Of a DNA stretch of 64,000 nucleotides, positions 1 to 64,000 are shown piece after piece (position 1 is the first letter of the stretch; the number at the start of each line of letters is the position of its first letter). The stretch spans positions 62,001 to 126,000 of the forward strand of contig NZ_JACJSA010000019.1 in NCBI RefSeq assembly GCF_014697545.1, in the 5' to 3' direction. A program made the translations under genes and the position numbers. A model generated the notes under the pieces. That model was given only the letters and a program-made list of their open reading frames with translations, was not told where the DNA came from and searched no databases. The stretch is from Oscillatoria sp. FACHB-1407 (GTDB taxonomy: Bacteria; Cyanobacteriota; Cyanobacteriia; Elainellales; Elainellaceae).

Positions 1-162
1 CGCACCGAACCCGTGAATCAGGATGAGGGGATGTCCGCTACCTTTGACGGCATACCGGATGTTATAGCCACGCCACGTCCAGTTCTTAATCTCAAATGGA
101 GGGGCGATCGCGACGGTTTCCGTTACGTCTTGTACATCAGGAGTGGTTAAATCGGTAGTCAC
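1..162 (-). CDS. alpha/beta-fold hydrolase, N-terminal part (runs off the left edge)
   Basis: The 54 codons visible read from a GTG start at 162 leftwards out of the window. The segment WRGYNIRYAVKGSGHPLILI followed by HGFGA is the first beta strands and oxyanion-hole loop (HGxGA) of the alpha/beta hydrolase fold, as in the cyanobacterial hydrolases related to haloalkane dehalogenase and pheophytinase-like enzymes. The catalytic Ser, Asp and His lie outside the window, so the substrate cannot be inferred. The gene is divergent from the deacetylase-family gene at 291, with about 130 bases between them that presumably carry both promoters. The GTG start is the first possible start in this frame with the expected N-terminal length; I saw no strong ribosome binding site. 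Confidence 0.85.
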   Translation of the reverse strand, partial: MTTDLTTPDVQDVTETVAIAPPFEIKNWTWRGYNIRYAVKGSGHPLILIHGFGA

Positions 163-290
163 AGTTCTTCTTAAAACTTCTTAAACTAAGTTCATCATAT
201 AGCAATCCCTCAAAGCTGGGATGGGCGGTTTTCAACCCGTTCAACCCGCTTGAATTTTGACTTTTGGATTTACGATTTTGGCTACAGGTC

Positions 291-1193
291 ATGGATTTAC
301 CGCTGGTCTATCACCCCAACTACGTTGCACCACTCCCACCGGGTCATCGCTTTCCGATGCCAAAATTTCGCCTCCTGTATGAGCAGTTGTTAGCGGATGG
401 GGTGGCTCACCCTGGTCAGTTTCACACGCCAGAACTGCCACCCTTGGAGTGGATTGAGTTGGTACATATGCCAGAGTATGTTCGTGACTACTGCGAGGGC
501 ACGCTGGACGCCAGGGCACAGCGTCGAATTGGCTTACCGTGGAGTCCAGCTTTGGTGCAACGAACCTGTATCGCCGTTGGTGGAACCATCCTCACCGCAC
601 AACTGGCACTGGAGCATGGGTTAGCCTGCAACACGGCTGGGGGAACCCATCACGCCTTCCCCACTTATGGTTCCGGGTTTTGCATCTTCAACGACCTGGC
701 GATCGCTGCTCGTGTGATTCAAAAGCTGGGTTTAGCTCAGCAAATCTTGATCGTGGATCTGGACGTCCATCAAGGCGACGGCACCGCTTTCATCTTTCAA
801 GATGACCCCAGCGTATTTACCTTCTCCATGCACTGTGAAATCAACTTTCCGGGGACAAAGCAAACCAGTGATCTGGACGTGCCGCTGCCTGAAGGCATGG
901 AGGACGACGCCTATCTGCAAACCCTGGCAGCCTACCTCCCCGATTTGCTGTCTCAGGTTCATCCCGATCTGATTCTCTATGATGCTGGGGTGGATACCCA
1001 CTTGGGCGATCGCCTGGGCAAATTAGCACTCACCGACACCGGACTCTATCGCCGAGAGATGCAGGTTTTGAGTACATGCATTGCCGCTGGATATCCGGTT
1101 GCCTGTGTCATTGGCGGTGGCTACGCCGATGATTTGAATGCTCTGGTCTATCGCCATTCACTCTTACATCGAGCCGCCAGCAACGTCTATTGA
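291..1193 (+). CDS. histone deacetylase / acetoin-utilisation-type deacetylase family protein
   Basis: A 300-residue zinc hydrolase of the class I/II histone deacetylase (AcuC, acetylpolyamine amidohydrolase) superfamily, which removes acetyl groups from lysine or polyamine substrates. The diagnostic motifs are present in order: GGTHHAF at about residues 117-123 (paired active-site histidines), DLDVHQGDGTA at about 156-166 (zinc-binding Asp and His) and YDAGVD at about 240-245 (second zinc Asp). A glycine-rich IGGGY near the end is also typical. Length fits the family. An upstream TTG at 264 is in frame, but homologues usually begin near MDLPLVYHPNY, so I place the start at 291. Cyanobacteria have no histones, so the target is likely a small acetylated amine or a protein lysine; that part is inference. 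Confidence 0.9.
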   Translation: MDLPLVYHPNYVAPLPPGHRFPMPKFRLLYEQLLADGVAHPGQFHTPELPPLEWIELVHMPEYVRDYCEGTLDARAQRRIGLPWSPALVQRTCIAVGGTILTAQLALEHGLACNTAGGTHHAFPTYGSGFCIFNDLAIAARVIQKLGLAQQILIVDLDVHQGDGTAFIFQDDPSVFTFSMHCEINFPGTKQTSDLDVPLPEGMEDDAYLQTLAAYLPDLLSQVHPDLILYDAGVDTHLGDRLGKLALTDTGLYRREMQVLSTCIAAGYPVACVIGGGYADDLNALVYRHSLLHRAASNVY

Positions 1194-1465
1194 GGAAGGG
1201 GAGTAGGGAGTGGGACGTAGGGAGTGGGAGGACGAGAGAACAAGGCTTCTGGGTGTTGCTAAATGGAGGAATGATTGTCCTGAAATAGACATGAGCGAGA
1301 CGCTCACACTCCCTTCAGGCAGATTGTTTCAACTAGTGTGAGCATCCTGCTCGCGACGAGTGCTCACGACCCATTCATCCCCAAGCTCAGCAACACGGTT
1401 CCTATTTGCCCATTCACCCATCTACTCATCTACTCATCTACCCAGCCACCCGTCCCCCACTTCCC

Positions 1466-2053
1466 TCATCGCTGTGAGCTTACCATCTCAACAGTCTTAG
1501 TTGGTTTCCGCACGATCGCCCCACTAGAAGTACCACTCCGCGCGGTTCTAGGAGTTTTGGCAAGTTTTAGATCCATCACATCTTCGCCCAGTCCCAAGAC
1601 CCAACTCATCTCTTCGACCATCGTCTGGCGCGATCGATAGAAATCAAGCAATGCCAGTCCAATCCCGACTAACATCGCCCCTGTGCCCAACGCAAACAGC
1701 AGCAATGACCCGGTAATCAACCACTGCCAGTTCAGGAGCGATCGCAGCACGATCATAAAAGCACTGATTGACAGGAAAAGAACGGCACCATAGAGCGTCA
1801 GCAAGCTAAGGTAAATCGTTTGGTAGCGTTGGCGAAATTGTTGTAACTGGTTGCGAATTTGGTGGAGGCGATCGCCCCTTAACATCACCGCATGATTCAG
1901 CAACTCAAAATACTCTTGGTTTAAGCCCCGCAACCGATGGTGAATAGCAATATGTCGCACCGTGAGGACTCCCCATATCACCACACAGGTCGTCAGCATC
2001 AGAACCGAGTTCAGAATTAACTGGAGGAGTTGACTGGTTTGCTCAATGCTCAT
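1466..2053 (-). CDS. DUF2721 family membrane protein
   Basis: A 195-residue protein with an N-terminal hydrophobic helix (about residues 10-32), a basic and glutamine-rich cytoplasmic segment with RLRGLNQEYFELL and RGDRLHQIRNQLQQFRQRYQ, then two further membrane helices (about 80-104 and 113-137). This arrangement, with the conserved RYQTIYLS segment between helices one and two, is that of the DUF2721 family found widely in cyanobacteria and of unknown function. The C-terminal 50 residues are low-complexity and basic. It lies alone, upstream of the dnaN/oriC region and transcribed away from it. The 270 bases between it and the deacetylase gene hold only low-complexity repeats (a TCTACTCA tandem near 1422-1442) and small inverted repeats. 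Confidence 0.75.
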   Translation of the reverse strand: MSIEQTSQLLQLILNSVLMLTTCVVIWGVLTVRHIAIHHRLRGLNQEYFELLNHAVMLRGDRLHQIRNQLQQFRQRYQTIYLSLLTLYGAVLFLSISAFMIVLRSLLNWQWLITGSLLLFALGTGAMLVGIGLALLDFYRSRQTMVEEMSWVLGLGEDVMDLKLAKTPRTARSGTSSGAIVRKPTKTVEMVSSQR

Positions 2054-2080
2054 ATCACCTCACAAAGGAATGGGAATTGA

Positions 2081-2170
2081 ATAAGTTCGATATTTGTCAG
2101 GGGCGGGTTTTGCTGTCAAATCACATGGCAGGACGCAGACTGGTCTGCTAAACCCGTCCATACAGTTTGC
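2081..2170. repeat. dispersed repeat, family C, copy 1
   Basis: About 90 bases that match, in reverse complement, the segment at about 29670-29766. Shared blocks include GGGCGGGTTTTGCTGTCAAA and the stretch around GCAGACTGGTCTGC, and the match extends through TCCGCAAAC at one end and ATATCGAACTTAT at the other. The element contains inverted arms (GGGCGGGTTTAGCAGAC against GCAAAACCCGCCC), so its transcript would fold. It lies immediately upstream of the DUF2721 gene. Confidence 0.6.
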
Positions 2171-2420
2171 GGATTTATTAAATCCACGATTCAGAACAGG
2201 CATCGCCACAGATATAAGAAAACTGCACCCAAACGGACAGCGATCGCGATCGCCAACTGGTGTTTTAAGTGCCATTTATCAAAGTGGTACAATTGTACTG
2301 AATGATCCGACTTGAGACAACCCTCTTGAAATAGTTCTTTGCCCTCCCGTTGCAACCAATGAAGAATAAATTTTTGTGAATAAAGGTCAGAAGGTTATGA
2401 ACTTTTTCCCCAACTCACCC

Positions 2421-2615
2421 TGTGGAAAACCTGTGTTTTTCTGTGGAAAACCTGCTGAAAACTAGCGGAAAACAAGAGCTAATCAGTGGAATAAAGTGCC
2501 CAGTACATATGATCTGTGGGTAATTCTCCCAATTTTCCACATGTTTTCCACAGGCTGTCGATCGAGCAATGATTCAGTAGCTCGTGATCCCAACCTGTTT
2601 TCCACAGTTTCCACA
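2421..2615. other. oriC: probable chromosomal replication origin (oriC): DnaA-box cluster
   Basis: Five perfect copies of the 9-mer TTTTCCACA, the cyanobacterial form of the DnaA box, lie within 195 bases: two on the minus strand (2421-2429, 2442-2450) and three on the plus strand (2533-2541, 2544-2552, 2598-2606). A one-mismatch copy GTTTCCACA follows at 2607-2615 and a weaker TGTGGGTAA at 2515-2523. The boxes converge on an AT-richer centre. The cluster sits about 200 bases upstream of dnaN, where the origin of Synechococcus elongatus is also found; dnaA is usually elsewhere in cyanobacteria, and is not in this window. The intergenic gap from 2054 to 2823 has no other convincing gene. Confidence 0.8.
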
Positions 2616-2823
2616 TGCCCTACTACTACTGATCCGGATCTATTTTTTTCTAAGAGCCGTTCTTGATCACGAAACACGCATCGCTCAAAAATGGATTTGA
2701 ACCTTTTTAGGAAGGGTGTTACGATGACGTTCCAAGTACAATTCACAAAAGCCGATCGCCCCACCCTTAGTGTCGAATTCCTCTTAAATCTGCTCTAAAC
2801 ACCTAAATCTAGTTCCTCTCCCC

Positions 2824-4017
2824 ATGAAACTCATCTGCGCTCAAAACGAACTCAACACTCATCTCTCATTGGTAAACCGGGCAGTCCCTTCACGTCCCAG
2901 TCACCCAGTTCTAGCAAACGTGCTGTTGACCGCTAACGCAGATACTCAGTCTGTGAGTTTGACGGGGTTTGACTTAAGTTTGGGTGTACAAACTGGTTTT
3001 TCGGCACAAGTAGAAGAAGGAGGCACCATCACCCTACCTGCCAAACTATTGAGTGATATTGTCTCACGCTTGCCTGATGGCGAAATCACCCTTGAGATTG
3101 GAGATGGAGAGTCGCTAGCGACGCTGACTTGCGCTTCAGGACGATATCAAGTGCGGTTTGGCAACGAGGAATTTCCAGAACTGCCCACCGTGCAGGATGG
3201 TGGAATGGCTCATCTACCCGCAGAGGCACTGATCGAAGGATTGCGAGGTTCTTTGTTTGCAACCAGCACGGATGAAACAAAGCAGGTGTTGACGGGTGTG
3301 CATTTGACAGTCACAGCCGATGGTCTGGAGTTCGCCGCAACGGATGGGCACCGTTTGTCTGTTGTGCAAACCCTCAACTCCGATACAGAAACCCCTCCCG
3401 AAAAGCCTAGTAAAGCCAGTAAGAGCAAGGCAGACAGCAAAGCGGCAAGTGCCATTGAAGAGAAGCAAGAATTTGATGTAACCGTTCCGGGAAAAGCCCT
3501 GCGGGAGCTAGAGCGGATGTTGCAGTTACAACCCTCAGAGGCGATCGCCGTTCAATTTGACCAGGGTCAGTTGATTTTTGAGTGGGCAAATCAGCGTCTG
3601 ATTAGCCGTTTATTAGAGGGGCAATATCCCAACTATCGCCAACTGATTCCTCGACAATTTTCTCGCCAGATGACGGCTGAGCGGCGATTGTTGACCGGAG
3701 CACTGGAACGGATCGCCGTCATGGCAGATCAGAAAAACAGCATCGTCAAAATGAATTTAGATAGTGTTAAGCAAGAGGTCGTGCTGTCTGTTGATGCGCC
3801 AGATGTGGGGAGCGCACGAGAGGCGATCGCGGCTCAGATTTCAGGTGATGATTTAGAGATTGCCTTTAACGTTAAGTATTTGTTGGAAGGGCTAAAGTCA
3901 GTTACAACCTCTGAGGTACAGATGCAGTTTAATACCTCTACGAGTCCATCAATTTTGACCCCATTGGGTGGTCTAAAAATGACCTACCTCGTCATGCCTG
4001 TGCAAATTAGATCGTGA
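2824..4017 (+). CDS. dnaN: DNA polymerase III subunit beta (sliding clamp)
   Basis: The ring-shaped processivity clamp that tethers the replicative polymerase to DNA. The 397-residue protein begins MKLICAQNELNTHLSLVNRAVPSR and shows the family landmarks: the FDLSLGVQT strand, FPELP, the ATDGHRLSVV motif at about residues 172-182, the LLEGQYPNYRQLIP loop at about 262-275, and a C-terminal TYLVMPVQIRS in which MPVQI is the usual end. It is about 30 residues longer than the E. coli clamp because of a Ser/Lys/Ala-rich linker (about residues 190-215) between domains, a common cyanobacterial trait. Position next to a DnaA-box cluster supports the identification. It is transcribed away from the putative origin. 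Confidence 0.98.
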   Translation: MKLICAQNELNTHLSLVNRAVPSRPSHPVLANVLLTANADTQSVSLTGFDLSLGVQTGFSAQVEEGGTITLPAKLLSDIVSRLPDGEITLEIGDGESLATLTCASGRYQVRFGNEEFPELPTVQDGGMAHLPAEALIEGLRGSLFATSTDETKQVLTGVHLTVTADGLEFAATDGHRLSVVQTLNSDTETPPEKPSKASKSKADSKAASAIEEKQEFDVTVPGKALRELERMLQLQPSEAIAVQFDQGQLIFEWANQRLISRLLEGQYPNYRQLIPRQFSRQMTAERRLLTGALERIAVMADQKNSIVKMNLDSVKQEVVLSVDAPDVGSAREAIAAQISGDDLEIAFNVKYLLEGLKSVTTSEVQMQFNTSTSPSILTPLGGLKMTYLVMPVQIRS

Positions 4018-4079
4018 GACACTGGTTTTTATCTGGACTTAGTACTGTGATTCACAGATAGGGTTTGGAAATAAAACCA

Positions 4080-4130
4080 GGGGGGTGTGGGGGCGCAGCC
4101 CCAGCTAGGGGTTCTACCCCTGCACCCCAA
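4080..4130. repeat. dispersed GC-rich hairpin repeat (GGGGTGYAGGGG type), copy 1
   Basis: A 51-base palindromic element, GGGGGTGTGGGGGCGCAGCC at the left and ending CCCCTGCACCCC, with an internal GGGGTTCTACCCC hairpin. Related elements are at 26076-26124, 43859-43908 and 56959-57004, all intergenic and three of them just downstream of a gene. It may act as a terminator or mRNA stabiliser for dnaN; that is inference. The rest of the 600-base gap before the next gene is AT-rich. Confidence 0.6.
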
Positions 4131-4391
4131 ATTCCCACCCTTATTTACGACGAGTTGTACTTAGAGAATGGCTGAAAAGCCGCAGAGATCTCCCTTAACT
4201 CCCCTGAATAAGGAGGAAATTGGCTTTGTTTGAAAACGTAATGCTTACTCCTCAGCTATCTTCTCAGTTGGAATAAATCCAGGTATAAATTTTTTTAGAT
4301 GACAGATTGTCAATACTGAGATCTTTATCGATGGACTGCATTTAGAATAGAAGTGGTATTTGCGCGATCGCTCTAAGGGACTAGCAGCACC

Positions 4392-4571
4392 TTAATATCT
4401 ACCTGTTGACCTGTTTGACACAATCTGATCGTACTGGTAGCCCGTTCCCTTTTGAATCAAAATTAACTTGGTAATTTCTCCCCGCAGCGCGTGGGTCTGT
4501 GACAGAGCCTCGAATAGATTTAAATCAGTGGTGTACGCTACCTGAACACCATAGATAGAACTATTTAGCAA
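4392..4571 (-). pseudogene. possible remnant or small gene of unknown function
   Basis: An open frame of 59 residues on the minus strand, from a TTG at 4571 to a TAA at 4392. Its composition is protein-like rather than repeat-like, with a segment LFEALSQTHALRGEITKLIL followed by IQKGTGYQYDQIV. I do not recognise the family. It has no ATG and no evident ribosome binding site, and an in-frame stop lies just upstream of the TTG, so it looks more like the surviving end of a decayed gene than an intact one. It fills most of the otherwise empty gap between dnaN and the DUF3095 gene. Confidence 0.3.
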
Positions 4572-4621
4572 CTTTTAGCAACTTGCTGTGCTGTAAACGT
4601 GTATAGCGCACGTTTTTACCA

Positions 4622-5863
4622 ATGTTAAATGATGATTTTTATGCCAATCTACCCTATGTGGAAAATCTGGTAGATCTGACAGAACCAGATAATTTTGTTG
4701 CCGTACCTGACAACTGGTACGTCATTATAACGGATATTACAAATTCGACTCAAGCGATCGCCGCAGGAAAATATAAAGAAGTCAATCTGATAGGGGCTTC
4801 ATCCATTGCAGCTATTTTAAATATTGCAGGTAATATCGAAATTCCTTTTGTGTTTGGTGGAGATGGAGCAGAGCTACTCATTCCCTCCTCTTTACTAGCA
4901 AAAACTAAAGAGGTTTTAGTTGCAGTTCAACGGGTGGCGCGATCGCAATTTAATCTATATCTGCGTGTGGGAATTTTACCTGTTTCCGCTGTGATTGCAG
5001 CTGGATTTGAGGTTAAGATTGCCAAATTACGTGTGTCTGAAAACTACAGCCAGGTCTTAATTACAGGTGGTGGCATTGCCTACGCTACTGAATTTATTAA
5101 GGAATACAGCATCCCTGATATCTATCAACTGAGGCGACAAAGTAAATTGCTAAAAGCAGATTTTTCGGGACTAGAATGCCGTTGGCAAGATATTCCTAGC
5201 CGACATGAAGAAGTGTTGACGTTGCAGGTATTGGCGATCGCTCACAATCAGGAAAAGAATCATCAAATCTATCGCAATGTTTTGAACAAAATTCAACATA
5301 TTTATGGGTCAAGTCAAGACTTTCACCCAATCGTTCCGGGCTCTCTCAATTTGACCTTTCGCTCTAAAAATTTAATGGCGGAGACAAAGCTCCGGGCTGA
5401 TTCAGAAAAACGTTTAGCTAAGCCAATTTATCTATTACAAATTAAATTGGGAAACGTATTGGGTTGGCTGTTCATGTCCTTCAAATTAGTGTTAGATGGT
5501 GTGAACTGGGGGCTTTATAAAAAGACGGTAGTCAACGCCACAGACTATCAAAAATTTGATGACATGCTGCGGTTGGTGATCTCTGGCAGTGTCTCGCAGC
5601 GTGCCACCCTGCTTCACTATTTGAATGAGGAATATACCCGTGGGAGTTTAGTTTACGGGTTTCATATTTCAGATCGATTGTTAATGACCTGTCTCGTCTT
5701 TGAGCGTAACGGTCGCCAGGTTCATTTCATTGATGGGGCAGGTGGAGGATTTGCCGAAGCCGCAAAAGCGTTAAAGGAACGAATGCTACGGAAGTCTCTC
5801 AATTGGAGAACATTTCTCAAACTGATTCGATTGCGAAAAAGTGCAATTCCCTATAATCTGTAG
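4622..5863 (+). CDS. DUF3095 family protein (nucleotide-cyclase-like)
   Basis: A 413-residue protein whose N-terminal half carries IITDITNSTQAIAAGKYKEVN (first metal-site Asp and the S-T/K pattern) and FVFGGDGAELLIP, both resembling the metal-binding motifs of class III nucleotidyl cyclases. This pair is characteristic of the DUF3095 family. The C-terminal half is unlike catalytic cyclase domains and ends in a basic tail. There is no membrane segment or known sensor domain. Whether it makes a cyclic nucleotide is unknown; the Asp residues at both metal positions appear intact. Only 23 bases separate it from sfsA on the same strand, so the two may be cotranscribed. Confidence 0.75.
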   Translation: MLNDDFYANLPYVENLVDLTEPDNFVAVPDNWYVIITDITNSTQAIAAGKYKEVNLIGASSIAAILNIAGNIEIPFVFGGDGAELLIPSSLLAKTKEVLVAVQRVARSQFNLYLRVGILPVSAVIAAGFEVKIAKLRVSENYSQVLITGGGIAYATEFIKEYSIPDIYQLRRQSKLLKADFSGLECRWQDIPSRHEEVLTLQVLAIAHNQEKNHQIYRNVLNKIQHIYGSSQDFHPIVPGSLNLTFRSKNLMAETKLRADSEKRLAKPIYLLQIKLGNVLGWLFMSFKLVLDGVNWGLYKKTVVNATDYQKFDDMLRLVISGSVSQRATLLHYLNEEYTRGSLVYGFHISDRLLMTCLVFERNGRQVHFIDGAGGGFAEAAKALKERMLRKSLNWRTFLKLIRLRKSAIPYNL

Positions 5864-5886
5864 CGGATTGTTGCCTTTTTTCCATC

Positions 5887-6618
5887 ATGTCGCCTGACTG
5901 GATTTATCCCTATCCCACGCTTTATCCTGGAACCCTTATCAAGCGTTACAAACGATTTTTTGCTGATATTTGCCTAGAGGATGGGTCAATTGTCACGGCG
6001 CATTGCCCCAACACCGGACCGATGACTGGGGTCAACATTCCTGGGAATCGGGTGTTGGTGTCCCATAACCCCAGTCCCAAGCGATCGCTTGCCTATACCT
6101 GGGAGTTAATTGAGGTGATGGATGAGCAACCCATCTGGGTCGGTACAAACACTGCATTGCCCAATCGCGTGATTAAGGCTGCTTTAGTGGATCGTCTGTT
6201 TCCTTCACTGGGTCACTACAGCGAGATTCAGTCGGAAGTGCCCTACGGAGAGGACAAAAAGAGCCGGATTGATTTCCTGCTGACAAGTCAGGACGGTCGC
6301 TCCCCGATTTATATCGAGGTGAAAAACACCACTTGGGCGCAGAAACACGTTGCTCTGTTTCCCGATACGGTGACGACGCGAGGACAAAAGCACCTGCGAG
6401 AGTTGGCAGCACTGGTTCCTCATGCCAGGGCGGTGATGTTGTACTTCATTAATCGGGGTGATTGTACCCATTTTGCCCCCGGTGACACCGCTGATCCGGT
6501 GTATGGGCAATTGCTACGAGAGGCGATCGCCCTGGGTGTGGAGGTATTGCCCTGTCGGTTTGAGCAGAGCCAAACAGGGGTGCGGTATCTGGGGTTGGCT
6601 GAGATGGAGATACTCTAA
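5887..6618 (+). CDS. sfsA: DNA/RNA nuclease SfsA
   Basis: A 243-residue protein of the SfsA family, first described as a sugar-fermentation stimulation factor and now placed among PD-(D/E)XK-type nucleases. Visible landmarks are AHCPNTGPMTG at about residues 38-48, the nuclease core SRIDFLL followed by YIEVKNTTW (Asp, Glu and Lys of the active site, about 126-150), FPDTVTTRGQKHLREL and the C-terminal MLYFINRGDC. Length is normal. It follows DUF3095 closely and its stop overlaps the stop of the converging M61 peptidase gene by four bases, leaving no room for separate terminators. Confidence 0.93.
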   Translation: MSPDWIYPYPTLYPGTLIKRYKRFFADICLEDGSIVTAHCPNTGPMTGVNIPGNRVLVSHNPSPKRSLAYTWELIEVMDEQPIWVGTNTALPNRVIKAALVDRLFPSLGHYSEIQSEVPYGEDKKSRIDFLLTSQDGRSPIYIEVKNTTWAQKHVALFPDTVTTRGQKHLRELAALVPHARAVMLYFINRGDCTHFAPGDTADPVYGQLLREAIALGVEVLPCRFEQSQTGVRYLGLAEMEIL

Positions 6619-8423
6619 CGCAACGACGCTAACGAGCAGCCCAACCACCCAGCACAGTTTTGCTCCTGTACAGGAGTGGGGCGATCGACGGGCACAATTT
6701 GATAATTGGTTGGACGAGGTTCAGCTAGGGTGACTGAATAGGTTCTCAGTTCGTCCTGATGGAAGACAGTGAGTTCAATCGTGTCACCGGGGGCGTAGTC
6801 ACTGAGGCGATCGCTCCACTGGTCTGCCGAAACGCGCAAGCCATTCAACGCTAGCAGTTCATCGCCAATGTCAATGCCCGCTTGATGAGCCGGAGAGCCA
6901 GACTCTACAAATTTAATGGCTTCCCGTCCATGCTCGGTTTTCACCGTCATGCCGACAAACGGTGGTTGGTGATCCACTTTGTCTGCCACCAATTGCAAAC
7001 CAAACGGCTCCAGATAGTCGTTAAAGGGCAACTCTTCAACAGTGTGGAGGTAGCGGTGAAAGAAATCACTGAGGGATTTGTCGGCTACCGACTCAATCAC
7101 TCCCTGCAACTCGTCAGCCGTAAAGCCAATTTCAACCTGCCCAAACTGATGCCACATGCGCCGCATCACATCATCAAGCGATCGCTCATTGCCATGCCGC
7201 TCACGAATCAGTAGATCCAGCAAAAACGACACCATCTCGCCCTTGAGGTAATAGGACATTTGCGAATTATCGCTATAGGCATCGCGGCGATAGAGCTTAA
7301 TCCAGGCATCAAAGCTCGATTCGCTTAAGGGTTGCACCCGTCGCCCAGGAGTTGTGAGAAACCGGGTAATTTCCTTACTTAGGGCGCGGATGAACGTCTG
7401 AGCGTTGTAGATGCCTGCCCGAAACGGAATATTCAGGTCGTAATAGCTGGTCGTGCCCTCACTAAACCAGAGAGAAGGGGTGTAATTTTCGTTGTCGTAG
7501 TCAAAGACTTCCAACGCTTTAGGACGGATGCGCTTCACATTCCACAGGTGAAAGAACTCGTGGGCGACTAATTGCATGAAGCGGTTGTATTTGTCTTGAC
7601 TGCGGAAGCCAAAGCGAGAGTAGTTCAACGTGCAGGACGTCTTATGTTCTAACCCCCCAAACCCCTGAGAAGACAAATGCAGCAAAAACAGGTAGCGATC
7701 GTAGGGTAACCCACCAAACATCGACGCCTCAACCGCGATGATCTTTTGAGTGTCGGCAATGACCTGGTCTGCGTCTAAACTGCCCTGTCCCCAAACGGCA
7801 AGAGCATGAGGCTTTTGTAGTACCTCAAATTCGTAGAGTTGATGGCGACCAATCTCAAACGGGCTATCTACGAGGGTGTCAAAATCTGCTGCAACAAAGG
7901 TATTCGGTTCTCCGGCGATCGCTTCTAAAGGGGTCGCCACTTGCCAATCTGCGTGAGGAGGGGCGATCGTAATACGAATCAGATTTTTTTCAAACCCTGG
8001 TATGTAAAAGCACAATGCTGCTGGGTTAAAGTAACCGTGCGTCGCGTCAAGGTGATTGGTTCTAACGGTCAGTTCGTTGGCAAAGATGCGGTAACGCACA
8101 GTGATCTCAGAGAGATGACTAGTGTCAATTTGCCAGTGATTTTTGCTCAGCTTACGCCAAGTCAGCGACTGCTTCCCCTCAGCTTTAAAGTCTTGTAAGT
8201 GGCGGGCATATTCCCGCACCAAATAAGAGCCTGGAGTCCACACAGGCATCTTTAAATCCAGGACATCCGCATCCCATCCTTTGATCTGCAACGTCACCTC
8301 AAACAGGTGCGACTCCGGTTGCGGCATCGCGATCTGATAATGCAAGTCAAGCTGAGTACGCGATCGAGACGTTGGGCGGAGTTGAGTTGCTTCTGTCATG
8401 GGAGGGTGCTGCGAATGAACCAT
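6615..8423 (-). CDS. M61 family metallopeptidase with PDZ domain
   Basis: A 602-residue zinc aminopeptidase-like protein (glycyl aminopeptidase family). An N-terminal beta-rich domain (about 1-200) is followed by the catalytic part with HEFFHLWNVKRIRP (HExxH zinc motif at about 288-292) and the downstream Glu in LWFSEGTTSYY (about 320-330). A PDZ domain occupies about residues 490-570 (FVGMTV, SPAHQAGIDIGDELLALNG). No signal peptide is evident, so it is probably cytoplasmic. ATG at 8423 is preferred because an AAAGG lies nine bases upstream; an in-frame ATG at 8399 lacks a binding site. The start codon lies inside a perfect hairpin (see 8420-8441). Confidence 0.9.
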   Translation of the reverse strand: MVHSQHPPMTEATQLRPTSRSRTQLDLHYQIAMPQPESHLFEVTLQIKGWDADVLDLKMPVWTPGSYLVREYARHLQDFKAEGKQSLTWRKLSKNHWQIDTSHLSEITVRYRIFANELTVRTNHLDATHGYFNPAALCFYIPGFEKNLIRITIAPPHADWQVATPLEAIAGEPNTFVAADFDTLVDSPFEIGRHQLYEFEVLQKPHALAVWGQGSLDADQVIADTQKIIAVEASMFGGLPYDRYLFLLHLSSQGFGGLEHKTSCTLNYSRFGFRSQDKYNRFMQLVAHEFFHLWNVKRIRPKALEVFDYDNENYTPSLWFSEGTTSYYDLNIPFRAGIYNAQTFIRALSKEITRFLTTPGRRVQPLSESSFDAWIKLYRRDAYSDNSQMSYYLKGEMVSFLLDLLIRERHGNERSLDDVMRRMWHQFGQVEIGFTADELQGVIESVADKSLSDFFHRYLHTVEELPFNDYLEPFGLQLVADKVDHQPPFVGMTVKTEHGREAIKFVESGSPAHQAGIDIGDELLALNGLRVSADQWSDRLSDYAPGDTIELTVFHQDELRTYSVTLAEPRPTNYQIVPVDRPTPVQEQNCAGWLGCSLASLR

Positions 8424-8441
8424 TAAATGAGCCTTTAATGG
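8420..8441 (-). promoter_or_regulatory. hairpin enclosing the ribosome binding site and start of the M61 peptidase
   Basis: CCATTAAA (8420-8427) and TTTAATGG (8434-8441) are perfect inverted arms around a six-base loop. In the mRNA, AAAGG of the ribosome binding site lies in one arm and loop, and the AUG in the other arm, so the hairpin would occlude initiation. It could equally be a protein operator at DNA level. Confidence 0.45.
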
Positions 8442-8480
8442 TTTATTGTAGGCTCCACTACACGCAGTTGCCGAGGATCT

Positions 8481-9164
8481 CTAAATTCTTCCTGCCAGAT
8501 GTGCCAGTTGCTTCATGTTGACAAGATAAAGTGCCTGGTTCGCGGCATCGATCTTAATCCAACCTTTACTCTCTAACTTCTCCATAATCTTGGTAGCTTC
8601 ATCCACAGAAATGCTGGCAGCATCTGCCAGATCTTTGGTGGGAATGTTAAAGATTTCCGTGCCCTGCGAGGAGGACTGACCGTAGGTTTCGCCTAAAAAG
8701 ACCAGCGTGTTAGCGAGCTTAATGGCAGGAGCCTGATGGGCAAGTTGAAACCGGAAGTTGGTTTGTCTCAACCGTCTCACCATTAGCTGCAACATGCGGT
8801 GATGCAGTTGAGAGTCTTTGAACAGAGTTTGAATGAAGCGTTGCGCCGAAATGCTCAATAGCTTTACCGACGAAAGCGCAACTACATCTGTTGAGCGGGG
8901 GGATTCATCCAGAATCGCCATTTCACCAAAGAAATCACCTCGCCCCAGGATGGCTAATGTGACCACCTCATCGCCTGCATGGCGACGCACTTTGACCCAA
9001 CCTGACTCAACAAAGTAAACTGCGTTGCCCCAAGCATCTTCCATCAGGACAGCGCGATCAGCTGGGTATTCGTGCTCAACGGCAATGGACAGCAACCAGT
9101 CGAGTGTTTCTGGGCTGGCGGATTGAAATAGGGGGAAAAGCTCACTAAAAACGGCGGTCTGCAT
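8481..9164 (-). CDS. Crp/Fnr family transcriptional regulator
   Basis: A 227-residue regulator with an N-terminal cyclic-nucleotide-binding-type beta barrel (about 20-125; VLMEDAWGNAVYFVESGWVKV and GRGDFFGEMAILDESPRSTDVVA, in which the GEMA...RS pattern resembles a phosphate-binding cassette) and a C-terminal winged helix (about 150-220; IPTKDLADAASISVDEATKIMEKLESKGWIKI). The FGEMA and RST residues suggest that a cyclic nucleotide could bind, unlike the heterocyst regulator NtcA. The helix-turn-helix is shorter and less canonical than in Crp. It is transcribed alone, downstream of an AT-rich promoter region, in the same direction as the M61 gene 57 bases later. Confidence 0.88.
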   Translation of the reverse strand: MQTAVFSELFPLFQSASPETLDWLLSIAVEHEYPADRAVLMEDAWGNAVYFVESGWVKVRRHAGDEVVTLAILGRGDFFGEMAILDESPRSTDVVALSSVKLLSISAQRFIQTLFKDSQLHHRMLQLMVRRLRQTNFRFQLAHQAPAIKLANTLVFLGETYGQSSSQGTEIFNIPTKDLADAASISVDEATKIMEKLESKGWIKIDAANQALYLVNMKQLAHLAGRI

Positions 9165-9416
9165 GGAAAGCTGCTCAGGGTAAGGATTGATGGATTCCCA
9201 CTGACATACACTTTAATGCCAAAGGTGGTGCCGAGGGCGAAAGCAGCTTTAGCAAAAAGCGATGGATGGCGGGTAGCGTATAGGCTACTGACTAATTAAA
9301 CTATGTTACCCAGAAATATCAGGAATCTGAGCATTTTCTGGGATCGATCGAACGCCTGTAGCTGTTATTCAAGCATTGCAGAAGTTTTAGTAAAAACTAG
9401 AATACCACGGTGCCAG

Positions 9417-10289
9417 TTATGCTTGTTGAATTGCTTGCTGCAATCGGGGACGCAATGCCTCCACATAAGATGCCCATCCGATAATGATGGGTTGCTGATG
9501 GGCAAGGGTGTCTGGGTCAATGGCATGGGCTGTGAATTTCAGGGGATGCCCATCCAGATCACAACACACCAGACCAGCCGCGTGGGCGAGGGCAATGGGT
9601 CCAACGGTGTCCCACAGTTTGACCTTACGGTTGAGATACAGGTACAACCCTGCCTTCCCCAATACAATCTGCATCACCTTCAAACCAAAACTGCCGACTG
9701 CACTGAACTCTACACCTGGAATGAGGTGGGCGATCGCCTTTCCGTAGATCCGTCGATCTTTGTCGCCGATGATGATGGGGCAAAACTCCTCGGATAACGG
9801 GGGCGGTTCTGTTGGGATGAGGGGCTTGGGCTGAGTGAGCGATCGCCCCTCAAGGGACTGGCTTGTTGCGTGAAACAATCCCCAACCCGTGCCACCGTAA
9901 TAAAGCTGACCGGACGCCGGAGCGTGAACCCATCCCGCTATTGGTTCCCCTTGCTGCAACAAACCCACCATCACGGCATAGTGGGGGCTATGTTGAATAA
10001 AATCATCGGTGCCATCCAACGGATCAATGAGCCAGAGCCGTTGATAGTCATTGTGAAATGCCTGCCGCGACTGCACGTTTTCCTCCGAAATGATGCCATC
10101 GTTTGGGAAAAGCTCGCTCAGCTTAGTCGTGATCATCTCATCCAACAGGCGATCGACATTGGTAACGTAATCCTTGGCCCCCTTTTCAAAAACTTGAAAC
10201 GGTTGTTCTGCCATTTGGGTAGCTTTTTCACCGCAATTGAGAATTAACTGGTTGATGGACTCAACTTGGTCTGAGGAGAAGGGATTCAT
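9417..10289 (-). CDS. inositol monophosphatase family protein (possibly 3'(2'),5'-bisphosphate nucleotidase)
   Basis: A 290-residue lithium-sensitive-type phosphatase. Metal-binding motifs are ISEEN (about 69-73), WLIDPLDGTDDFI (about 86-98) and KLWDTVGPIALAHAAG near the C-terminus (second Asp-containing motif). The family includes inositol-1-phosphatases, CysQ (which dephosphorylates 3'-phosphoadenosine 5'-phosphate) and fructose-1,6-bisphosphatases; the sequence resembles the CysQ-like side, but I cannot settle the substrate. It is a single gene. Upstream (10290-10490) there are G-rich low-complexity sequences and heptamer repeats, with no further gene. Confidence 0.85.
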   Translation of the reverse strand: MNPFSSDQVESINQLILNCGEKATQMAEQPFQVFEKGAKDYVTNVDRLLDEMITTKLSELFPNDGIISEENVQSRQAFHNDYQRLWLIDPLDGTDDFIQHSPHYAVMVGLLQQGEPIAGWVHAPASGQLYYGGTGWGLFHATSQSLEGRSLTQPKPLIPTEPPPLSEEFCPIIIGDKDRRIYGKAIAHLIPGVEFSAVGSFGLKVMQIVLGKAGLYLYLNRKVKLWDTVGPIALAHAAGLVCCDLDGHPLKFTAHAIDPDTLAHQQPIIIGWASYVEALRPRLQQAIQQA

Positions 10290-10381
10290 TGGAATAGGGA
10301 GTAAGGAGTAGGGCGGGCGGGCGGGGGGGGAGGAAGTAAGGGAGTGGAGGAGTAAGGGAGTGGGGGTGTAAGAATCGCTAG

Positions 10382-10488
10382 ATTGACGATTGACTACTGA
10401 CGATTGACTACTGACGATTGACTACTGACGATTGACTACTGACGATTGACGATTGACAATTGACCACCAATCACTAACCACTAACCAT
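10382..10488. repeat. heptamer tandem repeats (STRR type)
   Basis: Tandem heptamers of the type GACGATT and GACTACT, mostly alternating to give a 14-base period, between the phosphatase gene and the ycf35 terminator. The same heptamer family recurs, in either orientation, at 28612-28775, 34041-34073, 34241-34285 and 46845-47297. Short tandemly repeated repetitive (STRR) heptamers are known from filamentous cyanobacteria. Confidence 0.85.
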
Positions 10489-10493
10489 CTCAA

Positions 10494-10530
10494 CCAAAAA
10501 ACGGGCTAACCCGCTAGTGGAGTTAGCCCG
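10494..10530 (-). terminator. Rho-independent terminator of ycf35
   Basis: Inverted arms CGGGCTAAC (10502-10510) and GTTAGCCCG (10522-10530) form a nine-pair stem; on the minus strand it is followed by a run of T (complement of the A-run at 10495-10501). It lies 24 bases after the ycf35 stop codon. Confidence 0.9.
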
Positions 10531-10554
10531 CCAATTTGGGAACGCTTAATAAAA

Positions 10555-10908
10555 CTACTTTTGCAGAACCAACTTAACGTTGGCATTTTGCAAACCAGGA
10601 CGCTTAACTTCAGCCAGAGTTTTGTTCACAGCATACTTCTGGTTGATCGAGTTGATCAGTTCAGTCTGGTTGTGCTTCTTAGCAACACCCCAAAGGTCAG
10701 CAACGAGGTCAAAAGAACCATCGGTATTGCGAGACCAGCCCAGATCATATTCGCCTTCGAGGACAGCAACGATGTCAGAGCGAACGCGCTGACCGTTGTA
10801 GCCACGAACATCAGCATCTGTCTTAACGGTGATGCCGAGATCCCGCAGGGAAGCCTTGAGGATTTCAGCGTCAGTGATCTTGGTGCGCAGAGTGCTAAAG
10901 TGAGACAT
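10555..10908 (-). CDS. ycf35: Ycf35 (DUF1257) protein
   Basis: A 117-residue protein beginning MSHFSTLRTKITDAEILK, typical of the Ycf35/DUF1257 family encoded in cyanobacteria and some algal plastid genomes. Its function is not firmly known. A longer frame reaches 10947, but AGGAGG lies nine bases upstream of the ATG at 10908, which fixes the start. The family-typical DADVRGYNGQ, DLGWSRN and FDLVADLWGVA segments are present. It is downstream of ycf46 on the same strand, separated by 159 bases that include a short hairpin (CTCCTG/CAGGAG, near 11038-11057). The strong ribosome binding site and strong terminator suggest high expression. Confidence 0.92.
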   Translation of the reverse strand: MSHFSTLRTKITDAEILKASLRDLGITVKTDADVRGYNGQRVRSDIVAVLEGEYDLGWSRNTDGSFDLVADLWGVAKKHNQTELINSINQKYAVNKTLAEVKRPGLQNANVKLVLQK

Positions 10909-11067
10909 TTGGATTTCCTCCTGTAGAGAAATTGAGAGAAACGACAACGTTTTGATGTAGATATACCGTATGGCTTAACCTTTGGAGGGCAAACAAGTAC
11001 GGCTGTAGATTGAAACTGCTAGCATCGGCTAGCCTTTCCTCCTGTTGGGAGCAGGAGAGAAAGCTTG

Positions 11068-12585
11068 TTAGAACTCCAATCGCTGATATTCAGCAACGGA
11101 GGACGCCGCAGGTCGCGCGCGCTGCCTTGCCCAATCTCTTAGGGCTGTAACCTGCTCACTCATCGTCTTAGAAAGCGGTAGGGTTGCCTTGATGGCGGCG
11201 ATGATATCGAGTTGAGTAAACTCGCGATCGCCCGCAAATGCCTCATACATGGCGGCAATCAAAGCTTGTTCAATCTCTGCACCAGAGAACCCGTCACAGA
11301 CATTCACCAACTGGTCAAGGTCAAAGCGACCAATATCACGGCGACGCTTGGTAAGGTGAATCTTGAAGATCTCTTTACGCTCTTCGGCGTTGGGTAGATC
11401 GACGAAGAAGATCTCGTCAAATCGTCCCTTCCGCAGAAACTCTCCGGGGAGTCGCTCTACTCGGTTTGCCGTTGCCATGACAAACACGGGAGAGGTTTTC
11501 TCCTGCATCCAGGTCAGGAAGGAGCCGAAGATCCGGCTGGAGGTGCCGCCATCAGAGTCAGCGGAACCCGTACTGCCTGCAAAGGCTTTATCAATCTCAT
11601 CAATAAAGAGAATGGCGGGAGAGATCGATTCAGCTGTTTTCAGGGCATTTCTCAAGTTGGCTTCTGAGCGACCCACCATGGAGCCGTCATAGACCCGACC
11701 CATATCTAACCGTAACAGTGGCAAGCCCCATAGACGGGCGGTGGTTTTGGCAATGAGTGATTTACCACAACCCGGAACTCCCAAAATCAGCATCCCTTTG
11801 GGTTGGGGCAGTCCATATTCTCTTGCCCGTTCAGTAAAGGCATTGGAACGCTGGTGGAGCCACTTCTTCAACTCTTCTAAACCGCCAACTGCATCGATAG
11901 TTTCATCTTCTTCGATGTATTCCAGAATGCCGTTGCGGCGAATCAGCTGCTTTTTCTCAGAGAGCACAACATCAACTTCTGCTTCAGTCAGCCGACCTGC
12001 GGTGACTTGAGCTTTGCGATAAACCTTTTCCGACTCATCACGAGTTAAACCCAACGCTGCTTTGAGCAACTTCTCACGAGTTTCGGTTGTAATTTTGCGA
12101 ACCGGACGAATTTGGTCAAGCTGATGAGTTAAGACTTGATTCAGCTCTGCCATATCCGGTAGCGGGAAGTCGAGCACTGCAATTTCTTTCTCAAGCTCGA
12201 TTGGAATATTCTGCACCGGAGACATCAGGACAATCGCCTTTTGAGTGTCTTTGAAACTGGCGATCGCATCTCGCAACCAGCGAGTCACTCCGGGTGAATC
12301 GATAAATGGATGCAGATCCTTGAAGACAAAAATGCCAGGTTCCCGCTGACGCACTACCCACTCAATGGCTGCTTCTGGAGCGAGAGTATTGTGTTGGGTA
12401 ACGTTACGGGGTTGCCCGTACTCAACGATGCCGTGGGTCACAGTCCAGATGAAAAACCGACGCTGTGGCTTCATCTGAGCGATGGTGGCGATCGTTTGCT
12501 CTGCCCTTTCTTCCTCAGATGTTACGAGGTAGATCAGAGGATATTGAGCTTGAACTAGAATACTTAGCTCTTCTTTCATGATCAT
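11068..12585 (-). CDS. ycf46: Ycf46 AAA+ ATPase
   Basis: A 505-residue AAA+ protein of the Ycf46 family (slr0374 type in Synechocystis), encoded in cyanobacteria and red-lineage plastids. The C-terminal AAA module shows Walker A GVPGCGKS at about residues 269-276, Walker B ILFIDEIDKA, the second-region FVMATANRVERLP and arginine-finger context RKGRFDEIFFVDLP. The N-terminal 230 residues resemble a degenerate second ATPase domain, as is usual in this family. Work on homologues links it to photosynthetic regulation and carbon uptake, but the biochemical role is open. ATG at 12585 or 12579 are both possible starts. It is upstream of ycf35 and downstream of a ribbon-helix-helix gene on the same strand, so the three may form a transcription unit. 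Confidence 0.93.
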   Translation of the reverse strand: MIMKEELSILVQAQYPLIYLVTSEEERAEQTIATIAQMKPQRRFFIWTVTHGIVEYGQPRNVTQHNTLAPEAAIEWVVRQREPGIFVFKDLHPFIDSPGVTRWLRDAIASFKDTQKAIVLMSPVQNIPIELEKEIAVLDFPLPDMAELNQVLTHQLDQIRPVRKITTETREKLLKAALGLTRDESEKVYRKAQVTAGRLTEAEVDVVLSEKKQLIRRNGILEYIEEDETIDAVGGLEELKKWLHQRSNAFTERAREYGLPQPKGMLILGVPGCGKSLIAKTTARLWGLPLLRLDMGRVYDGSMVGRSEANLRNALKTAESISPAILFIDEIDKAFAGSTGSADSDGGTSSRIFGSFLTWMQEKTSPVFVMATANRVERLPGEFLRKGRFDEIFFVDLPNAEERKEIFKIHLTKRRRDIGRFDLDQLVNVCDGFSGAEIEQALIAAMYEAFAGDREFTQLDIIAAIKATLPLSKTMSEQVTALRDWARQRARPAASSVAEYQRLEF

Positions 12586-12730
12586 TACGACCTAAAGGAT
12601 GGGGGCAGATGCTGAACTTTTCCAATGCACTTTGAACCAGTTTGGACAAGTGATTGAAGCGTCGCATCGATGGATTAAACAAATTCAAACCTGGAAACAA
12701 CAGTGCTACCCGTAAAGCAGCTGACCAGGG

Positions 12731-13081
12731 TTAGTTAGCAAGAACTAACTCCTGTTCACCTTGTTGATCAGGGCTGGCGGGGACACCGACCTTAGCGACA
12801 GGAAGCTCCTCATCAGCTAAGACAGTGGGTTGCTCTTTCAGAGAAACCATCTCGCCTTCTTTCAATACCAACGGACTATCACACCCAGGACAGCTGTAGA
12901 CTTGGTGAGTCCGTCCGTGACTCATTTCTACCTCATCTACCACGCCTGGATGGGTCAGATAGAAAACAATTGCACGCTCTGCAATCGCTGACATAGGCTC
13001 TGACTCAACTGCCGCACGAATTTTAAGTTGGCGGTGCAGGTCTGGCGGGAGATATAAGGTGACTTTGGTTTTGTCTTGCAT
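12731..13081 (-). CDS. ribbon-helix-helix protein with a CxxC motif
   Basis: A 116-residue protein. Residues 1-45 (KVTLYLPPDLHRQLKIRAAV, then SEPMSAIAERAIVFYL) fit a CopG/Arc-type ribbon-helix-helix DNA-binding domain. Residues around 62-68 contain SCPGCDSPLV, half of a zinc-ribbon, followed by an acidic low-complexity tail. The combination suggests a small DNA-binding regulator, perhaps dimeric with one metal site shared between subunits; that is inference. It lies 145 bases upstream of ycf46 on the same strand. I do not recognise a named family beyond this, and see no toxin partner beside it. Confidence 0.7.
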   Translation of the reverse strand: MQDKTKVTLYLPPDLHRQLKIRAAVESEPMSAIAERAIVFYLTHPGVVDEVEMSHGRTHQVYSCPGCDSPLVLKEGEMVSLKEQPTVLADEELPVAKVGVPASPDQQGEQELVLAN

Positions 13082-13555
13082 ATAACGGTTACATGGTTAA
13101 TACCCGGGTATGTTTGCAAGCATATTCAGCATTTCGAGTGCTGTCAAGCTGTCATGCCTCTATAACGTCATTATTGAAACATTTGTTTACAAAGTCTGGA
13201 GGGGCTCTATCTCAAGGTGGAGGGGCGATTGCTCTAGAGACAGAGACGTGTCGGGAGTTCTGTTAGCGAATTTCTGCCGTGAGAAATAGGGGATCGATGG
13301 GGCTGGAAAACGGCAATAGTGTGTGGACTTTTCGCGAGCGGGGCATGGCTAGACAAGTGATTAAATCTGGGCAAGTCATCAAATTTGCAGAGGTGGTGCA
13401 GAGGCAGTCAGGGCATTTCCAGATGAGGTCGGGAAAACGAGGTAACGAACCTATGGTTTTGCCGAGAGATCCGCTAGATGCAACCCAGAGAGATGTATTA
13501 GCATCAGGTGACATTAACTCATTTAACCAACACCCTGAATCAAAATTTTTGTGAA

Positions 13556-14224
13556 ATGGAAACGGTACGTTCAAACGTGGAGGAGACTGGCAAACCCAAG
13601 GTGAGAGAGCAAATTCTGCATGTGTTGAAGATGCGAGGTGCTCAAACGGCAACAGCTCTAGCAGAACAGTTGCAGGTGTCTCCAATGGCGATTCGTCAGC
13701 ATTTGCAGAGTTTGAAGGCGGAGGCATGGGTAACGTATCAGGAAGAAAAGCGATCGATGGGGCGTCCGGTCAAGCTGTGGCAGTTGACGGAGCATTCGGT
13801 GAGCCGTTTTCCTGATAGTCATGCAGACTTGATTTTGGAGGTGCTACGGGGGGTAGAGACGATTTTTGGCACCGAGGGGATGGAAAAGCTGGTGACGGAG
13901 CGGAGTCGGCGGCAAATCCAGACCTATCGAACGAAATTGGTGGAGATGGGGGTGGATGAAACCTGGCAGCAACGCATCAAGGCGATCGCCCATCTTCGCA
14001 ATCAGGAAGGCTATATGGCAGAGGTTGTTGAGGATGCCGATGGTTGGCTACTGGTTGAAAACCACTGCCCGATTTGTGCCGCAGCACAAACCTGTGCTGG
14101 GCTGTGTCACGCCGAATTGGACGTGTTTCAAGCGGTGTTGGGGTCAACCGTGACCGTTGAACGAGTAGAACACATTTTGAAGGGCGATCGGCGGTGTGCG
14201 TATCGGGTCAGGGAGAGGGAGTGA
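13556..14224 (+). CDS. SufR-like winged-helix regulator with a C-terminal cysteine cluster
   Basis: A 222-residue regulator. The N-terminal winged helix (about 18-80) has ILHVLKMRGAQTATALAEQL and VSPMAIRQHLQSLKAEAWV. The C-terminus carries ENHCPICAAAQTCAGLCHAE and a final Cys in HILKGDRRCAYRV, a pattern that fits an iron-sulphur or metal site. This resembles SufR, the iron-sulphur-sensing repressor of the suf operon, but the Cys spacing differs from cyanobacterial SufR and no suf genes are near, so it is better treated as a paralogue. A longer frame starts at 13508; ATG at 13556 gives the usual length. The 470 bases upstream hold no clear gene. Confidence 0.75.
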   Translation: METVRSNVEETGKPKVREQILHVLKMRGAQTATALAEQLQVSPMAIRQHLQSLKAEAWVTYQEEKRSMGRPVKLWQLTEHSVSRFPDSHADLILEVLRGVETIFGTEGMEKLVTERSRRQIQTYRTKLVEMGVDETWQQRIKAIAHLRNQEGYMAEVVEDADGWLLVENHCPICAAAQTCAGLCHAELDVFQAVLGSTVTVERVEHILKGDRRCAYRVRERE

Positions 14225-14237
14225 GGGAGTGGAGGAG

Positions 14238-16040
14238 TTACTCGATGCGAGGGATGAACCAAATTCGGGTATAGATGCCTACTGGGTCATTCATTGACTG
14301 GAGGGTTTCTAAGTCCTCCCGTAAGGTCTGAAGCTCTAACGTTAGAGGATCGAGCCGTGAAGACGATCGCCCCATGTAGCGGCTAAACAGGCTGTCTAGC
14401 AATTCGGCTTCAAACAGGTTGCTGCGGGGATATTCCTCCAGTCGCCAGTCATCGCCCAACTCAGCCGTTTCGGCTGCCGCCTGAATTGCCTCTTCCAGTC
14501 CACCGATTTCGTCAACCAGTCCGATCCGCTGCGCTTCGATGCCTGACCAAACGCGACCCTGAGCAATCTCAGCGACTCGTTGACGGGGGAGCGATCGCGA
14601 TTCTGCTACGGTGTCTAGAAATCGAGTGTAGAACTGATCAGTAATGCGTTGGACAATTGCCATCTCTGCGGGGGTGCGGGGGCGAGTAATGGTCTGAATA
14701 TCGGCGTATTGCCCTGTTTTAACGACATCCCAGGTGATGCCATTATTGTTGGCGATCGCCTGCACATTGGGCAGCAACCCAAACACCCCAATCGAACCCG
14801 TGATCGTGCTGGGGAGGGCATAGATTTTGGTGGCATGGGTCGCGATTTGATAGCCGCCAGAGGCTGCAAGATTGCCCATGGAGACAATCACAGGCTTAAC
14901 CTCTGTTGTCAGTTGAATCTCACGAGCAACGAGGTCGGATGCTGTGGCACTGCCCCCCGGACTGTTGACCCGCAGAACGATTGCCTTCACATTCTCGTCA
15001 AGGCGAAGCTTGCGGATTTCCTCAGCAAAAAAATCACCGCCAATCAACCCGTCTCCGCCTTCGCCGCTGACGATATCGCCTTCGACGTAGACCAGAGCGA
15101 CCTCGTTCATGCTAAAACCTGAAGGTTCTGGCGTCACCGTTGCAGCATACTCAGGCAGGCTAATTTGACGGAAATCTTCCTCCGCTGCTGCTTCTTCCTC
15201 TTCGGTGAGCTTGCGTAACTCGGCGATCGCCTCATCGGGATACGCCAGACGATCCACCAACCCTGCTGACTCTGCCTCAGATGCCAGCAATAGACCATCC
15301 TCATTAGCGACAGCTTGTAGAGCCTGAGGCGTCAGTTCGCGGCTCTTGGCAACCGACTGCAAAAACTCACCCCACAGGTCGGTCAGCAGTTTTTGGATCT
15401 GTTGTCGATCCGCAGGGCTGCGATCGCTGCGGATGAACGGTTCCACGGCTGATTTGTATTCTCCGACGCGGGTAACCTGAATGCCAATGCCATATTTTTC
15501 CAATGCCTCTGCAAAAAAGGCGGTTTCTGACTTAAAGCCGTTTAGCTCCATCACCCCAGCCGGGTTGAGCATTACCGTATCGGCAACCGAAGTAAGGTAG
15601 TAGTCACGCTCAGTCCATTGCATCTCATATGCCAGAATTGGCTTACCAGACTCCTGAAAGGTCTGGAGGGCCTGTCGAATCTCGGTAAGGTTGGCAAACC
15701 CGGCTGCCGATGGATTGACACTGTTGTAGAGATATAAGCCCACGATGCGATCGTCCGTTGCTGCTGCCTCCAGGGCGTTTAATACCTCGCGAAAGGCGAT
15801 TTGCTGTTCGCTATCTCCGGCTAACACCTGCTCGATCGCTCCCGTGGAATAGGTGCCCGGTGGGGTATCGGTGATGTTTAACGACAAATCAAAGGCGAGA
15901 ACAGTTTTATCGCGGAGGGCAGGGGCAGTCTCTTGAGCGGCGATCGCTGCGATAATGGCTACGAGCAGCATGAAACCACCGACGCTAAAGAGGGTTAGCC
16001 CAACCAGGGTGGCAAAAACGAATTTAAGGAAATCACGCAT
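14238..16040 (-). CDS. sppA: signal peptide peptidase SppA, 67 kDa type
   Basis: A 600-residue membrane-anchored serine protease that degrades cleaved signal peptides and, in cyanobacteria, has been implicated in acclimation of the photosynthetic apparatus. A single N-terminal membrane helix (about 8-34) precedes two tandem SppA domains. The general-base lysine is expected in VTRVGEYKSAVEPFIRSDRS (about 200-220), and the nucleophile in MGNLAASGGYQIA (about 388-400), preceded by VLRVNSPGGSATASD. This double-domain length matches the E. coli type. It converges on the SufR-like gene with only 13 bases between stops. Heptamer-type repeats (GTCATTGG variants, 16045-16100) lie upstream. Confidence 0.95.
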   Translation of the reverse strand: MRDFLKFVFATLVGLTLFSVGGFMLLVAIIAAIAAQETAPALRDKTVLAFDLSLNITDTPPGTYSTGAIEQVLAGDSEQQIAFREVLNALEAAATDDRIVGLYLYNSVNPSAAGFANLTEIRQALQTFQESGKPILAYEMQWTERDYYLTSVADTVMLNPAGVMELNGFKSETAFFAEALEKYGIGIQVTRVGEYKSAVEPFIRSDRSPADRQQIQKLLTDLWGEFLQSVAKSRELTPQALQAVANEDGLLLASEAESAGLVDRLAYPDEAIAELRKLTEEEEAAAEEDFRQISLPEYAATVTPEPSGFSMNEVALVYVEGDIVSGEGGDGLIGGDFFAEEIRKLRLDENVKAIVLRVNSPGGSATASDLVAREIQLTTEVKPVIVSMGNLAASGGYQIATHATKIYALPSTITGSIGVFGLLPNVQAIANNNGITWDVVKTGQYADIQTITRPRTPAEMAIVQRITDQFYTRFLDTVAESRSLPRQRVAEIAQGRVWSGIEAQRIGLVDEIGGLEEAIQAAAETAELGDDWRLEEYPRSNLFEAELLDSLFSRYMGRSSSRLDPLTLELQTLREDLETLQSMNDPVGIYTRIWFIPRIE

Positions 16041-16174
16041 AAAAATGGTGGTGAGTCATTGGTCATGGGTCATTGGTGATGAGTCATTGGTTACTCGGTC
16101 ATTGAGTGCGAGCGATCTACAAATGACGAAGACAAATGACAACCCCAATCTAATACTTATATTCACTGATCCGC

Positions 16175-17878
16175 TCAGGTAGCCGCATCACTATCTTCAT
16201 CATCAACGGGCACTTGATTGACCTCTAACAGGGGTTCAAATCCCGGACAAAATCCTTCGGGGGTCACCTTAAAGCCAAATAACGGAGAGGCTTGATTCCA
16301 GCAGCGTTGTCCCCGGTAATGCAAGCAATACTCACAACACTCGGTATCCAGGGGAGTGGTGAGTTCGCCGCCCTGATTCAAAATCTCGCGTTGGGGCACT
16401 CCCCGCAACACCAACTCTTCACCCTGCCAGCGAGCTTCGACTAAGCCAGTATCAGCAAAATTTTGCCAGCGTGGGTCAGAGGTAATCGGGCTGGATAGAT
16501 AGATATTGACCCCGTTGCTCAGTTCGGTCAGTTCTCCCTCATAGCGAGCTTCGGGGGCAGCGGGTTGAATAAACGTCTCACCGATTGGCAACTCGACCAG
16601 CGTCCCCGCAGCAGGGGAATGAAGCTGATAACGGTTTTGTAACTCTTCCAAGCTCGTCAAATCAGTGAGATAGGGCGATGTGCCATGGATAAACACAACA
16701 TGTTGCGGACGCAGGTTGTGAATCAGTTGAGTTGTGCCAGGACCGTCACAATGGTCGCCCAACAGGTAAGTGTCGATGATCAACTCCCCCGACTGAACCT
16801 TTGCCTGAAGAGGTTTAGAGTTTTCTAGCAGGTTATACACCGCCGTTTCGATCGCCCCTACTCGCCCTGGTTGATGAGGCAGCAGCAGCACCCAAGAGCT
16901 ATGGCCTAGACGACAGTAGTGGTTGAGATCAGCTACCTGATCGGTGAGGATGACCTGAGGGATTTGGGGATTGTCAAAAATTTGATCGAGTTCTGCATTG
17001 TGAGATGGCATCCGGCGTACTCGTGGACGGATGCGATCGTCCCAAAATAGGGGTTGATGGCGGGCAAAGTTTTGCACCGCACTGGGGAAATGGGGAAGCA
17101 ATTCCAGATAAGCATCGCAGCCCAACGCCACTGACCCACCGACCCAGATATCGATATTGCGTCCGGTGAAGTGGTGATGGCTGCGGAGCAACATCAATAA
17201 CTCCTGCCCTAAACCCAGCGTTGGAGTTGGCAACAGAACCGATTGCTGGTCAGCGATCGCCCGATTAATCCGTTCGGCTAGTTGATTTTCCTGCTGGCGG
17301 CGATGGGGATGGCGAGCCGTGCCATAGCTCCCCTCTAGAATCAGCACATCCGGTTTTAGACCGCGCAATTCCTCCAGGGGAAACCCCTCCACCAGACGCG
17401 AGTTTGAGAGAAAACAATCGCCTGTGTAGAGCAGCCTGTAGGCTCGCTCTGGTGTGGTGTAGGTCAACACAAAAGCAGATGCCCCTGGCAAGTGACCCGC
17501 CGGATAAAGCTCTGCGCTCAACCCCTCTTGAAAAGCAACGGGCGATCGCCAGGGTAAGGCTCGACAAAAAGATGGAATGGTCGGTTCACTCAGCCAATTG
17601 AGAGGCAGCAATTGGGCAGTGACTTCGCTGGCGTAAATCGGCATTTGCGGAAAAGCCTGATGCAATGCCAGCAGACCTTTAGAGTGGTCGGGATGGGCAT
17701 GGCTACACAGAACCAGGTCGGCTGGAGGCAGTCCACCTGAATTGGCAATGAGGGGGGTAATGTTTTCCAGTCCGCAATCGAGCATCACCCGATACGGACC
17801 CATCTGCATAAGCAGACAAACCCCTTCGTCGGTATGACCAACACCGTAAGACAAACACTGTAACTCAGTCACAGTCAC
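16175..17878 (-). CDS. MBL-fold hydrolase of beta-CASP type with C-terminal cysteine cluster
   Basis: A 567-residue metallo-beta-lactamase-fold protein. The zinc motif HAHPDHSKG is at about residues 58-66, with further ligands expected in GHLPGASAF and TGDCF (about 128-155), and a beta-CASP-like middle region (LPTPTLGLGQELLMLL, FIHGTSPYLTDL) resembling RNA-processing exonucleases of the CPSF-73/YSH1 group. The C-terminal tail holds a cysteine-rich segment (CCEYCLHY, RCW, FCPGF), which may bind zinc or an iron-sulphur cluster and is unusual for the family. The likely role is RNA processing, but this is inference. It is upstream of sppA on the same strand. Confidence 0.8.
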   Translation of the reverse strand: MTVTELQCLSYGVGHTDEGVCLLMQMGPYRVMLDCGLENITPLIANSGGLPPADLVLCSHAHPDHSKGLLALHQAFPQMPIYASEVTAQLLPLNWLSEPTIPSFCRALPWRSPVAFQEGLSAELYPAGHLPGASAFVLTYTTPERAYRLLYTGDCFLSNSRLVEGFPLEELRGLKPDVLILEGSYGTARHPHRRQQENQLAERINRAIADQQSVLLPTPTLGLGQELLMLLRSHHHFTGRNIDIWVGGSVALGCDAYLELLPHFPSAVQNFARHQPLFWDDRIRPRVRRMPSHNAELDQIFDNPQIPQVILTDQVADLNHYCRLGHSSWVLLLPHQPGRVGAIETAVYNLLENSKPLQAKVQSGELIIDTYLLGDHCDGPGTTQLIHNLRPQHVVFIHGTSPYLTDLTSLEELQNRYQLHSPAAGTLVELPIGETFIQPAAPEARYEGELTELSNGVNIYLSSPITSDPRWQNFADTGLVEARWQGEELVLRGVPQREILNQGGELTTPLDTECCEYCLHYRGQRCWNQASPLFGFKVTPEGFCPGFEPLLEVNQVPVDDEDSDAAT

Positions 17879-17964
17879 GCCGTTCCTGCAAACAAAGCGA
17901 CCTAGCCATGTTGCTAAGTGCTACCTAACCATAATTCGCGTTCAACACAGACACAAGGCTGGAT

Positions 17965-18087
17965 TTAGTGGGCTGAGCCGTTGCCGTGATAGTTGTCAGT
18001 ATCGTAGAACCCGTTGCGAGTACCAAAAAATAGGCAAGCAGCGATAAACAAAGGGGTTAATGCTAAAAGAATCAGTTGTACATCCAT
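17965..18087 (-). CDS. small single-helix thylakoid-type protein, Psb35-related
   Basis: A 40-residue protein found by reading the minus strand: MDVQLILLALTPLFIAACLF, then FGTRNGFYDTDNYHGNGSAH. One hydrophobic helix (about 3-20) is followed by a short hydrophilic tail with the Y-D-T/S-D-x-Y-H-G-N-G-x-A-H ending, which I recognise from short cyanobacterial proteins labelled photosystem II protein Psb35-related. Its exact place in photosystem II is uncertain. It lies upstream of the beta-CASP-type gene on the same strand, with its own 5' region. The tail conservation is the main reason to think it is real despite its size. Confidence 0.7.
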   Translation of the reverse strand: MDVQLILLALTPLFIAACLFFGTRNGFYDTDNYHGNGSAH

Positions 18088-18300
18088 CGTTGTTTCTCAA
18101 ATTTGGGTAGGTCTTATCTCAAAGCTTAATGAAAACGAGTTTATCCGGCTAATTATGGTTAAAGCCTTTAGCGTAAAAAATATTTAGGAATGTGAATGGT
18201 TATTGCAAAGGTTTCTCCCTCAATTTAGGGGGTGCTTTCAAAAAAGTCTAGCGGCAAAAGGAATAGGAAGGGGGGAAGAAAAAAGAAAGAATAGGGAAGA

Positions 18301-18395
18301 GAGAAAAAACAAGAGAGATGAAGGGTGAAGGATAAGGGATGAAGGCTAAAGGATAAAGGCTAAAGGATGAAGGCTAAAGGATGAAGGATGAGGGC
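18301..18395. repeat. purine-rich tandem repeat
   Basis: Repeats of a GATGAAGGCTAAAG-like unit after a polypurine stretch. It lies in the 1-kb gap between the Psb35-related gene and the gene at 19096. That gap also holds a MITE (18693-18792) and otherwise only decayed repeat-like sequence; I see no gene. Confidence 0.7.
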
Positions 18396-18692
18396 TGGTT
18401 GACTGACAAAAAGTTTGAAACCCCTGATGTTCTGTGCTGTGGCTGACGAATTGAATTCATGCCTATCCGATCGAAGTCTGCGATCGCAGTTTGCCTGTGC
18501 AGACTCAATGCATCCAGGTTCTTGGTAACCTGCGTTGGTGGGTTTTGCTCCTATCGCTGCGATTTCAATCACCAAGCATCAAAGATTCGTAGGCACTCAG
18601 GACTAGAAGCGGGTTTTAGTCCACTTGAGAGGCTTTGCTTGCCCGACACCAAAATCTGCGGTTTCAACTGTCAAAATCTCAATTTTGAACTC

Positions 18693-18792
18693 ATACCAAT
18701 TTGAATTGGCTTCACTGCACATGATGCCGTAAGGGCGTTTCGCGAAACGCCCCTATCCAGTGATCTGCCACAATCAAACATTAAATCGGTAT
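18693..18792. mobile_element. MITE-like element, family A, copy 1
   Basis: A 100-base element with terminal inverted repeats ATACCAATTT and AAATCGGTAT and a central perfect palindrome GGGCGTTTCGCGAAACGCCC. A second copy, also exactly 100 bases, is at 33939-34038 in the opposite orientation and differs at four positions. TA at both ends (A-TA-CC...GG-TA-T) fits insertion at TA by an IS630/Tc1-type transposase. No transposase is encoded. Confidence 0.8.
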
Positions 18793-19095
18793 CAGGTTTG
18801 TTTACAACCTTCTGCAATGATGCTGCATCAATTCTCTACTCTTTGTCTGGTGGGTCAGGCTGGCGTTACGGAGCGTGTTGATTTGACAGGTGTACTCATA
18901 ACCTGTTAATAGGTTATTCTCATGAATACTTGACTCTCAACGTAAGTTTTCAGCTGTGTCCCGTTGACCCTTTAACTCTCAAATTGTGGCGATCGCCGTG
19001 TATCGAAAAAGGTAATTGTTCATTTAGAAACTGCTGCGATCGCACCCTCTGACAATTCATCCTTAATTTCACCCAAGTTGGGTGCATTTCTGATT

Positions 19096-20481
19096 ATGCT
19101 GACCCAAGAAAAAGCAATTCAACGGGCATCGAAACGGGGCAACAAACGAGTGTTGGTGTTGGGGTCAGCAGTCCCTACTCCCTCGATCACAGCATACTCC
19201 TGGAGTAATTTGCCACCGTCGATCAACGTAGCTGATTATGATGTTGTCATCCTCAATCTAGTTTCTTTTTTGAGTGAGCAGTCAGAGATGGGAATTCGAC
19301 CTGAACGGTTACCCTCCTGGCAACAATTAGCCCGTCTTCTGTTTAGTCCTGGCAGTGAAATTGTTTGTATTGGAATGCCAGGTTTAGAAGGCAATAATCT
19401 GTATCAATCAATGATGTGGTGGCTTCCTGTGACCCCTGAATTTATGTTGGAATCGGGGGAAACCATTCGGGATGTCAAACCTGAATTTGCTGCCTATTTT
19501 GAACAGGTTCGTCGCTGGTTTTTTTATGCCACTCCAAAATTTAAGGCGCACTTTTTAGGGTTGGCGCAATACCTGCGAGTGATTCATCCTAAAGCCAACA
19601 ATGTGCAGGTGGGTATGGGGGCGATCGCCTATAACCGCTTTCAACAACCCGTTGGCTTCAAACTCAAATTTCGGGCAGCCTGTGTCGAACGGGGCGTGCG
19701 TGCTCTGCCCGCCAGCACGGATGCAACTACCCCCAATTCCCAGGGCATTGACTCTGGCGTTGCGGTCTGGTTGCCACCGCCGACAGAAATGTCTGTTGAT
19801 GAAGCGATCAATCTGCTCTTGCGCGAGCGATATGGCTTGATCCAGGAGCAAAAGCCTCCTGCCTGGGCAGATACGTATCGGTTGCCCCAACAACAGGCGA
19901 TCGAAGATCGGATTCTCGGCTATCAAACCGAGATCAATCGCCTCTCACAAGAGTTAGCCTCGGCGCGACAACAACTCATGGCTGCTTCTGGGTTTAGTCG
20001 CTTGTTGTACGACCAGAACTCTGAAAGTTTGGCTCAAGTGATTGGCAGTGCTCTGCGGGAGTTGGGTGCTCAGATTAGCCCCCTCAAACCGCCCTATCAA
20101 GATGCGATACAGATTCGCGATCCTGCTAATCGTGAGGGACTGGTTGTGGTGCGAGCCCGGATGGGTGTTTTACCCCTCAATGATCTGCGCTACCTGGATC
20201 AGTGGGTGCGGGATCTGTTGATGCAACAGGAGTGGCGTGGCAAAGGTGTATTGATCGCCAATACCGAGTTTCACAAACCTCCCCGGCAACGCCGAGAAGC
20301 CTTTCAACCCAATTGCATTCGGGCGGCTCAACATTTTGGCTATTGTCTGGTCACGACCACTCAACTATTTCAGGCGATCGCCCTACATCAACGTGGAGCA
20401 CTCGATCTCACCCAGTTTTGGTCTTCCCTTTTGGATACCCATGGTATTTGTCCGCTACCGGAGATTAGTGTGGCGGAGTAA
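19096..20481 (+). CDS. unknown protein with coiled coil and degenerate restriction-endonuclease-like C-terminus
   Basis: A 461-residue protein. Residues 1-250 form a globular region I do not recognise (KRVLVLGSAVPTPSITAYSW; VADYDVVILNLVSFL looks like a Rossmann-type strand). A short coiled coil (about 265-295, EINRLSQELASARQQL) follows. The C-terminal 150 residues resemble the PD-(D/E)XK domain fused to many cyanobacterial ATPases: IQIRDPANREGLVVVRARMG, then LDQWVRDLL, GVLIANTEFHKPPRQRREAF and LVTTTQLFQAI. The catalytic E-x-K is replaced by V-x-R, so it is probably a non-catalytic binding domain. ATG at 19096 is preferred over an upstream TTG. It stands alone between repeat-rich gaps. Confidence 0.65.
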   Translation: MLTQEKAIQRASKRGNKRVLVLGSAVPTPSITAYSWSNLPPSINVADYDVVILNLVSFLSEQSEMGIRPERLPSWQQLARLLFSPGSEIVCIGMPGLEGNNLYQSMMWWLPVTPEFMLESGETIRDVKPEFAAYFEQVRRWFFYATPKFKAHFLGLAQYLRVIHPKANNVQVGMGAIAYNRFQQPVGFKLKFRAACVERGVRALPASTDATTPNSQGIDSGVAVWLPPPTEMSVDEAINLLLRERYGLIQEQKPPAWADTYRLPQQQAIEDRILGYQTEINRLSQELASARQQLMAASGFSRLLYDQNSESLAQVIGSALRELGAQISPLKPPYQDAIQIRDPANREGLVVVRARMGVLPLNDLRYLDQWVRDLLMQQEWRGKGVLIANTEFHKPPRQRREAFQPNCIRAAQHFGYCLVTTTQLFQAIALHQRGALDLTQFWSSLLDTHGICPLPEISVAE

Positions 20482-21143
20482 GGAAGAGGACAGGAAAAAA
20501 GAAGAGAGAAAAAAGACGAGGGAAGAGGGAATGAGTCGGTTTGGGGGGACTTTGAGGTGGGTATTCTGACTCTGTCCTACTTGTACCGAGCCTCGTTTCC
20601 AGGCTTCTGCTGAAAATGGGTTGGCGAGAGATAGTTGTGCGAGTTACAGTGTGAGACATTTGAATTTATATGTCGAGACATCTAGACCTTTCATGAGAAT
20701 GAGCAACATAATAGTCACTAGCGGCGGTGACCGCAGGATGGTTGAGTTACAGGGGATTGAGGAGGCTGTGTCCTGAGTTAGGAGGTTTCACTCTACCCTC
20801 TGCCTTAGCGATTTCCTTGGTTGCTGTAACTATTCCAGAGTGGAACGGGGAATCGTTTCAATTCCTGCTGGATTTATCTAACGGGAGGAAGTGCCAAACC
20901 AAGAAAATATTATTTGCTAATAAGAGTTAGCACGAACAGCCAGAAAAGATTAACCTTAAGTTAAGAAAAGGTAAAAATGAGACTGATGTTTTTTCTGGTA
21001 TGGCTGTTACGAGTTCGGCTAAGGCATCAAGGAGATGGGGGGGTCGCCTTCAGTCAGAAGTTCTGCCCTGCACCCTGTCACACCCTTGAAGACTGTCGCT
21101 ATGGGTAATGATTATCGTCTGAATTTAATCTAAGGACTTTAGA
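20482..21143. other. intergenic stretch without a supported gene
   Basis: This 660-base gap starts with a polypurine run (GGAAGAGG/AAAAAAG-type, 20482-20530). A 67-codon frame at 20727-20930 and a 44-codon frame at 20976-21110 occur, but neither has a ribosome binding site or recognisable sequence. I see nothing else. Confidence 0.5.
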
Positions 21144-21365
21144 GTGCATGAGTTAAACCCTTTGTTTTGTATGCCAGACATGATTCAAGTTGGCGATCGC
21201 GTTGAGATTCTAGCTCCAACCTATGTTGCTGGCAAAATTGGAGTTGTGTGTGGCAGAGAGCTATTGACGACGGACGAGTTGAGTGATCGCTGGTTGATTC
21301 AAGTCGATGTCGAGCAAATGATTGTGTCGCTGTACACCAGCGAGTTTCGGGTGATTAAGAGATAG
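21144..21365 (+). CDS. small SH3-like (KOW-type) protein
   Basis: Up to 73 residues, with a core IQVGDRVEILAPTYVAGKIG followed by VVCGRE and a closing IVSLYTSEFRVIKR. The G-D-x-V-x-I...G-x-x-G-x-V pattern is that of a KOW or SH3-like beta barrel, as in small RNA- or protein-binding subunits. It is a conserved-looking cyanobacterial small protein of unknown function. The start is uncertain: AAGGA lies about 9 bases upstream of the ATG at 21144, but the barrel begins at ATG 21180, so the protein may be 61 to 73 residues. It is convergent with the hybrid kinase gene at 21456. Confidence 0.6.
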   Translation: MHELNPLFCMPDMIQVGDRVEILAPTYVAGKIGVVCGRELLTTDELSDRWLIQVDVEQMIVSLYTSEFRVIKR

Positions 21366-21455
21366 AAACGGGAGGACACCGGAGGAGCCAGAGAGCCGTA
21401 GTGTTGTGGCTTGGGTCACGAAGCGTAGGATAAAAGCTATGGCTATAGAACGGGA

Positions 21456-23891
21456 TCAGACAGCCAGATTTCTCGACTCATGCTGGATAGCGGCAAGTAA
21501 CCCTGTCAGTTCGGTTTCGAGTTGCTGCAACTGCTCCTGGGTGATTGTTGTGTTGCCTGCCTGAGCCATCTGCTCGATCGCCTGACACAAAGCCGTGAAC
21601 TGTTCGACGCCAAAGGTCATACCTACCCCTTTTAAGGTGTGAGCAGCCAGGGCTAACTCTCCAGCGTTTTTGTGGGCGATCGCGGATTGCAGGGCTTGCA
21701 TCAGTCGAGGTAACTGTTCAATGTGAGCGTTTAGATAATCGGCTAAAAAAGCTTCATCGTGATCGGTCAATTCCCGCAGATCCTTTCGCACACCAGGCGA
21801 AAGGGTAAAGGGGAAGTAGGCATCAGATTTTGAAGAAATGGACGGGGTTGGGGTTGCCGTTTGGTAAACATAGCGCACCTCCAAATGCTCGGCAATTTTG
21901 CTAAATAACACACCTTCTTGAATGGGTTTGCGGATAAAGTCATCGCATCCGGCGGCTAATGCCGAGAGCCGTTCTTCTTCAAAGGCATTGGCGGTGAGAG
22001 CCAGAATGATGGGAGTGGGTGTGAGCGACGTTAACTGGCGGATGCGGCGCGTGGCTTCGTAGCCATCCAGAATCGGCATTCGCAAGTCCATCAAGATCAA
22101 ATGAGGAGCGTAGCATTGCGCCTGAGCGATCGCCTCATCTCCATTAACCGCCTCTTCAACCGCAAAACCAACCGATGAGAGGAGTTTGACCAATAACTGA
22201 CGGTTCGTTGCCTGATCATCTACCGTCAAAATGCGGTAGGTAGGCTGCCCCGGTTCCAGACTCAGGACTCGTTCTTGGGGTTGGGCGATCGCAGGTTCCA
22301 CCACCTCAGCCAGCGTCACCGGAATCGTAAATCGAAAGATGGAGCCAGTCCCTACCGCGCTTTGAACGGTGATATCTCCTCCCATCAACTGCACAAATCG
22401 CTTGCTAATAGAGAGTCCTAGCCCAGTTCCCTCCTGTAATCTCCGCCCTGCATCTGTCTGAATAAAAGGGTCAAACAGCAAATCAATTTCATGAGGAGCA
22501 ATTCCCGGACCCGTGTCTTCTACCTCAAACTGGAGGGTCAGACTGGAACCGATAACGAGTGCATCATCGGGGGGAGTCGTTGATGGGGCAATTCGGAGGG
22601 TCACACGACCCCTGGTTGTAAATTTGACGGCATTGCCCACCAGGTTGATCAAGATCTGTTGCAGCTTTCTCTCGTCTGCCTGAACAAACTGGGGCACATG
22701 GGAATCACGCTCGACGCGCAGTTGCAATTCCTTCACCTGGACTCTGGGTTCCATCATGGCAACGATGGACTCAACCAGGGTATCCAGATTAAAGGCAGTT
22801 TCATTCAGGGTCAGTCGCCCAGATTCAATCTTGGTCATCTCCAACACGTCGTTGATCAGCGTGAGGAGATGTTCGCTGCTGCGATTAATGATGTTGAGAT
22901 ACTCCAGTTGTTCTGTTTTCAGGAGCGGATCTCGGCTCATCAACTGGGTGTAACCGAGGATCGTGTTGAGGGGACTGCGAAATTCGTGACTGATGTTTGC
23001 CAAAAATTGGCTTTTAGCCTGGTTTGCGAGTTCAGCTGCTGCTTTTGCCTGCTGCATGGCGACCGCTGCTTGCTTACAGGCAGTGATATCCAGGGTCATC
23101 GCTAAAATACAGGGGACATCGCGCAGGTAAATCACCTCGGCAGACACCAGGAGATAGTGAACCTCGCCATCTCGGCTTTGAAAGGCATACTCCTGGTTGT
23201 GGATGGCTTGCTGCTCTCGCAGCGACTGTAACAGGCGATCGCTATCTGCTGCATCAACAAACAGCGACAACTCCCCCAGCGTCTTTCCCAAAACCATCAC
23301 GGGCGCGTATCCCAAAATCTTGCAAAAGTTTTGGTTGATGTCGATAAACCGCCCCTCCTCCAGGGTCAGGATCATCATGGGACCGGGGTTAGAGCGAAAG
23401 GCTTTAGCAAACTTTTCCTCAGAGAAGCGCAAGGCAGATTCGGCAATTTGACGCGATCGCCCCTCTTCTTGCAAGCGAGAATTTTGCTCCTCTAACTGCT
23501 TGGTTAGATAGCGCATTTTGAGGTGAGTATTGACCCGCGCCAACACCTCCTCCTGTTGAAAGGGCTTGGTAATGTAATCTACGGCTCCCAGCGTTAGCCC
23601 TTTAATCTTGTCTACGGGGTCTGCCAGAGCCGTCATAAAAATGATGGGAATATCTCGTGTAGACTCCTGCGCTTTGATCCGACTACAGGTTTCAAATCCA
23701 TCAATTCCAGGCATCAAGACATCCAGCAAAATCATGTCTGGCGAAATTCGCTGGAGCTTTTGCAGGGCATTTTCTCCATCTCGTGCAATTAACACCTCAA
23801 AGCCGTACTCGATCAGCAGATCCGAGAGAACTTTGATGTTCGTCGGATAGTCATCCACAATCAAAATTTGGGATTTTTTAGAGAGGTTCAT
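21456..23891 (-). CDS. hybrid sensor kinase: REC-PAS-HisKA-HATPase-REC-HPt
   Basis: An 811-residue soluble multi-step phosphorelay protein. In order: receiver (about 8-125, phosphorylatable Asp in MILLDVLMPGIDGFE, Lys in YITKPF), coiled linker, PAS domain with PAC (about 160-280), HisKA (FLANISHEFRSPLNTILGYT, His about 300), HATPase (NLVGNAVKF; DTGPGIA; GTGLGLSISKRFVQLMGG), second receiver (LILMDLRMPILDGYEATRRI) and HPt domain (LALAAHTLKGVGMTFGVEQF, His about 755). No membrane segment, so it is cytoplasmic. It lies six bases downstream of another hybrid kinase, clearly one operon. The first receiver could take phosphate from the neighbour; that is inference. Confidence 0.95.
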   Translation of the reverse strand: MNLSKKSQILIVDDYPTNIKVLSDLLIEYGFEVLIARDGENALQKLQRISPDMILLDVLMPGIDGFETCSRIKAQESTRDIPIIFMTALADPVDKIKGLTLGAVDYITKPFQQEEVLARVNTHLKMRYLTKQLEEQNSRLQEEGRSRQIAESALRFSEEKFAKAFRSNPGPMMILTLEEGRFIDINQNFCKILGYAPVMVLGKTLGELSLFVDAADSDRLLQSLREQQAIHNQEYAFQSRDGEVHYLLVSAEVIYLRDVPCILAMTLDITACKQAAVAMQQAKAAAELANQAKSQFLANISHEFRSPLNTILGYTQLMSRDPLLKTEQLEYLNIINRSSEHLLTLINDVLEMTKIESGRLTLNETAFNLDTLVESIVAMMEPRVQVKELQLRVERDSHVPQFVQADERKLQQILINLVGNAVKFTTRGRVTLRIAPSTTPPDDALVIGSSLTLQFEVEDTGPGIAPHEIDLLFDPFIQTDAGRRLQEGTGLGLSISKRFVQLMGGDITVQSAVGTGSIFRFTIPVTLAEVVEPAIAQPQERVLSLEPGQPTYRILTVDDQATNRQLLVKLLSSVGFAVEEAVNGDEAIAQAQCYAPHLILMDLRMPILDGYEATRRIRQLTSLTPTPIILALTANAFEEERLSALAAGCDDFIRKPIQEGVLFSKIAEHLEVRYVYQTATPTPSISSKSDAYFPFTLSPGVRKDLRELTDHDEAFLADYLNAHIEQLPRLMQALQSAIAHKNAGELALAAHTLKGVGMTFGVEQFTALCQAIEQMAQAGNTTITQEQLQQLETELTGLLAAIQHESRNLAV

Positions 23892-23897
23892 AAGGTG

Positions 23898-25874
23898 TCA
23901 CGATATGGACGAAAAGTTGGGGAAATAGGATTCCAGGAGTTTGAGGATAGCGACATCATCAAATTGATCAGCCATCTCCTTGACCTGATGGGCAAAAGCA
24001 CCATATCGCGCATCTACAGCCTTTAATCGGGTCACCTCTTGCAGAATCCGTTCAATGTGACCGATCTGAGCGGCGGTGTAGAGATCCGTTAATTCCTCAA
24101 TGGGAGGAATAACCATTTCATCAGCGATCGCTGTATCAGGAGACGTTGGCTCGGAAGGAGGCAATGCCTGTCGTACCCAGGTGAGATTGAGATAAGTCGC
24201 GAGCTTTTGCAATAATTCCTCTGCCTGGATAGGCTTTGGCAAAAAGTCGTCATAGCCCGCCTGTTGGCTCTGCTGGCGATCGAACTCAAACACACTGGCC
24301 GAGGAAGCGATGATGGGGATTGTCTGAAATGCCTCTAACTGCCGCAGTTGGCGAGTCATCTCAAAGCCGTCCATCACGGGCATAACCAGGTCAGCGATGA
24401 TCAAGTTGGGGTGAGTTGCTGTTGCTTGTCTCAAACCCTCTAACCCGTTCTCTGCCTCAATCACATAAAAGCCGAGTGCCTCTAGCCAACCCAGCAAAAC
24501 GGCGCGATTGTCGGGGCGATCGTCAACCACCAAGATAGTGCGGCGATCGCCTTCGTAACCGATGACATCCTGACTCGATTCCTCCAGAAAAGGTGCGCTC
24601 GCCCCCATCCGTCCTGGCAGCATCACCTCAAACCAGAAATGGCTCCCCTGATTGGGTTGGCTCTCGACCTGAAGACACCCCCCCATTAACCTCACCAATT
24701 TTTCGGTGATCGTCAACCCCAAGCCTGTCCCCTCTGCCCGTCGGGAATAACCTCCCACCTGCTCAAACGGTTGAAAGATGCGCTCAATCTGGTCTGGTTC
24801 AATGCCAATGCCCGTATCGGTCACCTCAAAGCGGCAACGATACATAGCTGCCGGGAAATCAACGTCATCCGTGTCGAGGGGATGGCTCTCGACTACCGAC
24901 ACACGAAACCTCACCTCACCTTGGTTGGTAAACTTTACGGCATTGCTCAGGAGATTAAGCAAGATCTGACGCAACCGCTTCTCATCGACTTGAATCACAT
25001 CTGGCAGGGTTCCTGTGACTTTATAAAGGAATGTCAGACGTTTTTGCTCAGCGCGGATGAGACAAATGCTGGCGACTTCCTCCAAAAAGCTTTCCAGGTG
25101 AATCTCCTGAGTGTGGAGTTCAATTTTTTGTGCCTCGATTTTGGAGAGATCGAGGATGTCGTTAATCAGGGTCAACAAGTGAGAGCCGCACTGGTGAATG
25201 GTGCGAATGCTGGCGTTTTGCTTAGAGGTCAGGGTGCGATCGCGCATGAGTAGCTGGGTGTAGCCCAAAATGCCATTGAGGGGCGTTCGCAGTTCGTGGC
25301 TCATGTTTGCCAAAAACGCACTCTTAGCATGGTTAGCCACCTCAGCAGCTTGCTTTGCCTGTCGCAATTGTTCCAAGGTTGTCTCCAGTTCCCGGTGCTT
25401 CTGGAGCAATGCCTGTTCTGCCTGTTTGCGTTCGATTTCTAAAATGGTGCGATCGGTGATATCGCGTACAAAGCCTTCATAGTAAAGGAGGTTGCCTGAT
25501 TCATCCCGGACTGCTCGGCAGGTTTCAGTAATCCAGATAATGCTGCCGTCGCGGCGATAAATTTGGGATTCAAAATCTTTGATGACATCCTGCTGAGCCA
25601 TCAACGCAACGAACTCATTGCGACGGTTGGCTTCGACATACAACTGTCTGGCGTGGTTGGGCTGAGCCAGCATCAGTGCAGCAGGAGAGCCATAGCCATA
25701 GATTCGGGCTAACGCAGGATTGACTCGCAAATAGCGACCCTCTAAATCGGTTTGAAAAATGCCATCGGGTGCATTTTCAAATAAGCTGCGGTACTGATCT
25801 TCAGCGTTGATCAATTCAGAGACGAGGGATGGATCCCCAGGACATTCAGGTGGATGAGAACCTGGAGCAGGCAT
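23898..25874 (-). CDS. hybrid sensor kinase: PAS-HisKA-HATPase-REC
   Basis: A 658-residue soluble kinase and the first gene of a two-kinase operon. PAS with PAC occupies about residues 22-145 ([20 protein letters not shown]), then a coiled coil, HisKA ([20 protein letters not shown], His about 192), HATPase ([41 protein letters not shown]) and a receiver ([20 protein letters not shown], Asp about 495; Lys in FLPKPI). A C-terminal helical tail of about 110 residues follows; it has the length of an output or HPt-like bundle but no histidine motif I can recognise. Upstream (25875-26195) lies a GC hairpin repeat and AT-rich sequence. Confidence 0.95.
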
Positions 25875-26075
25875 AGGGCTTGGTAGAGGTGAGTGCAGGG
25901 TTAGCTAAGTTCAGTCTATCGTTTCAGACATGACAACACGGTCAGGCTATTTTCCTAATACAGATCTCTCAATGCTGAAACCAGAATCTTTGTAGAGGTT
26001 ATACACGGGTTACATATTTTTCAGGCTTATTTAAACTTTTGCTTTGTATATCGATCCCACATGGGTTGTTTAGGA

Positions 26076-26124
26076 CGGGGTGCAACGGTGGGACCCCTGG
26101 CTGGGGCGCAGTCCCCACACCCCT
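26076..26124. repeat. dispersed GC-rich hairpin repeat, copy 2
   Basis: GGGGTGCAACGGTGGGACCC at the left and a closing GGGGCGCAGTCCCCACACCCC-like arm; related to the copy at 4080-4130. It lies between the TPR gene's end and the kinase operon promoter region. Confidence 0.55.
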
Positions 26125-26195
26125 TATGTCCTAATGCATATATGTAGGGCTATGTATCCAAAAAGTTTTGAATTTTAGTTGAAAATGAGCGGCTG

Positions 26196-27434
26196 TTATA
26201 CGGCAGTTTTGAGTTCAGTTTGAGATAGTTTAGCCAGGGCATGGCGGTAGACCTGATGATACACACCTCGTTGGGCATGGCTTCCACCCAGTTGATGCAA
26301 CCTGGATTGGGCGATCGCAAACTTTTCCACACTAGTTGACCAATCCCCGCGTGCCTCTGCCCTCATTGCCTCTGCTACCGGAAGGGTAACCTCTGCCCAA
26401 ATCGCTCGAATTGAGGGATGCGCTTGCTGACTATAGGTGACGATGCTGTGGAGCATGTCGGTTGCCAGAGCATCGTATCCAGCCCGCGTCAGGGCATAGA
26501 TGTATTGCGTGTCTAACAGTGGGGAAACGTGATCGTGGAGGCGATCGCATACCGCATTACCCAATTCTTGCCAGCGATCGCCTACATCAACTCCCCGCAA
26601 CTCCAACCGGATCAGCAGAGAAATGGCGTTAATGACACATTGAGAGTAGTCTTTGGTGGCTCGTCCCCAAATTTCCCGGTCGTACAGGTGCAATGCCTGA
26701 TCCGTATTCCCCTGCGCCAGGTAATACAGTGCCACATGCCACCAGTTGTGGGTGCGAAAGGTGCCACACGACTCCCAGGTATCCGCCAGCGACTCCATCC
26801 AGGTGATCCCTTCGCCCAGGCGTTGTTGGGTTTCCATGACATGAGCTACTGCATGATGTGCCCATGGGTCTTGACGATTCAGGTCAACGGCACGTCGTCC
26901 AGCGGCTTCTGCCTCGGCTAAACGGTGGCATTGCTCCAACCCAAACGCCAACATGCCATAGACGAAGTGGTTCTCGGAATTGGCGGGCAAAATCGTTTCT
27001 ACCAACGTCAGCAATTCCTCTGCGTTGCCCAGATTAAAGTGGTGATACTGCCCGATTTGAGCCGCTAATAGGTCACGAGGATAGCGTTCTGCCAGAAGAG
27101 TGTGACAGGCTAAGGCGCGATCGAAGTCGTTGTCAGCCCAGGCAGCGATCGCCTCTACATACAACCGTTCCCGCTCGGTGGCGGTGTCGAGGTGTTGTCG
27201 AGCCGTATGCAAATAAGGCTGTGCTTCAGTAGCGGCAGTGGCAGTCTCCGCAAATAAATGTAGGGCTGCGACGTGGGTATTCACCAACACGCTTGTTGGG
27301 TCTGCCGCTAACCCCGATGTAATCACCTGGCAGTTGTTGCCATAGCTCAACATCTGGTGGGTGAATTGGTCAATTGCGGCGATCGCCTCTGGTGAATCGG
27401 TGGTAACGGGTAAACCCTGGCTATTGTGCAGCAT
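26196..27434 (-). CDS. tetratricopeptide-repeat protein, TTC38-like
   Basis: A 412-residue all-helical protein. Repeated segments such as AAIAAWADNDFDRALACHTLLAER, FGLEQCHRLAEAEAAGRRAV and HVALYYLAQGNTDQALHLYD are TPR-like. The histidine/tryptophan-rich parts DPWAHHAVAHVMETQQR and GTFRTHNWWHVALYY are characteristic of the TTC38 family (a conserved group found from bacteria to animals, function unknown). No signal peptide or membrane segment. The gene is single and divergent from the M28 peptidase gene, with about 120 bases between them. Confidence 0.82.
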   Translation of the reverse strand: MLHNSQGLPVTTDSPEAIAAIDQFTHQMLSYGNNCQVITSGLAADPTSVLVNTHVAALHLFAETATAATEAQPYLHTARQHLDTATERERLYVEAIAAWADNDFDRALACHTLLAERYPRDLLAAQIGQYHHFNLGNAEELLTLVETILPANSENHFVYGMLAFGLEQCHRLAEAEAAGRRAVDLNRQDPWAHHAVAHVMETQQRLGEGITWMESLADTWESCGTFRTHNWWHVALYYLAQGNTDQALHLYDREIWGRATKDYSQCVINAISLLIRLELRGVDVGDRWQELGNAVCDRLHDHVSPLLDTQYIYALTRAGYDALATDMLHSIVTYSQQAHPSIRAIWAEVTLPVAEAMRAEARGDWSTSVEKFAIAQSRLHQLGGSHAQRGVYHQVYRHALAKLSQTELKTAV

Positions 27435-27552
27435 GAGTTTTAGCGAAATCCTTGATTAGTTTGAGAAACGCTCACACTACACCCTCATTCTCCAGGTCAA
27501 ACTTAGATCTAGCCCCTAAAATTGGATTTACTTAAGACCAGGATGATCACTC

Positions 27553-28608
27553 ATGAGAAAGCTGGGAATTTGGCTGACATTATGTGTTGTCACGGCGATC
27601 GGTATTGTGATCGGCTGGAATTGGCATACGATTTATTTTCAACCGCAGGCGTTAGAAACCAGTTATGACCCTGGGAGTGTTGCTCAAGCAGAGGTGGCTG
27701 TGGTTGCGCCTGCCGTAGATGGCGATCGCCTCTGGGCTGATTTGGAGCAATTGAACTTTCGACGGTTTACTGAGAGTGAACGCGACCAGGCACGACGCTA
27801 TATTGTGCAGCAATTGACGGATGCTGGATGGACTCCTCAATTTCAGGAGTTTGACGGCGGGATCAACATCTACGCAGAACGTCCGGGGACAGATCCCAGC
27901 GCAGGCACCATTTTGTTAGGTGCTCACTATGACTCCGTGGAGCAATCAGCCGGTGTGGATGATAATGCCACTGGGGTTGCCGCTGTGCTGGAAGCGGCAA
28001 GATTATTGGGCGATCGCTCCACCCCTCGTACTCTCAAACTGGCTCTGTTTGACTTAGAAGAAGTGGGGTTGTTAGGCAGTTTTGCCTTTGCCAAAGACGC
28101 TACCAGGATTGAGCAGTTACAAGGGGCGATCGTTCTCGATATGATTGGCTTTGCGTGTCACACCGATGGATGCCAGAGCTACCCTGCTGTGTTGCCCTTT
28201 ACGCCTGCGACGACACGGGGAGATTTTTTAGCGGTGATTGGCGATCAGGGGCATATGCCACTGATTGATGCCTTTTCTCGTGCGGCTCGACGAGAACTGC
28301 CCACCGTCTTGACCTTGCCCGTCCCTCTTTTGGGACCCTTTACGCCCGATCTGCTGCGGAGTGATCATGCTCCTTTCTGGCAGGCAGGCATTGGAGCGGT
28401 GTTGCTAACCGATACCGCTAACTTCCGCAATCCCCACTATCACACCGAGACTGATACCTTAGAAAATGTCGATCGCCCCTTCTTCACAGGGTCATCTCAA
28501 ATTGTGATAAATGCCGTGACGCAATTGCTCCACAGCCGCAACAGCATGGCTACCCAGTCGGTGCCGCAACGGAGCCAATCGACACCAGCTAGAACGACTC
28601 GGCTGTAA
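27553..28608 (+). CDS. M28 family zinc peptidase, membrane-anchored or exported
   Basis: A 351-residue aminopeptidase-like protein. An N-terminal hydrophobic helix (about 4-22) serves as signal peptide or anchor. The two-zinc catalytic domain shows LLGAHYDSVEQSAGVDDNAT (His and Asp ligands, about 125-140), the general-base pair in FDLEEVGLLGS (about 175-185), the Asp in DMIGFAC and the final His in NPHYHTETDTLENV. This order is that of M28 peptidases with a bridging aspartate. The C-terminal 25 residues are Ser/Gln/Arg-rich. It would act in the periplasm. It is followed directly by a heptamer repeat array. Confidence 0.9.
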   Translation: MRKLGIWLTLCVVTAIGIVIGWNWHTIYFQPQALETSYDPGSVAQAEVAVVAPAVDGDRLWADLEQLNFRRFTESERDQARRYIVQQLTDAGWTPQFQEFDGGINIYAERPGTDPSAGTILLGAHYDSVEQSAGVDDNATGVAAVLEAARLLGDRSTPRTLKLALFDLEEVGLLGSFAFAKDATRIEQLQGAIVLDMIGFACHTDGCQSYPAVLPFTPATTRGDFLAVIGDQGHMPLIDAFSRAARRELPTVLTLPVPLLGPFTPDLLRSDHAPFWQAGIGAVLLTDTANFRNPHYHTETDTLENVDRPFFTGSSQIVINAVTQLLHSRNSMATQSVPQRSQSTPARTTRL

Positions 28609-28611
28609 GTG

Positions 28612-28775
28612 GGTCAGTGGTCAATGGTCAATGGTTAATGGTCAATGGTCAGTGGTGAGTGGTTGGTGGTCAGTGGTTAATGGTCAATGGTTAATGGTCA
28701 GTGGTGAGTGGTGAGTGGTTGGTGGTCAGTGGTGAGTGGTCAATGGTTAATGGTCAATGGTCAATCGTCAGTGGT
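28612..28775. repeat. heptamer tandem repeats (GTCAATG/GTCAGTG type)
   Basis: About 23 consecutive heptamers of the form GT(C/T)A(A/G)TG, with GTGAGTG and GTTGGTG variants. This is the reverse-complement orientation of the heptamers at 10382 and 46845. It fills the space between the converging M28 gene and the membrane-protein gene. Confidence 0.88.
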
Positions 28776-28819
28776 TCTGAGGGTCGTAGGTTTGAGGTGA
28801 AGCCTTAAACTCAAAACTC

Positions 28820-29485
28820 TTATCGCCCGCGCGATCGCCGCTGTTGTTTTTTCAATCGTCGGCTCACATCCACAAACGTATCTCGTCGCAAAAAGGGATA
28901 GTCGCTGACCCAGAGATCGTAGTCAGAGAGAAAAACGTCGGACAGTTTAGAAAAACGGCTCATATCCTCTCGATTAGACATCACTACCATCTCAGCAATG
29001 TCTCCGGGGCGAATAACGCGATGAGCGCGTTGTAGAGGCACTTGTAAGGCGGTGCTGAAGCCTGTCTCGTCTCCAATCTCCAGATTTAAGCGGCGTTCGC
29101 GGTTCTCCACAATCACCAATTCACCCTGTTTGTTGACGGTTTCCTCTTTGCCAATTAATTCTTCGGTAACGTAAACATCTAACACTTTGCCACGCCAAAA
29201 GCCGCTGTACTTATACCTGCGGCACTCCTGGTTGCGGCGAGTGGCGAGGTAAATGGGACCCCAAAGCCAGTACAACCCGATCACCACAGCAGCCATAAAA
29301 TCCAGCAGGCTCAACCACTCTGGCAGAGCGGTTTTGAGAATAAACACAACTACGACCCCGACGACCGAGATCAGCAGTCGTCTAAGAAAGTCATCGGGTT
29401 TGCCCCAGTAATATTTGTACTGATCACTTGTGGCAACCAGTGGGATCATTTGTTCAAACGTTTCACGGGTAATGGGGATCAGCAT
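28820..29485 (-). CDS. conserved cyanobacterial membrane protein of unknown function
   Basis: A 221-residue protein with two adjacent hydrophobic helices (about 36-52 and 60-80) and a soluble C-terminal region that looks beta-rich (VLDVYVTEELIGKEETVNKQ; RRLNLEIGDETGF) and ends in a strongly basic tail. Homologues in cyanobacterial databases are often labelled phosphate ABC transporter permease, but nothing here supports a permease: there are only two membrane segments and no transporter signature. I infer a thylakoid or plasma membrane-anchored accessory protein. The gene is single; upstream lie two repeat elements. Confidence 0.65.
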   Translation of the reverse strand: MLIPITRETFEQMIPLVATSDQYKYYWGKPDDFLRRLLISVVGVVVVFILKTALPEWLSLLDFMAAVVIGLYWLWGPIYLATRRNQECRRYKYSGFWRGKVLDVYVTEELIGKEETVNKQGELVIVENRERRLNLEIGDETGFSTALQVPLQRAHRVIRPGDIAEMVVMSNREDMSRFSKLSDVFLSDYDLWVSDYPFLRRDTFVDVSRRLKKQQRRSRGR

Positions 29486-29669
29486 AGGGCTAGGGCAACG
29501 ATCGCCTCTCCTGAGGGTTACTGAGGATTGAGATTCTGTTTTGAGCCTAGCATTTGCATTGTCTTATCCACTAGCTTTGTACGAGGCGAAGCAGTTGGGT
29601 GAGACAGTTGGAACCTAAGAACTGTGGATTTATTGCCTTTGGCTTAAGCTTTCTGACCAAAGCTATGGT

Positions 29670-29766
29670 AAGTCCGCAAACAGTACGGGCGGGTTTAGCA
29701 GACTCATCTGCACCGTGCAACAGATTTGACGGCAAAACCCGCCCCCACCGAATATCGAACTTATTC
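29670..29766. repeat. dispersed repeat, family C, copy 2
   Basis: Matches 2081-2170 in reverse complement, including AGTCCGCAAAC, GCGGGTTTAGCAGAC, GATTTGACGGCAAAACCCGC and ATATCGAACTTATTCA. It is followed immediately by a family B element, forming a composite of repeats in the 465-base gap between the membrane-protein gene and eno. Just before it, 29632-29668 matches in reverse complement the insert inside the family B copy at 41775-41815. Confidence 0.6.
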
Positions 29767-29931
29767 AACGTCAATTCGGGATAAGGATTTCGGCGGTTAA
29801 AACCACAGCTATAAGAGCAAAACCGATCTGCGTCGGTTCGTCAAACCTGGATTTTCTGTAGTCCGCGTCGGCGGACTTCGCTCTAGTAGCCGCGAATTCA
29901 TTCGCCGGCCTCTTAAACCGAACTGACGTTA
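29766..29931. mobile_element. MITE-like element, family B, copy 1
   Basis: About 166 bases with ends AACGTCAATTCGGGATAAGG and CCGAACTGACGTTA, which are inverted repeats of about 13 bases (TAACGT[C/G]A[A/G]TTCGG). The internal GTCCGCGTCGGCGGAC palindrome and CCGCGAATTCATTCGCCGG are shared with copies at 34074-34240, 41630-41897 and 41969-42135. There is no coding sequence, so any transposase would act in trans. Confidence 0.82.
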
Positions 29932-29950
29932 TTTAATTCCCATTCCTAAA

Positions 29951-31315
<1,365 letters not shown>

Positions 31316-31460
31316 TTAGGTGAATGGGAAAGCGATCGCCATTTGGTGGAATCTCATTATTTCATCATCTTGGCAACTCAAATACAGCCATCTCGACAAT
31401 CCTCAACGGGAATTCTGGCTGATGTTGCACAATAAAAAGAAAGCGTTGGGGAAAGTCATT

Positions 31461-31898
31461 ATGCGAATGCTACATACGATGTTGCGGGTTGGCAACTTAG
31501 AAAAATCGCTGAAGTTTTACTGCGATGTGTTGGGTATGAAACTCCTCCGTCAGAAAGATTACCCCGGTGGCGAGTTTACGCTGGCGTTTGTCGGGTACGG
31601 CGATGAGGCTGACCACACCGTATTGGAGTTGACCTACAACTGGGGTACCGATCATTATGATCTGGGCAACGCCTACGGTCACATTGCGCTGGGTGTAGAT
31701 GACATCTACGCTACCTGCGAGACGATCAGAAATTTGGGCGGTAAGGTCGTTCGGGAACCCGGTCCCATGAAGCACGGATCTACCGTCATCGCCTTTGTTG
31801 AAGACCCCGATGGCTACAAGGTTGAGTTGATTCAGCTTAGCACTCAGGGATCAGAATCTACGAAGCAGGAAGCGACCCCTCAATTGGCAACCCAGTAA
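31461..31898 (+). CDS. gloA: lactoylglutathione lyase (glyoxalase I)
   Basis: Isomerises the methylglyoxal-glutathione hemithioacetal to S-lactoylglutathione, detoxifying a by-product of glycolysis. The 145-residue protein has both halves of the glyoxalase fold: [20 protein letters not shown] with the first His ligand, [10 protein letters not shown] with Glu, GHIALGVDD with the second His, and [11 protein letters not shown] with the second Glu. The four metal ligands are intact, so the enzyme should be of the nickel or zinc type. The reading frame is open back to 31320, but ATG at 31461 has GGGGAAAG about eight bases upstream and gives the normal length. It is divergent from eno. Confidence 0.95.
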
Positions 31899-31924
31899 TT
31901 TAGGAAATAGTAGGGGTACGATTT

Positions 31925-31972
31925 TCGGGTAATGGTAGGAACGCGATTAATCGCGTTCCTACCATTACCCGA
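31925..31972. repeat. 48-base perfect palindrome
   Basis: Left half (T)CGGGTAATGGTAGGAACGCG then ATT, right half AATCGCGTTCCTACCATTAC then CCG(A); the two halves are exact reverse complements with no loop bases. It lies 27 bases after gloA. As RNA it gives a very stable hairpin without a T-run, so it may be a REP-like element or mRNA 3' protector rather than a terminator. Confidence 0.85.
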
Positions 31973-32053
31973 TTTCCCCTAATTGCTCTATCCCTTACCC
32001 ATCTGTCAAACTAAATCAGGTGGTATGTTCAATTTGGTGTGTCAGGAGAAATC

Positions 32054-32539
32054 ATGGTAGTCGGGATTGCCTTTTTTATTGGCGCATTTATATTTGCCAG
32101 TTTTGTCGAATATTGGATGCATCGATTGATGCACGCCTCGCCGAAGGTGGGTGAGCGGCACCGCGATCACCACCGCCGCAACGAAGGGCAGGGCGTTGTG
32201 TGGGAGTTTCGCGATTATGTCAAGGGAAGTGCGATCGCCATGCTGATTCCCTTCCTGTTCTCAATTCCAGCGGGGATCGGTTGGCTCAGTGGCGCGTTGG
32301 TGTTTGCAGCGTTTTCTGCCTATGCTCACCAACTCCAGCACGAGAACCCAACCAAGTGTTTTTGGATGAAGATGCCCGTTCACTACGTCCATCATCGCTA
32401 TGGCATGTGGCATCACAATTTTGGATTAGCGGTCGATTGGTGGGATCACATCTTCCGCACCTACAAACCCGTGGAATGGCGGGCTGAAGCGGAGGAAAAG
32501 ATGCCTCCACGCGGTTACTTAGAACTGCGCTGGTGGTAA
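32054..32539 (+). CDS. sterol desaturase / fatty acid hydroxylase family membrane protein
   Basis: A 161-residue integral membrane di-iron enzyme. The histidine clusters HRLMH (about 25-29), HRDHH (about 38-42), HQLQHE (about 92-97), HYVHHRYGMWHHNFG (about 110-124) supply the eight-histidine di-iron site, and three or four hydrophobic segments separate them. This family includes beta-carotene hydroxylases and fatty acid hydroxylases; the small size is closest to carotenoid or lipid hydroxylase-like members. AGGAG lies five bases upstream of ATG 32054, which is preferred to GTG 32039. A shared bidirectional terminator separates it from aroF. Confidence 0.88.
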   Translation: MVVGIAFFIGAFIFASFVEYWMHRLMHASPKVGERHRDHHRRNEGQGVVWEFRDYVKGSAIAMLIPFLFSIPAGIGWLSGALVFAAFSAYAHQLQHENPTKCFWMKMPVHYVHHRYGMWHHNFGLAVDWWDHIFRTYKPVEWRAEAEEKMPPRGYLELRWW

Positions 32540-32554
32540 TCTGAATGTCTTAAA

Positions 32555-32585
32555 CCCCCGGAATCCTCAAGATTCCGGGGGTTTT
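32555..32585. terminator. bidirectional Rho-independent terminator
   Basis: CCCCCGGAATC (32555-32565) and GATTCCGGGGG (32571-32581) form an 11-pair stem with a CTCAA loop, followed by TTTT on the plus strand and by TTTA on the minus strand. It lies between converging genes (hydroxylase and aroF) and can serve both. Confidence 0.93.
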
Positions 32586-32592
32586 GAGTTCT

Positions 32593-33453
32593 TTAAACAA
32601 GCGAAAGCCGGGGTGTAGTCCCGGCTCCAACAGGAATCGATCGATTAACTGCTGCGGCGATCGCCCGCAAACTCCGCACTAAATTCACCATTTCATCAAG
32701 CGAGAGAGCCTGACGCGCATCGGATACCGACTGCTCTGGAACGGGATGGCACTCCACCATCACCCCATCGGCTCCACAGGCGATCGCGGCTCTAGCCAGA
32801 TCAGCCACCAACTCCCGCTTACCAGCGGCATGGCTGGGATCAACGATCACGGGTAGATGAGTGATTTGCTTCAAGGCAACAACGGCTCCCAAGTCCAGAA
32901 CGTTGCGAGTGTAGGTGTCGAAGCTGCGAATGCCCCGCTCACAGAGAATCACGTTGGGGTTGCCGTGGCTGAGGATGTATTCTGCTGCCATCACGAACTC
33001 TTCAATCGTGGCAGCGAGTCCCCGCTTCAGGACGATCGGCTTGTTCACCTGACCCAATGCCTTTAGCAGGTCAAAGTTTTGCATGTTGCGGCTTCCCACC
33101 TGCAACACATCCGCGTGCGCCATGACTTCCTCAATTTGAGAAATGGCCATGACTTCCGTAATCACGGGTACGCTGTATTGCTTGCGAATCGAGCTGAGAA
33201 TTTGCAATCCCTCTAAGCCCATGCCCTGGAAGTCGTAAGGTGAGGTGCGGGGTTTGTAAACTCCCCCTCGTAATGCTTGAACTGGAGCGATCGCCAACTG
33301 ACTGGCAACCGCTTCCATCTGAGCCTGACTCTCAACGGAGCAAGGTCCACCCACGATCAGGAGGTTTTCGCCCCCCACCGTTACCTGTTCAGACAGGTGG
33401 ATCACGGTCGTTTGCTGAGTGTCAGTTTTGAGAGCGAGTTTAGCCTTTTGCAC
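32593..33453 (-). CDS. aroF: 3-deoxy-7-phosphoheptulonate (DAHP) synthase, type I beta (KDOPS-like)
   Basis: Catalyses the first step of the shikimate pathway, joining phosphoenolpyruvate and erythrose 4-phosphate. Signatures are [15 protein letters not shown] (about 32-46), [18 protein letters not shown] (about 60-77), [37 protein letters not shown] and [17 protein letters not shown]. The start is a GTG at 33453, fixed by AAAGGAG six bases upstream; the longer frame to 33522 runs through the attenuator and is not coding. With this start the protein is 286 residues and the catalytic barrel begins almost at once, so the N-terminal ferredoxin-like regulatory domain known from Thermotoga-type enzymes is missing. 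That suggests weak or no allosteric feedback. Upstream are two tandem aromatic-codon attenuators. Confidence 0.95.
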
Positions 33454-33521
33454 AAGAATCTCCTTTGGAATTGAGTTGTAGACGGTGTATGAAGGAAATG
33501 AAACAGGCGAGAGGTTTGACA

Positions 33522-33554
33522 TTAAAAAACCCGGTTCCTTTTAGGCTCCGGGTT
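33522..33554 (-). terminator. attenuator 2 terminator of aroF
   Basis: On the minus strand AACCCGG (33548-33554) pairs with CCGGGTT (33528-33534), with a smaller CCT/AGG inner stem, followed by TTTTTT. It lies 68 bases before the aroF start codon. Its 5' arm also belongs to ACCCGGAG (33546-33553), which is the exact complement of CTCCGGGT (33580-33587) in the end of leader peptide 2, so terminator and antiterminator are mutually exclusive. Confidence 0.88.
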
Positions 33555-33577
33555 CTCTAAGAGATTGCATGACGAAG

Positions 33578-33643
33578 TCACCCGGAGTAGTTCCTGGTCC
33601 AAAAAAAGTAAAAGCTAAAGCTGAACTGGGATTGGGTGAACAT
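33578..33643 (-). CDS. aromatic-rich leader peptide 2 of aroF
   Basis: A 21-residue open frame beginning MFTQSQFSFSFYFFW and ending TRNYSG. It has six Phe, two Tyr and one Trp. An AGGA lies seven bases before the ATG. The last codons (Ser-Gly-stop) form the antiterminator arm CTCCGGGT. A ribosome stalled on the Phe/Tyr/Trp run would leave this arm free to pair with ACCCGGAG and prevent the terminator; a ribosome reaching the stop codon would cover it and let the terminator form. This is the arrangement of classical pheL or trpL attenuators. The frame is also open upstream as far as an ATG near 33730, but the ribosome binding site supports the short form. Confidence 0.87.
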   Translation of the reverse strand: MFTQSQFSFSFYFFWTRNYSG

Positions 33644-33683
33644 GGTCATTTCCTGAGACTGATCTTCTGAAATAGGGCTAGAT

Positions 33684-33715
33684 AAAACAAAAACCGCAGA
33701 GTGTGTTCTGCGGTT
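33684..33715 (-). terminator. attenuator 1 terminator of aroF
   Basis: On the minus strand AACCGCAGA (33707-33715) pairs with TCTGCGGTT (33692-33700) around a six-base loop, followed by TTTTTGTTTT. The 5' arm overlaps GGTGAACC (33712-33719), the partner of GGTTCACC (33751-33758) inside leader peptide 1, giving the competing antiterminator. Confidence 0.88.
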
Positions 33716-33742
33716 CACCTGAGGTTCCATGACAAGCTGGAC

Positions 33743-33799
33743 TCACCCCCGGTGAACCTGTCTAAACCAAAAATAAAAGTAGGACGTGGAGCAATACAT
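33743..33799 (-). CDS. aromatic-rich leader peptide 1 of aroF
   Basis: An 18-residue open frame MYCSTSYFYFWFRQVHRG. Seven of 18 residues are aromatic (three Tyr, three Phe, one Trp), six of them consecutive. Its codons for Gln-Val-His contain the antiterminator arm GGTTCACC (33751-33758). The stop codon is 28 bases upstream of the terminator 1 stem. No strong Shine-Dalgarno sequence is visible, only a weak AAGA. A plausible promoter lies further upstream on the minus strand, with TTGACG (complement of 33874-33879) or TTGATA (complement of 33854-33859) as the -35 box. Its close structural match to leader 2 is the main evidence that it is real. Confidence 0.83.
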   Translation of the reverse strand: MYCSTSYFYFWFRQVHRG

Positions 33800-33938
33800 A
33801 AATCTTGCGCGGAACTTTTGCGGTTTTTGCGATTCCTAACTTGTTAACAACCGTATCAAGGATTGCAAAGGAACGTCAAGTACCCGCGTGGGGGAAATGG
33901 GTCAGTGGGCAGTGGTCAGTGGGCAGTGGTCAATAGTT

Positions 33939-34038
33939 ATACCGATTTAATGTTTGATTGTGGCAGATCCCTGGGTAGGGGCGTTTCGCGAAACGCCCTT
34001 ACGGAATCATGTGCAGCGAAGCCAATTCAAATTGGTAT
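33939..34038. mobile_element. MITE-like element, family A, copy 2
   Basis: 100 bases, ends ATACCGATTT and AAATTGGTAT, with central GGGCGTTTCGCGAAACGCCC. It is the reverse complement of 18693-18792 apart from four substitutions. It lies upstream of the aroF leader, about 60 bases from the candidate promoter, and is flanked by heptamer repeats. Confidence 0.82.
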
Positions 34039-34073
34039 TAGTAGTCAGTGGTCAGTGGTTAAGGGTCAGTAGT

Positions 34074-34240
34074 TAACGTCAGTTCGGTTTAAGAGCCCGG
34101 CGAATGAATTCGCGGCTACTAGAGCGAAGTCCGCCGATGAGGACTACGGAAAATCAAGGTTTGACGAACTGACGCAGGTCGGTTTTGCTCCTAATAGCGG
34201 CGGTTAAAAACGCTGAAATCCTTATCCCGAATTCACGTTA
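34074..34240. mobile_element. MITE-like element, family B, copy 2
   Basis: 167 bases, inverted relative to copy 1, from TAACGTCAGTTCGG to CCGAATTCACGTTA. Both outer ends carry TA. Heptamer repeats flank it on both sides (34041-34073 and 34241-34285), suggesting insertion into a heptamer array. The 850-base stretch between aroF's leader and pyrD holds only these repeats and no gene. Confidence 0.82.
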
Positions 34241-34285
34241 GTTAATGGTTAATGGTCAGTGGTTAATGGTTAACAGTCAGTACAG
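34241..34285. repeat. heptamer repeats flanking a MITE
   Basis: GTTAATG and GTCAGTG heptamers continue here from 34041-34073 on the far side of the family B element. Confidence 0.7.
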
Positions 34286-34385
34286 CGATTCTCACTTTCC
34301 CGCTCTCCCATGCTCCTACTCCTACTTCCCCGATTCCTCCCCTGACTCCCTGACTCCTCTAATCCTTTTACTCCTCTACGCCCAC

Positions 34386-35573
34386 TCACGTCTCACACCC
34401 GATCGCCTCGCTGATATGGCTCATGTTATGGTGCTCTAGCCGTTCAACTAGTCCTTGAAGAATGCGTTTCACCATCCACGGACCTTCGTAAATCCAGCCT
34501 GTGTAAACTTGCACAAGGCTAGCTCCGGCAGCCATTTTTTCCCAGGCATCAGCCGCGGTAAAAATACCTCCCACACCGATGATGGGCAAAGTGCCCTGGG
34601 TTTTCTGGTAGATATAACGAATCACATCTGTCGATCGCTGTCGTAGGGGGGCACCACTGATCCCGCCTGCTTCCTCCGTGATGGGGTTACCAGTGGCAGC
34701 GATCGCCTGGGTGACTAAACCCTCCCGACGAATGGTGGTGTTGGTGGCGATGATGCCTGCCAGAGAATAGGTTTGAGAGAGGGTAATCACATCGGCGATC
34801 GCCTCCCACTCTAAATCAGGAGCAATCTTGACCAAAATAGGTTTGTGTTCCGAGTTGGCTTGCTGCAACGCTTGCAAAATCAGGTCTAGCTGCTCAGTAG
34901 ATTGGAGCGATCGCAACCCTGGGGTATTGGGTGAAGATACATTAACGACAAAATAATCCCCCAGATTTTGTAGCAGCCGAAAACTTCCTTGATAATCTGC
35001 CGCTGCCTCTTCAAGAGGTGTTACTTTAGATTTGCCTAGATTAATTCCTAACGGCAAACTGCTATTTCTCCAGTTACGTTCAGATGACCCCAAATTTGCC
35101 TTAGCTTCTGGCTCAGTTGCCCTAAAGTGAAGCTGGGTTGCTAGAGCAGCAGCACCTCGGTTGTTAAATCCCATGCGGTTTAACACCGCCTGGTCAGCAG
35201 TTAGACGAAATAGGCGGGGTTTGGGGTTGCCCGGTTGGGGTTGCAAGGTGACTGTCCCCAACTCGGCAAAGCCAAAACCAAAGTTAGACCATATCTTTGC
35301 AGCCAAACCGTCTTTGTCAAACCCTGCGGCTAAACCTACGGGATTGCTAAATTGGATGCCCCAGAGGGTTTGTGACAGGGAAGGATGGTGGAAAGAGTAC
35401 AATTGCTCTAGCTGTTGACCGATCCATTGACCCCAACGGGTAGATTGGTGTTGGTTGAGCCAGTGCAAACGTTGAATTGCCTGCTGATGCAGCCATTCTG
35501 GGTCTGCTTTTAACCCCGAAAAGAGCAGGGGACGAATACCTGCTTGATAAATGTCCAATTCCTTTAAACCCAT
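34386..35573 (-). CDS. pyrD: quinone-dependent dihydroorotate dehydrogenase (class 2)
   Basis: Oxidises dihydroorotate to orotate in pyrimidine synthesis, passing electrons to the quinone pool; a peripheral membrane flavoprotein. The 395-residue protein has the class 2 N-terminal helical extension ([20 protein letters not shown]) that binds quinone, then the FMN barrel: [14 protein letters not shown] (about 77-90), [46 protein letters not shown] with the active-site Ser region, NTTIRREGL and [20 protein letters not shown]. Two inserted segments make it slightly longer than the E. coli enzyme. It is a single gene with no partner on the same strand. Confidence 0.96.
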
Positions 35574-35722
35574 GAATAAAGTGCAGCATTTTAGTCTAAT
35601 AGACCATAGCCATCCCAGGTGGGCTATAGGAGTTGCATTGTTTCGGGATGTATCCCTCAGTCGAGAGTTTCACCCCTGACCCCGTCCTACCCCTCGTCAC
35701 TACGGCTATACATATAATTTAG

Positions 35723-35920
35723 GACTCAGTATACAACTCCTACTTCCGCGCCAAGGAAGGAAGAATTGCCAAGGAACAAAGCAACTTTGTTGAGGTGTCA
35801 CAAGATGGTCAGACAGCTTTTAACCTTTCAACCCATACCCATGGACGGTTAACCTATGAGTTCAACATCAACGAGTTCATCAAGACACAGATTGTTAAAC
35901 GATTGGATTTAGTGTGCTAG
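35723..35920 (+). pseudogene. possible gene remnant of unknown function
   Basis: A 65-codon open stretch without a start codon, ending TAG at 35918-35920. The protein-like sequence includes YNSYFRAKEGRIAKEQSNFV and RLTYEFNINEFIKTQIVKRL. I do not recognise it. The stop codon just before it (35720-35722) and lack of ATG or GTG at the front suggest the C-terminus of a decayed gene. The rest of the 650-base gap to 36220 shows nothing clear, apart from a shorter open piece ending near 36128. Confidence 0.35.
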
Positions 35921-36219
35921 GGGGCTGAGTCAAAGGGTAGATTAAGGTACAACCGTGGTAGGTCTGCTTAAATGAGGTCGATGGCTAAAGGGATACTCTC
36001 CTCTAAACTTTAAAAGTTTCACCACGACTGTCGCAGCAACACTTGGTATTTAGTAAATTTCGTGCGATCGCCCGCTACTAAAGCTTTAGAACAAGGGCAC
36101 ATTGAGACGGCTATTGATCAAAACTTATGAAAGGTTCAAATCAGATTGCTCTACTTAGACTGTCAATTTAACGTCCAGATTAGAAACGGCAACCGGGGGT
36201 AAAGCGGGAGCTAGACAAC

Positions 36220-39021
36220 ATGGGTTCGCAAAAAGAGCCATCGGCTTATGAAAGACAACTGGTTGCCTTAGGACGGACTCTCCAAAGCTTGCGAGAGTTA
36301 GAAAATGCTGACGCCTTGATCGAAACAACGCTGAATTATTTGCAGACAGAGTTTGACTATGCCCTGGTCTGGGTGGGTTTATATGACCGGGTAGAACATC
36401 GGCTTATTGGCAAAGGGGGCACAACTCCAGCAGGCGATGCTTCTGTTTTAAAGCAACGCCTTGCTCTCAATCCGGGTGACTTATTAGAGCAGGTCGTCAT
36501 TCAACAGCGTCCTTTAGGGGTGCCTGACCTGCGAGAAGAAGCCAGAGCCGGAGAATGGCGGCGGGCAGCTCAGAAATTCAACATTCAGGGAACGGTGATT
36601 TTCCCGATTCGGCACAAAGATCGCTGCTATGGGGTCACACTGTTGGGATCGGTGCTATGGGGCATCTCGCCACACTCTGAGGAAAAAGCCCGATTATCGA
36701 TGGTTTTAGGAGGCTTGGGGGCTGCACTGTATCAGATCGATATGGATGTGCAGCGTCAGCAGACAAAACGCCCTGCTGAGCCGTTGTTAGCCTTGCTGGC
36801 AAAATTGCGGACATTGCCAACCCTAAAACAGCGACTAGAGGCGATCGTCGATGAGACACATCGGTTTATTAACGCCGATCGCACCCACATCTATTGGTTT
36901 GAACCCCAACGACGTTATTTCTGGCAACGAGTCAGCACAACGCCACTACGAGGAGATGCTAATTCGCAGACCACAGGCATTACAGCCCAGGAGGTCAACA
37001 GTTTTTATCAAGCTCTGGCCGCCGATCAATTGGTTGCCATTGGAGAGGCACACAGTTCTCTCAAGGCAGAGATCACCGGACGGTTGATGCAGCATTTAGG
37101 GGCGCGATCGCTCCTGGCGGCTCCTATTTTGTTCCAGCAAGAGTTGTTGGGGTTTATTGCAGTCGAAGGTACTGAAGCTCGGATCTGGTCAGAAGAGGAG
37201 AAAAATTACGTCCGGGGGGCAGCCCATCTGGTGGCTCTCACCGCTCCGTTAGAGCAGATGGAGGAAACCATCGCCCAGGTGAAGCTAGACCAGGCACTCA
37301 CCTCAGAAGTCTCCCATGCCATCTTTAGCGACGAGGACTGGAGCAAAACCCTGCAAAAAGCGTCGGAGCGGGTGTGCCAACGGCTCGGCGCAGAAAGATT
37401 TTTGATTTTGCTCTATGACCAGGATCAAGAGAAGTTTGAGGTGTGCTATCAAAACCACCCCTCCCATCGTCGCCCCCTGCCCCCTCAAATTGAAGGGCTG
37501 AATAGCGTCGATTGGCAAATGCTGGAACGCAGCACCGAGGCAGTCGGGGTCGAGAACCTGGAAGAAGACCTGAAACTGATGGCATGGCGCGAGGTGTTTC
37601 TGGATGCGGGGGTGCGATCGCTCCTGGTGTGCAGTACGGCGATGGGGCATTCCCTCGAAGGACTGCTGGTCATCGCCCACGAAAATAGTCGTACCTGGAG
37701 TCGAGCCGAGCGAGATCTGATTCGGATAGTCAGCCAGCAAATTGGGCTAATTTTGCATCAGTGGCAACTTCAGCGTCAAACCGAGCAGCAGCAAAAAGTC
37801 AATCAGACGATTCAGTGGGGGCTGACAACGATGCAGCAAACCCACGAGTTGGAGAGCCTGGAACGGGCAGCCATGCAACACATCGCGCAGGTGCTGCAAG
37901 TGCCGCTTGCCACACTGGTCACCTGGCAACCCGGACGCAAAGCCGCGAAAATTACTGCTCCCGTTGTCTCTAGCAACAAATTCTCAATCACGACTGATTT
38001 TGTCATTCCGGTCTACACGGATATGCTCGTTCAGTGGGCGTTGCAAGCCGATAGCTTGCTGCCTGTCAGTGTTGATGAACTCACCCCTGAAACGCGGCAG
38101 TGGCTCAGCGGATCTGACATTGGGCAAATTTTGGTGATGGCATTAAGAACAGCCCCAGAACACGAATCGACGGGGATTGTGATTGTCGCCGATCGCCTCG
38201 ATCGCTACTGGCCTGAACGCCAACTCAACGCTTTGGGAACGCTGGTCAGCCAGTTGGCATGGTCACGACGCTATCTGGTGTTGACGGAAACCCTGACCCA
38301 ACAACGAGAAAATTTAGAGCGATTGAACTGGTATAAACAACGCCGCATCGAAGACATCTATCGAACCCTGGGACTCGGCGTACGGCGGTTGAACGAGCTG
38401 AGCCACCAAAAAGATGCGCTGGCGAGTATGCGCTATCACCAAATCATTCGCCAGTTGGGAAACACCCTGTCGGCGATCGCCCCTGTGTTGCGTCAAGAAA
38501 ACTGGCAACTGCATCTGGAATACGAGACGATCCCGCTAGTGAGCCTGCTCAAGCGTGCTTTAGAACGGGTGGAAACGTTGATCAAACAACGTCAACTCTG
38601 GTCACAGGTACATAACGACACCAACCTCAGTATTGGTGGTGACATTCCCAAAATTGAGTTTGTATTGTATGAGTTGCTGATTTCTGCCTGCTTGCGATCG
38701 CCACCCGGAGGGCGGCTCGATGTTTGGTGTCGCCCCATTGACACCCGTTGGTTGGAAATCTCCCTGACGGACAATGGCGTGATTGAACCTCGCCTCATCG
38801 AAGAACTGCATACGGGGCGATCGAACGATTTGTTGGCTCCCTCAACCCTCGACACGCCTCCAGGGCTGCACCTATCCATTTGTCAGAGTTTAATGCAGCA
38901 GTTGGGCGGTGAGTTTAATCTCTACCGCCTGGAAGATGGGCGGATTCTCAGTCGTCTGATTGTGCCAATTGCAGCCAATACCCCATCGACTGCGGCGACC
39001 CGAACTCGCATTCAGGAATAA
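36220..39021 (+). CDS. multi-GAF sensor protein with degenerate histidine-kinase C-terminus
   Basis: A 933-residue soluble protein. Four GAF-like domains can be traced at about 10-180 (LETT..YLQTEFDYALVWVGL), 190-350 (RFINADRTHIYWF), 365-520 (RVCQRLGAERFLILLYD) and 530-690 (HIAQVLQVPLATLVTW). A coiled segment follows, then a region resembling a histidine kinase ATPase lid (IEFVLYELLISACLRSPPGG, LEISLTDNGVIEP, PPGLHLSICQSLMQQLGGEF). The H-box histidine is not evident and the G1/G2 motifs are incomplete, so catalysis is doubtful. There is no CxH bilin-binding motif of the cyanobacteriochrome type that I can see. It is probably a sensor that works through partners. Confidence 0.75.
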   Translation: MGSQKEPSAYERQLVALGRTLQSLRELENADALIETTLNYLQTEFDYALVWVGLYDRVEHRLIGKGGTTPAGDASVLKQRLALNPGDLLEQVVIQQRPLGVPDLREEARAGEWRRAAQKFNIQGTVIFPIRHKDRCYGVTLLGSVLWGISPHSEEKARLSMVLGGLGAALYQIDMDVQRQQTKRPAEPLLALLAKLRTLPTLKQRLEAIVDETHRFINADRTHIYWFEPQRRYFWQRVSTTPLRGDANSQTTGITAQEVNSFYQALAADQLVAIGEAHSSLKAEITGRLMQHLGARSLLAAPILFQQELLGFIAVEGTEARIWSEEEKNYVRGAAHLVALTAPLEQMEETIAQVKLDQALTSEVSHAIFSDEDWSKTLQKASERVCQRLGAERFLILLYDQDQEKFEVCYQNHPSHRRPLPPQIEGLNSVDWQMLERSTEAVGVENLEEDLKLMAWREVFLDAGVRSLLVCSTAMGHSLEGLLVIAHENSRTWSRAERDLIRIVSQQIGLILHQWQLQRQTEQQQKVNQTIQWGLTTMQQTHELESLERAAMQHIAQVLQVPLATLVTWQPGRKAAKITAPVVSSNKFSITTDFVIPVYTDMLVQWALQADSLLPVSVDELTPETRQWLSGSDIGQILVMALRTAPEHESTGIVIVADRLDRYWPERQLNALGTLVSQLAWSRRYLVLTETLTQQRENLERLNWYKQRRIEDIYRTLGLGVRRLNELSHQKDALASMRYHQIIRQLGNTLSAIAPVLRQENWQLHLEYETIPLVSLLKRALERVETLIKQRQLWSQVHNDTNLSIGGDIPKIEFVLYELLISACLRSPPGGRLDVWCRPIDTRWLEISLTDNGVIEPRLIEELHTGRSNDLLAPSTLDTPPGLHLSICQSLMQQLGGEFNLYRLEDGRILSRLIVPIAANTPSTAATRTRIQE

Positions 39022-39191
39022 CCCATCTAACAATTCTTAAAATACTGAACTGCCCGAAATAGGCGGTATTCAACTCCTGCCCTCTGTAAGAGAGTATGCA
39101 GAGAGGATTTAATGAGGTGGAGGGCAATCGCCACTTTTTTTGATGAAATGGACATAGTTGTATTAAAACCCACATACAAGAGGAATCTTTT

Positions 39192-40454
39192 ATGCAGCGT
39201 CTCAAGCATTGGCAGTTGAGCACTGTCCTGGTCTTCGCGTTAAGTTTGGGTGCTGGCATAGTCACGTCTTTAGCGGTTCAAGCCTCTGCTCAGGCACAAA
39301 CCACAGTCCAGTTTTCAGATGTCCCGTCCAACTATTGGGCACGAGGATTTATCGAAGAACTAACCCGTCGGGGGATTGTGAATGGGTTTCCAGATGGTTC
39401 GTTTCGCCCAGACGCCCCAGTGACGCGATCGCAATTTGCGGCAATGGTGCAAAAGGCGTTTGACCAGGCGGTGGTGCGTGACCCCATTCGCTTCACCGAT
39501 GTCTCTGAGCGATATTGGGCATCTGAGGCAATTCGCGAGGCATACACAACCGGATTCATGACCGGATATCCAGATGGTTCCTTTAACCCCAACCAAAACA
39601 TCTTGAGGGCACAAGTGCTGGTGTCTCTGGCGAATGGGCTGTCCTACTCAAACCCCAATTCAGTGAGTGACACGCTGCAAGTCTACAACGATGCGAATGA
39701 TATCCCCGATTACGCTCGCCCCACCGTGGCAGCCGCAACCGAAAAACAGCTTGTAGTCAACTATCCCAATCTTGACCAGCTCAACCCGACTCGTATTGCT
39801 ACTCGTGCTGAAGTGGCTGCGTTTATCTACCAGGCTCTTGTCAGTGCAGGCAATGCCGATCGCTTGACCTCTCCCTATATCGTGGGACAGGCTGCACCCA
39901 GTCCAACTCCTAGCCCACAGCCGCAGGGGAGCATCCGCATTCCCAGTGGCACGACGCTGCCCACTCGCTATGACGATGCTGACAAAATCTATGTCTCGCC
40001 TCAAGAGCCAGAACCCGTACCTGTCACACTGTTAATCGATCGCGACATTATCGCTCAAAACGGGCGGTTGCTGATCCCCATCAATAGCCAGGTCGTGGGT
40101 GAACTTCAGTCCGTTCGGGGTGGTTCTCAGTTTCGAGCGAGAGAGTTGGTGCTTGCCACAGGCACTCGCATTCCGATGGATGCCTCCTCATCGCTGGTGA
40201 CAAGAACTGAGGTCGTGCGTCAGAATGCCGATGTGGGTGAGATTCTCACCGGAGTAGCCCTGGGGGCTGGAGCCGCAGCAGGTATTTCGGCAGTTACGGG
40301 CGATCGCTCCATCGATGCCGGAGAGGTGTTAGGCGGTGCTGCCTTTGGGGGGCTGATTGGCTACTTTAGAGGGCGCGATCGCGTCACCCTGATTACCATT
40401 AACCCTGATGATGACCTGGACGTAACCCTCAACGATCCCCTGGTCTTGCCTTAA
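39192..40454 (+). CDS. SLH-domain envelope protein with C-terminal glycine-zipper-like domain
   Basis: A 420-residue exported protein with signal peptide (about 1-36, ending ASAQAQ). Three S-layer homology repeats follow at about 40-100 (FSDVPSNYWARGFIEELTRR), 105-160 (FTDVSERYWASEAIREAYTT) and 165-220, which anchor proteins to peptidoglycan-linked polymer. After a Pro-rich linker (about 232-245) comes a beta-rich domain (LLIPINSQVVGELQSVRGGS, LATGTRIPMDASS) that resembles the TrbI/VirB10 C-terminal barrel, and a glycine-rich GVALGAGAAAGISAV and GAAFGGLIGYFRG pair that may form a glycine zipper. It is preceded by AAGAGGA about 10 bases before ATG. Confidence 0.85.
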   Translation: MQRLKHWQLSTVLVFALSLGAGIVTSLAVQASAQAQTTVQFSDVPSNYWARGFIEELTRRGIVNGFPDGSFRPDAPVTRSQFAAMVQKAFDQAVVRDPIRFTDVSERYWASEAIREAYTTGFMTGYPDGSFNPNQNILRAQVLVSLANGLSYSNPNSVSDTLQVYNDANDIPDYARPTVAAATEKQLVVNYPNLDQLNPTRIATRAEVAAFIYQALVSAGNADRLTSPYIVGQAAPSPTPSPQPQGSIRIPSGTTLPTRYDDADKIYVSPQEPEPVPVTLLIDRDIIAQNGRLLIPINSQVVGELQSVRGGSQFRARELVLATGTRIPMDASSSLVTRTEVVRQNADVGEILTGVALGAGAAAGISAVTGDRSIDAGEVLGGAAFGGLIGYFRGRDRVTLITINPDDDLDVTLNDPLVLP

Positions 40455-40602
40455 CACAACTGTCAAGACAGTTGAGACGGGGAGTGTAGGGACTGGCGAT
40501 GACCAGGAGTTCCCCCCCTGCACCCCGTCCTAATCAATGCCTCGATTGCTATAACACGTTAAAATCAGGCAAGCATATGCATTATTTCTGAGGAGTTTAA
40601 CA

Positions 40603-40818
40603 ATGTTCCTGGATGAACTCACCCCATTATTCAAAGAATTGACAGCCCATCCAGTTGCATTCTTGGGTGGTTTCTTCTCTGGGGTATTTCGGCTCAATTT
40701 GGCGGATGATCCGGTTAAGAGTTGGCTGAACGAACAGGCAGGCAGCGAGTCCTACACCTCGACCACCACAATGAACGGCAGCAAAACCAGTGGCCCTCAG
40801 TCGATCTCCATCGAATAG
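40603..40818 (+). CDS. small conserved cyanobacterial protein of unknown function
   Basis: A 71-residue protein, MFLDELTPLFKELTAHPVAF then LGGFFSGVFRLNLADDPVKS, with a Ser/Thr-rich tail. GAGGAG lies eight bases upstream of the ATG, a strong ribosome binding site that argues for expression. The middle (PVAFLGGFFSGVFRLNL) is weakly hydrophobic with an amphipathic character and may touch a membrane. I do not recognise a named family. Neighbours are the SLH-protein gene and a HTH gene on the same strand. Confidence 0.65.
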   Translation: MFLDELTPLFKELTAHPVAFLGGFFSGVFRLNLADDPVKSWLNEQAGSESYTSTTTMNGSKTSGPQSISIE

Positions 40819-40967
40819 GACGGGCAACTTCTGCATCATTCCCCTACTGTTGCAGACCCTACAAGGTGACTGATATAACTTGATTCATCACAAAGTGCAG
40901 TTTCAAGTCTCTCACCGTTAGGAGATTTGGGGCAAAAACCTCACATCCCGTTTCCTGAACACACGCG

Positions 40968-41435
40968 ATGCCAGCAAGGTTGCAAATAAAGGCAGAAGAC
41001 TGTTCCCCGTTGGGGCAATTTATTCTGCAATACCTGGAACAGCAGGGGATCAGCATGAACCGTCTGGCAGAGTTGTCTGGCGTTCCACAACCTCGCTTGC
41101 GCGGAGCTTGCTTTAAGGGAACTTGCCCCACTCCAGAAACATTGAGAAAACTGGCTAAAGTGATGGGGAAGCACCACTTGGAGCTTTACACGCTGGCATA
41201 TGAGGGTAGGGTTGAAAACTTGCCTGAAGATGCCGATGAAACCTCGCTAGATCTGTTGATGCGAGAGCTTTTTGAGACAGTACGAGAACTGGGTTTAACC
41301 GTTCCAAAAGTGCGCCCCTCTAAAGTCAAAATCCGCAGAGCCCTTTTGGAATTGGGCTTTCGGGAAGAAACCCAGGAGGACAGTAGCGATTACCTCAGCG
41401 GGGATGCCGCTTCGCGTCGTCAGGACATTGGCTAG
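40968..41435 (+). CDS. XRE-type helix-turn-helix protein
   Basis: A 155-residue regulator. Residues about 14-68 form a Cro/CI-type helix-turn-helix (LGQFILQYLEQQGISMNRLA, ELSGVPQPRLRGACFKG, TPETLRKLAKVMGKHHLELY). The C-terminal half is charged and may mediate dimerisation (DLLMRELFETVRELGLTVPK). No adjacent toxin, phage gene or obvious target is seen. It is a single gene, followed by the repeat-rich region up to cpcG. The start ATG is the first one in frame; no strong ribosome binding site is visible. Confidence 0.75.
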   Translation: MPARLQIKAEDCSPLGQFILQYLEQQGISMNRLAELSGVPQPRLRGACFKGTCPTPETLRKLAKVMGKHHLELYTLAYEGRVENLPEDADETSLDLLMRELFETVRELGLTVPKVRPSKVKIRRALLELGFREETQEDSSDYLSGDAASRRQDIG

Positions 41436-41457
41436 GACAGTTACTAGCCATCAATTA

Positions 41458-41543
41458 TCTGTATAAGGATTTTGGCAGTTGAAACCGCAACTACGAGAAC
41501 AAAACCGACCTGCGTCAGTTCGATAAATCCTTGATTTTCCCTA
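41458..41543. repeat. divergent partial family B repeat
   Basis: GTATAAGGATTTTGGCAGTTGA and AACAAAACCGACCTGCGTCAG correspond to the left half of family B, with many changes; the right half is missing where a family D element begins. Confidence 0.6.
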
Positions 41544-41633
41544 GTGCAGCGTCACACCTTATTTTTAGGATTGTCGGTGTGAGCGACTCGTTCACGACAC
41601 GAGCAAGATGCTCGCACTACCCTAACTTTTAAC
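41544..41633. repeat. dispersed repeat, family D, copy 1
   Basis: Begins CTAGTGCAGCGTCACA and ends GAGCAAGATGCTCGCACTAC then CCTAACTTTTAAC. The second part recurs exactly at 46733-46766, where it is followed by TGTGACGCAGCACTAG, the reverse complement of the start here, so the family has inverted ends. It cuts a family B copy. Confidence 0.6.
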
Positions 41634-41897
41634 ATGAATTCGGGATAAGGATTTCGGTGGTTAAAACCGCCGCTATCGGAGCAAAACTGACCTGCGTTGG
41701 TTCGTCAAACCTGGATTTTCCGTAGTCCGCGTCGGCGGACTTCGCTCTAGTAGCCGCGAATTCATTCGCCGGGTTTGATCGCTTTGGTCTGAAAACTTAA
41801 GGCAAAGGCAATGGCTCCAACCCGGATACTGGGAAAGCTTTCCGACTCACCTCCGCTCCATCAAATGTGGCTCCGGCTGTAACGCGAATTGACATTA
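41630..41897. mobile_element. MITE family B, copy 3, with an internal insertion
   Basis: Left part (AACATGAATTCGGGATAAGG through GCGAATTCATTCGCCGGG at about 41778) matches family B. The right end GCGAATTGACATTAA is displaced by about 105 bases of extra sequence (about 41775-41880) containing CTTTGGTCTGAAAACTTAAG, which matches 29632-29668 in reverse complement. Nested insertion is the simplest reading. Confidence 0.65.
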
Positions 41898-41968
41898 AAT
41901 TCACATTAAAAAGAGCCTGCACCTTATATCGGGTACAGACTCCTTTACGGCTTAGAGACTTACCTACT

Positions 41969-42135
41969 TAACGTGAATTCGGGATCAGGATTTCGGCGGT
42001 TAAAACCGCAGCTATAAGAGCAAAACTGACCTGCGTCGGTTCGTCAAACCTTGATTTTCCCGGAGTCCGCGTCGGCGGACTTCGCTCTAGTAGCCGCGAA
42101 TTCATTCGCCGGGCTCTTAAACCAAACTGACGTTA
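41969..42135. mobile_element. MITE family B, copy 4, inserted at the cpcG stop codon
   Basis: 167 bases from TAACGTGAATTCGGG to CCAAACTGACGTTA. Its right-hand TTA (42133-42135) is the complement of the TAA stop codon of cpcG, so the element's terminal TA supplies or replaces part of the gene's stop. Orientation is as copy 1. Confidence 0.8.
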
Positions 42136-42885
42136 CTTACGGTAAGGCACTGCTCTTTCATAGTCGATGTTGAGCGCAGAGATCCGCTGAGGAGGATTGC
42201 TGCGAGGGCTAATGCTGCGTGCCATGTCAAGGAACTGAGCAGGGCTGCCTGCTTTGGGCTTCTTGTCTTGAGGAACGTAGCTGCGAACGGTAGTTTGCCA
42301 GATAACTTGAGGGAAGCCCAACTTACCACGATAGTATTCGTCGTAGCGAGGCGACTTGATGTTGAAGGGCAGTTCACCTTCGGTGCGACCGGGCAGGACA
42401 CGACGACGCTGGTAAGGAACGATGTCATACCCAAATGCATCCAGGTATTCCTGGCTGTTGAGCAGGTCGTCTACAAAACCAACAATCCCTTTGGTAGCAA
42501 CAACAATCGACCAGGCGATTTTTTCACGCTCGTTGTAAACGTCGCGTCCTAAAACGCGCTGTACCGTTTGCTCAACAAAGCGGTAGTTGCTGTTGAGGTC
42601 ATAGAAACTGCGTCTGTAGGTGTTGGACAGCAACAAACCACGAATGAAGTCGCGAACTGTAATTTGACCGCTGCGGAGTTGGGACTCCAAGAACCGCTCA
42701 CGATCGGCTGCAAAAGCATGGAAGAAGATTTGACGGTAGGCCGCTTCAATTAAAGTGTCTAGGTCTGATGGGGAAAGCAGGTTTTCCGTAGAGAAAATCC
42801 TGGGTTGTTCTTCTCCGGGAACCTCATAGCCCGCGACCCGCTGATTTTGGCTAACAGGGGAATATTCTAAAAGAGGAATCGTCAC
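42133..42885 (-). CDS. cpcG: phycobilisome rod-core linker polypeptide CpcG
   Basis: Attaches phycocyanin rods to the allophycocyanin core. The 250-residue protein starts (GTG) [20 protein letters not shown] and has the PBS-linker domain at about 35-175: [79 protein letters not shown] and [20 protein letters not shown]. The C-terminal region (about 190-250) is the core-binding tail, with no hydrophobic membrane anchor, so it is the CpcG1 type rather than CpcL. GGGAG lies about ten bases before the GTG. Its stop codon coincides with the end of a MITE. Confidence 0.96.
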
Positions 42886-43203
42886 GCCTGAAAATCTCCC
42901 TTTCCTTACAAAATCTTACAAAAGTTACTCCTAATCATATAGGGATGAGGGCAGCATTATTCGACTTAGTCTGATAAAAATTACATAACTTAATTTGTTG
43001 CTTAATAAAGTTGAAATGCCTTGCTACGAGAGCGATTCATGGTTCTCACCTACGAGTCAGGCGATCGCCAATGCACCCCGTGGATGCAAATTTGCTGGAT
43101 CTAATCGCTGCGATAAATGAGGAGTATCAGGGGATTTCTGAAGCAATGCAACGAAGCTCAACAATTGAGGCAACACTCCGACATTAGTCAATTAATCGTT
43201 ACA

Positions 43204-43773
43204 CTACAGCCTCAGCATTCCTTCGCCCCGCCAAAATGCCAGTGGGTCTGATGTGGGAATGCAAGGGGGATGAAACCGAAGCACATCCTCGTTGCCAGCT
43301 TGATAAACAGGTGCGGGAAGGGCTAAGCCCAGACAGAGATGGGTGAGCGATCGCGCAAATTGTTCGTGGTGCCCCGGATACCCGGCATGGGCATGGGCGT
43401 ATTCATGAGCAACCACCGACAACCAATCGCGTGGCATGACTCGCCCCACATCAATCAGAATCGAGATGGGGTAAACCTGAAAATTACAGACCGCATCCAG
43501 CCCAAACGCCTGAGCCAACGGAGCCGCAAAAATCTGGAGGGTAGGCTGCTCCCACGCATGGAAGCAAGCATGACAGAGCTGAAGATATCGATTGAGTTGA
43601 GCGTTGACAGCATCAATGTTGTGAGCGATCCAGGCGCAAATGGGGATACGGTGTTCCAGGTCGTAGACCAAATCCACCATTTCTGGCTCTAAAGCCAGAC
43701 TACGAACGCCGTAAAGATAATCCAATCCACGCACCACCGGATCGGTGCTGGTGGTAATGATTAATGAATTCAC
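43204..43773 (-). CDS. conserved cyanobacterial protein with HExxH zinc-protease motif
   Basis: A 189-residue protein with VVAHEYAHAHAGYPGHHEQF at about 118-137. HEYAH is a canonical HExxH zinc site, and the downstream H-H-E could supply the third ligand. No signal peptide or membrane helix. I recognise it only as a conserved cyanobacterial hypothetical with a gluzincin-like motif; the rest (LEHRIPICAWIAHNIDAVNA, QLCHACFHAWEQP) is unfamiliar. It lies between cpcG and cpcS on the same strand, with gaps of about 320 and 180 bases. A role in phycobilisome turnover would be speculation. The gap to cpcG contains only a 35-codon open stretch near 43080-43190. Confidence 0.65.
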   Translation of the reverse strand: MNSLIITTSTDPVVRGLDYLYGVRSLALEPEMVDLVYDLEHRIPICAWIAHNIDAVNAQLNRYLQLCHACFHAWEQPTLQIFAAPLAQAFGLDAVCNFQVYPISILIDVGRVMPRDWLSVVAHEYAHAHAGYPGHHEQFARSLTHLCLGLALPAPVYQAGNEDVLRFHPPCIPTSDPLAFWRGEGMLRL

Positions 43774-43858
43774 TCAACAATCGCCAATTGAATTGACTGT
43801 AGGATGCATCAACAATTAGGAATTTATTCTACAGCAGTGTACAAGTTAGTTCAGTACA

Positions 43859-43908
43859 GGGGGTGCAGGGGCAGTATTTCCTGCCTGGGATTCAACTCCT
43901 ACACCCCA
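43859..43908. repeat. dispersed GC-rich hairpin repeat, copy 3
   Basis: GGGGGTGCAGGGGCAGTATT on the left and TCCTACACCCC on the right; related to 4080-4130. It lies just after the cpcS stop codon. Confidence 0.5.
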
Positions 43909-43950
43909 TACTTCACTCAAACGGGTACCGCTATCATGCCATTGACCGAC

Positions 43951-44550
43951 TTACCAACCCAAAAAAGAGAAATATTTTGTTTCAGCCGTCTTGGGAGTTT
44001 GTTCTGAGGCGGAGCTAGTATCGGTCGCATCAGCAACCCGAAACTCGGTGCAGAAAGTTGCCGTAGTGAAACCGCCAAACCGTTTTACCGTGCTGGTTCG
44101 CATTCTCAGACTGGGGTTGGGAAACCAGAACCGCTCCACCGAACTCATCGTTTCATACTCAGTGGTTAGCACGAGTGCATTTTCGTCATCCATGTGATAC
44201 TGACCAGCCACAGGGACAATCTCGGCATACCCGCGCTCGCGCAGGAGGGTTCCCTGCCGGGGTTGCTCTGCATCTGGGATCAAGGCAAATACAGTCGAGC
44301 CTTCATGGTTGTCATCGTCTCTATCCCAGCCCATTGCCCCTTTCCAGGAGACAAAGGCTCCGCCGATCGCCCGTGCTGGGTCAACTTGATGTAACTGACA
44401 AATTTCAACGATTTTGGGATGATCAGCAGGGAGTGCCTCTACCTGAATTTCTGATTCGCCAGCTTCAGCCCGCCGAAAAGCTAGATGGTGTGTCGTTCGC
44501 TGCGATCGCCATCTGCCTGTGCTCTGTTGAAAAAACTCCATTACGTCCAT
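43951..44550 (-). CDS. cpcS: chromophore lyase CpcS/CpeS family
   Basis: Attaches phycocyanobilin to Cys-84 of phycocyanin beta and allophycocyanin subunits. The 199-residue protein begins MDVMEFFQQSTGRWRSQRTT, the family hallmark (MEFFxxSxGxWRSQRTTHHL), and continues with ESEIQVEALP, GGAFVSWKGAMGWD and RFWFPNPSLRMRTSTVKRFG, which line the lipocalin-like barrel of CpcS/CpeS. The final 30 residues (SSASEQTPKTAETKYFSFLGW) form a flexible Ser/Thr-rich tail. It is of the type I group. Length is normal. The gene is close to cpcG, in agreement with phycobilisome assembly, but far enough to have its own promoter. Confidence 0.93.
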   Translation of the reverse strand: MDVMEFFQQSTGRWRSQRTTHHLAFRRAEAGESEIQVEALPADHPKIVEICQLHQVDPARAIGGAFVSWKGAMGWDRDDDNHEGSTVFALIPDAEQPRQGTLLRERGYAEIVPVAGQYHMDDENALVLTTEYETMSSVERFWFPNPSLRMRTSTVKRFGGFTTATFCTEFRVADATDTSSASEQTPKTAETKYFSFLGW

Positions 44551-44644
44551 CGACTACCACCTAAACCCAACAACAGTGTTTTCAGCATTTCTATTGTATA
44601 GCGGAAGGCAAGAGCAAAGGGGGCGCAGCAAAGGAGGATTGAGG

Positions 44645-46060
44645 TTACGGGTTGGAAAGGATGGGTAACCCCATGACGGTGCGATAGCGCATTTCCAGGT
44701 CTTCCATGCTGGGCGATCGCCGATTAGCTTGCCACTCGCTTTTGTCAAACAGGGTTTGCTGGAGTTGAGGCACATCAATCGTTGTGACAGTGCCATCGGT
44801 AACAACGGCTTTGCCATTCACCCACACCGTGTGAACGGCGATCGGTCGTCCGAGAACGAGCAAGCCGATCGGATCAGTGCGGGGCAACAGCGACAAACGC
44901 TTGAGATCATACAGAACGAGATCGGCTTTTTTGCCGACAGTCAGCGATCCCATTTGGTCTGCCATCCCGACTCCGGTTGCTCCCCCCAGGGCTGCCATCT
45001 CAACCGCTTGTCGAGGGGTGATCCAGTGCTGGTAGTCCATATCAGTGACATTGTGGAGAATTGTCCCGATCTTGATGGCTTCTAGCAAATCTTGAGAGTC
45101 GTTGCTGGCAGACCCATCACAGCCAAACGTCACATTCACCCCTGCTTGCCGATATTTCAGAATGGGGGCAATCCCACTCCCCAGACGCAGATTGCTCAAC
45201 GGATTGTGAACCACCGTGGATTGGGTTTCCGCCAGGATTGAGATGTCGTGGTCATTTAACCAGACGCAGTGCGCCAGAGACGTGCGAGGGCTGAGGTAGC
45301 CCAGATGCTTGAGGTGCTCAACGGCGGTGCAGCCATACTTCTCGTAGGCGAGCATTTGCTGGGCTTTGGTTTCGAGTAAATGCGTGTGACGGCATAAGTT
45401 GTGGCGATCGCTCAACTCAATGCAGCCCTCAAACAGGGCATCCGAACAGAGTTGCATCCCTGTCGGAGCGACCATAATGTTGATCCCCTTATCTGGCTGG
45501 TGAAATTGCTCCACCGTGCTACGCATGAGTTCCAGCACTTCCTCCGTGCTCCAAAAATAGGGATCATGTTCAATCTTGTGTCCGCCAGAGGGCACACCCG
45601 CCGCTAACGACTGATCTTGAATCAGGGGTCCTATAAACGCCCGGATACCAACCTCTCGATAGGCACGAACAGCAGCGGCGATCGACTCTTTTTCCTGCCC
45701 TGGGATCAATACCAGATGATCCACGACGGTTGTTCCGCCGGATAACAGCGTTTCAACCGCCGTCCCTAATGCGCTGAGATAAATGTGCTCTGGGTCAACT
45801 GGCGAAAAATCATGCAACTCGGCAAGCCACAACTCCAACGGGCGGGGTGGAATTAGCCCTCGCTGCCACATCTCCGAGGAGTGGGTGTGAGCATTGACAA
45901 ACCCTGGTAGCAATAGTTTGTCTCGTCCATCCACTAAGGTGCCAATTGGGTCAAGTTGGGGAGCAATGGCAGCAATGTGATTGCCCTCAATGTGTACATC
46001 AACGCTGGTGTAGCCCCCTTCAACTGGAGCGATCGCGTTTTGAATCGTGTAGCTCACCAA
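44645..46060 (-). CDS. amidohydrolase of the TRZ/ATZ (deaminase/chlorohydrolase) family
   Basis: A 471-residue metal-dependent hydrolase of the TIM-barrel amidohydrolase superfamily, related to S-adenosylhomocysteine, guanine and 8-oxoguanine deaminases and to atrazine-type hydrolases. Metal ligands: HTHSSE at about 58-63, HTHLLETK at about 223-230, the His in LAHCVWL and the Asp in GCDGSASNDSQDL (about 316-328). The final beta domain restarts at LTVGKKADLVLYDL. Substrate specificity cannot be read from the motifs, though nearby genes suggest a nitrogenous heterocycle or its breakdown product. The start ATG gives MVSYTIQNAIAPVEGG. It is divergent from ridA at 46269, sharing a 208-base promoter region. 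Confidence 0.88.
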   Translation of the reverse strand: MVSYTIQNAIAPVEGGYTSVDVHIEGNHIAAIAPQLDPIGTLVDGRDKLLLPGFVNAHTHSSEMWQRGLIPPRPLELWLAELHDFSPVDPEHIYLSALGTAVETLLSGGTTVVDHLVLIPGQEKESIAAAVRAYREVGIRAFIGPLIQDQSLAAGVPSGGHKIEHDPYFWSTEEVLELMRSTVEQFHQPDKGINIMVAPTGMQLCSDALFEGCIELSDRHNLCRHTHLLETKAQQMLAYEKYGCTAVEHLKHLGYLSPRTSLAHCVWLNDHDISILAETQSTVVHNPLSNLRLGSGIAPILKYRQAGVNVTFGCDGSASNDSQDLLEAIKIGTILHNVTDMDYQHWITPRQAVEMAALGGATGVGMADQMGSLTVGKKADLVLYDLKRLSLLPRTDPIGLLVLGRPIAVHTVWVNGKAVVTDGTVTTIDVPQLQQTLFDKSEWQANRRSPSMEDLEMRYRTVMGLPILSNP

Positions 46061-46268
46061 ATCTTTCTCCCTGATCGCTTTTGAGTAGTCCTAATCATCC
46101 AAATCATGGTTGTGGCGTGTAGAGGCATGTCTACAACTAGAGTTCCACCTTTGCACCTATCTAATCAAAGTTGATCTGGAAGCACGAATCCCGATCTTCA
46201 GATAGATTGTACTGTCGAGAGCTTACCCATACAGTTCATCCAATATCAATCTCTCAGGAGCAATTAAT

Positions 46269-46655
46269 TTGGAATATATCACCCTGCCCGATAACGTTTT
46301 ACCCGCTGTTGCCCCCTATTCTCATGCTGTCCGGGCTGGAGATTTTTTGTTTGTCACAGGTCAATTAGCCGAAGATCCGGCAACAGGTCAGGTTGTGCGC
46401 GGTCCCATTGATGAGCAAACTCGACGAGTCATGGAAAACTTAAAGCTTGTTTTGGAGCATGCCGGAACCAGTTTTAACAAAGTTGTGATGGCACGAATTT
46501 TCGTGACTGATTTTCGCTTTTTTGCAACGGTGAATGAAATTTATGCGTCCTACTTTGATGCCACTCGTCTACCCTGTCGCACTACCGTTGGAGTCACGGC
46601 TTTAGCAGGTTTTGGGGATGTGGAAGTTGATTTGATTGTGTATTGTGGCGAATAA
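46269..46655 (+). CDS. ridA: RidA family imine/enamine deaminase
   Basis: A 128-residue trimeric enzyme of the YjgF/YER057c/UK114 family, which hydrolyses reactive enamine or imine intermediates (for example 2-aminoacrylate). Visible features are FLFVTGQLAEDPATGQVVRG, ENLKLVLEHAGTSFNKVVM, DFRFFATVNEIYASYF and the catalytic arginine in PCRTTVGVTALAG. The start is a TTG at 46269, supported by AGGAG eight bases upstream. The sequence is at the divergent, RutC-like end of the family. It is divergent from the amidohydrolase and lies 740 bases upstream of an isochorismatase-type hydrolase, separated by a repeat array; a shared pathway is inference. Confidence 0.9.
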   Translation: MEYITLPDNVLPAVAPYSHAVRAGDFLFVTGQLAEDPATGQVVRGPIDEQTRRVMENLKLVLEHAGTSFNKVVMARIFVTDFRFFATVNEIYASYFDATRLPCRTTVGVTALAGFGDVEVDLIVYCGE

Positions 46656-46710
46656 ATGAAAGTCATTCGTCATTTGTCAATGGTTCATCGTTAAAGCGTA
46701 AAAGAGCAGA

Positions 46711-46784
46711 CCAGTCAGTTTCGCTTACGGCGCGAGCAAGATGCTCGCACTACCCTAACTTTTAACTGTGACGCAGCACTAGAT
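46711..46784. repeat. dispersed repeat, family D, copy 2
   Basis: GAGCAAGATGCTCGCACTAC then CCTAACTTTTAAC and TGTGACGCAGCACTAG; compare 41544-41633. It lies between ridA and the heptamer array. Confidence 0.6.
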
Positions 46785-46844
46785 AGAAAAATGCAAGCAT
46801 CTTGCTCAAGAGCGAAACACTTACGCGATCGCCTAGTGACTCAT

Positions 46845-47297
46845 GACCACTGACGATTGACCATTGACCAATAACAATTGACGATTGACCACTGACCATC
46901 AACCACTGACGATTGACCATCAACCACTGACGATTGACCATCAACCACTGACAATTGACCATCAACCACTGACAATTGACCATTAACTACTGACCATTGA
47001 CCATCAACCACTGACGATTGACCATCAACCACTGACGATTGACCATCAACCACTGACGATTGACCATTAACTACTGACGATTGACCATCAACCACTGACG
47101 ATTGACCATCAACCACTGACGATTGACCATTAACTACTGACGATTGACCATTAACTACTGACGATTGACCATTAACTACTGACCATTGACCATCAACCAT
47201 TGATGATTGACCATCAACCATTGACGATTGACCATTAACCACTGACGATTGACCATTAACCACTGACGATTGACCATCAACCACTGACGATTGACGC
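46845..47297. repeat. long heptamer array with 21-base higher-order unit
   Basis: About 450 bases made almost wholly of heptamers GACCATC, AACCACT, GACGATT and close variants (GACCATT, AACTACT). They are mostly arranged in the order GACCATC-AACCACT-GACGATT, giving a 21-base higher-order repeat. Because 21 is a multiple of three, the minus strand stays open and would encode a VVDGQSS repeat; that is an artefact of the repeat. There are no unique spacers, so it is not a CRISPR. It is the largest member of the heptamer family in the window. Confidence 0.92.
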
Positions 47298-47393
47298 ATA
47301 GACTACTGAATCCAATCGGGTTTTAGATTACGACTAAACGGTACTCGTCGTCATACATCCCGTCATTTACAAATTCTTAGTGACAAGTGACTC

Positions 47394-48164
47394 ATGGTAG
47401 ACCAATCCTTAAAAACGCTGGGTGTTCCCCCAAATGCATGGGCAGTTAATGCTGCGATCGCAGACATTAGCCGTCCACCTCTAGAGCCAAAACTGGTGAC
47501 ACTGGCAACAGAAACCAAAACACTGCGGCTCGACTTGGCGAAAACCGCGATGATTGTCATCGACATGCAAAATGACTTCTGCCATCCCGATGGCTGGTTA
47601 GCGCATATTGGGGTAGATGTGACTCCGGCTCGATCGCCCATTCAGCCGTTACAGGGTTTGTTACCTGTGTTGCGATCGCACCAGGTTCCCATCATTTGGG
47701 TGAATTGGGGCAACCGTCCCGATCTGCTCAACATCAGTGCGGCACTCCGTCACGTCTACGATCCCACAGGGGAAGGGGTTGGGTTGGGCGATCCCCTGCC
47801 AAAAAACCAGGCTCCCGTGCTCACAGTAGGCAGTTGGGCAGCGGCTGTGGTGGATGAGTTGGAGCAAAAACCCGAAGACATTCGCGTTGATAAGTACCGT
47901 ATGAGTGGCTTTTGGGATACACCACTCGACAGTATTTTGCGGAATATCGGCAAAACAACTCTGCTCTTTGGTGGGGTCAATGCCGATCAGTGCGTTATGG
48001 CAACATTACAAGATGCCAACTTTTTGGGATATGACTGCATTTTGGTCAAAGATTGTAGTGCGACCACTTCGCCGGAGTTTTGCTGGCAAGCCACCCTCTA
48101 CAACGTTAAACAATGCTTTGGTTTCGTGACCGATACTCACGCTCTCTTTGATGCCATTAAGTAG
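47394..48164 (+). CDS. isochorismatase-family cysteine hydrolase (biuret/ureidoacrylate amidohydrolase-like)
   Basis: A 256-residue cysteine amidohydrolase. The catalytic triad is visible: Asp in MIVIDMQNDFCHPDGW (about 57), Lys in VDKYRMSGFWDTPL (about 164) and Cys in FGGVNADQCVMATLQDANFL (about 198). Relatives include biuret hydrolase, RutB (ureidoacrylate amidohydrolase), N-carbamoylsarcosine amidase and nicotinamidase; the context of amidohydrolase and RidA is reminiscent of the rut pathway and of triazine breakdown. The first 45 residues (PPNAWAVNAA..ISRPPLEPK) are an N-terminal extension seen in biuret-hydrolase-like members. It is the first gene of a three-gene run with the cupin and CocE-type genes. 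ATG 47394 follows the heptamer array by 100 bases. Confidence 0.88.
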   Translation: MVDQSLKTLGVPPNAWAVNAAIADISRPPLEPKLVTLATETKTLRLDLAKTAMIVIDMQNDFCHPDGWLAHIGVDVTPARSPIQPLQGLLPVLRSHQVPIIWVNWGNRPDLLNISAALRHVYDPTGEGVGLGDPLPKNQAPVLTVGSWAAAVVDELEQKPEDIRVDKYRMSGFWDTPLDSILRNIGKTTLLFGGVNADQCVMATLQDANFLGYDCILVKDCSATTSPEFCWQATLYNVKQCFGFVTDTHALFDAIK

Positions 48165-48223
48165 GGTAATCAATCGGGCAATTCTCATCCAGCGGTTCAT
48201 TCCATCCTTTAGGAGATCCTCCG

Positions 48224-48679
48224 ATGACGACCGATAGTTGTGTGATTCCGGTAATCAAAACGCCAACGGACTATCAGGCTTATCGCATCAGTCCTCACGA
48301 TACCAATCGATTGGCGATCGTCTTTGATCCAACCATTGCGAATATGTCGCTGACCTATTGCGTCGAAATTTTTGATGTGGGTGGAAAAACACCTCCCAAT
48401 CGTCATCAACTGGCGGTCGAGATGTTTTTTGTGCTCAAGGGTGAGGGAAAAGCGACCTGCGACGGTAAAACGGTGCCGATTCAAGCTGGAGACAGCATTC
48501 TCGTGCCGCCAACTGGCATCCACGAAATCGAAAACACCGGGTCAGGGCGGTTGTATGCCCTCTGTTTGATGGTGCCCAACGAAGACTTTGCCGAACTGAT
48601 CCGTAGTGGCACTCCGGTTGAGTTAGATGAAGAAGACATGGCTGTATTGCGGCGATCAGATGCGTTGTTGCCATGCTGA
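48224..48679 (+). CDS. cupin-domain protein
   Basis: A 151-residue single-cupin protein. The two cupin motifs can be traced as NRHQLAVEMFFVLKGEGKAT (H, E-type metal ligands, about 64-83) and AGDSILVPPTGIHEIEN (about 89-105, with His). It probably binds a metal and either isomerises, hydrolyses or senses a small substrate. AGGAGAT lies about six bases before the ATG (48213-48219), a good ribosome binding site. It starts 59 bases after the isochorismatase-type gene and its stop overlaps the start of the CocE-type gene, so translation of the three is likely coupled. Confidence 0.85.
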   Translation: MTTDSCVIPVIKTPTDYQAYRISPHDTNRLAIVFDPTIANMSLTYCVEIFDVGGKTPPNRHQLAVEMFFVLKGEGKATCDGKTVPIQAGDSILVPPTGIHEIENTGSGRLYALCLMVPNEDFAELIRSGTPVELDEEDMAVLRRSDALLPC

Positions 48680-50433
48680 CGGTTCGCCCAAAAGAAACTG
48701 TTTCGATGGTGACGCGGGATGGGGTGCGTCTGGATGCGGATGTGTACCGCCCTGATACAACAGATGATCTGCCCGTCTTGTTGATGCGGCAACCCTATGG
48801 TCGGGCGATCGCCTCTACGGTGGTTTACGCCCATCCCATCTGGTATGCGGCTCATGGTTATATCGTGGTGATTCAAGACGTGCGGGGACGGGGTTCGTCC
48901 GAGGGGGAATTTAGCCTGTTTGCCCACGAAATTGAAGATGGCGAAGATACTGTGAACTGGGCAGCCAATCTCCCTGGCAGCACTGGACAGGTGGGCATGT
49001 ATGGTTTTTCCTATCAAGGCATGACGCAACTCTATGCTGCTGCTAACAAACCGATCGCCCTGAAAACCATTTGCCCCAGCATGATCGGCTATGACCTGTA
49101 TGCGGATTGGGCATACGAGGGAGGCGCGTTTTGCTATCAACTTAATCTGGGTTGGGCGATTCAACTGGCAGCCGAAACAGCCCGTCGGCAGGGCAACGTC
49201 GAAGCGTATCAGAGACTCTATGCCGCATCCCGAAACGTGGCAATTCATGATCCGGTTTGTGCTCAATCTGAACTACTAAAGGAACTTGCCCCCGACTCGT
49301 TTTATCACGATTGGGTTACTCATCCCAAACCCGATGACTATTGGGATCAACTATCGCCCTGTCGCTACATGCAAGCCGTCGATATGCCGATGTTACACAT
49401 TGGTGGTTGGTTTGACACCTATATGCGAGGCACGCTGCATTTTTATCAAGAGATGGCGGATCGCAGTGCCTTTCCGCAGCATCTTTGGGTGGGTCCGTGG
49501 GCACACCTGCCCTGGGGGCGCAAAGTCGGGGCGATCGATTATGGCACCGAGGCATCTAACCCCATCGATCGCCTGCAAATTCGCTGGTTTGATCAATTCC
49601 TCAAAGGCATTGACACCGGGTTATTAGCAGAGCCTCCCATTCATCTGTTTGAGATGGGTAGCCATCAGTGGCGCAGCTTCGATCGCTATCCAACTAATCA
49701 TGCGAAATCTTACTATTTGGTAACCACTGGACTCGCTGCAATGGGAGACAGAGAAGGCTTTTTAGTCGAGCGGACTGAACCTCAATCTCCATTGAATCCA
49801 TCTCAGTCTTTTGTGGATGTGTTTGTTCATGACCCCTGGCGACCAATGCCCTCTGTAGGAGGTCATGCCACCATGCCTGCTGGCTCCTTTGAGCGAGGGG
49901 CGATCGATTGTCGCACCGATGGCGTGACCTACACGTCTGCACCGTTGAGCGATCCGCTGCATCTGGTTGGCAGTGTCAAAGTAGAGATAGATTGCATGGC
50001 AGATGCAATCAGCTTTGATCTATGTGCTGTCGTGTCAGAGGTCAAACCGAACGGCAGCGTTTTTAATATCAGTCAAGGCTATCTGCGAGTTGAGGCAGAC
50101 GAATCCGGTTCGATTGTGTTTATGGGCGATCGCAATGACCCTACACCCCATGCCTCCCCTGCGGCTCAATGGGTACACATCACACTACAACCCACATGCA
50201 TTCAAATCCCGGCGGGTAGCGCAATTCGGCTAACCCTGAGTGGGGCTTGTTTTCCAGCCTATGCGGTTAATCCTGGTGATGGCAGTTATCCCCATCAAGC
50301 TCAACTGATCAATGCAAAGGTGATTACCATCGGTATCGTCTGTGAAGGCAGTAATCCTACGACAGAAGGCGATCGCACAGCCTCCCATCGTCCCTCACGC
50401 CTGTTATTACCCGTCATTCCACCAGTTAAATAG
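48673..50433 (+). CDS. CocE/NonD family hydrolase (X-Pro dipeptidyl peptidase, S15-type)
   Basis: A 586-residue serine hydrolase. The alpha/beta hydrolase core (about 12-370) contains RMRPYGR-like VLLMRQPYGRAIAS, QDVRGRGSSEGEFSLFAHEI, the nucleophile elbow YGFSYQGMTQL (Ser about 116) and a His in VGPWAHLPW. A C-terminal jelly-roll of the PepX type fills about 380-575 (LHLVGSVKVEIDCMADAISF, VNPGDGSYPHQ region). The family includes cocaine esterase, alpha-amino acid ester hydrolases and glutaryl acylases, all cleaving ester or amide bonds. ATG overlaps the cupin stop (ATGCTGA). The group context suggests an amide or ester of a nitrogen compound as substrate; that is inference. Confidence 0.92.
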   Translation: MLTVRPKETVSMVTRDGVRLDADVYRPDTTDDLPVLLMRQPYGRAIASTVVYAHPIWYAAHGYIVVIQDVRGRGSSEGEFSLFAHEIEDGEDTVNWAANLPGSTGQVGMYGFSYQGMTQLYAAANKPIALKTICPSMIGYDLYADWAYEGGAFCYQLNLGWAIQLAAETARRQGNVEAYQRLYAASRNVAIHDPVCAQSELLKELAPDSFYHDWVTHPKPDDYWDQLSPCRYMQAVDMPMLHIGGWFDTYMRGTLHFYQEMADRSAFPQHLWVGPWAHLPWGRKVGAIDYGTEASNPIDRLQIRWFDQFLKGIDTGLLAEPPIHLFEMGSHQWRSFDRYPTNHAKSYYLVTTGLAAMGDREGFLVERTEPQSPLNPSQSFVDVFVHDPWRPMPSVGGHATMPAGSFERGAIDCRTDGVTYTSAPLSDPLHLVGSVKVEIDCMADAISFDLCAVVSEVKPNGSVFNISQGYLRVEADESGSIVFMGDRNDPTPHASPAAQWVHITLQPTCIQIPAGSAIRLTLSGACFPAYAVNPGDGSYPHQAQLINAKVITIGIVCEGSNPTTEGDRTASHRPSRLLLPVIPPVK

Positions 50434-50445
50434 GACTGCTATATA

Positions 50446-51000
50446 TCAACCAATGTAGGGGTAGATAGCGGCTTTTGACTGTAGAAGTAAGCCCCAATAG
50501 TAGATAGCATACTTCTCACACCTGGCTAGGTCTTTCTGATGATGCCCTAGACCTACTTGAAACAAGTAATAAGCCAGCTTGGCTCTACCTAAAACCGACA
50601 ATTTACTGGGCTGATGTTGCTTCAAGAGATAGTTTAATGCCGCCACAATCTTTTTATGTCTAGAAAGCATCCACCATCGAACTTGGTGCTCTGCTATTTC
50701 AATGGGTAAATTGAGTAGTTTCGCTGCTTCCGTTAATTGCAACTGAGCCTCAGCGTAGTACTTTAATTCCATTTCTGGATCACCAGACAATCTTGCATTC
50801 TGAGCATCATCAGATATTCGATAAGCCTCAGAAATAAAGCTACCAATTTGATCACTCAAAGCTTCAGAATGACCTAAAAGCTGATAAATTTTACTCGCGG
50901 CATTGGCTAATTCATTAAACTTTTCTGCATCATGTAACCAATAGATACTGGCTTGCAGCCTTCCCAACGTATCAGCTAGCGGTGTACGCATCATAGCCAC
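50446..51000 (-). CDS. unknown helical protein
   Basis: A 184-residue protein, predicted by eye to be all-helical (SIYWLHDAEKFNELANAASK, YYAEAQLQLTEAAKLLNLPI, VAALNYLLKQHQ). I do not recognise a family, and there is no signal peptide, membrane helix or metal motif. It is more AT-rich than its neighbours (compare AAATGCTGAAT-type runs). It converges on the CocE-type gene with only 12 bases between stops. Just upstream is a 14-base direct repeat, ATTAAAACCCGATC, near 51010-51042. Confidence 0.55.
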   Translation of the reverse strand: MAMMRTPLADTLGRLQASIYWLHDAEKFNELANAASKIYQLLGHSEALSDQIGSFISEAYRISDDAQNARLSGDPEMELKYYAEAQLQLTEAAKLLNLPIEIAEHQVRWWMLSRHKKIVAALNYLLKQHQPSKLSVLGRAKLAYYLFQVGLGHHQKDLARCEKYAIYYWGLLLQSKAAIYPYIG

Positions 51001-51096
51001 CTAAATAACACTAAAACCCGATCATTAAAACCCGATCATTGACTCTTGTCGAGTGGACACTACTCGCCACTACTATAGAGCTTTGGAGTGAGCATT

Positions 51097-51654
51097 ATGT
51101 GTGAGATGGACGAAGTACAGACGTTGTTACATCGCTTGGATGAACGCATCGAATCGAGAGTTCAAGCCATTCGCCAAGAGCGGGACTGGTGGCCCTGTCG
51201 GCGGGGGTGCGATCATTGTTGCCATCATCTTGCCCATCCCCTCGAACTCAGTGCAGCGGAATGGATCAGAGTGGATGCGGCAGTTGCAAAGCTTGGCACT
51301 TGCGAACGAGAGATCGTCGAGCAAAAAATTGATGCCCTGCTCCAACAGATTGGCGATCGCACACTGGGTTCAGCCGTTGTCTGTCCCTACCTGAATGAGC
51401 AGGAGGGAGCCTGCCGCATCTATGACTCCCGCCCGATCGCCTGTCGCACCTATGGCTTCTTTGTTGCCCGTCACGATAACCAATACTGTCAGCAGATTGA
51501 AACTGAAATCACGGTTCGTGGAGAAGAGGCGATCGTCTGGGGTAACGCAGAGGCAATTCGCCGTGACATCGAAGAATTGAGCGGTGCGCCCATTCCGTTT
51601 GAGGTGCACTATGGCGATCGCACTTCACGACCTGTTGTTACACCATTGGTATGA
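51097..51654 (+). CDS. YkgJ family cysteine cluster protein
   Basis: A 185-residue protein. The cysteine pattern of the YkgJ (zinc- or iron-chelating domain) family is complete: CRRGCDHCCHHLAHPLELSA at about 32-51, then CPYLNEQEGACRIYDSRPIA and CRTYGFF at about 95-120, and a final Cys in NQYCQQIE. Some homologues are thought to act in metal delivery or radical chemistry, but none is well characterised. GGAG lies eight bases before the ATG at 51097, so I prefer it to the GTG at 51088. It is divergent from the unknown helical protein gene. Confidence 0.85.
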   Translation: MCEMDEVQTLLHRLDERIESRVQAIRQERDWWPCRRGCDHCCHHLAHPLELSAAEWIRVDAAVAKLGTCEREIVEQKIDALLQQIGDRTLGSAVVCPYLNEQEGACRIYDSRPIACRTYGFFVARHDNQYCQQIETEITVRGEEAIVWGNAEAIRRDIEELSGAPIPFEVHYGDRTSRPVVTPLV

Positions 51655-51802
51655 AATCAGGTGAAATGGGCGATCGCGTGTGGAATGCACCAATTTGCTA
51701 CCTTAAACGGTTAAACTTGTGGTCATTCACTGTAGGGGAGATAACAAAATCATGCTTGGGCAGCTTTAGTCCCCTGATCCTTTTCTGATAACAATCAAGA
51801 CT

Positions 51803-52510
51803 ATGGAACAATTTAAGTTTGCGCTTGGTCCGTATGAAGTCTTTGCCTCAATCATTGGGGGATTGCCACTAACTTTAGCGATCTGTTTAGCGTTTAACCC
51901 TGGGATTGATCTTCAAGCTGCCATTTCGATCATTCAAGGTAATTTCTCAACCCAAATAGCCCTGGTATTGATCCTACTGAGTTATCTCTTGGGAGGGCTT
52001 ATTCAAGGGATAACGTGGAAATATTTTGTGTTTTTATGCGAACTTTTTAAGCAAGACTATCACTATTTCGGAAGTTTAATCGAAACAAGAAACAGAGTCA
52101 TAGAAGAGATGGATAAAGACACTCATCTCAAGGCGCGTGATTTTGAAGATAAGCTGACTCTACTTTTACGTGAGAAGGTTGGGATACCTAAGAAAATAGA
52201 TTGGATTAATCCCAGAGTTAACTCATATTTGAGAGAGCACAACAGACCTTCTGCAATCACGGCTGAGTCCCATCAAGCAACCCATATTATGTACAGGAAC
52301 ATATCATTTGGTCTGTTATTTCTAGGTCTTGTTAGTTTGATTAACTTGTTGAGAGCAAATCTATTTTCGGTTGAGTCTCTGGGATTAATTCTGCTATCGA
52401 TCGCACTTGCTTACATTGCGTTTTTTCGGGCACTCTCATTCAAACGGTGGCACGAGAGAGAACTTCTACTTGGTTTTTATTTTGCGGCTTGTGATGATCA
52501 GCAAAAATAG
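51803..52510 (+). CDS. unknown membrane protein with four helices
   Basis: A 235-residue protein with hydrophobic segments at about 13-33 (VFASIIGGLPLTLAICLAF), 46-70 (TQIALVLILLSYLLGGLIQG), 168-188 and 193-212. The soluble part between helices two and three (about 75-165) is charged, possibly coiled coil (RNRVIEEMDKDTHLKARDFE). I do not recognise the family. The layout (two helices, cytoplasmic helical domain, two helices) resembles small membrane effectors of defence or stress systems, but there is no partner gene next to it, so this is only an analogy. The region upstream, 51655-51802, has no gene. Confidence 0.6.
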   Translation: MEQFKFALGPYEVFASIIGGLPLTLAICLAFNPGIDLQAAISIIQGNFSTQIALVLILLSYLLGGLIQGITWKYFVFLCELFKQDYHYFGSLIETRNRVIEEMDKDTHLKARDFEDKLTLLLREKVGIPKKIDWINPRVNSYLREHNRPSAITAESHQATHIMYRNISFGLLFLGLVSLINLLRANLFSVESLGLILLSIALAYIAFFRALSFKRWHERELLLGFYFAACDDQQK

Positions 52511-52597
52511 CCAATACGGAATCAGGGCGATCGCACCAAGCTCTCCCAATCTGCTAAGGATCGTGAATTAAATAACCTGAAAAACGGCAACCCCCTG

Positions 52598-52668
52598 TAC
52601 GGGCGCGGCATTCGGCAGAGGGTTCTAAAACAATGGCAAGGGCTTTTGACCGAATGCCACGCCCCTAC
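52598..52668. repeat. imperfect inverted repeat, hairpin element
   Basis: GTACGGGCGCGGCATTCGG (52598-52616) and CCGAATGCCACGCCCCTAC (52650-52668) are nearly complementary around a 33-base centre. It lies between converging-free neighbours on the same strand and looks like a small dispersed repeat of the kind common in cyanobacteria. No second copy is present in the window. Confidence 0.6.
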
Positions 52669-52787
52669 GCCAGGAATTACACCTTAATAAATTCGCGTTC
52701 CTAAGGAATGCTTACCTTACCCTGGGGTGGAACGAAGTGCAGTGAGACTTCTACCTTTAGTTCCAGTCGAGTCTCTGCCTGCAACCG

Positions 52788-53990
52788 ATGAGAGTGCTGG
52801 CATTCCCTCTTACCATGAGCAATCGAACTCGTAGGAGCGGACTCATGGGAATGATAGGGAAACTCCGGCTAGTAGGAGCCACGGTTCTCAGCTTTGGGCT
52901 GATTCACGTTGGTAGTGCTCATTTGCCGACTGTTGTAGAGGGTCAAATGTTTGGTGAGCAAATGACAGGCGATCGTGCCCTTGCCACCACTGGAGGACGT
53001 GCCAGAGGCGGATCATTTGATGAGCCTGCTCCTGCTGAACCCATTCCTAGTGATGGTGGGTTTTATGGGGACGAAGGCAGCGGAGGAGGCTTCTATGGTG
53101 GCGGAGACTATACCGAACCTGGCTTAGCCCCTTATCAAGCTGACCCTTACAACGATCCTTACGGGTATCCCAACAGACGCTCATATCGCCCGCGTGGCGG
53201 CTATTATCAGCAACCACCAGTCTTCATCCCCATTCCCAATAGTGCGCCCTACGGCTCACCCTATTCCAGTCCCGGCTTCCCCAGTGCTGGAATCGGCATT
53301 CCACCGATCTTTTTCATCGGGTTGGTTGCGCTCTTTATGTTGGCTCCCCTGCTTTTAAGAGGATCACAGTTTAGAACGTTGAGTAGTCGATCGCCCGCTC
53401 GATCTGCCAACGGAGAATTTCAGAATGACATTCTCACCGTGACTCGGCTCCAGATCGCTCTATTAGCCGGGGCACGTCCGCTCCAGTCGGCTCTAGAGCA
53501 AATTGCCACTCACCACAACCTGGACTCTAAACAGGGCTTGAGTGCGATGTTGCAAGAAACCGTGTTGGCATTGTTGCGATCGCCCCAATATTGGAGCCAC
53601 GTCCGAGTTGATTCTGAAACGGTCAACAGTCGGCAAGAAGCGAGTCGGTTGTTTGAGCAACTCTCGATCGAGGAACGCAGTAAGGTTGGCTCTGAGACAC
53701 TGGTCAACGTGGGTGGGCAGGTGCAGCGACAAACAGCGCAGTTCACAACGGAGGATAATCCTGACAGTGGATACATTGTCGTAACGTTGTTGCTGGGCAC
53801 TGGAGGCGATCGCCCCTTGTTGCAACCCATTCACTCCACAACTGAACTGCAAACCGCTTTGCAAAGACTGGGAGCTATTCCCCCCAATGAACTGCTGGTC
53901 TTTGAACTGTTGTGGACACCTCAAGATCCTAGAGATGTGCTTTCGCGGGATGAATTGGTGAGTGAGTACCCCACGATGACCCAGTTGTAA
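52788..53990 (+). CDS. DUF1517 domain protein, membrane-anchored
   Basis: A protein of up to 400 residues. An N-terminal signal or anchor helix (about 30-50) is followed by a Gly/Pro/Tyr-rich low-complexity region (about 60-165) and a hydrophobic helix (about 172-190, GIPPIFFIGLVALFMLAPLL). The C-terminal DUF1517 domain (about 200-400) has LTVTRLQIALLAGARPLQSA, YWSHVRVDSETVNSRQEASR, RQTAQFTTEDNPDSGYIVVT and ELLVFELLWTPQDPRDVLSR. The family is conserved in cyanobacteria and plant chloroplasts, with unknown function. The first methionine may not be the true one: later ATGs at 52815 and 52845 are also possible. It is probably thylakoid- or plasma membrane-bound. Confidence 0.82.
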   Translation: MRVLAFPLTMSNRTRRSGLMGMIGKLRLVGATVLSFGLIHVGSAHLPTVVEGQMFGEQMTGDRALATTGGRARGGSFDEPAPAEPIPSDGGFYGDEGSGGGFYGGGDYTEPGLAPYQADPYNDPYGYPNRRSYRPRGGYYQQPPVFIPIPNSAPYGSPYSSPGFPSAGIGIPPIFFIGLVALFMLAPLLLRGSQFRTLSSRSPARSANGEFQNDILTVTRLQIALLAGARPLQSALEQIATHHNLDSKQGLSAMLQETVLALLRSPQYWSHVRVDSETVNSRQEASRLFEQLSIEERSKVGSETLVNVGGQVQRQTAQFTTEDNPDSGYIVVTLLLGTGGDRPLLQPIHSTTELQTALQRLGAIPPNELLVFELLWTPQDPRDVLSRDELVSEYPTMTQL

Positions 53991-54109
53991 TAAGGCTAGC
54001 TATTGCAGCACCCCTGCGGTGACCAAATAGGCGATCGCTCCCACGAAATGAGTGTCAATGTGTAGCCTGGAGGTAATCCCTACATTGTGTTCTCAGTGAA
54101 CCTCGTCCT

Positions 54110-54982
54110 ATGGCACACTTCACTCAACGCCGCCCCGAAAACGTGAGTGGTGATTTCTACGTTGACTCGACTTGCATCGACTGTGATACCTGTCGGTGGA
54201 TGGCTCCAGAAATTTTTTATGAAGCGGGTGATCAATCTGCCGTCCACCATCAACCGAGTAGCGAGGCAGAACGTCTGCGAGCCATGCAAGCCCTGCTCGC
54301 TTGCCCGACCGCATCCATCGGCACAGTGGAAAAACCGCAAGATATCAAACAAGCACAGCAGAGTTTCCCGATTCCCATTACTGAAGATGTGTATCACTGC
54401 GGCTATCACGCCGAAAATTCCTTTGGAGCGGCTAGCTATCTGATTCAACGACCCGACGGCAATGTGTTGGTCGATTCACCTCGGTTTGCTCCGCCTCTGG
54501 TGAAGCGGTTAGAGGAGATGGGTGGCATTCGATATCTCTATCTCACCCACCGGGACGATGTAGCGGATCATCAGAAGTTTCACGATCACTTTGGGTGCGA
54601 TCGCATTCTCCACAAAGATGAGATTAACCGCTCCACTCAAAGTGTTGAGATTCAGCTATCGAGCATTGAACCCGTTCAACTCGAACCTGACTTGCTGATT
54701 ATTCCCGTTCCGGGTCACACCAAAGGGCACACGGTCTTGTTGTATAACAACACGGTTTTGTTTACGGGAGATCACCTTGCCTGGTCGTCTGAACTCAACC
54801 ACCTGTACGCCTTTCGCAGGGCTTGCTGGTACTCCTGGACAGAACTCGTTCAATCAATGAGACGACTGGCAGACTACTCCTTTGAGTGGGTGTTGCCGGG
54901 GCATGGTCGTCGTTATCAAGGCGATCGCCAAACGATGGCAGAGCAGATGCAGAAATGTCTGATCTGGATGGAGGCTCAATAG
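54110..54982 (+). CDS. MBL-fold hydrolase with N-terminal 4Fe-4S-like ferredoxin domain
   Basis: A 290-residue fusion. The N-terminal 80 residues contain VDSTCIDCDTCRWMAPEIFY and LLACPTASIG, four Cys in a C-x2-C-x2-C...C pattern of a single-cluster ferredoxin. The C-terminal metallo-beta-lactamase-like domain (about 90-285) shows NVLVDSPR, the motif LTHRDDVADHQKF in place of HxHxDH, GHTKGHTVLLYNN, FTGDH and LPGHGRRY. The first histidine of HxHxDH is replaced (HRDDVADH), as in several MBL members with altered metal use, so activity may be reduced or altered. Fusion to a ferredoxin suggests electron transfer. It starts 120 bases after DUF1517. Confidence 0.88.
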   Translation: MAHFTQRRPENVSGDFYVDSTCIDCDTCRWMAPEIFYEAGDQSAVHHQPSSEAERLRAMQALLACPTASIGTVEKPQDIKQAQQSFPIPITEDVYHCGYHAENSFGAASYLIQRPDGNVLVDSPRFAPPLVKRLEEMGGIRYLYLTHRDDVADHQKFHDHFGCDRILHKDEINRSTQSVEIQLSSIEPVQLEPDLLIIPVPGHTKGHTVLLYNNTVLFTGDHLAWSSELNHLYAFRRACWYSWTELVQSMRRLADYSFEWVLPGHGRRYQGDRQTMAEQMQKCLIWMEAQ

Positions 54983-54991
54983 CTCGCCTCA

Positions 54992-55477
54992 TCAGTGATG
55001 CACAGGTGAACTGCCCGACAATAACCCAGGGCTTAACATACCAAAAATCATGGCGATGTGAGCTACCAACAGAAAAAGACCAACAAAGATCGCGTGGGCA
55101 CCCAGTTTCCATTCCTCACTCTTGCGCCGCCAAATCGCCCCAATCTCCAGTAAAGCAATGCCCAACAGCGGCACTACGCCCAGCAAGTAAAAGCCAACGG
55201 CGATCACATCAATAATGGTTCTCCATTCGCCAGCAGTTGTAATTGGGATAACCGCTTTGAAGAAGAGATGCAAAAAGACAACTAAAAAGTAAAAACCTGC
55301 GAGAATTCCAGCAACTTTATTAATTGCTCTAACAGTGCCTTTAAAGCTGCGCCTGAACAAGATGTAAAGTTCTGTAATTGCAACTGTTTCCGCTAAGATC
55401 ACAGGAATTGCCATAAAAATCAACAGATTCCAGGGTTGATTCACAGCAAGCAGTTCCATGTAGTGGGTCATATCCAT
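54992..55477 (-). CDS. DUF6803-like membrane protein
   Basis: A 161-residue protein starting MDMTHYMELLAVNQPWNLLI, with five or six hydrophobic segments (about 16-40, 50-75, 85-110, 118-140 and 140-158). The opening MDMTHYMELL..NQPWNLLIFMAIPVILAET is how I recognise the DUF6803 group of small membrane proteins, sometimes labelled as permeases. The longer frame starting at 55510 is not supported. It faces the MBL-ferredoxin gene, with ten bases between stops, and is divergent from the small PCP-reductase gene. Confidence 0.7.
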   Translation of the reverse strand: MDMTHYMELLAVNQPWNLLIFMAIPVILAETVAITELYILFRRSFKGTVRAINKVAGILAGFYFLVVFLHLFFKAVIPITTAGEWRTIIDVIAVGFYLLGVVPLLGIALLEIGAIWRRKSEEWKLGAHAIFVGLFLLVAHIAMIFGMLSPGLLSGSSPVHH

Positions 55478-55637
55478 GGCAGTGCGTTCCAATACGACAC
55501 AACAATTCAAATCAACGAACCTTTCTACACTGTGCCCACAACAATTTGAGAAACTTGTGAGTTTTGTCTTTGAACCTGGGAGTGTTGATGCCAGGTCAGG
55601 TACAGTAGAGAAGTTGTCATGTTGCGATCGCCGTCGT

Positions 55638-55808
55638 ATGAGTAGTGCTGTTGAATGGACGCCAGAAGCCGAAGCCCGTTTGAAGGAAATTCCTTTTTTT
55701 GTGCGTCCTGCTGCCCGTAAAAAAATTGAGAAATTGGCGCAGGAGCTAGGCGCAACTCAAATTACGGTTGAGGTCTATGAGCAAGCCAAACAAAAGTTTG
55801 GATCATAA
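55638..55808 (+). CDS. small PCP-reductase-domain protein
   Basis: A 56-residue protein, MSSAVEWTPEAEARLKEIPF then FVRPAARKKIEKLAQELGAT and ITVEVYEQAKQKFGS. The WTPEAEARLKEIPFFVRPxARxxIE pattern is that of the PCP_red domain, normally the C-terminal tail of ChlB, the light-independent protochlorophyllide reductase subunit that contributes to substrate binding. Free-standing copies occur in cyanobacteria and are of unknown function. Start at 55638 is chosen because the domain begins there; the longer frame from 55476 is not homologous. It is a candidate accessory of chlorophyll synthesis. Confidence 0.82.
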   Translation: MSSAVEWTPEAEARLKEIPFFVRPAARKKIEKLAQELGATQITVEVYEQAKQKFGS

Positions 55809-55819
55809 GCTTTGAGGGT

Positions 55820-56434
55820 TTACACCTTGGATTGCAAATAAACAAAGGCTGCATTTGTGCCACCACCTTGACCGACTGCAATTTGGATATTCAGGTGAGC
55901 CATGCTTTCAAGATAGCGAGCGGTATACAGAGATCCCGTATCCACAGGGGCATAGCCGATCGCACGCGCTAGAGCGATGACCTTGTCTTTCGCTTCAGGG
56001 TTATCTCCGGCAATAAAGGCAGTGATTGCTTGTCCATCAATCGCGGGTTTATCCATGACATCCGCAAAGATGGTGTTAAACGCTTTCACCACGTCAGCAT
56101 CTGGCAGCAAACGACTGATTTCCTCAGCGGCGGAGTTTTCCTGCCCCAGTAGTTTGGGCGACCAGTCTGCATTGAGTGGATTCGTGCTGTCGATGATAAT
56201 TTTTCCCGTTGTGACGTCAGCGAGTTCGGGAAGCACCTCGATCGCTGCTGTAAATGGAATCGCGATCGCCACGACATCTGCACCTGAAACAGCTTCTTTG
56301 AAGGATGCAGAGGGATAGGGCAACTCTTGGCTTGACCCTGAACGCAATCCAATCACAATATCGTGTCCTGCCCGATGGAACAGGTTAGCCAACTTTTGAC
56401 CAACATTACCAAACCCCAATACGGCAATCTTCAT
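55820..56434 (-). CDS. NAD(P)-binding oxidoreductase, F420-dependent NADP reductase-like
   Basis: A 204-residue Rossmann-fold protein. The dinucleotide-binding loop is at the start (MKIAVLGFGNVGQKLANLFH, GxGNVG), followed by GLRSGSS where phosphate of NADP would bind, IIDSTNPLNADW, VVKAFNTIFADVM and YAPVDTGSLYTARYLESMAH. It is of the group often annotated NADPH-dependent F420 reductase; cyanobacteria mostly lack F420 as a major cofactor except in DNA photolyase-type uses, so the real partner is unknown. It is divergent from an HxlR regulator with a 99-base intergenic region containing a dyad, so regulation by that protein is likely. Confidence 0.88.
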   Translation of the reverse strand: MKIAVLGFGNVGQKLANLFHRAGHDIVIGLRSGSSQELPYPSASFKEAVSGADVVAIAIPFTAAIEVLPELADVTTGKIIIDSTNPLNADWSPKLLGQENSAAEEISRLLPDADVVKAFNTIFADVMDKPAIDGQAITAFIAGDNPEAKDKVIALARAIGYAPVDTGSLYTARYLESMAHLNIQIAVGQGGGTNAAFVYLQSKV

Positions 56435-56510
56435 AGGTCAGCCTCAAAATCATTCAAATGTCTCAGAAGCGGTGTAGGTGAACTATAACCATCTCAGTAT
56501 CTTGTGTAAA

Positions 56511-56532
56511 CTAGGTACCTAAAGGTGACTAG
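56511..56532. promoter_or_regulatory. candidate HxlR operator
   Basis: CTAGGTACC-TAAA-GGTGACTAG, an imperfect dyad (seven of nine positions complementary), sits just before the HxlR-type ATG at 56534 and within the divergent intergenic region with the reductase gene. HxlR-type regulators usually bind such dyads near their own start. Confidence 0.55.
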
Positions 56533-56533
56533 T

Positions 56534-56917
56534 ATGGTGAGCAGTCAAAATTTAGAAGTCAAACCCAATGTCTATGCGGCAATTTGCCCGTCTAGAGACG
56601 TTTTGGCGTTGATTGGGGAGAAGTGGGTTTCGCTGATTATTGGTGCGTTGGATGGCAGAGTGCTGCGGTTTGGCGAACTGAAACGAATTTGCGAAGGAAT
56701 TTCACAAAAAATGCTGACCCAAACCTTGCGGAAGCTAGAGCGAGACGGATTGGTAAGACGAACGGTGTATGCAGAGACACTACCGATCAGAGCGGACTAT
56801 GAATTGACTGAACTCGGTAACAGTTTGTTACCTCTTGTGAAAGCTGCAAAATTGTGGGCAGAAATGAACTTACATCAAATTGAAAAGAATCGAGTATCGT
56901 ACGATAAAAGAAATTAA
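56534..56917 (+). CDS. HxlR family winged-helix regulator
   Basis: A 127-residue DNA-binding protein. CPSRDVLALIGEKWVSLIIG with a Cys near residue 17 (a redox or electrophile sensor in several HxlR members such as YodB and HypR), LRFGELKRICEGISQKMLTQ and TLRKLERDGLVRRTVYAETL followed by YELTELGNSLLPLVKAAKLW define the family. ATG at 56534 is preferred to the GTG upstream. The divergent reductase gene and the dyad at 56511-56532 suggest it controls that gene, perhaps in response to quinones or aldehydes; this is inference. Confidence 0.92.
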   Translation: MVSSQNLEVKPNVYAAICPSRDVLALIGEKWVSLIIGALDGRVLRFGELKRICEGISQKMLTQTLRKLERDGLVRRTVYAETLPIRADYELTELGNSLLPLVKAAKLWAEMNLHQIEKNRVSYDKRN

Positions 56918-56958
56918 TAAGACTTCTACCTAGTGTTGCGAACACAAAGTTCTGCAAT

Positions 56959-57004
56959 GTAGGGGGTTTAGGGGCTTCATCCCCAAGAAGGGGTGGAACC
57001 CCTT
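56959..57004. repeat. dispersed GC-rich hairpin repeat, copy 4
   Basis: GTAGGGGGTTTAGGGGCTTC, AAGGGGTGGAACCCC; related to 4080-4130. It lies directly after the HxlR gene. Confidence 0.5.
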
Positions 57005-57175
57005 TCAAAACTTATTTTTTGCTGTACTAGCGTGAATAAACCACTCGCGCACAGGTTGTTTACTTTCCTTTGTATTGCAGATGCCAAAGCTTTTGTGGGT
57101 TACCTGTAGCTGTTAAACCAGCCCCAAAAGCGGGAATTCTAACCATACAGACCTCTGTAGAGCTAGAGAGTGTGT

Positions 57176-59062
57176 ATGATACAGCAGAGTTTAGGGCAAC
57201 GGTTATCCAGTCTCAAAGTTGGGCAAAAGATTGGTCTGGGATACGCTCTTGCTCTGGGTATTGCTGTATCTGGCTCAATCGCTGGTTTTGGCATTGGACA
57301 TTACTATCAACAACAAGCTGCAACGCACGAAGAACATGCTCGTAACGAGGTGGAGCTTTTGCATCGGCTACAATCTCGTGTTCTTCAGACGCGGACACAT
57401 CAACAGCAACTCATTCCCCTCATTCCATATCCAGAAAAGTTTCAGGATGAATATACTCATCTGCTGAATCATAAAGCCGAGACTCAGGACATTTGGGCGG
57501 AATTGAAAAGATTTGTGGCAGTGTCTCCAGGCATGGAAGATCACACGCATCAAGTGGTCATTCCAGCCTTTTTACAAACCTATGATGAAGTCCCTCAACA
57601 CTATTCACGGGAATTAGGACGCTGCATCGAACAGATACGCCAACTCGATCTCACATCGCCTGCTGGCATTGAGCAAGCCCAGGCAATCATGTTGGAGTTT
57701 ACCAATAGTGATTTAGCCCTTGAATTCGACGGCATCTCTGATGATCTCGTGGATCTCATTGACCACGCTTATGAAGAATTGGAGGAAGCAGAACTCACAC
57801 AACAACAGGCAAATGAAGTTGCACAGACCATCGTCGTTACAGGGATTGGGTTCTCTGTTGCGATCGCTCTTCTGTTGGCAATTGTGACCAGTCGGGCGAT
57901 CGCTCAACCGATTCAGACGTTGACTAACGTTGCTCGGCAATCCACTGAAGAGTCGAATTTTAACCTGCAAGCCGTCGTTGAACAGGATGATGAAATCGGG
58001 ACACTGGCTAATGCTTTCAATCAACTGATCTGCTCAGTTCAGCAACTTCTAAAACAACAGCAAACAGCGAACGAGCAACTTGAAATTTACAGCCAAACCC
58101 TAGAGTCTAAAGTTGAAGAAAGGACACAGGAACTCAACGCTAAAAATTCACAATTGCAACAACTGGTAGAAGAACTACAACACACTCAGGTGCAGATGGT
58201 GCAGAGTGAAAAGATGTCTGCATTGGGTCAAATGGTGGCAGGAGTAGCACACGAGATCAACAATCCAGTTAATTTCATTCACGGCAATCTGATCTACGTG
58301 CAGGAATACTCTCAGAATTTGCTAGACTTTGTGACGCTTTACCAGAAACACTATCCTGTGCCTGTATCTGAAATTCAAACAGAAGCAGAATTGTTAGACA
58401 TCCAATTTATCCAGACCGATTTGCCTAAAATGCTTGATTCTATGAAGATTGGCACCGAGCGCATTCGCCAGATCGTTCTGTCGCTCCGCAACTTCTCACG
58501 CATGGATGAAGCGGATTTCAAAGCGGTTGATATTCACGAAGGTATCGACAGTACGTTGCTCATTTTGCAGCATCGTTTGAAAGACAAACCAGAACGCCCA
58601 GCCATCCAGGTTATCCGTGACTACGGCAATTTACCACCTGTGGAATGTTATCCTGGTCAACTCAATCAAGCGTTTATGAACATCCTGGCAAACTCCATTG
58701 ACGCGCTGGAGGAAGCCTACACCAAACAGACGCATGAAGAGAAGCAGCAGAACCCTGGTCAAATTACCATTCACACATCGGCGATCGATGCAAATTGGAT
58801 CAAGATTGTGATTTCTGATAACGGAATTGGAATGCCTGAGCACATTCATAAACGCATTTTTGACCCATTTTTCACAACAAAAGCAGTGGGTAAAGGAACC
58901 GGAATGGGAATGCCCATTAGTTACCAGATTGTTACTGAGAAACATAGCGGTAAATTAGATTGTTTCTCAACGCCTGGTCAAGGAACAGAGTTTGTCATCC
59001 AAATCCCGATTTGGCAGCAAGCGCGTGTCCTAGCCCATCCAGCTAACAGCGCGAAGGTGTAG
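57176..59062 (+). CDS. membrane sensor histidine kinase with HAMP domain
   Basis: A 628-residue kinase. Two membrane helices (about 20-42, LGYALALGIAVSGSIAGFGI; and about 220-240, IVVTGIGFSVAIALLLAIV) enclose a helical periplasmic sensor. HAMP (about 240-290) and a long coiled coil (YSQTLESKVEERTQELNAKN) lead to HisKA with QMVAGVAHEINNPVNFIHGN (His about 355), typical of the cyanobacterial HK subfamily with a 60-residue insertion after the H-box, and HATPase (NILANSIDALEEAY; VISDNGIGMPE; GKGTGMGMPISYQIV). There is no receiver. The periplasmic domain resembles the four-helix chemoreceptor-like type. It has no cognate response regulator beside it. Start is ATG 57176 rather than GTG 57170. Confidence 0.95.
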   Translation: MIQQSLGQRLSSLKVGQKIGLGYALALGIAVSGSIAGFGIGHYYQQQAATHEEHARNEVELLHRLQSRVLQTRTHQQQLIPLIPYPEKFQDEYTHLLNHKAETQDIWAELKRFVAVSPGMEDHTHQVVIPAFLQTYDEVPQHYSRELGRCIEQIRQLDLTSPAGIEQAQAIMLEFTNSDLALEFDGISDDLVDLIDHAYEELEEAELTQQQANEVAQTIVVTGIGFSVAIALLLAIVTSRAIAQPIQTLTNVARQSTEESNFNLQAVVEQDDEIGTLANAFNQLICSVQQLLKQQQTANEQLEIYSQTLESKVEERTQELNAKNSQLQQLVEELQHTQVQMVQSEKMSALGQMVAGVAHEINNPVNFIHGNLIYVQEYSQNLLDFVTLYQKHYPVPVSEIQTEAELLDIQFIQTDLPKMLDSMKIGTERIRQIVLSLRNFSRMDEADFKAVDIHEGIDSTLLILQHRLKDKPERPAIQVIRDYGNLPPVECYPGQLNQAFMNILANSIDALEEAYTKQTHEEKQQNPGQITIHTSAIDANWIKIVISDNGIGMPEHIHKRIFDPFFTTKAVGKGTGMGMPISYQIVTEKHSGKLDCFSTPGQGTEFVIQIPIWQQARVLAHPANSAKV

Positions 59063-59137
59063 CGATCCCTCTTCTGTCAGTCCTTCTGCACAAATAGCTC
59101 ATACAGACCTCTACGCACCTCAAGGCAACAGACAAGG

Positions 59138-59602
59138 TTAAGTTTCCTCACTTGCAGTGCCCAATAAGCGCAGCGTCTTGTCGTCGCGATCGCCCCCAAA
59201 AAACTTGTCCAGCAGTTGCTCAAACACTGACCCGGCAGGTGACACAGCCGCAAACAGTGTCGCGCAAGACTTCAACTTCATGTCGTCAGGGGAACCGAAG
59301 ATCTCATACGCCGATCGCCCCTCTACACTCAAGACCGCTTCAACACATTCGATTAACCGTGCACCCAAAATGGGATGACTCAAGTATGCCTTCGCTTCTG
59401 CAAGGCTCTTGATCGCATATCGCTGAGACATGGCACTAAACCCCAACCCATCAAACTGCGGAAAAACATACCACATCCAGTGCGATCGCTTTTGTCCCTG
59501 CTTAATTTCAGCTAGTGCTCGTGCGTAGTCGTTCTGCTGCGCTTGCACGAAGCGATTTAAGTCGTAACCATCCGCATCGTTTGATTGTGCTATGCCCGTC
59601 AT
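59138..59602 (-). CDS. DUF1810 family protein
   Basis: A 154-residue protein with DLNRFVQAQQNDYARALAEI, KQGQKRSHWMWYVFPQFDGL and HPILGARLIECVEAVLSVEG, the conserved start and core of the DUF1810 (calpastatin-like) family. Function unknown; homologues are small cytoplasmic proteins. It converges on the histidine kinase gene. On its promoter side lie the attC-like sites of the integron (59722-59913), and it is read in the same direction as the DUF2806 cassette, so it could be a former cassette gene; I see no attC after it (see rejected items). Confidence 0.85.
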   Translation of the reverse strand: MTGIAQSNDADGYDLNRFVQAQQNDYARALAEIKQGQKRSHWMWYVFPQFDGLGFSAMSQRYAIKSLAEAKAYLSHPILGARLIECVEAVLSVEGRSAYEIFGSPDDMKLKSCATLFAAVSPAGSVFEQLLDKFFGGDRDDKTLRLLGTASEET

Positions 59603-59721
59603 GACTCCTGCCTCTTACTACGCAACAGTAAGTTATATCATTTTGGATTTTAGATGTGCTCTCAACCCTGGTCAAAAACCTGATTTTGCTATTCGAGGCT
59701 TGCATAGACAGGCAAGACAAA

Positions 59722-59803
59722 ACCTAACAAGGTCGTGATCACCGACAGAATTAAAAAGCACGAATCGGGAATCTGCCTACCCATGCATCACGCTTCGTTA
59801 AGA
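59722..59803 (-). other. attC: attC-like site 3 (weak)
   Basis: In minus-strand orientation the site starts near TCTTAAC (59797-59803), continues GAAGCGTGATG, and ends ATCACGACCTT-GTTAGGT (59722-59728). The last heptamer fits the GTTRRRY core perfectly, and the inner arms CGTGAT/ATCACG pair, with extra bases on one side. The first heptamer deviates at one position. Only 28 bases separate it from site 2, so no gene would lie between them. Confidence 0.35.
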
Positions 59804-59831
59804 GCAATTTCTGAACAACACCTACTGTAGC

Positions 59832-59913
59832 CTAACGGCTCAAATCAGTGGCGGTAGCTAAACTTAAATTCAGCACCAGTGACTTTCAAACATCCTCTGC
59901 ATTTGAATTATTG
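59832..59913 (-). other. attC: attC-like site 2 (damaged)
   Basis: Right-hand core GTTAGGC (59832-59838, minus strand) matches GTTRRRY. The inner arms TTCAAATGCAG and CTGATTTGA pair with one unpaired base, the same layout as site 1. The opposite core (should be RYYYAAC near 59908-59914) is lost: it is replaced by the end of a truncated PIN-domain toxin frame. Confidence 0.45.
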
Positions 59914-60012
59914 TGTCACTACATTTAATGCCTGTGCAGAGGCAACAACAAATGGTTATCGTTGAGCTAAAACATCGAGCAAAACATCACTGTCGAACAA
60001 TATCCGCTTCAA
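59908..60012 (-). pseudogene. truncated PIN-domain toxin (VapC-type) with internal stop
   Basis: Reads (TTG start at 60012) MKRILFDSDVLLDVLAQR, a stop TAA at 59956-59958, then PFVVASAQALNVVTQ and a second stop. The start with D-S-D-V-L-L-D is the PIN active-site strand. The first stop sits where intact relatives commonly have a Gln (CAA to TAA). Only about 34 of the usual 130-140 residues remain; the rest was lost where attC-like sequence begins. The TTG overlaps the antitoxin stop, the usual coupling in such pairs. Confidence 0.75.
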
Positions 60013-60251
60013 CTGTACTTCTCCTCCAGGTAATCTACATAAGACTCTGTAGGTTCTTCGGTACCTAACTGAACGACTCCAATTAGGCTTTGAGTCCAGG
60101 GGTTAAGCTCAGCCAAAGAATTCACATTTGTCTTTGGTGGACTAAGTACCAGCGTTTCCTATTAGATTGAACTCAACAACGACTGTACTAAACGCTAGCG
60201 ATCGCCAATCGGCAACTGCAATGCCTGATTTTGTAGCTCTTGTAACGTCAT
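60009..60251 (-). pseudogene. antitoxin partner of the PIN remnant, with three in-frame stops
   Basis: An 80-codon frame from ATG at 60251 that reads MTLQELQNQALQLPIGDR, stop, RLVQSLLSSI, stop, stop, ETLVLSPPKTNVN and, without a break, LAELNPWTQSLIGVVQLG then TEEPTESYVDYLEEKYS. The pattern LQEL..QALQLPIGDRWRLVQSLLSSIQQET is that of small cyanobacterial antitoxins paired with PIN toxins. The three stops fall where Trp (TGG to TAG), Gln (CAA to TAA) and Gln (CAG to TAG) are expected. There are no frameshifts. Confidence 0.72.
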
Positions 60252-60375
60252 CAGTCTTTTCTCAGCAACTCTGTTTTATCTTTTTTAGATTGCTACTGTC
60301 TCTATCAACCTGAAAAGCACTTCCCACCTAAATCTGAATAATGACAGATAAGCTTTCGGCTGCGCCCCCACCAAA

Positions 60376-60462
60376 GGCTAACGGCTCGCTTGAGCGGCTG
60401 TAAGCAACCTTTAATTCACCACCAGCACCTCTCGGCAGTCCGCTCCGAGCGAATTGTTAGCT
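60376..60462 (-). other. attC: integron attC recombination site 1
   Basis: An 87-base site just after the DUF2806 stop codon. On the minus strand it opens with AGCTAAC-AATTCGCTCGGAGCGG and closes with CCGCTCAAGCGAGCC-GTTAGCC. The outer GCTAAC and GTTAGC cores pair exactly; the inner arms CGCTCGGAGCGG and CCGCTCAAGCG pair with one unpaired base, the extrahelical base expected of attC. The middle (GGTGCTGGTGGTGAATT) is a variable loop. Layout, size and position match attC. Confidence 0.8.
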
Positions 60463-60494
60463 AGTTGTCCACTTACTGTATTGCCCCGACTTAC

Positions 60495-61379
60495 TTAGTC
60501 ATTCTTATCGGTTGGTAGATTCCGTGGGTACGGAGATGAAACAATAAAACCCTTATCTCTCCACTTACTTAAAACATAATCAAGGAAATCTGGCACAGGT
60601 TCAGAACCACAAAATGGTGCAAGTTCCTGTCCTGCTTTCGTTAGTAGAACCTTTCCCGTTTCTAACTCATTATCTTGTTCACCAGGAAATTCAATATTTA
60701 TTGGCGTTCCATAGTAGAAGATACAAATATGCTTTGGAATTCTCAGTCGCCTGTATCCACTAAGAGAAGCGAAACTAATTAAACCAATGTCATCCAAATG
60801 TTCTAGGGTATTGAAGTTGATGCCACGATCTACATAAATTGAGGCTTGGTCGTCATAGATCAATGGAACTACGTTACCAATCAACCACCCAAATCCGCAT
60901 AAAGTGTTAAAGAGCGATGCATCTGTTTTATCAAGTGAACCCAAAAGGTCAATCGTACGCTTTGAGTAACTACCAGGAGAATTTGCTTCTCCAGCTAACA
61001 GCTTTGCCCACAACGCTTGCATCTGTTCGTCTGATATAAGACGACACTTATCAAAGAAATTTGTGATCCAATCATCCTCAACATTATTAGGGCATGCATC
61101 CTCTTTAAGGTAAGGCAGAGCTTTAGAGGTTATAGCTTCAATGTTGTCTTGCTTTTTTGCTTCTTCAAAGATGAATCTATGCAAAGCTCGCTGTTGCAAT
61201 TCAGTTATCTCAATTTGAGCAAGAGCTTTTATTTTTTCAGCATCAGCCTCTGCACGCGCAACTTGCCTTATCTGATAGGGTTTGAAATATCCCCCAATTG
61301 CATCTGATATTTTTTCAATTAAAACAACCGCAGGTTTCGAAATATCTCCAAGATTAATGATGGAGTTACCGTTGCTCAT
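60495..61379 (-). CDS. DUF2806 family protein, probable first gene cassette of the integron
   Basis: A 294-residue soluble protein. An N-terminal helical part (ISKPAVVLIEKISDAIGGYF; ARAEADAEKIKALAQIEITE; LQQRALHRFIFEEAKKQDNI) leads to EDDWITNFFDKCRLISDEQM, QALWAKLLAGEANSPGSYSK, the signature of the DUF2806 group, and a C-terminal domain. The family is often found near phage or mobile regions, and its function is not known. The gene is AT-richer than its neighbours, is read away from intI, starts 150 bases from the attI-like core and ends 33 bases before attC site 1, all as expected for a cassette gene. A strong ribosome binding site is not visible. Confidence 0.8.
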   Translation of the reverse strand: MSNGNSIINLGDISKPAVVLIEKISDAIGGYFKPYQIRQVARAEADAEKIKALAQIEITELQQRALHRFIFEEAKKQDNIEAITSKALPYLKEDACPNNVEDDWITNFFDKCRLISDEQMQALWAKLLAGEANSPGSYSKRTIDLLGSLDKTDASLFNTLCGFGWLIGNVVPLIYDDQASIYVDRGINFNTLEHLDDIGLISFASLSGYRRLRIPKHICIFYYGTPINIEFPGEQDNELETGKVLLTKAGQELAPFCGSEPVPDFLDYVLSKWRDKGFIVSSPYPRNLPTDKND

Positions 61380-61526
61380 AATTTCTGTAGTTCAAATTTT
61401 CGGTTGATAGTACTTTTTCTCAGTACAAATATAGCAATTTCAACCGGGGGTGACAGATAAGCTGAGTGATATTCATTGCTCCCGATGGGCAGCTTCAAGG
61501 TCAGGTGCCAACTCAGCAGCAAAAAT

Positions 61527-61652
61527 AGCTAACTATGTATTCACCGTCAGATCCGGTATCTAATACCCAGAACTAACGGTATTAGACGACAAATATGTCA
61601 GTTAATACACCTGTAGTTGGGTATTATCCGTCAAATCTGTCGTCTAACACCC
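61527..61652. promoter_or_regulatory. attI: attI-like region with repeated motif
   Basis: GTTAGCT (minus strand of 61527-61533) fits the recombination core where the first cassette joins. To its right are three copies of a 23-base motif with consensus GTCARATCYGKYRTCTAAYACCC: plus strand 61546-61568 and 61630-61652 and, inverted, about 61578-61600. Such repeats resemble the integrase-binding direct repeats of attI1. The region separates DUF2806 and intI, and must contain both the cassette promoter and the intI promoter, though I cannot place them. Confidence 0.55.
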
Positions 61653-61725
61653 TAAAATTAAGGATTCATACGGCTTCTGTTGCTATTGATGAACAGCTAG
61701 GGTGAATCTTTATTGCATCTCCCTC

Positions 61726-62694
61726 ATGGATACACCCCAGCCACCTCGATTATTGGATCAGGTACGTCATGCGATTCGTCTTAAGCACTACAGCCTCAAA
61801 ACAGAGAAGTCTTATCTCCACTACATCCGGGATTACATCTTGTTTCATAACAAGAGGCATCCCAAAGAAATGGGCGCAGAGGAAATTCGCACTTACCTTA
61901 CCCATCTGGCAGTCCAACAAAACGTAGCGGCTTCAACGCAAAATGTAGCACTAAGTGCTTTGTTGTTTCTTTATCGCCATGTTTTGAATATTGAGCTTCC
62001 CTACATTGATGGCATTGAACGGGCAAAAACGCCTGAGAGAGTGCCAGTCGTGTTCACACGCTCTGAGGTAAAAGCCATTTTGTCGTATCTCGATGGTATT
62101 CATCACTTGGTCGCTAGCCTGTTGTATGGTTCGGGCTTGCGCCTTAACGAGGGATTGCAATTACGGGTAAAAGATATTGATTTTGAGTATCAGCAACTCG
62201 TGGTACGAGATGGCAAAGGGGAAAAGGATCGGGTCACAATGTTGCCGAAGGCATTGGTAGCACCGTTGAAACAGCAACTAGAGAAAACAAAGCAACTGCA
62301 TCAACAAGACCTGACTTTGGGATATGGAGCGGTGTATCTGCCCTATGCATTGGAGCGGAAATATCCCAATGCGAATCGAGACTGGGGATGGCAGTACGTA
62401 TTGCCGTCTTGGAGACGATCGCTCGATCCGCGTACCAAGGTGGTGCGGAGACATCATCTTTACGAGCGATCGCTGCAACGGGCAGTTAAGCAAGCGATTC
62501 GACAGGCTGGAATGACGAAACATGGAGGCTGTCATACCTTTCGTCATAGCTTTGCAACACATCTGCTGGAAGACGGTTACGATATTCGTACCGTGCAAGA
62601 GTTATTGGGGCACAAGGACGTTAAGACAACAATGATTTATACTCACGTTCTCAATCGAGGTGAACGTGGGGTGCGGAGTCCTTTAGATGGGTAA
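61726..62694 (+). CDS. intI: integron integrase IntI
   Basis: A 322-residue tyrosine recombinase. The N-terminal SAM-like core-binding domain begins [20 protein letters not shown] and [20 protein letters not shown], the standard IntI opening. The catalytic domain shows Arg in [20 protein letters not shown], the IntI-specific insertion [20 protein letters not shown] that distinguishes integron integrases from other tyrosine recombinases, [20 protein letters not shown] (His and Arg) and the nucleophile in [20 protein letters not shown]. All catalytic residues are present, so the enzyme may be active. The frame is open to a GTG at 61702, but ATG 61726 gives the normal start. It is divergent from the cassettes, as in integrons. 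Confidence 0.96.
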
Positions 62695-62896
62695 AGTTCT
62701 CTCTTTCCCTCCTACCCTTTACTCTACACATTTCATCGTGCTGCTTTGCAGATATCGCAAGGGTCGCCCCTAACAATTCTCTTAGTACGCTTGTCTACAA
62801 TCGACCTTTCGATTATTCTATGAAACACTGGATTTCCAGTAGACAGGCTTAAGGTGAGGATAACGCTGATTAGGAGTGTTGCGAGCACTCGCTAAC

Positions 62897-62935
62897 CAGC
62901 TAACCTAACTCCTGGGACTAGCAGGAGGTTAGGCT
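62897..62935. repeat. short inverted repeat between intI and a small gene
   Basis: CAGCTAACCTAACTCCTG and CAGGAGGTTAGGCTG pair with a four-base bulge. It could be a terminator hairpin without T-run for intI or a decayed repeat. The rest of 62695-63045 shows no gene. Confidence 0.45.
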
Positions 62936-63045
62936 GTGTTGATTTTAGGATCAATCGCCTTACTGAAGCAAAACAAGTGGTTAGGAAACCACGCCTTAAG
63001 CTTTTCTTCTCTACAGTTCATCTCCTTCAGTGAGGCACAAATACT

Positions 63046-63246
63046 ATGACTACAGAGTTCAACGAACGGCTGCCCGTTCCGCCTGCCGAAAAAGTGCAGA
63101 TTTGGATTATCGGAACGCGAGAGCAGGTGAAACACACGATTAACGAGTTTTATGTCAAACAACTGGTGAGCGATCGCGTTCACTTTATGCCGATTGTGCC
63201 TGCTCCGTTTGCCCAAGGCAAGTTTATGACGGTGTTAGAGCGATAG
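63046..63246 (+). CDS. small conserved cyanobacterial protein of unknown function
   Basis: A 66-residue protein, MTTEFNERLPVPPAEKVQIW then IIGTREQVKHTINEFYVKQL and HFMPIVPAPFAQGKFMTVLE. The sequence is compact and soluble, with no metal or DNA-binding motif. I know similar unnamed cyanobacterial small proteins but no function. A GAGG lies about 12 bases before the ATG, a little far for a ribosome binding site. It lies after the integron and is transcribed towards the adhesin gene. Confidence 0.65.
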   Translation: MTTEFNERLPVPPAEKVQIWIIGTREQVKHTINEFYVKQLVSDRVHFMPIVPAPFAQGKFMTVLER

Positions 63247-63366
63247 ATGAGTGTGCTTAGATCTGCAACTTTTTCCGAAAAAGTTGCAGATCTGGAGCGT
63301 GTGTTTGGGTGATGCGAAGCAGTTTCCCCTTGGGGGTTAATCGTGCATACTCTCAGCACTCAAAAC

Positions 63367-64000
63367 TCAGCATATCGAGTTTTGCCAAGCGCGATGTGAG
63401 ATCTCTGATGCTTGCGTGGTTAGCATCACGTCTCCATTGGAGGCGATCGCCCATCCTTGCGCTTCGACAATCGGGGTGTAGGGGGTATGGGTGGAATGGT
63501 TCTCTCCACCTTCCGCTGTGCTGCTCTCGCTGACCCACTCGACTAACACGTCTTCACTATCCAGGGTGTCATTGGGATTGCTGGGCAATCCACCCCGTCC
63601 CGTAATTAGAAAGCTATCTGCATTGTTGTTTGCGATCGCACTTGCACTGCATCCCCGGCTAATTTGAGTTGAGGCATCCGCGAGATTGGTTGGGAGTTCG
63701 GTTAAACCTCGACTCGGATCAATGTCAGGGGTGTTGATCGCAACAGTTCCAGCGACACCAACACGAGAACTGGCAGTGATGTCATTATCGAGCGTGAGGC
63801 GATCGCGAAACTCAATACCAAAAAGTCGCTGAGTTGTGATGTTGATATTGCCGCCATTGCCGCGATCGGCGTTGGCGATGATGTCGCTTCCTGGCGCATC
63901 TCCAGGCGTAGCAACGATGAACCCTTCAGGAGCGGCAAGGGTGATGTTGCCACCGTTTGCAGTTCCATTAGCTTCAGCGGAGATCAGGCTGCGATCGCTC
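63367..64000 (-). CDS. filamentous haemagglutinin-like adhesin, C-terminal end (runs off the right edge)
   Basis: The minus-strand frame is open from the window edge to a stop at 63367, about 210 residues. It has repeats of a right-handed beta-helix (TANGGNITLAAPEGFIVATP, DIIANADRGNGGNINITTQR, LFGIEFRDRLTLDNDITASS) ending in the conserved cyanobacterial tail SRGCSASAIANNNADSFLIT then GRGGLPSNPNDTLDSEDVLV. This tail is typical of large exported proteins with an N-terminal haemagglutination-activity domain, secreted by two-partner systems. Only the C-terminal part is in the window; the N-terminal secretion domain lies outside. Confidence 0.88.
   Translation of the reverse strand, partial: SDRSLISAEANGTANGGNITLAAPEGFIVATPGDAPGSDIIANADRGNGGNINITTQRLFGIEFRDRLTLDNDITASSRVGVAGTVAINTPDIDPSRGLTELPTNLADASTQISRGCSASAIANNNADSFLITGRGGLPSNPNDTLDSEDVLVEWVSESSTAEGGENHSTHTPYTPIVEAQGWAIASNGDVMLTTQASEISHRAWQNSIC

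Follow-up and report, generated by a model that had tools for sequence, protein, structure and literature searches.

Predicted tandem leader-peptide attenuators for aromatic amino acids upstream of a short DAHP synthase gene in cyanobacteria

Introduction

The classical ribosome-mediated attenuators are the trpL and pheL leaders and the multivalent ilvGMEDA leader of E. coli and Salmonella. Leaders of a related kind have been proposed in front of genes for DAHP synthase, the enzyme that opens the aromatic amino-acid pathway. In the parts of the two sources that were available, aroF of Corynebacterium glutamicum is preceded by an aromatic leader peptide (PMC4046766), and the uORFC-13-1 motif lies as an aromatic leader 5' of aroF in Acholeplasma (PMC8632094); attenuation was proposed for both, each as a single unit. 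Two short ORFs in one leader, mgtM and mgtP, each within a transcription attenuator, are found in the Salmonella mgtCBR leader, where their signals differ (ATP and proline) and the operon serves Mg2+ transport and virulence (PMC3641672). For cyanobacteria, we found no earlier aromatic attenuator in the literature, with subscription journals mostly outside the search; a first-pass annotation, too, knew of no tandem aromatic attenuator described in this group. Here we analyze the aroF leader in a 64-kb stretch of DNA from Oscillatoria sp. FACHB-1407 (hereafter the window), in which that annotation had proposed two attenuators in series.

Results

Architecture of the aroF leader

The minus strand carried every element listed by the first-pass annotation, at the site that it had given, and the final codons of each peptide were exactly complementary to a stretch overlapping the following terminator, as it had claimed (GGTTCACC/GGTGAACC and CTCCGGGT/ACCCGGAG). 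We identified the following parts in the window:

33850 to 33879, minus strand: promoter-like sequence, recognized by locus comparison, with TTGACG (33879-33874), an 18-nt spacer ending in TGA (extended -10) and TACGGT (33855-33850)
33743 to 33799, minus strand: LP1, the ORF of leader peptide 1 (MYCSTSYFYFWFRQVHRG), with the regulatory codons Tyr-Phe-Tyr-Phe-Trp-Phe
33751 to 33758, minus strand: 5' arm of antiterminator 1 (GGTTCACC), within the final LP1 codons, supported by covariation
33712 to 33719, minus strand: 3' arm of antiterminator 1 (GGTGAACC), common to terminator 1, supported by covariation
33684 to 33715, minus strand: terminator 1, AACCGCAGA/TCTGCGGTT (33715-33707/33700-33692) and a T-run to about 33684, supported by covariation
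33578 to 33649, minus strand: LP2, the ORF of leader peptide 2 ((MT)MFTQSQFSFSFYFFWTRNYSG), with conserved reading frame and aromatic codons
33580 to 33587, minus strand: 5' arm of antiterminator 2 (CTCCGGGT), in the final LP2 codons and the first base of the stop codon, supported by covariation
33546 to 33553, minus strand: 3' arm of antiterminator 2 (ACCCGGAG), common to terminator 2, supported by covariation
33524 to 33554, minus strand: terminator 2, AACCCGG/CCGGGTT (33554-33548/33534-33528) and six T to 33524, supported by covariation
32593 to 33453, minus strand: aroF, encoding a type I-beta DAHP synthase of 286 aa (PF00793, E 5e-79), with a GTG start at 33453 and the ribosome-binding site AAAGGAG just 5' of it

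LP2 could start either at 33643 (MFTQSQFSFSFYFFWTRNYSG) or two codons upstream at 33649 (MTMFTQ...), and ends at 33578. On the minus strand, the interval between pyrD and the aroF promoter (window 33920-34300) also has stretches of degenerate, short repeat units resembling ACTGACCACTGACCATTAACC.

A scan of both strands of the 64-kb window for aromatic-rich short ORFs followed by a terminator returned LP1 as its sole match (LP2 was not picked up under these strict settings), and 20 Markov shuffles returned none. None of 200 shuffles folded as well as the leader region (z -2.9). We regard conservation of the sequence in related genomes as the decisive evidence for a leader.

Conservation of both leader peptides across aroF loci

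By searching with one genome per species, we obtained 80 cyanobacterial loci with a homologous aroF, among which the 78 with at least 300 nt upstream (counted by script, window included) were examined. Both leader peptides and both terminators were found in 77 of these 78 loci, 75 by script and two by eye (L015, where LP1 has four aromatic codons, and L080, where the LP2 stop codon is lost). In a Microcoleus contig (L034, positions 1-400), attenuator 1 has been replaced by what resembles the end of a small insertion element, which also disrupts LP2.

Counted back from the stop, aromatic codons occupy positions -8 to -12 of LP1 (76 loci), and positions -7 to -10 and -13 of LP2 (75 loci), in 96-100% of cases. 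The order of the aromatic residues varies, with 28 patterns in LP1 and 32 in LP2 over the same loci, while Phe and Trp are present in every LP1 and LP2 and Tyr in 74/76 and 74/75, respectively; such freedom of order with Phe, Trp and almost always Tyr retained is what would be expected of charged-tRNA sensing. Phe codons in the leaders were TTT 452 times and TTC 31 times; the corresponding counts in four window genes were 33 and 12. The N-terminal halves of both peptides are variable across loci, and the final codons GTTCAC (LP1) and TCCGGG (LP2) are conserved at the nucleotide level because pairing demands those bases. That LP1 and LP2 are translated is inferred from the conserved frame and amino acids.

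Covariation of the alternative hairpins

In antiterminator 1, 98.3% of the alignment cells were paired and 4/8 pairs showed double changes, with a score matched by none of 500 shuffles; in terminator 1, 97.2% of cells were paired and 5/9 pairs showed double changes. The corresponding pairing was 94.8% for antiterminator 2 and 92.4% for terminator 2, both with covariation scores above 500/500 shuffles, while the count of double-change pairs in attenuator 2 was not above that of the shuffles. For both antiterminators and both terminators, no shuffle of 500 equaled the observed score or percentage paired, and shifting the partner by one to three columns led to a sharp drop in pairing in all cases. 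The codon arm, the shared arm and the terminator arm changed jointly in several species, for example at L029 and at L191, where a three-way change has produced the antiterminator GGTTCATCTGA/TCAGATGAACC and the terminator GAACCGTGGA/TCCACGGTTT. Since the shuffles ignore relatedness, we treat these counts as support and not as probabilities.

In both units a terminator lies between leader ORF and aroF, as a ribosome-mediated attenuator requires. The first-pass annotation had suggested comparing other cyanobacterial aroF leaders, and this comparison bears it out, with the aromatic codons and both stems conserved, and covarying, in dozens of genera. Given that many cyanobacteria and some non-photosynthetic relatives of theirs have kept the double switch, it is very probably a genuine sensor of starvation with two stages.

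A single conserved promoter motif

A TTGACN box with TAnnnT 16-19 nt downstream was present 5' of LP1 in 72/76 loci, compared with 4% of shuffled sequences, and the same motif was absent between the two attenuators in all 74 stretches (0/74). A generic promoter scan of the window leader gave no match because the -10 box is weak; it was the locus comparison that revealed the motif. With the conserved promoter found only upstream of LP1 and none between the units, the sequence evidence indicates that both attenuators most likely act on the same transcript.

Predicted folding as a function of ribosome position

A ribosome was modeled at four positions, namely the first, middle and last aromatic codons and the stop codon, with 13 nt masked from the A-site codon, and the RNA 3' of it was folded. 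The readouts were pairing at the terminator base and folding of a shortened transcript, before the 3' arm of the terminator exists; an average over all terminator pairs did not discriminate, since terminator 1 stays paired in its upper half in both states. Mean pairing of antiterminator 1 was 0.97 with the ribosome on the first aromatic codon, 0.94 on the middle one, 0.43 on the last and 0 at the stop codon, where the base of terminator 1 was paired at 0.98. For antiterminator 2 these values were 0.92, 0.92, 0.82 and 0, and terminator 2 was paired at 0.96 with the ribosome at the stop. The spacing is consistent with the stall model: the antiterminator arm ends no more than a few nt from the stop codon, and in attenuator 1 the last aromatic codon precedes the arm by a median of 5 nt and the first by 19.5 nt (9 nt and 30 nt, respectively, in attenuator 2).

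Without a ribosome, antiterminator 1 forms at 0.97 and attenuator 2 is mixed (0.60). Termination at attenuator 1 would therefore need a ribosome that completes LP1, and since no separate protective hairpin was detected in attenuator 1, untranslated RNA is predicted to read through, unlike in trpL. The first-pass annotation had invoked the logic of trpL and pheL, and the modeled folding agrees with it in that stalling leads to the antiterminator and arrival at the stop codon to the terminator; the four-segment layout of E. coli trpL, in which a protective 1:2 hairpin ends untranslated transcripts, is not met. A mutually exclusive antiterminator that depends on ribosome position is supported by covariation and modeled folding, in silico only. 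In many species, the window included, terminator 2 is more stable than its antiterminator at equilibrium, so antitermination in attenuator 2 must be kinetic, through the order of folding during transcription.

Association with a short DAHP synthase

In the aroF product, the match to NCBIfam PRK08673 begins only at profile position 68. Its alignment to the T. maritima enzyme (1rzm) started no earlier than residue 75, whereas its alignments to the short enzymes 1vs1 and 1zco (which we take to be those of Aeropyrum and Pyrococcus, respectively) ran over almost the full length; on these grounds the product lacks the N-terminal regulatory domain, as the first-pass annotation had stated, and an enzyme without allostery is inferred. 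The same genome encodes one other type I DAHP synthase, of the AroG (I-alpha) kind by sequence (G000:C21:27939-28817); the part of its upstream region that was inspected shows no evident aromatic leader with terminator. No type II DAHP synthase was found in the Oscillatoria sp. FACHB-1407 genome. Because of this second, AroG-like enzyme, attenuation is not the sole possible control of the pathway.

We scanned 386 genomes from the phylum with covariance models of attenuator 1 (R1) and attenuator 2 (R2). R1 matched in 38 genomes and R2 in 36, once each, with none in the remaining genomes, though the filters were strict and divergent leaders could escape. Of the 38 genomes with a short aroF (at least 410 bits), 37 have an intact copy and one, G382, a split copy. 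Both units accompanied the short aroF in 36 of these 38 genomes; G116 has attenuator 1 only and G143 only the second type, recognized by eye, so the tandem is not indispensable. Across the 386 genomes the elements occurred only with a short, domain-less DAHP synthase gene or its remnant, which meets the expectation that such a leader precede a gene of the matching pathway. None of 20 long DAHP synthase genes, whose products carry 68-122 residues before the matched domain, had a credible aromatic leader. That the attenuators substitute for the missing allosteric domain is an inference, and the elements track the domain-less enzyme almost perfectly.

In G030 (L143; G030:C48:74038-74143 and downstream), attenuator 1 is cut inside its terminator, which is thereby lost, and is followed directly by a decayed aroF. 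An aroF-independent regulator or second target was considered here and ruled out, as the aroF remnant in the DNA points to decay; judged from the sequence, leader and gene are being lost together. In G382 (L144:1965-7816; G382:C1:3949000-3959000), an element of 5,836 bp interrupts the short aroF behind codon ~77; it has a perfect 16-bp direct repeat (TACGCTTTCCAGGGAA) at its flanks, encodes a tyrosine recombinase (PF00589) and leaves the tandem leader intact. This element resembles the excisable elements of heterocyst genes, and an excision element, whether programmed or former, would be an unusual find in a gene of the shikimate pathway.

In a second class, loci with a short aroF of family f43 carry attenuator 1 in ten cases and both units in four (L184, L188, L190 and L191), with different sequences and the same logic. 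When the two classes were aligned together, double changes appeared in 6/8 pairs of antiterminator 1 (0/500 shuffles) and in 5/9 pairs of terminator 1. The nearest relative of the f43 enzymes, at 79% identity, is the enzyme of L036, which was deposited as Candidatus Obscuribacter and has both units. Common descent from before the split of the classes and transfer of gene and leader together are both possible origins of the tandem in the two classes. Families f41 and f47, also of the second class, have single aromatic leaders at some loci, which are possibly independent or ancestral. At L174-L180 (f41 and f47), a leader and a terminator precede the short aroF, and the peptide C-termini (for example MNRNTNTYFYFYFFSRACRSCED) are unrelated to those of the cyanobacterial units.

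Discussion

The above analyses suggest a mechanism in which transcription would start ~50 nt 5' of LP1 and pass through two ribosome-mediated attenuators in series before reaching aroF. When a leader peptide is fully translated, the ribosome at the stop codon would mask the 5' arm of the antiterminator, the terminator would fold, and RNA polymerase would leave; termination in vivo is inferred. During a shortage of charged tRNA-Phe, -Tyr or -Trp, the ribosome would halt on the aromatic codons ~5-20 nt upstream of the 5' arm, which would then be free to pair with the shared arm and block the terminator, with transcription-translation coupling in cyanobacteria being assumed and the response to charged tRNA inferred. 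Since the polymerase must clear both points, the read-through probabilities are inferred to multiply, and the benefit of two units may accordingly lie in low basal aroF expression together with a steeper response to shortage of any aromatic amino acid. We are highly confident that aroF is controlled by two tandem ribosome-mediated attenuators sensing Phe/Tyr/Trp tRNA charging, while there are no transcript, ribosome-profiling or reporter data.

Stalling could instead be caused by the nascent peptide itself, in a TnaC-like manner, with the peptide sequence halting the ribosome on free aromatic amino acids or another ligand and not on scarcity of charged tRNA. Arrest peptides require fixed residues at fixed positions. 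The core YFYFWF is indeed common in attenuator 1 (exact in 24/76), but the residue order permutes through the 28 and 32 patterns described above with the three aromatic kinds kept, and conservation at the C-terminus falls on the residues whose nucleotides are needed for pairing, which makes this explanation very improbable in our assessment.

We give still less credence to the short ORFs being functional small proteins or reinitiation enhancers of aroF translation, with incidental terminators. While short leader genes can boost translation in many bacteria, the distance peak associated with this is not seen in cyanobacteria (PMC4833913). In the window, ~125 nt separate the end of LP2 from aroF. 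The peptides lack conservation in their N-terminal halves, and the terminators would hardly be incidental when both they and the mutually exclusive pairings show conservation with covariation. A terminator/antiterminator architecture in front of an aromatic-pathway gene would also suit a riboswitch or T-box with an aromatic amino acid or uncharged tRNA as its direct ligand, the ORFs being there by chance. However, an Rfam scan of 33300-34300 gave no family, T-box included, at threshold or with a meaningful score, no conserved structured domain was found besides the two alternative hairpins, and conservation covers the reading frames, the start codons and the aromatic codons; of the alternatives considered, this one appears the most remote. 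Control by two serial attenuators that sense tRNA charging remains our preferred explanation.

A broader interpretation, on which we find the balance even, is that the double attenuator is ancient and phylum-wide, dates from before or near the split between photosynthetic and Obscuribacter-like lineages (or moved with aroF), and provides the only feedback control of the domain-less DAHP synthase, as a multiplicative gate for one signal in place of allostery. The system makes it testable why two serial switches of the same logic are kept (lower leak, steeper response) and whether control at the RNA level stands in for a lost allosteric domain. Natural material for such comparisons is readily available in the single-attenuator variants G116 and G143 and in the long enzymes that have the domain and no attenuators. 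The leader also implies tight transcription-translation coupling in the phylum and is relevant to engineering of the cyanobacterial shikimate pathway. As far as the literature that we found extends, it would be the first cyanobacterial leader-peptide attenuator for aromatic amino acids and the first deeply conserved serial pair of attenuators reading one kind of signal.

The cyanobacterial leader shares with trpL, pheL and ilvGMEDA a run of end-product codons, an alternative antiterminator with an intrinsic terminator, and read-through upon stalling, and differs from them in having two complete attenuators in series with all three aromatic amino acids in each. Compared with trpL, its layout has two structures, with the antiterminator arm inside the final peptide codons. 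With Corynebacterium and Acholeplasma it has in common an aromatic leader before a DAHP synthase gene, whereas those leaders, so far as the accessible portions of their descriptions extend, are single attenuators in other phyla with no tandem described. In contrast to mgtCBR, the cyanobacterial units share one class of signal, and many families have conserved the tandem. Ribosome-mediated attenuation as a mechanism is known, while a deeply conserved, same-signal tandem tied to a domain-less DAHP synthase appears to be new.
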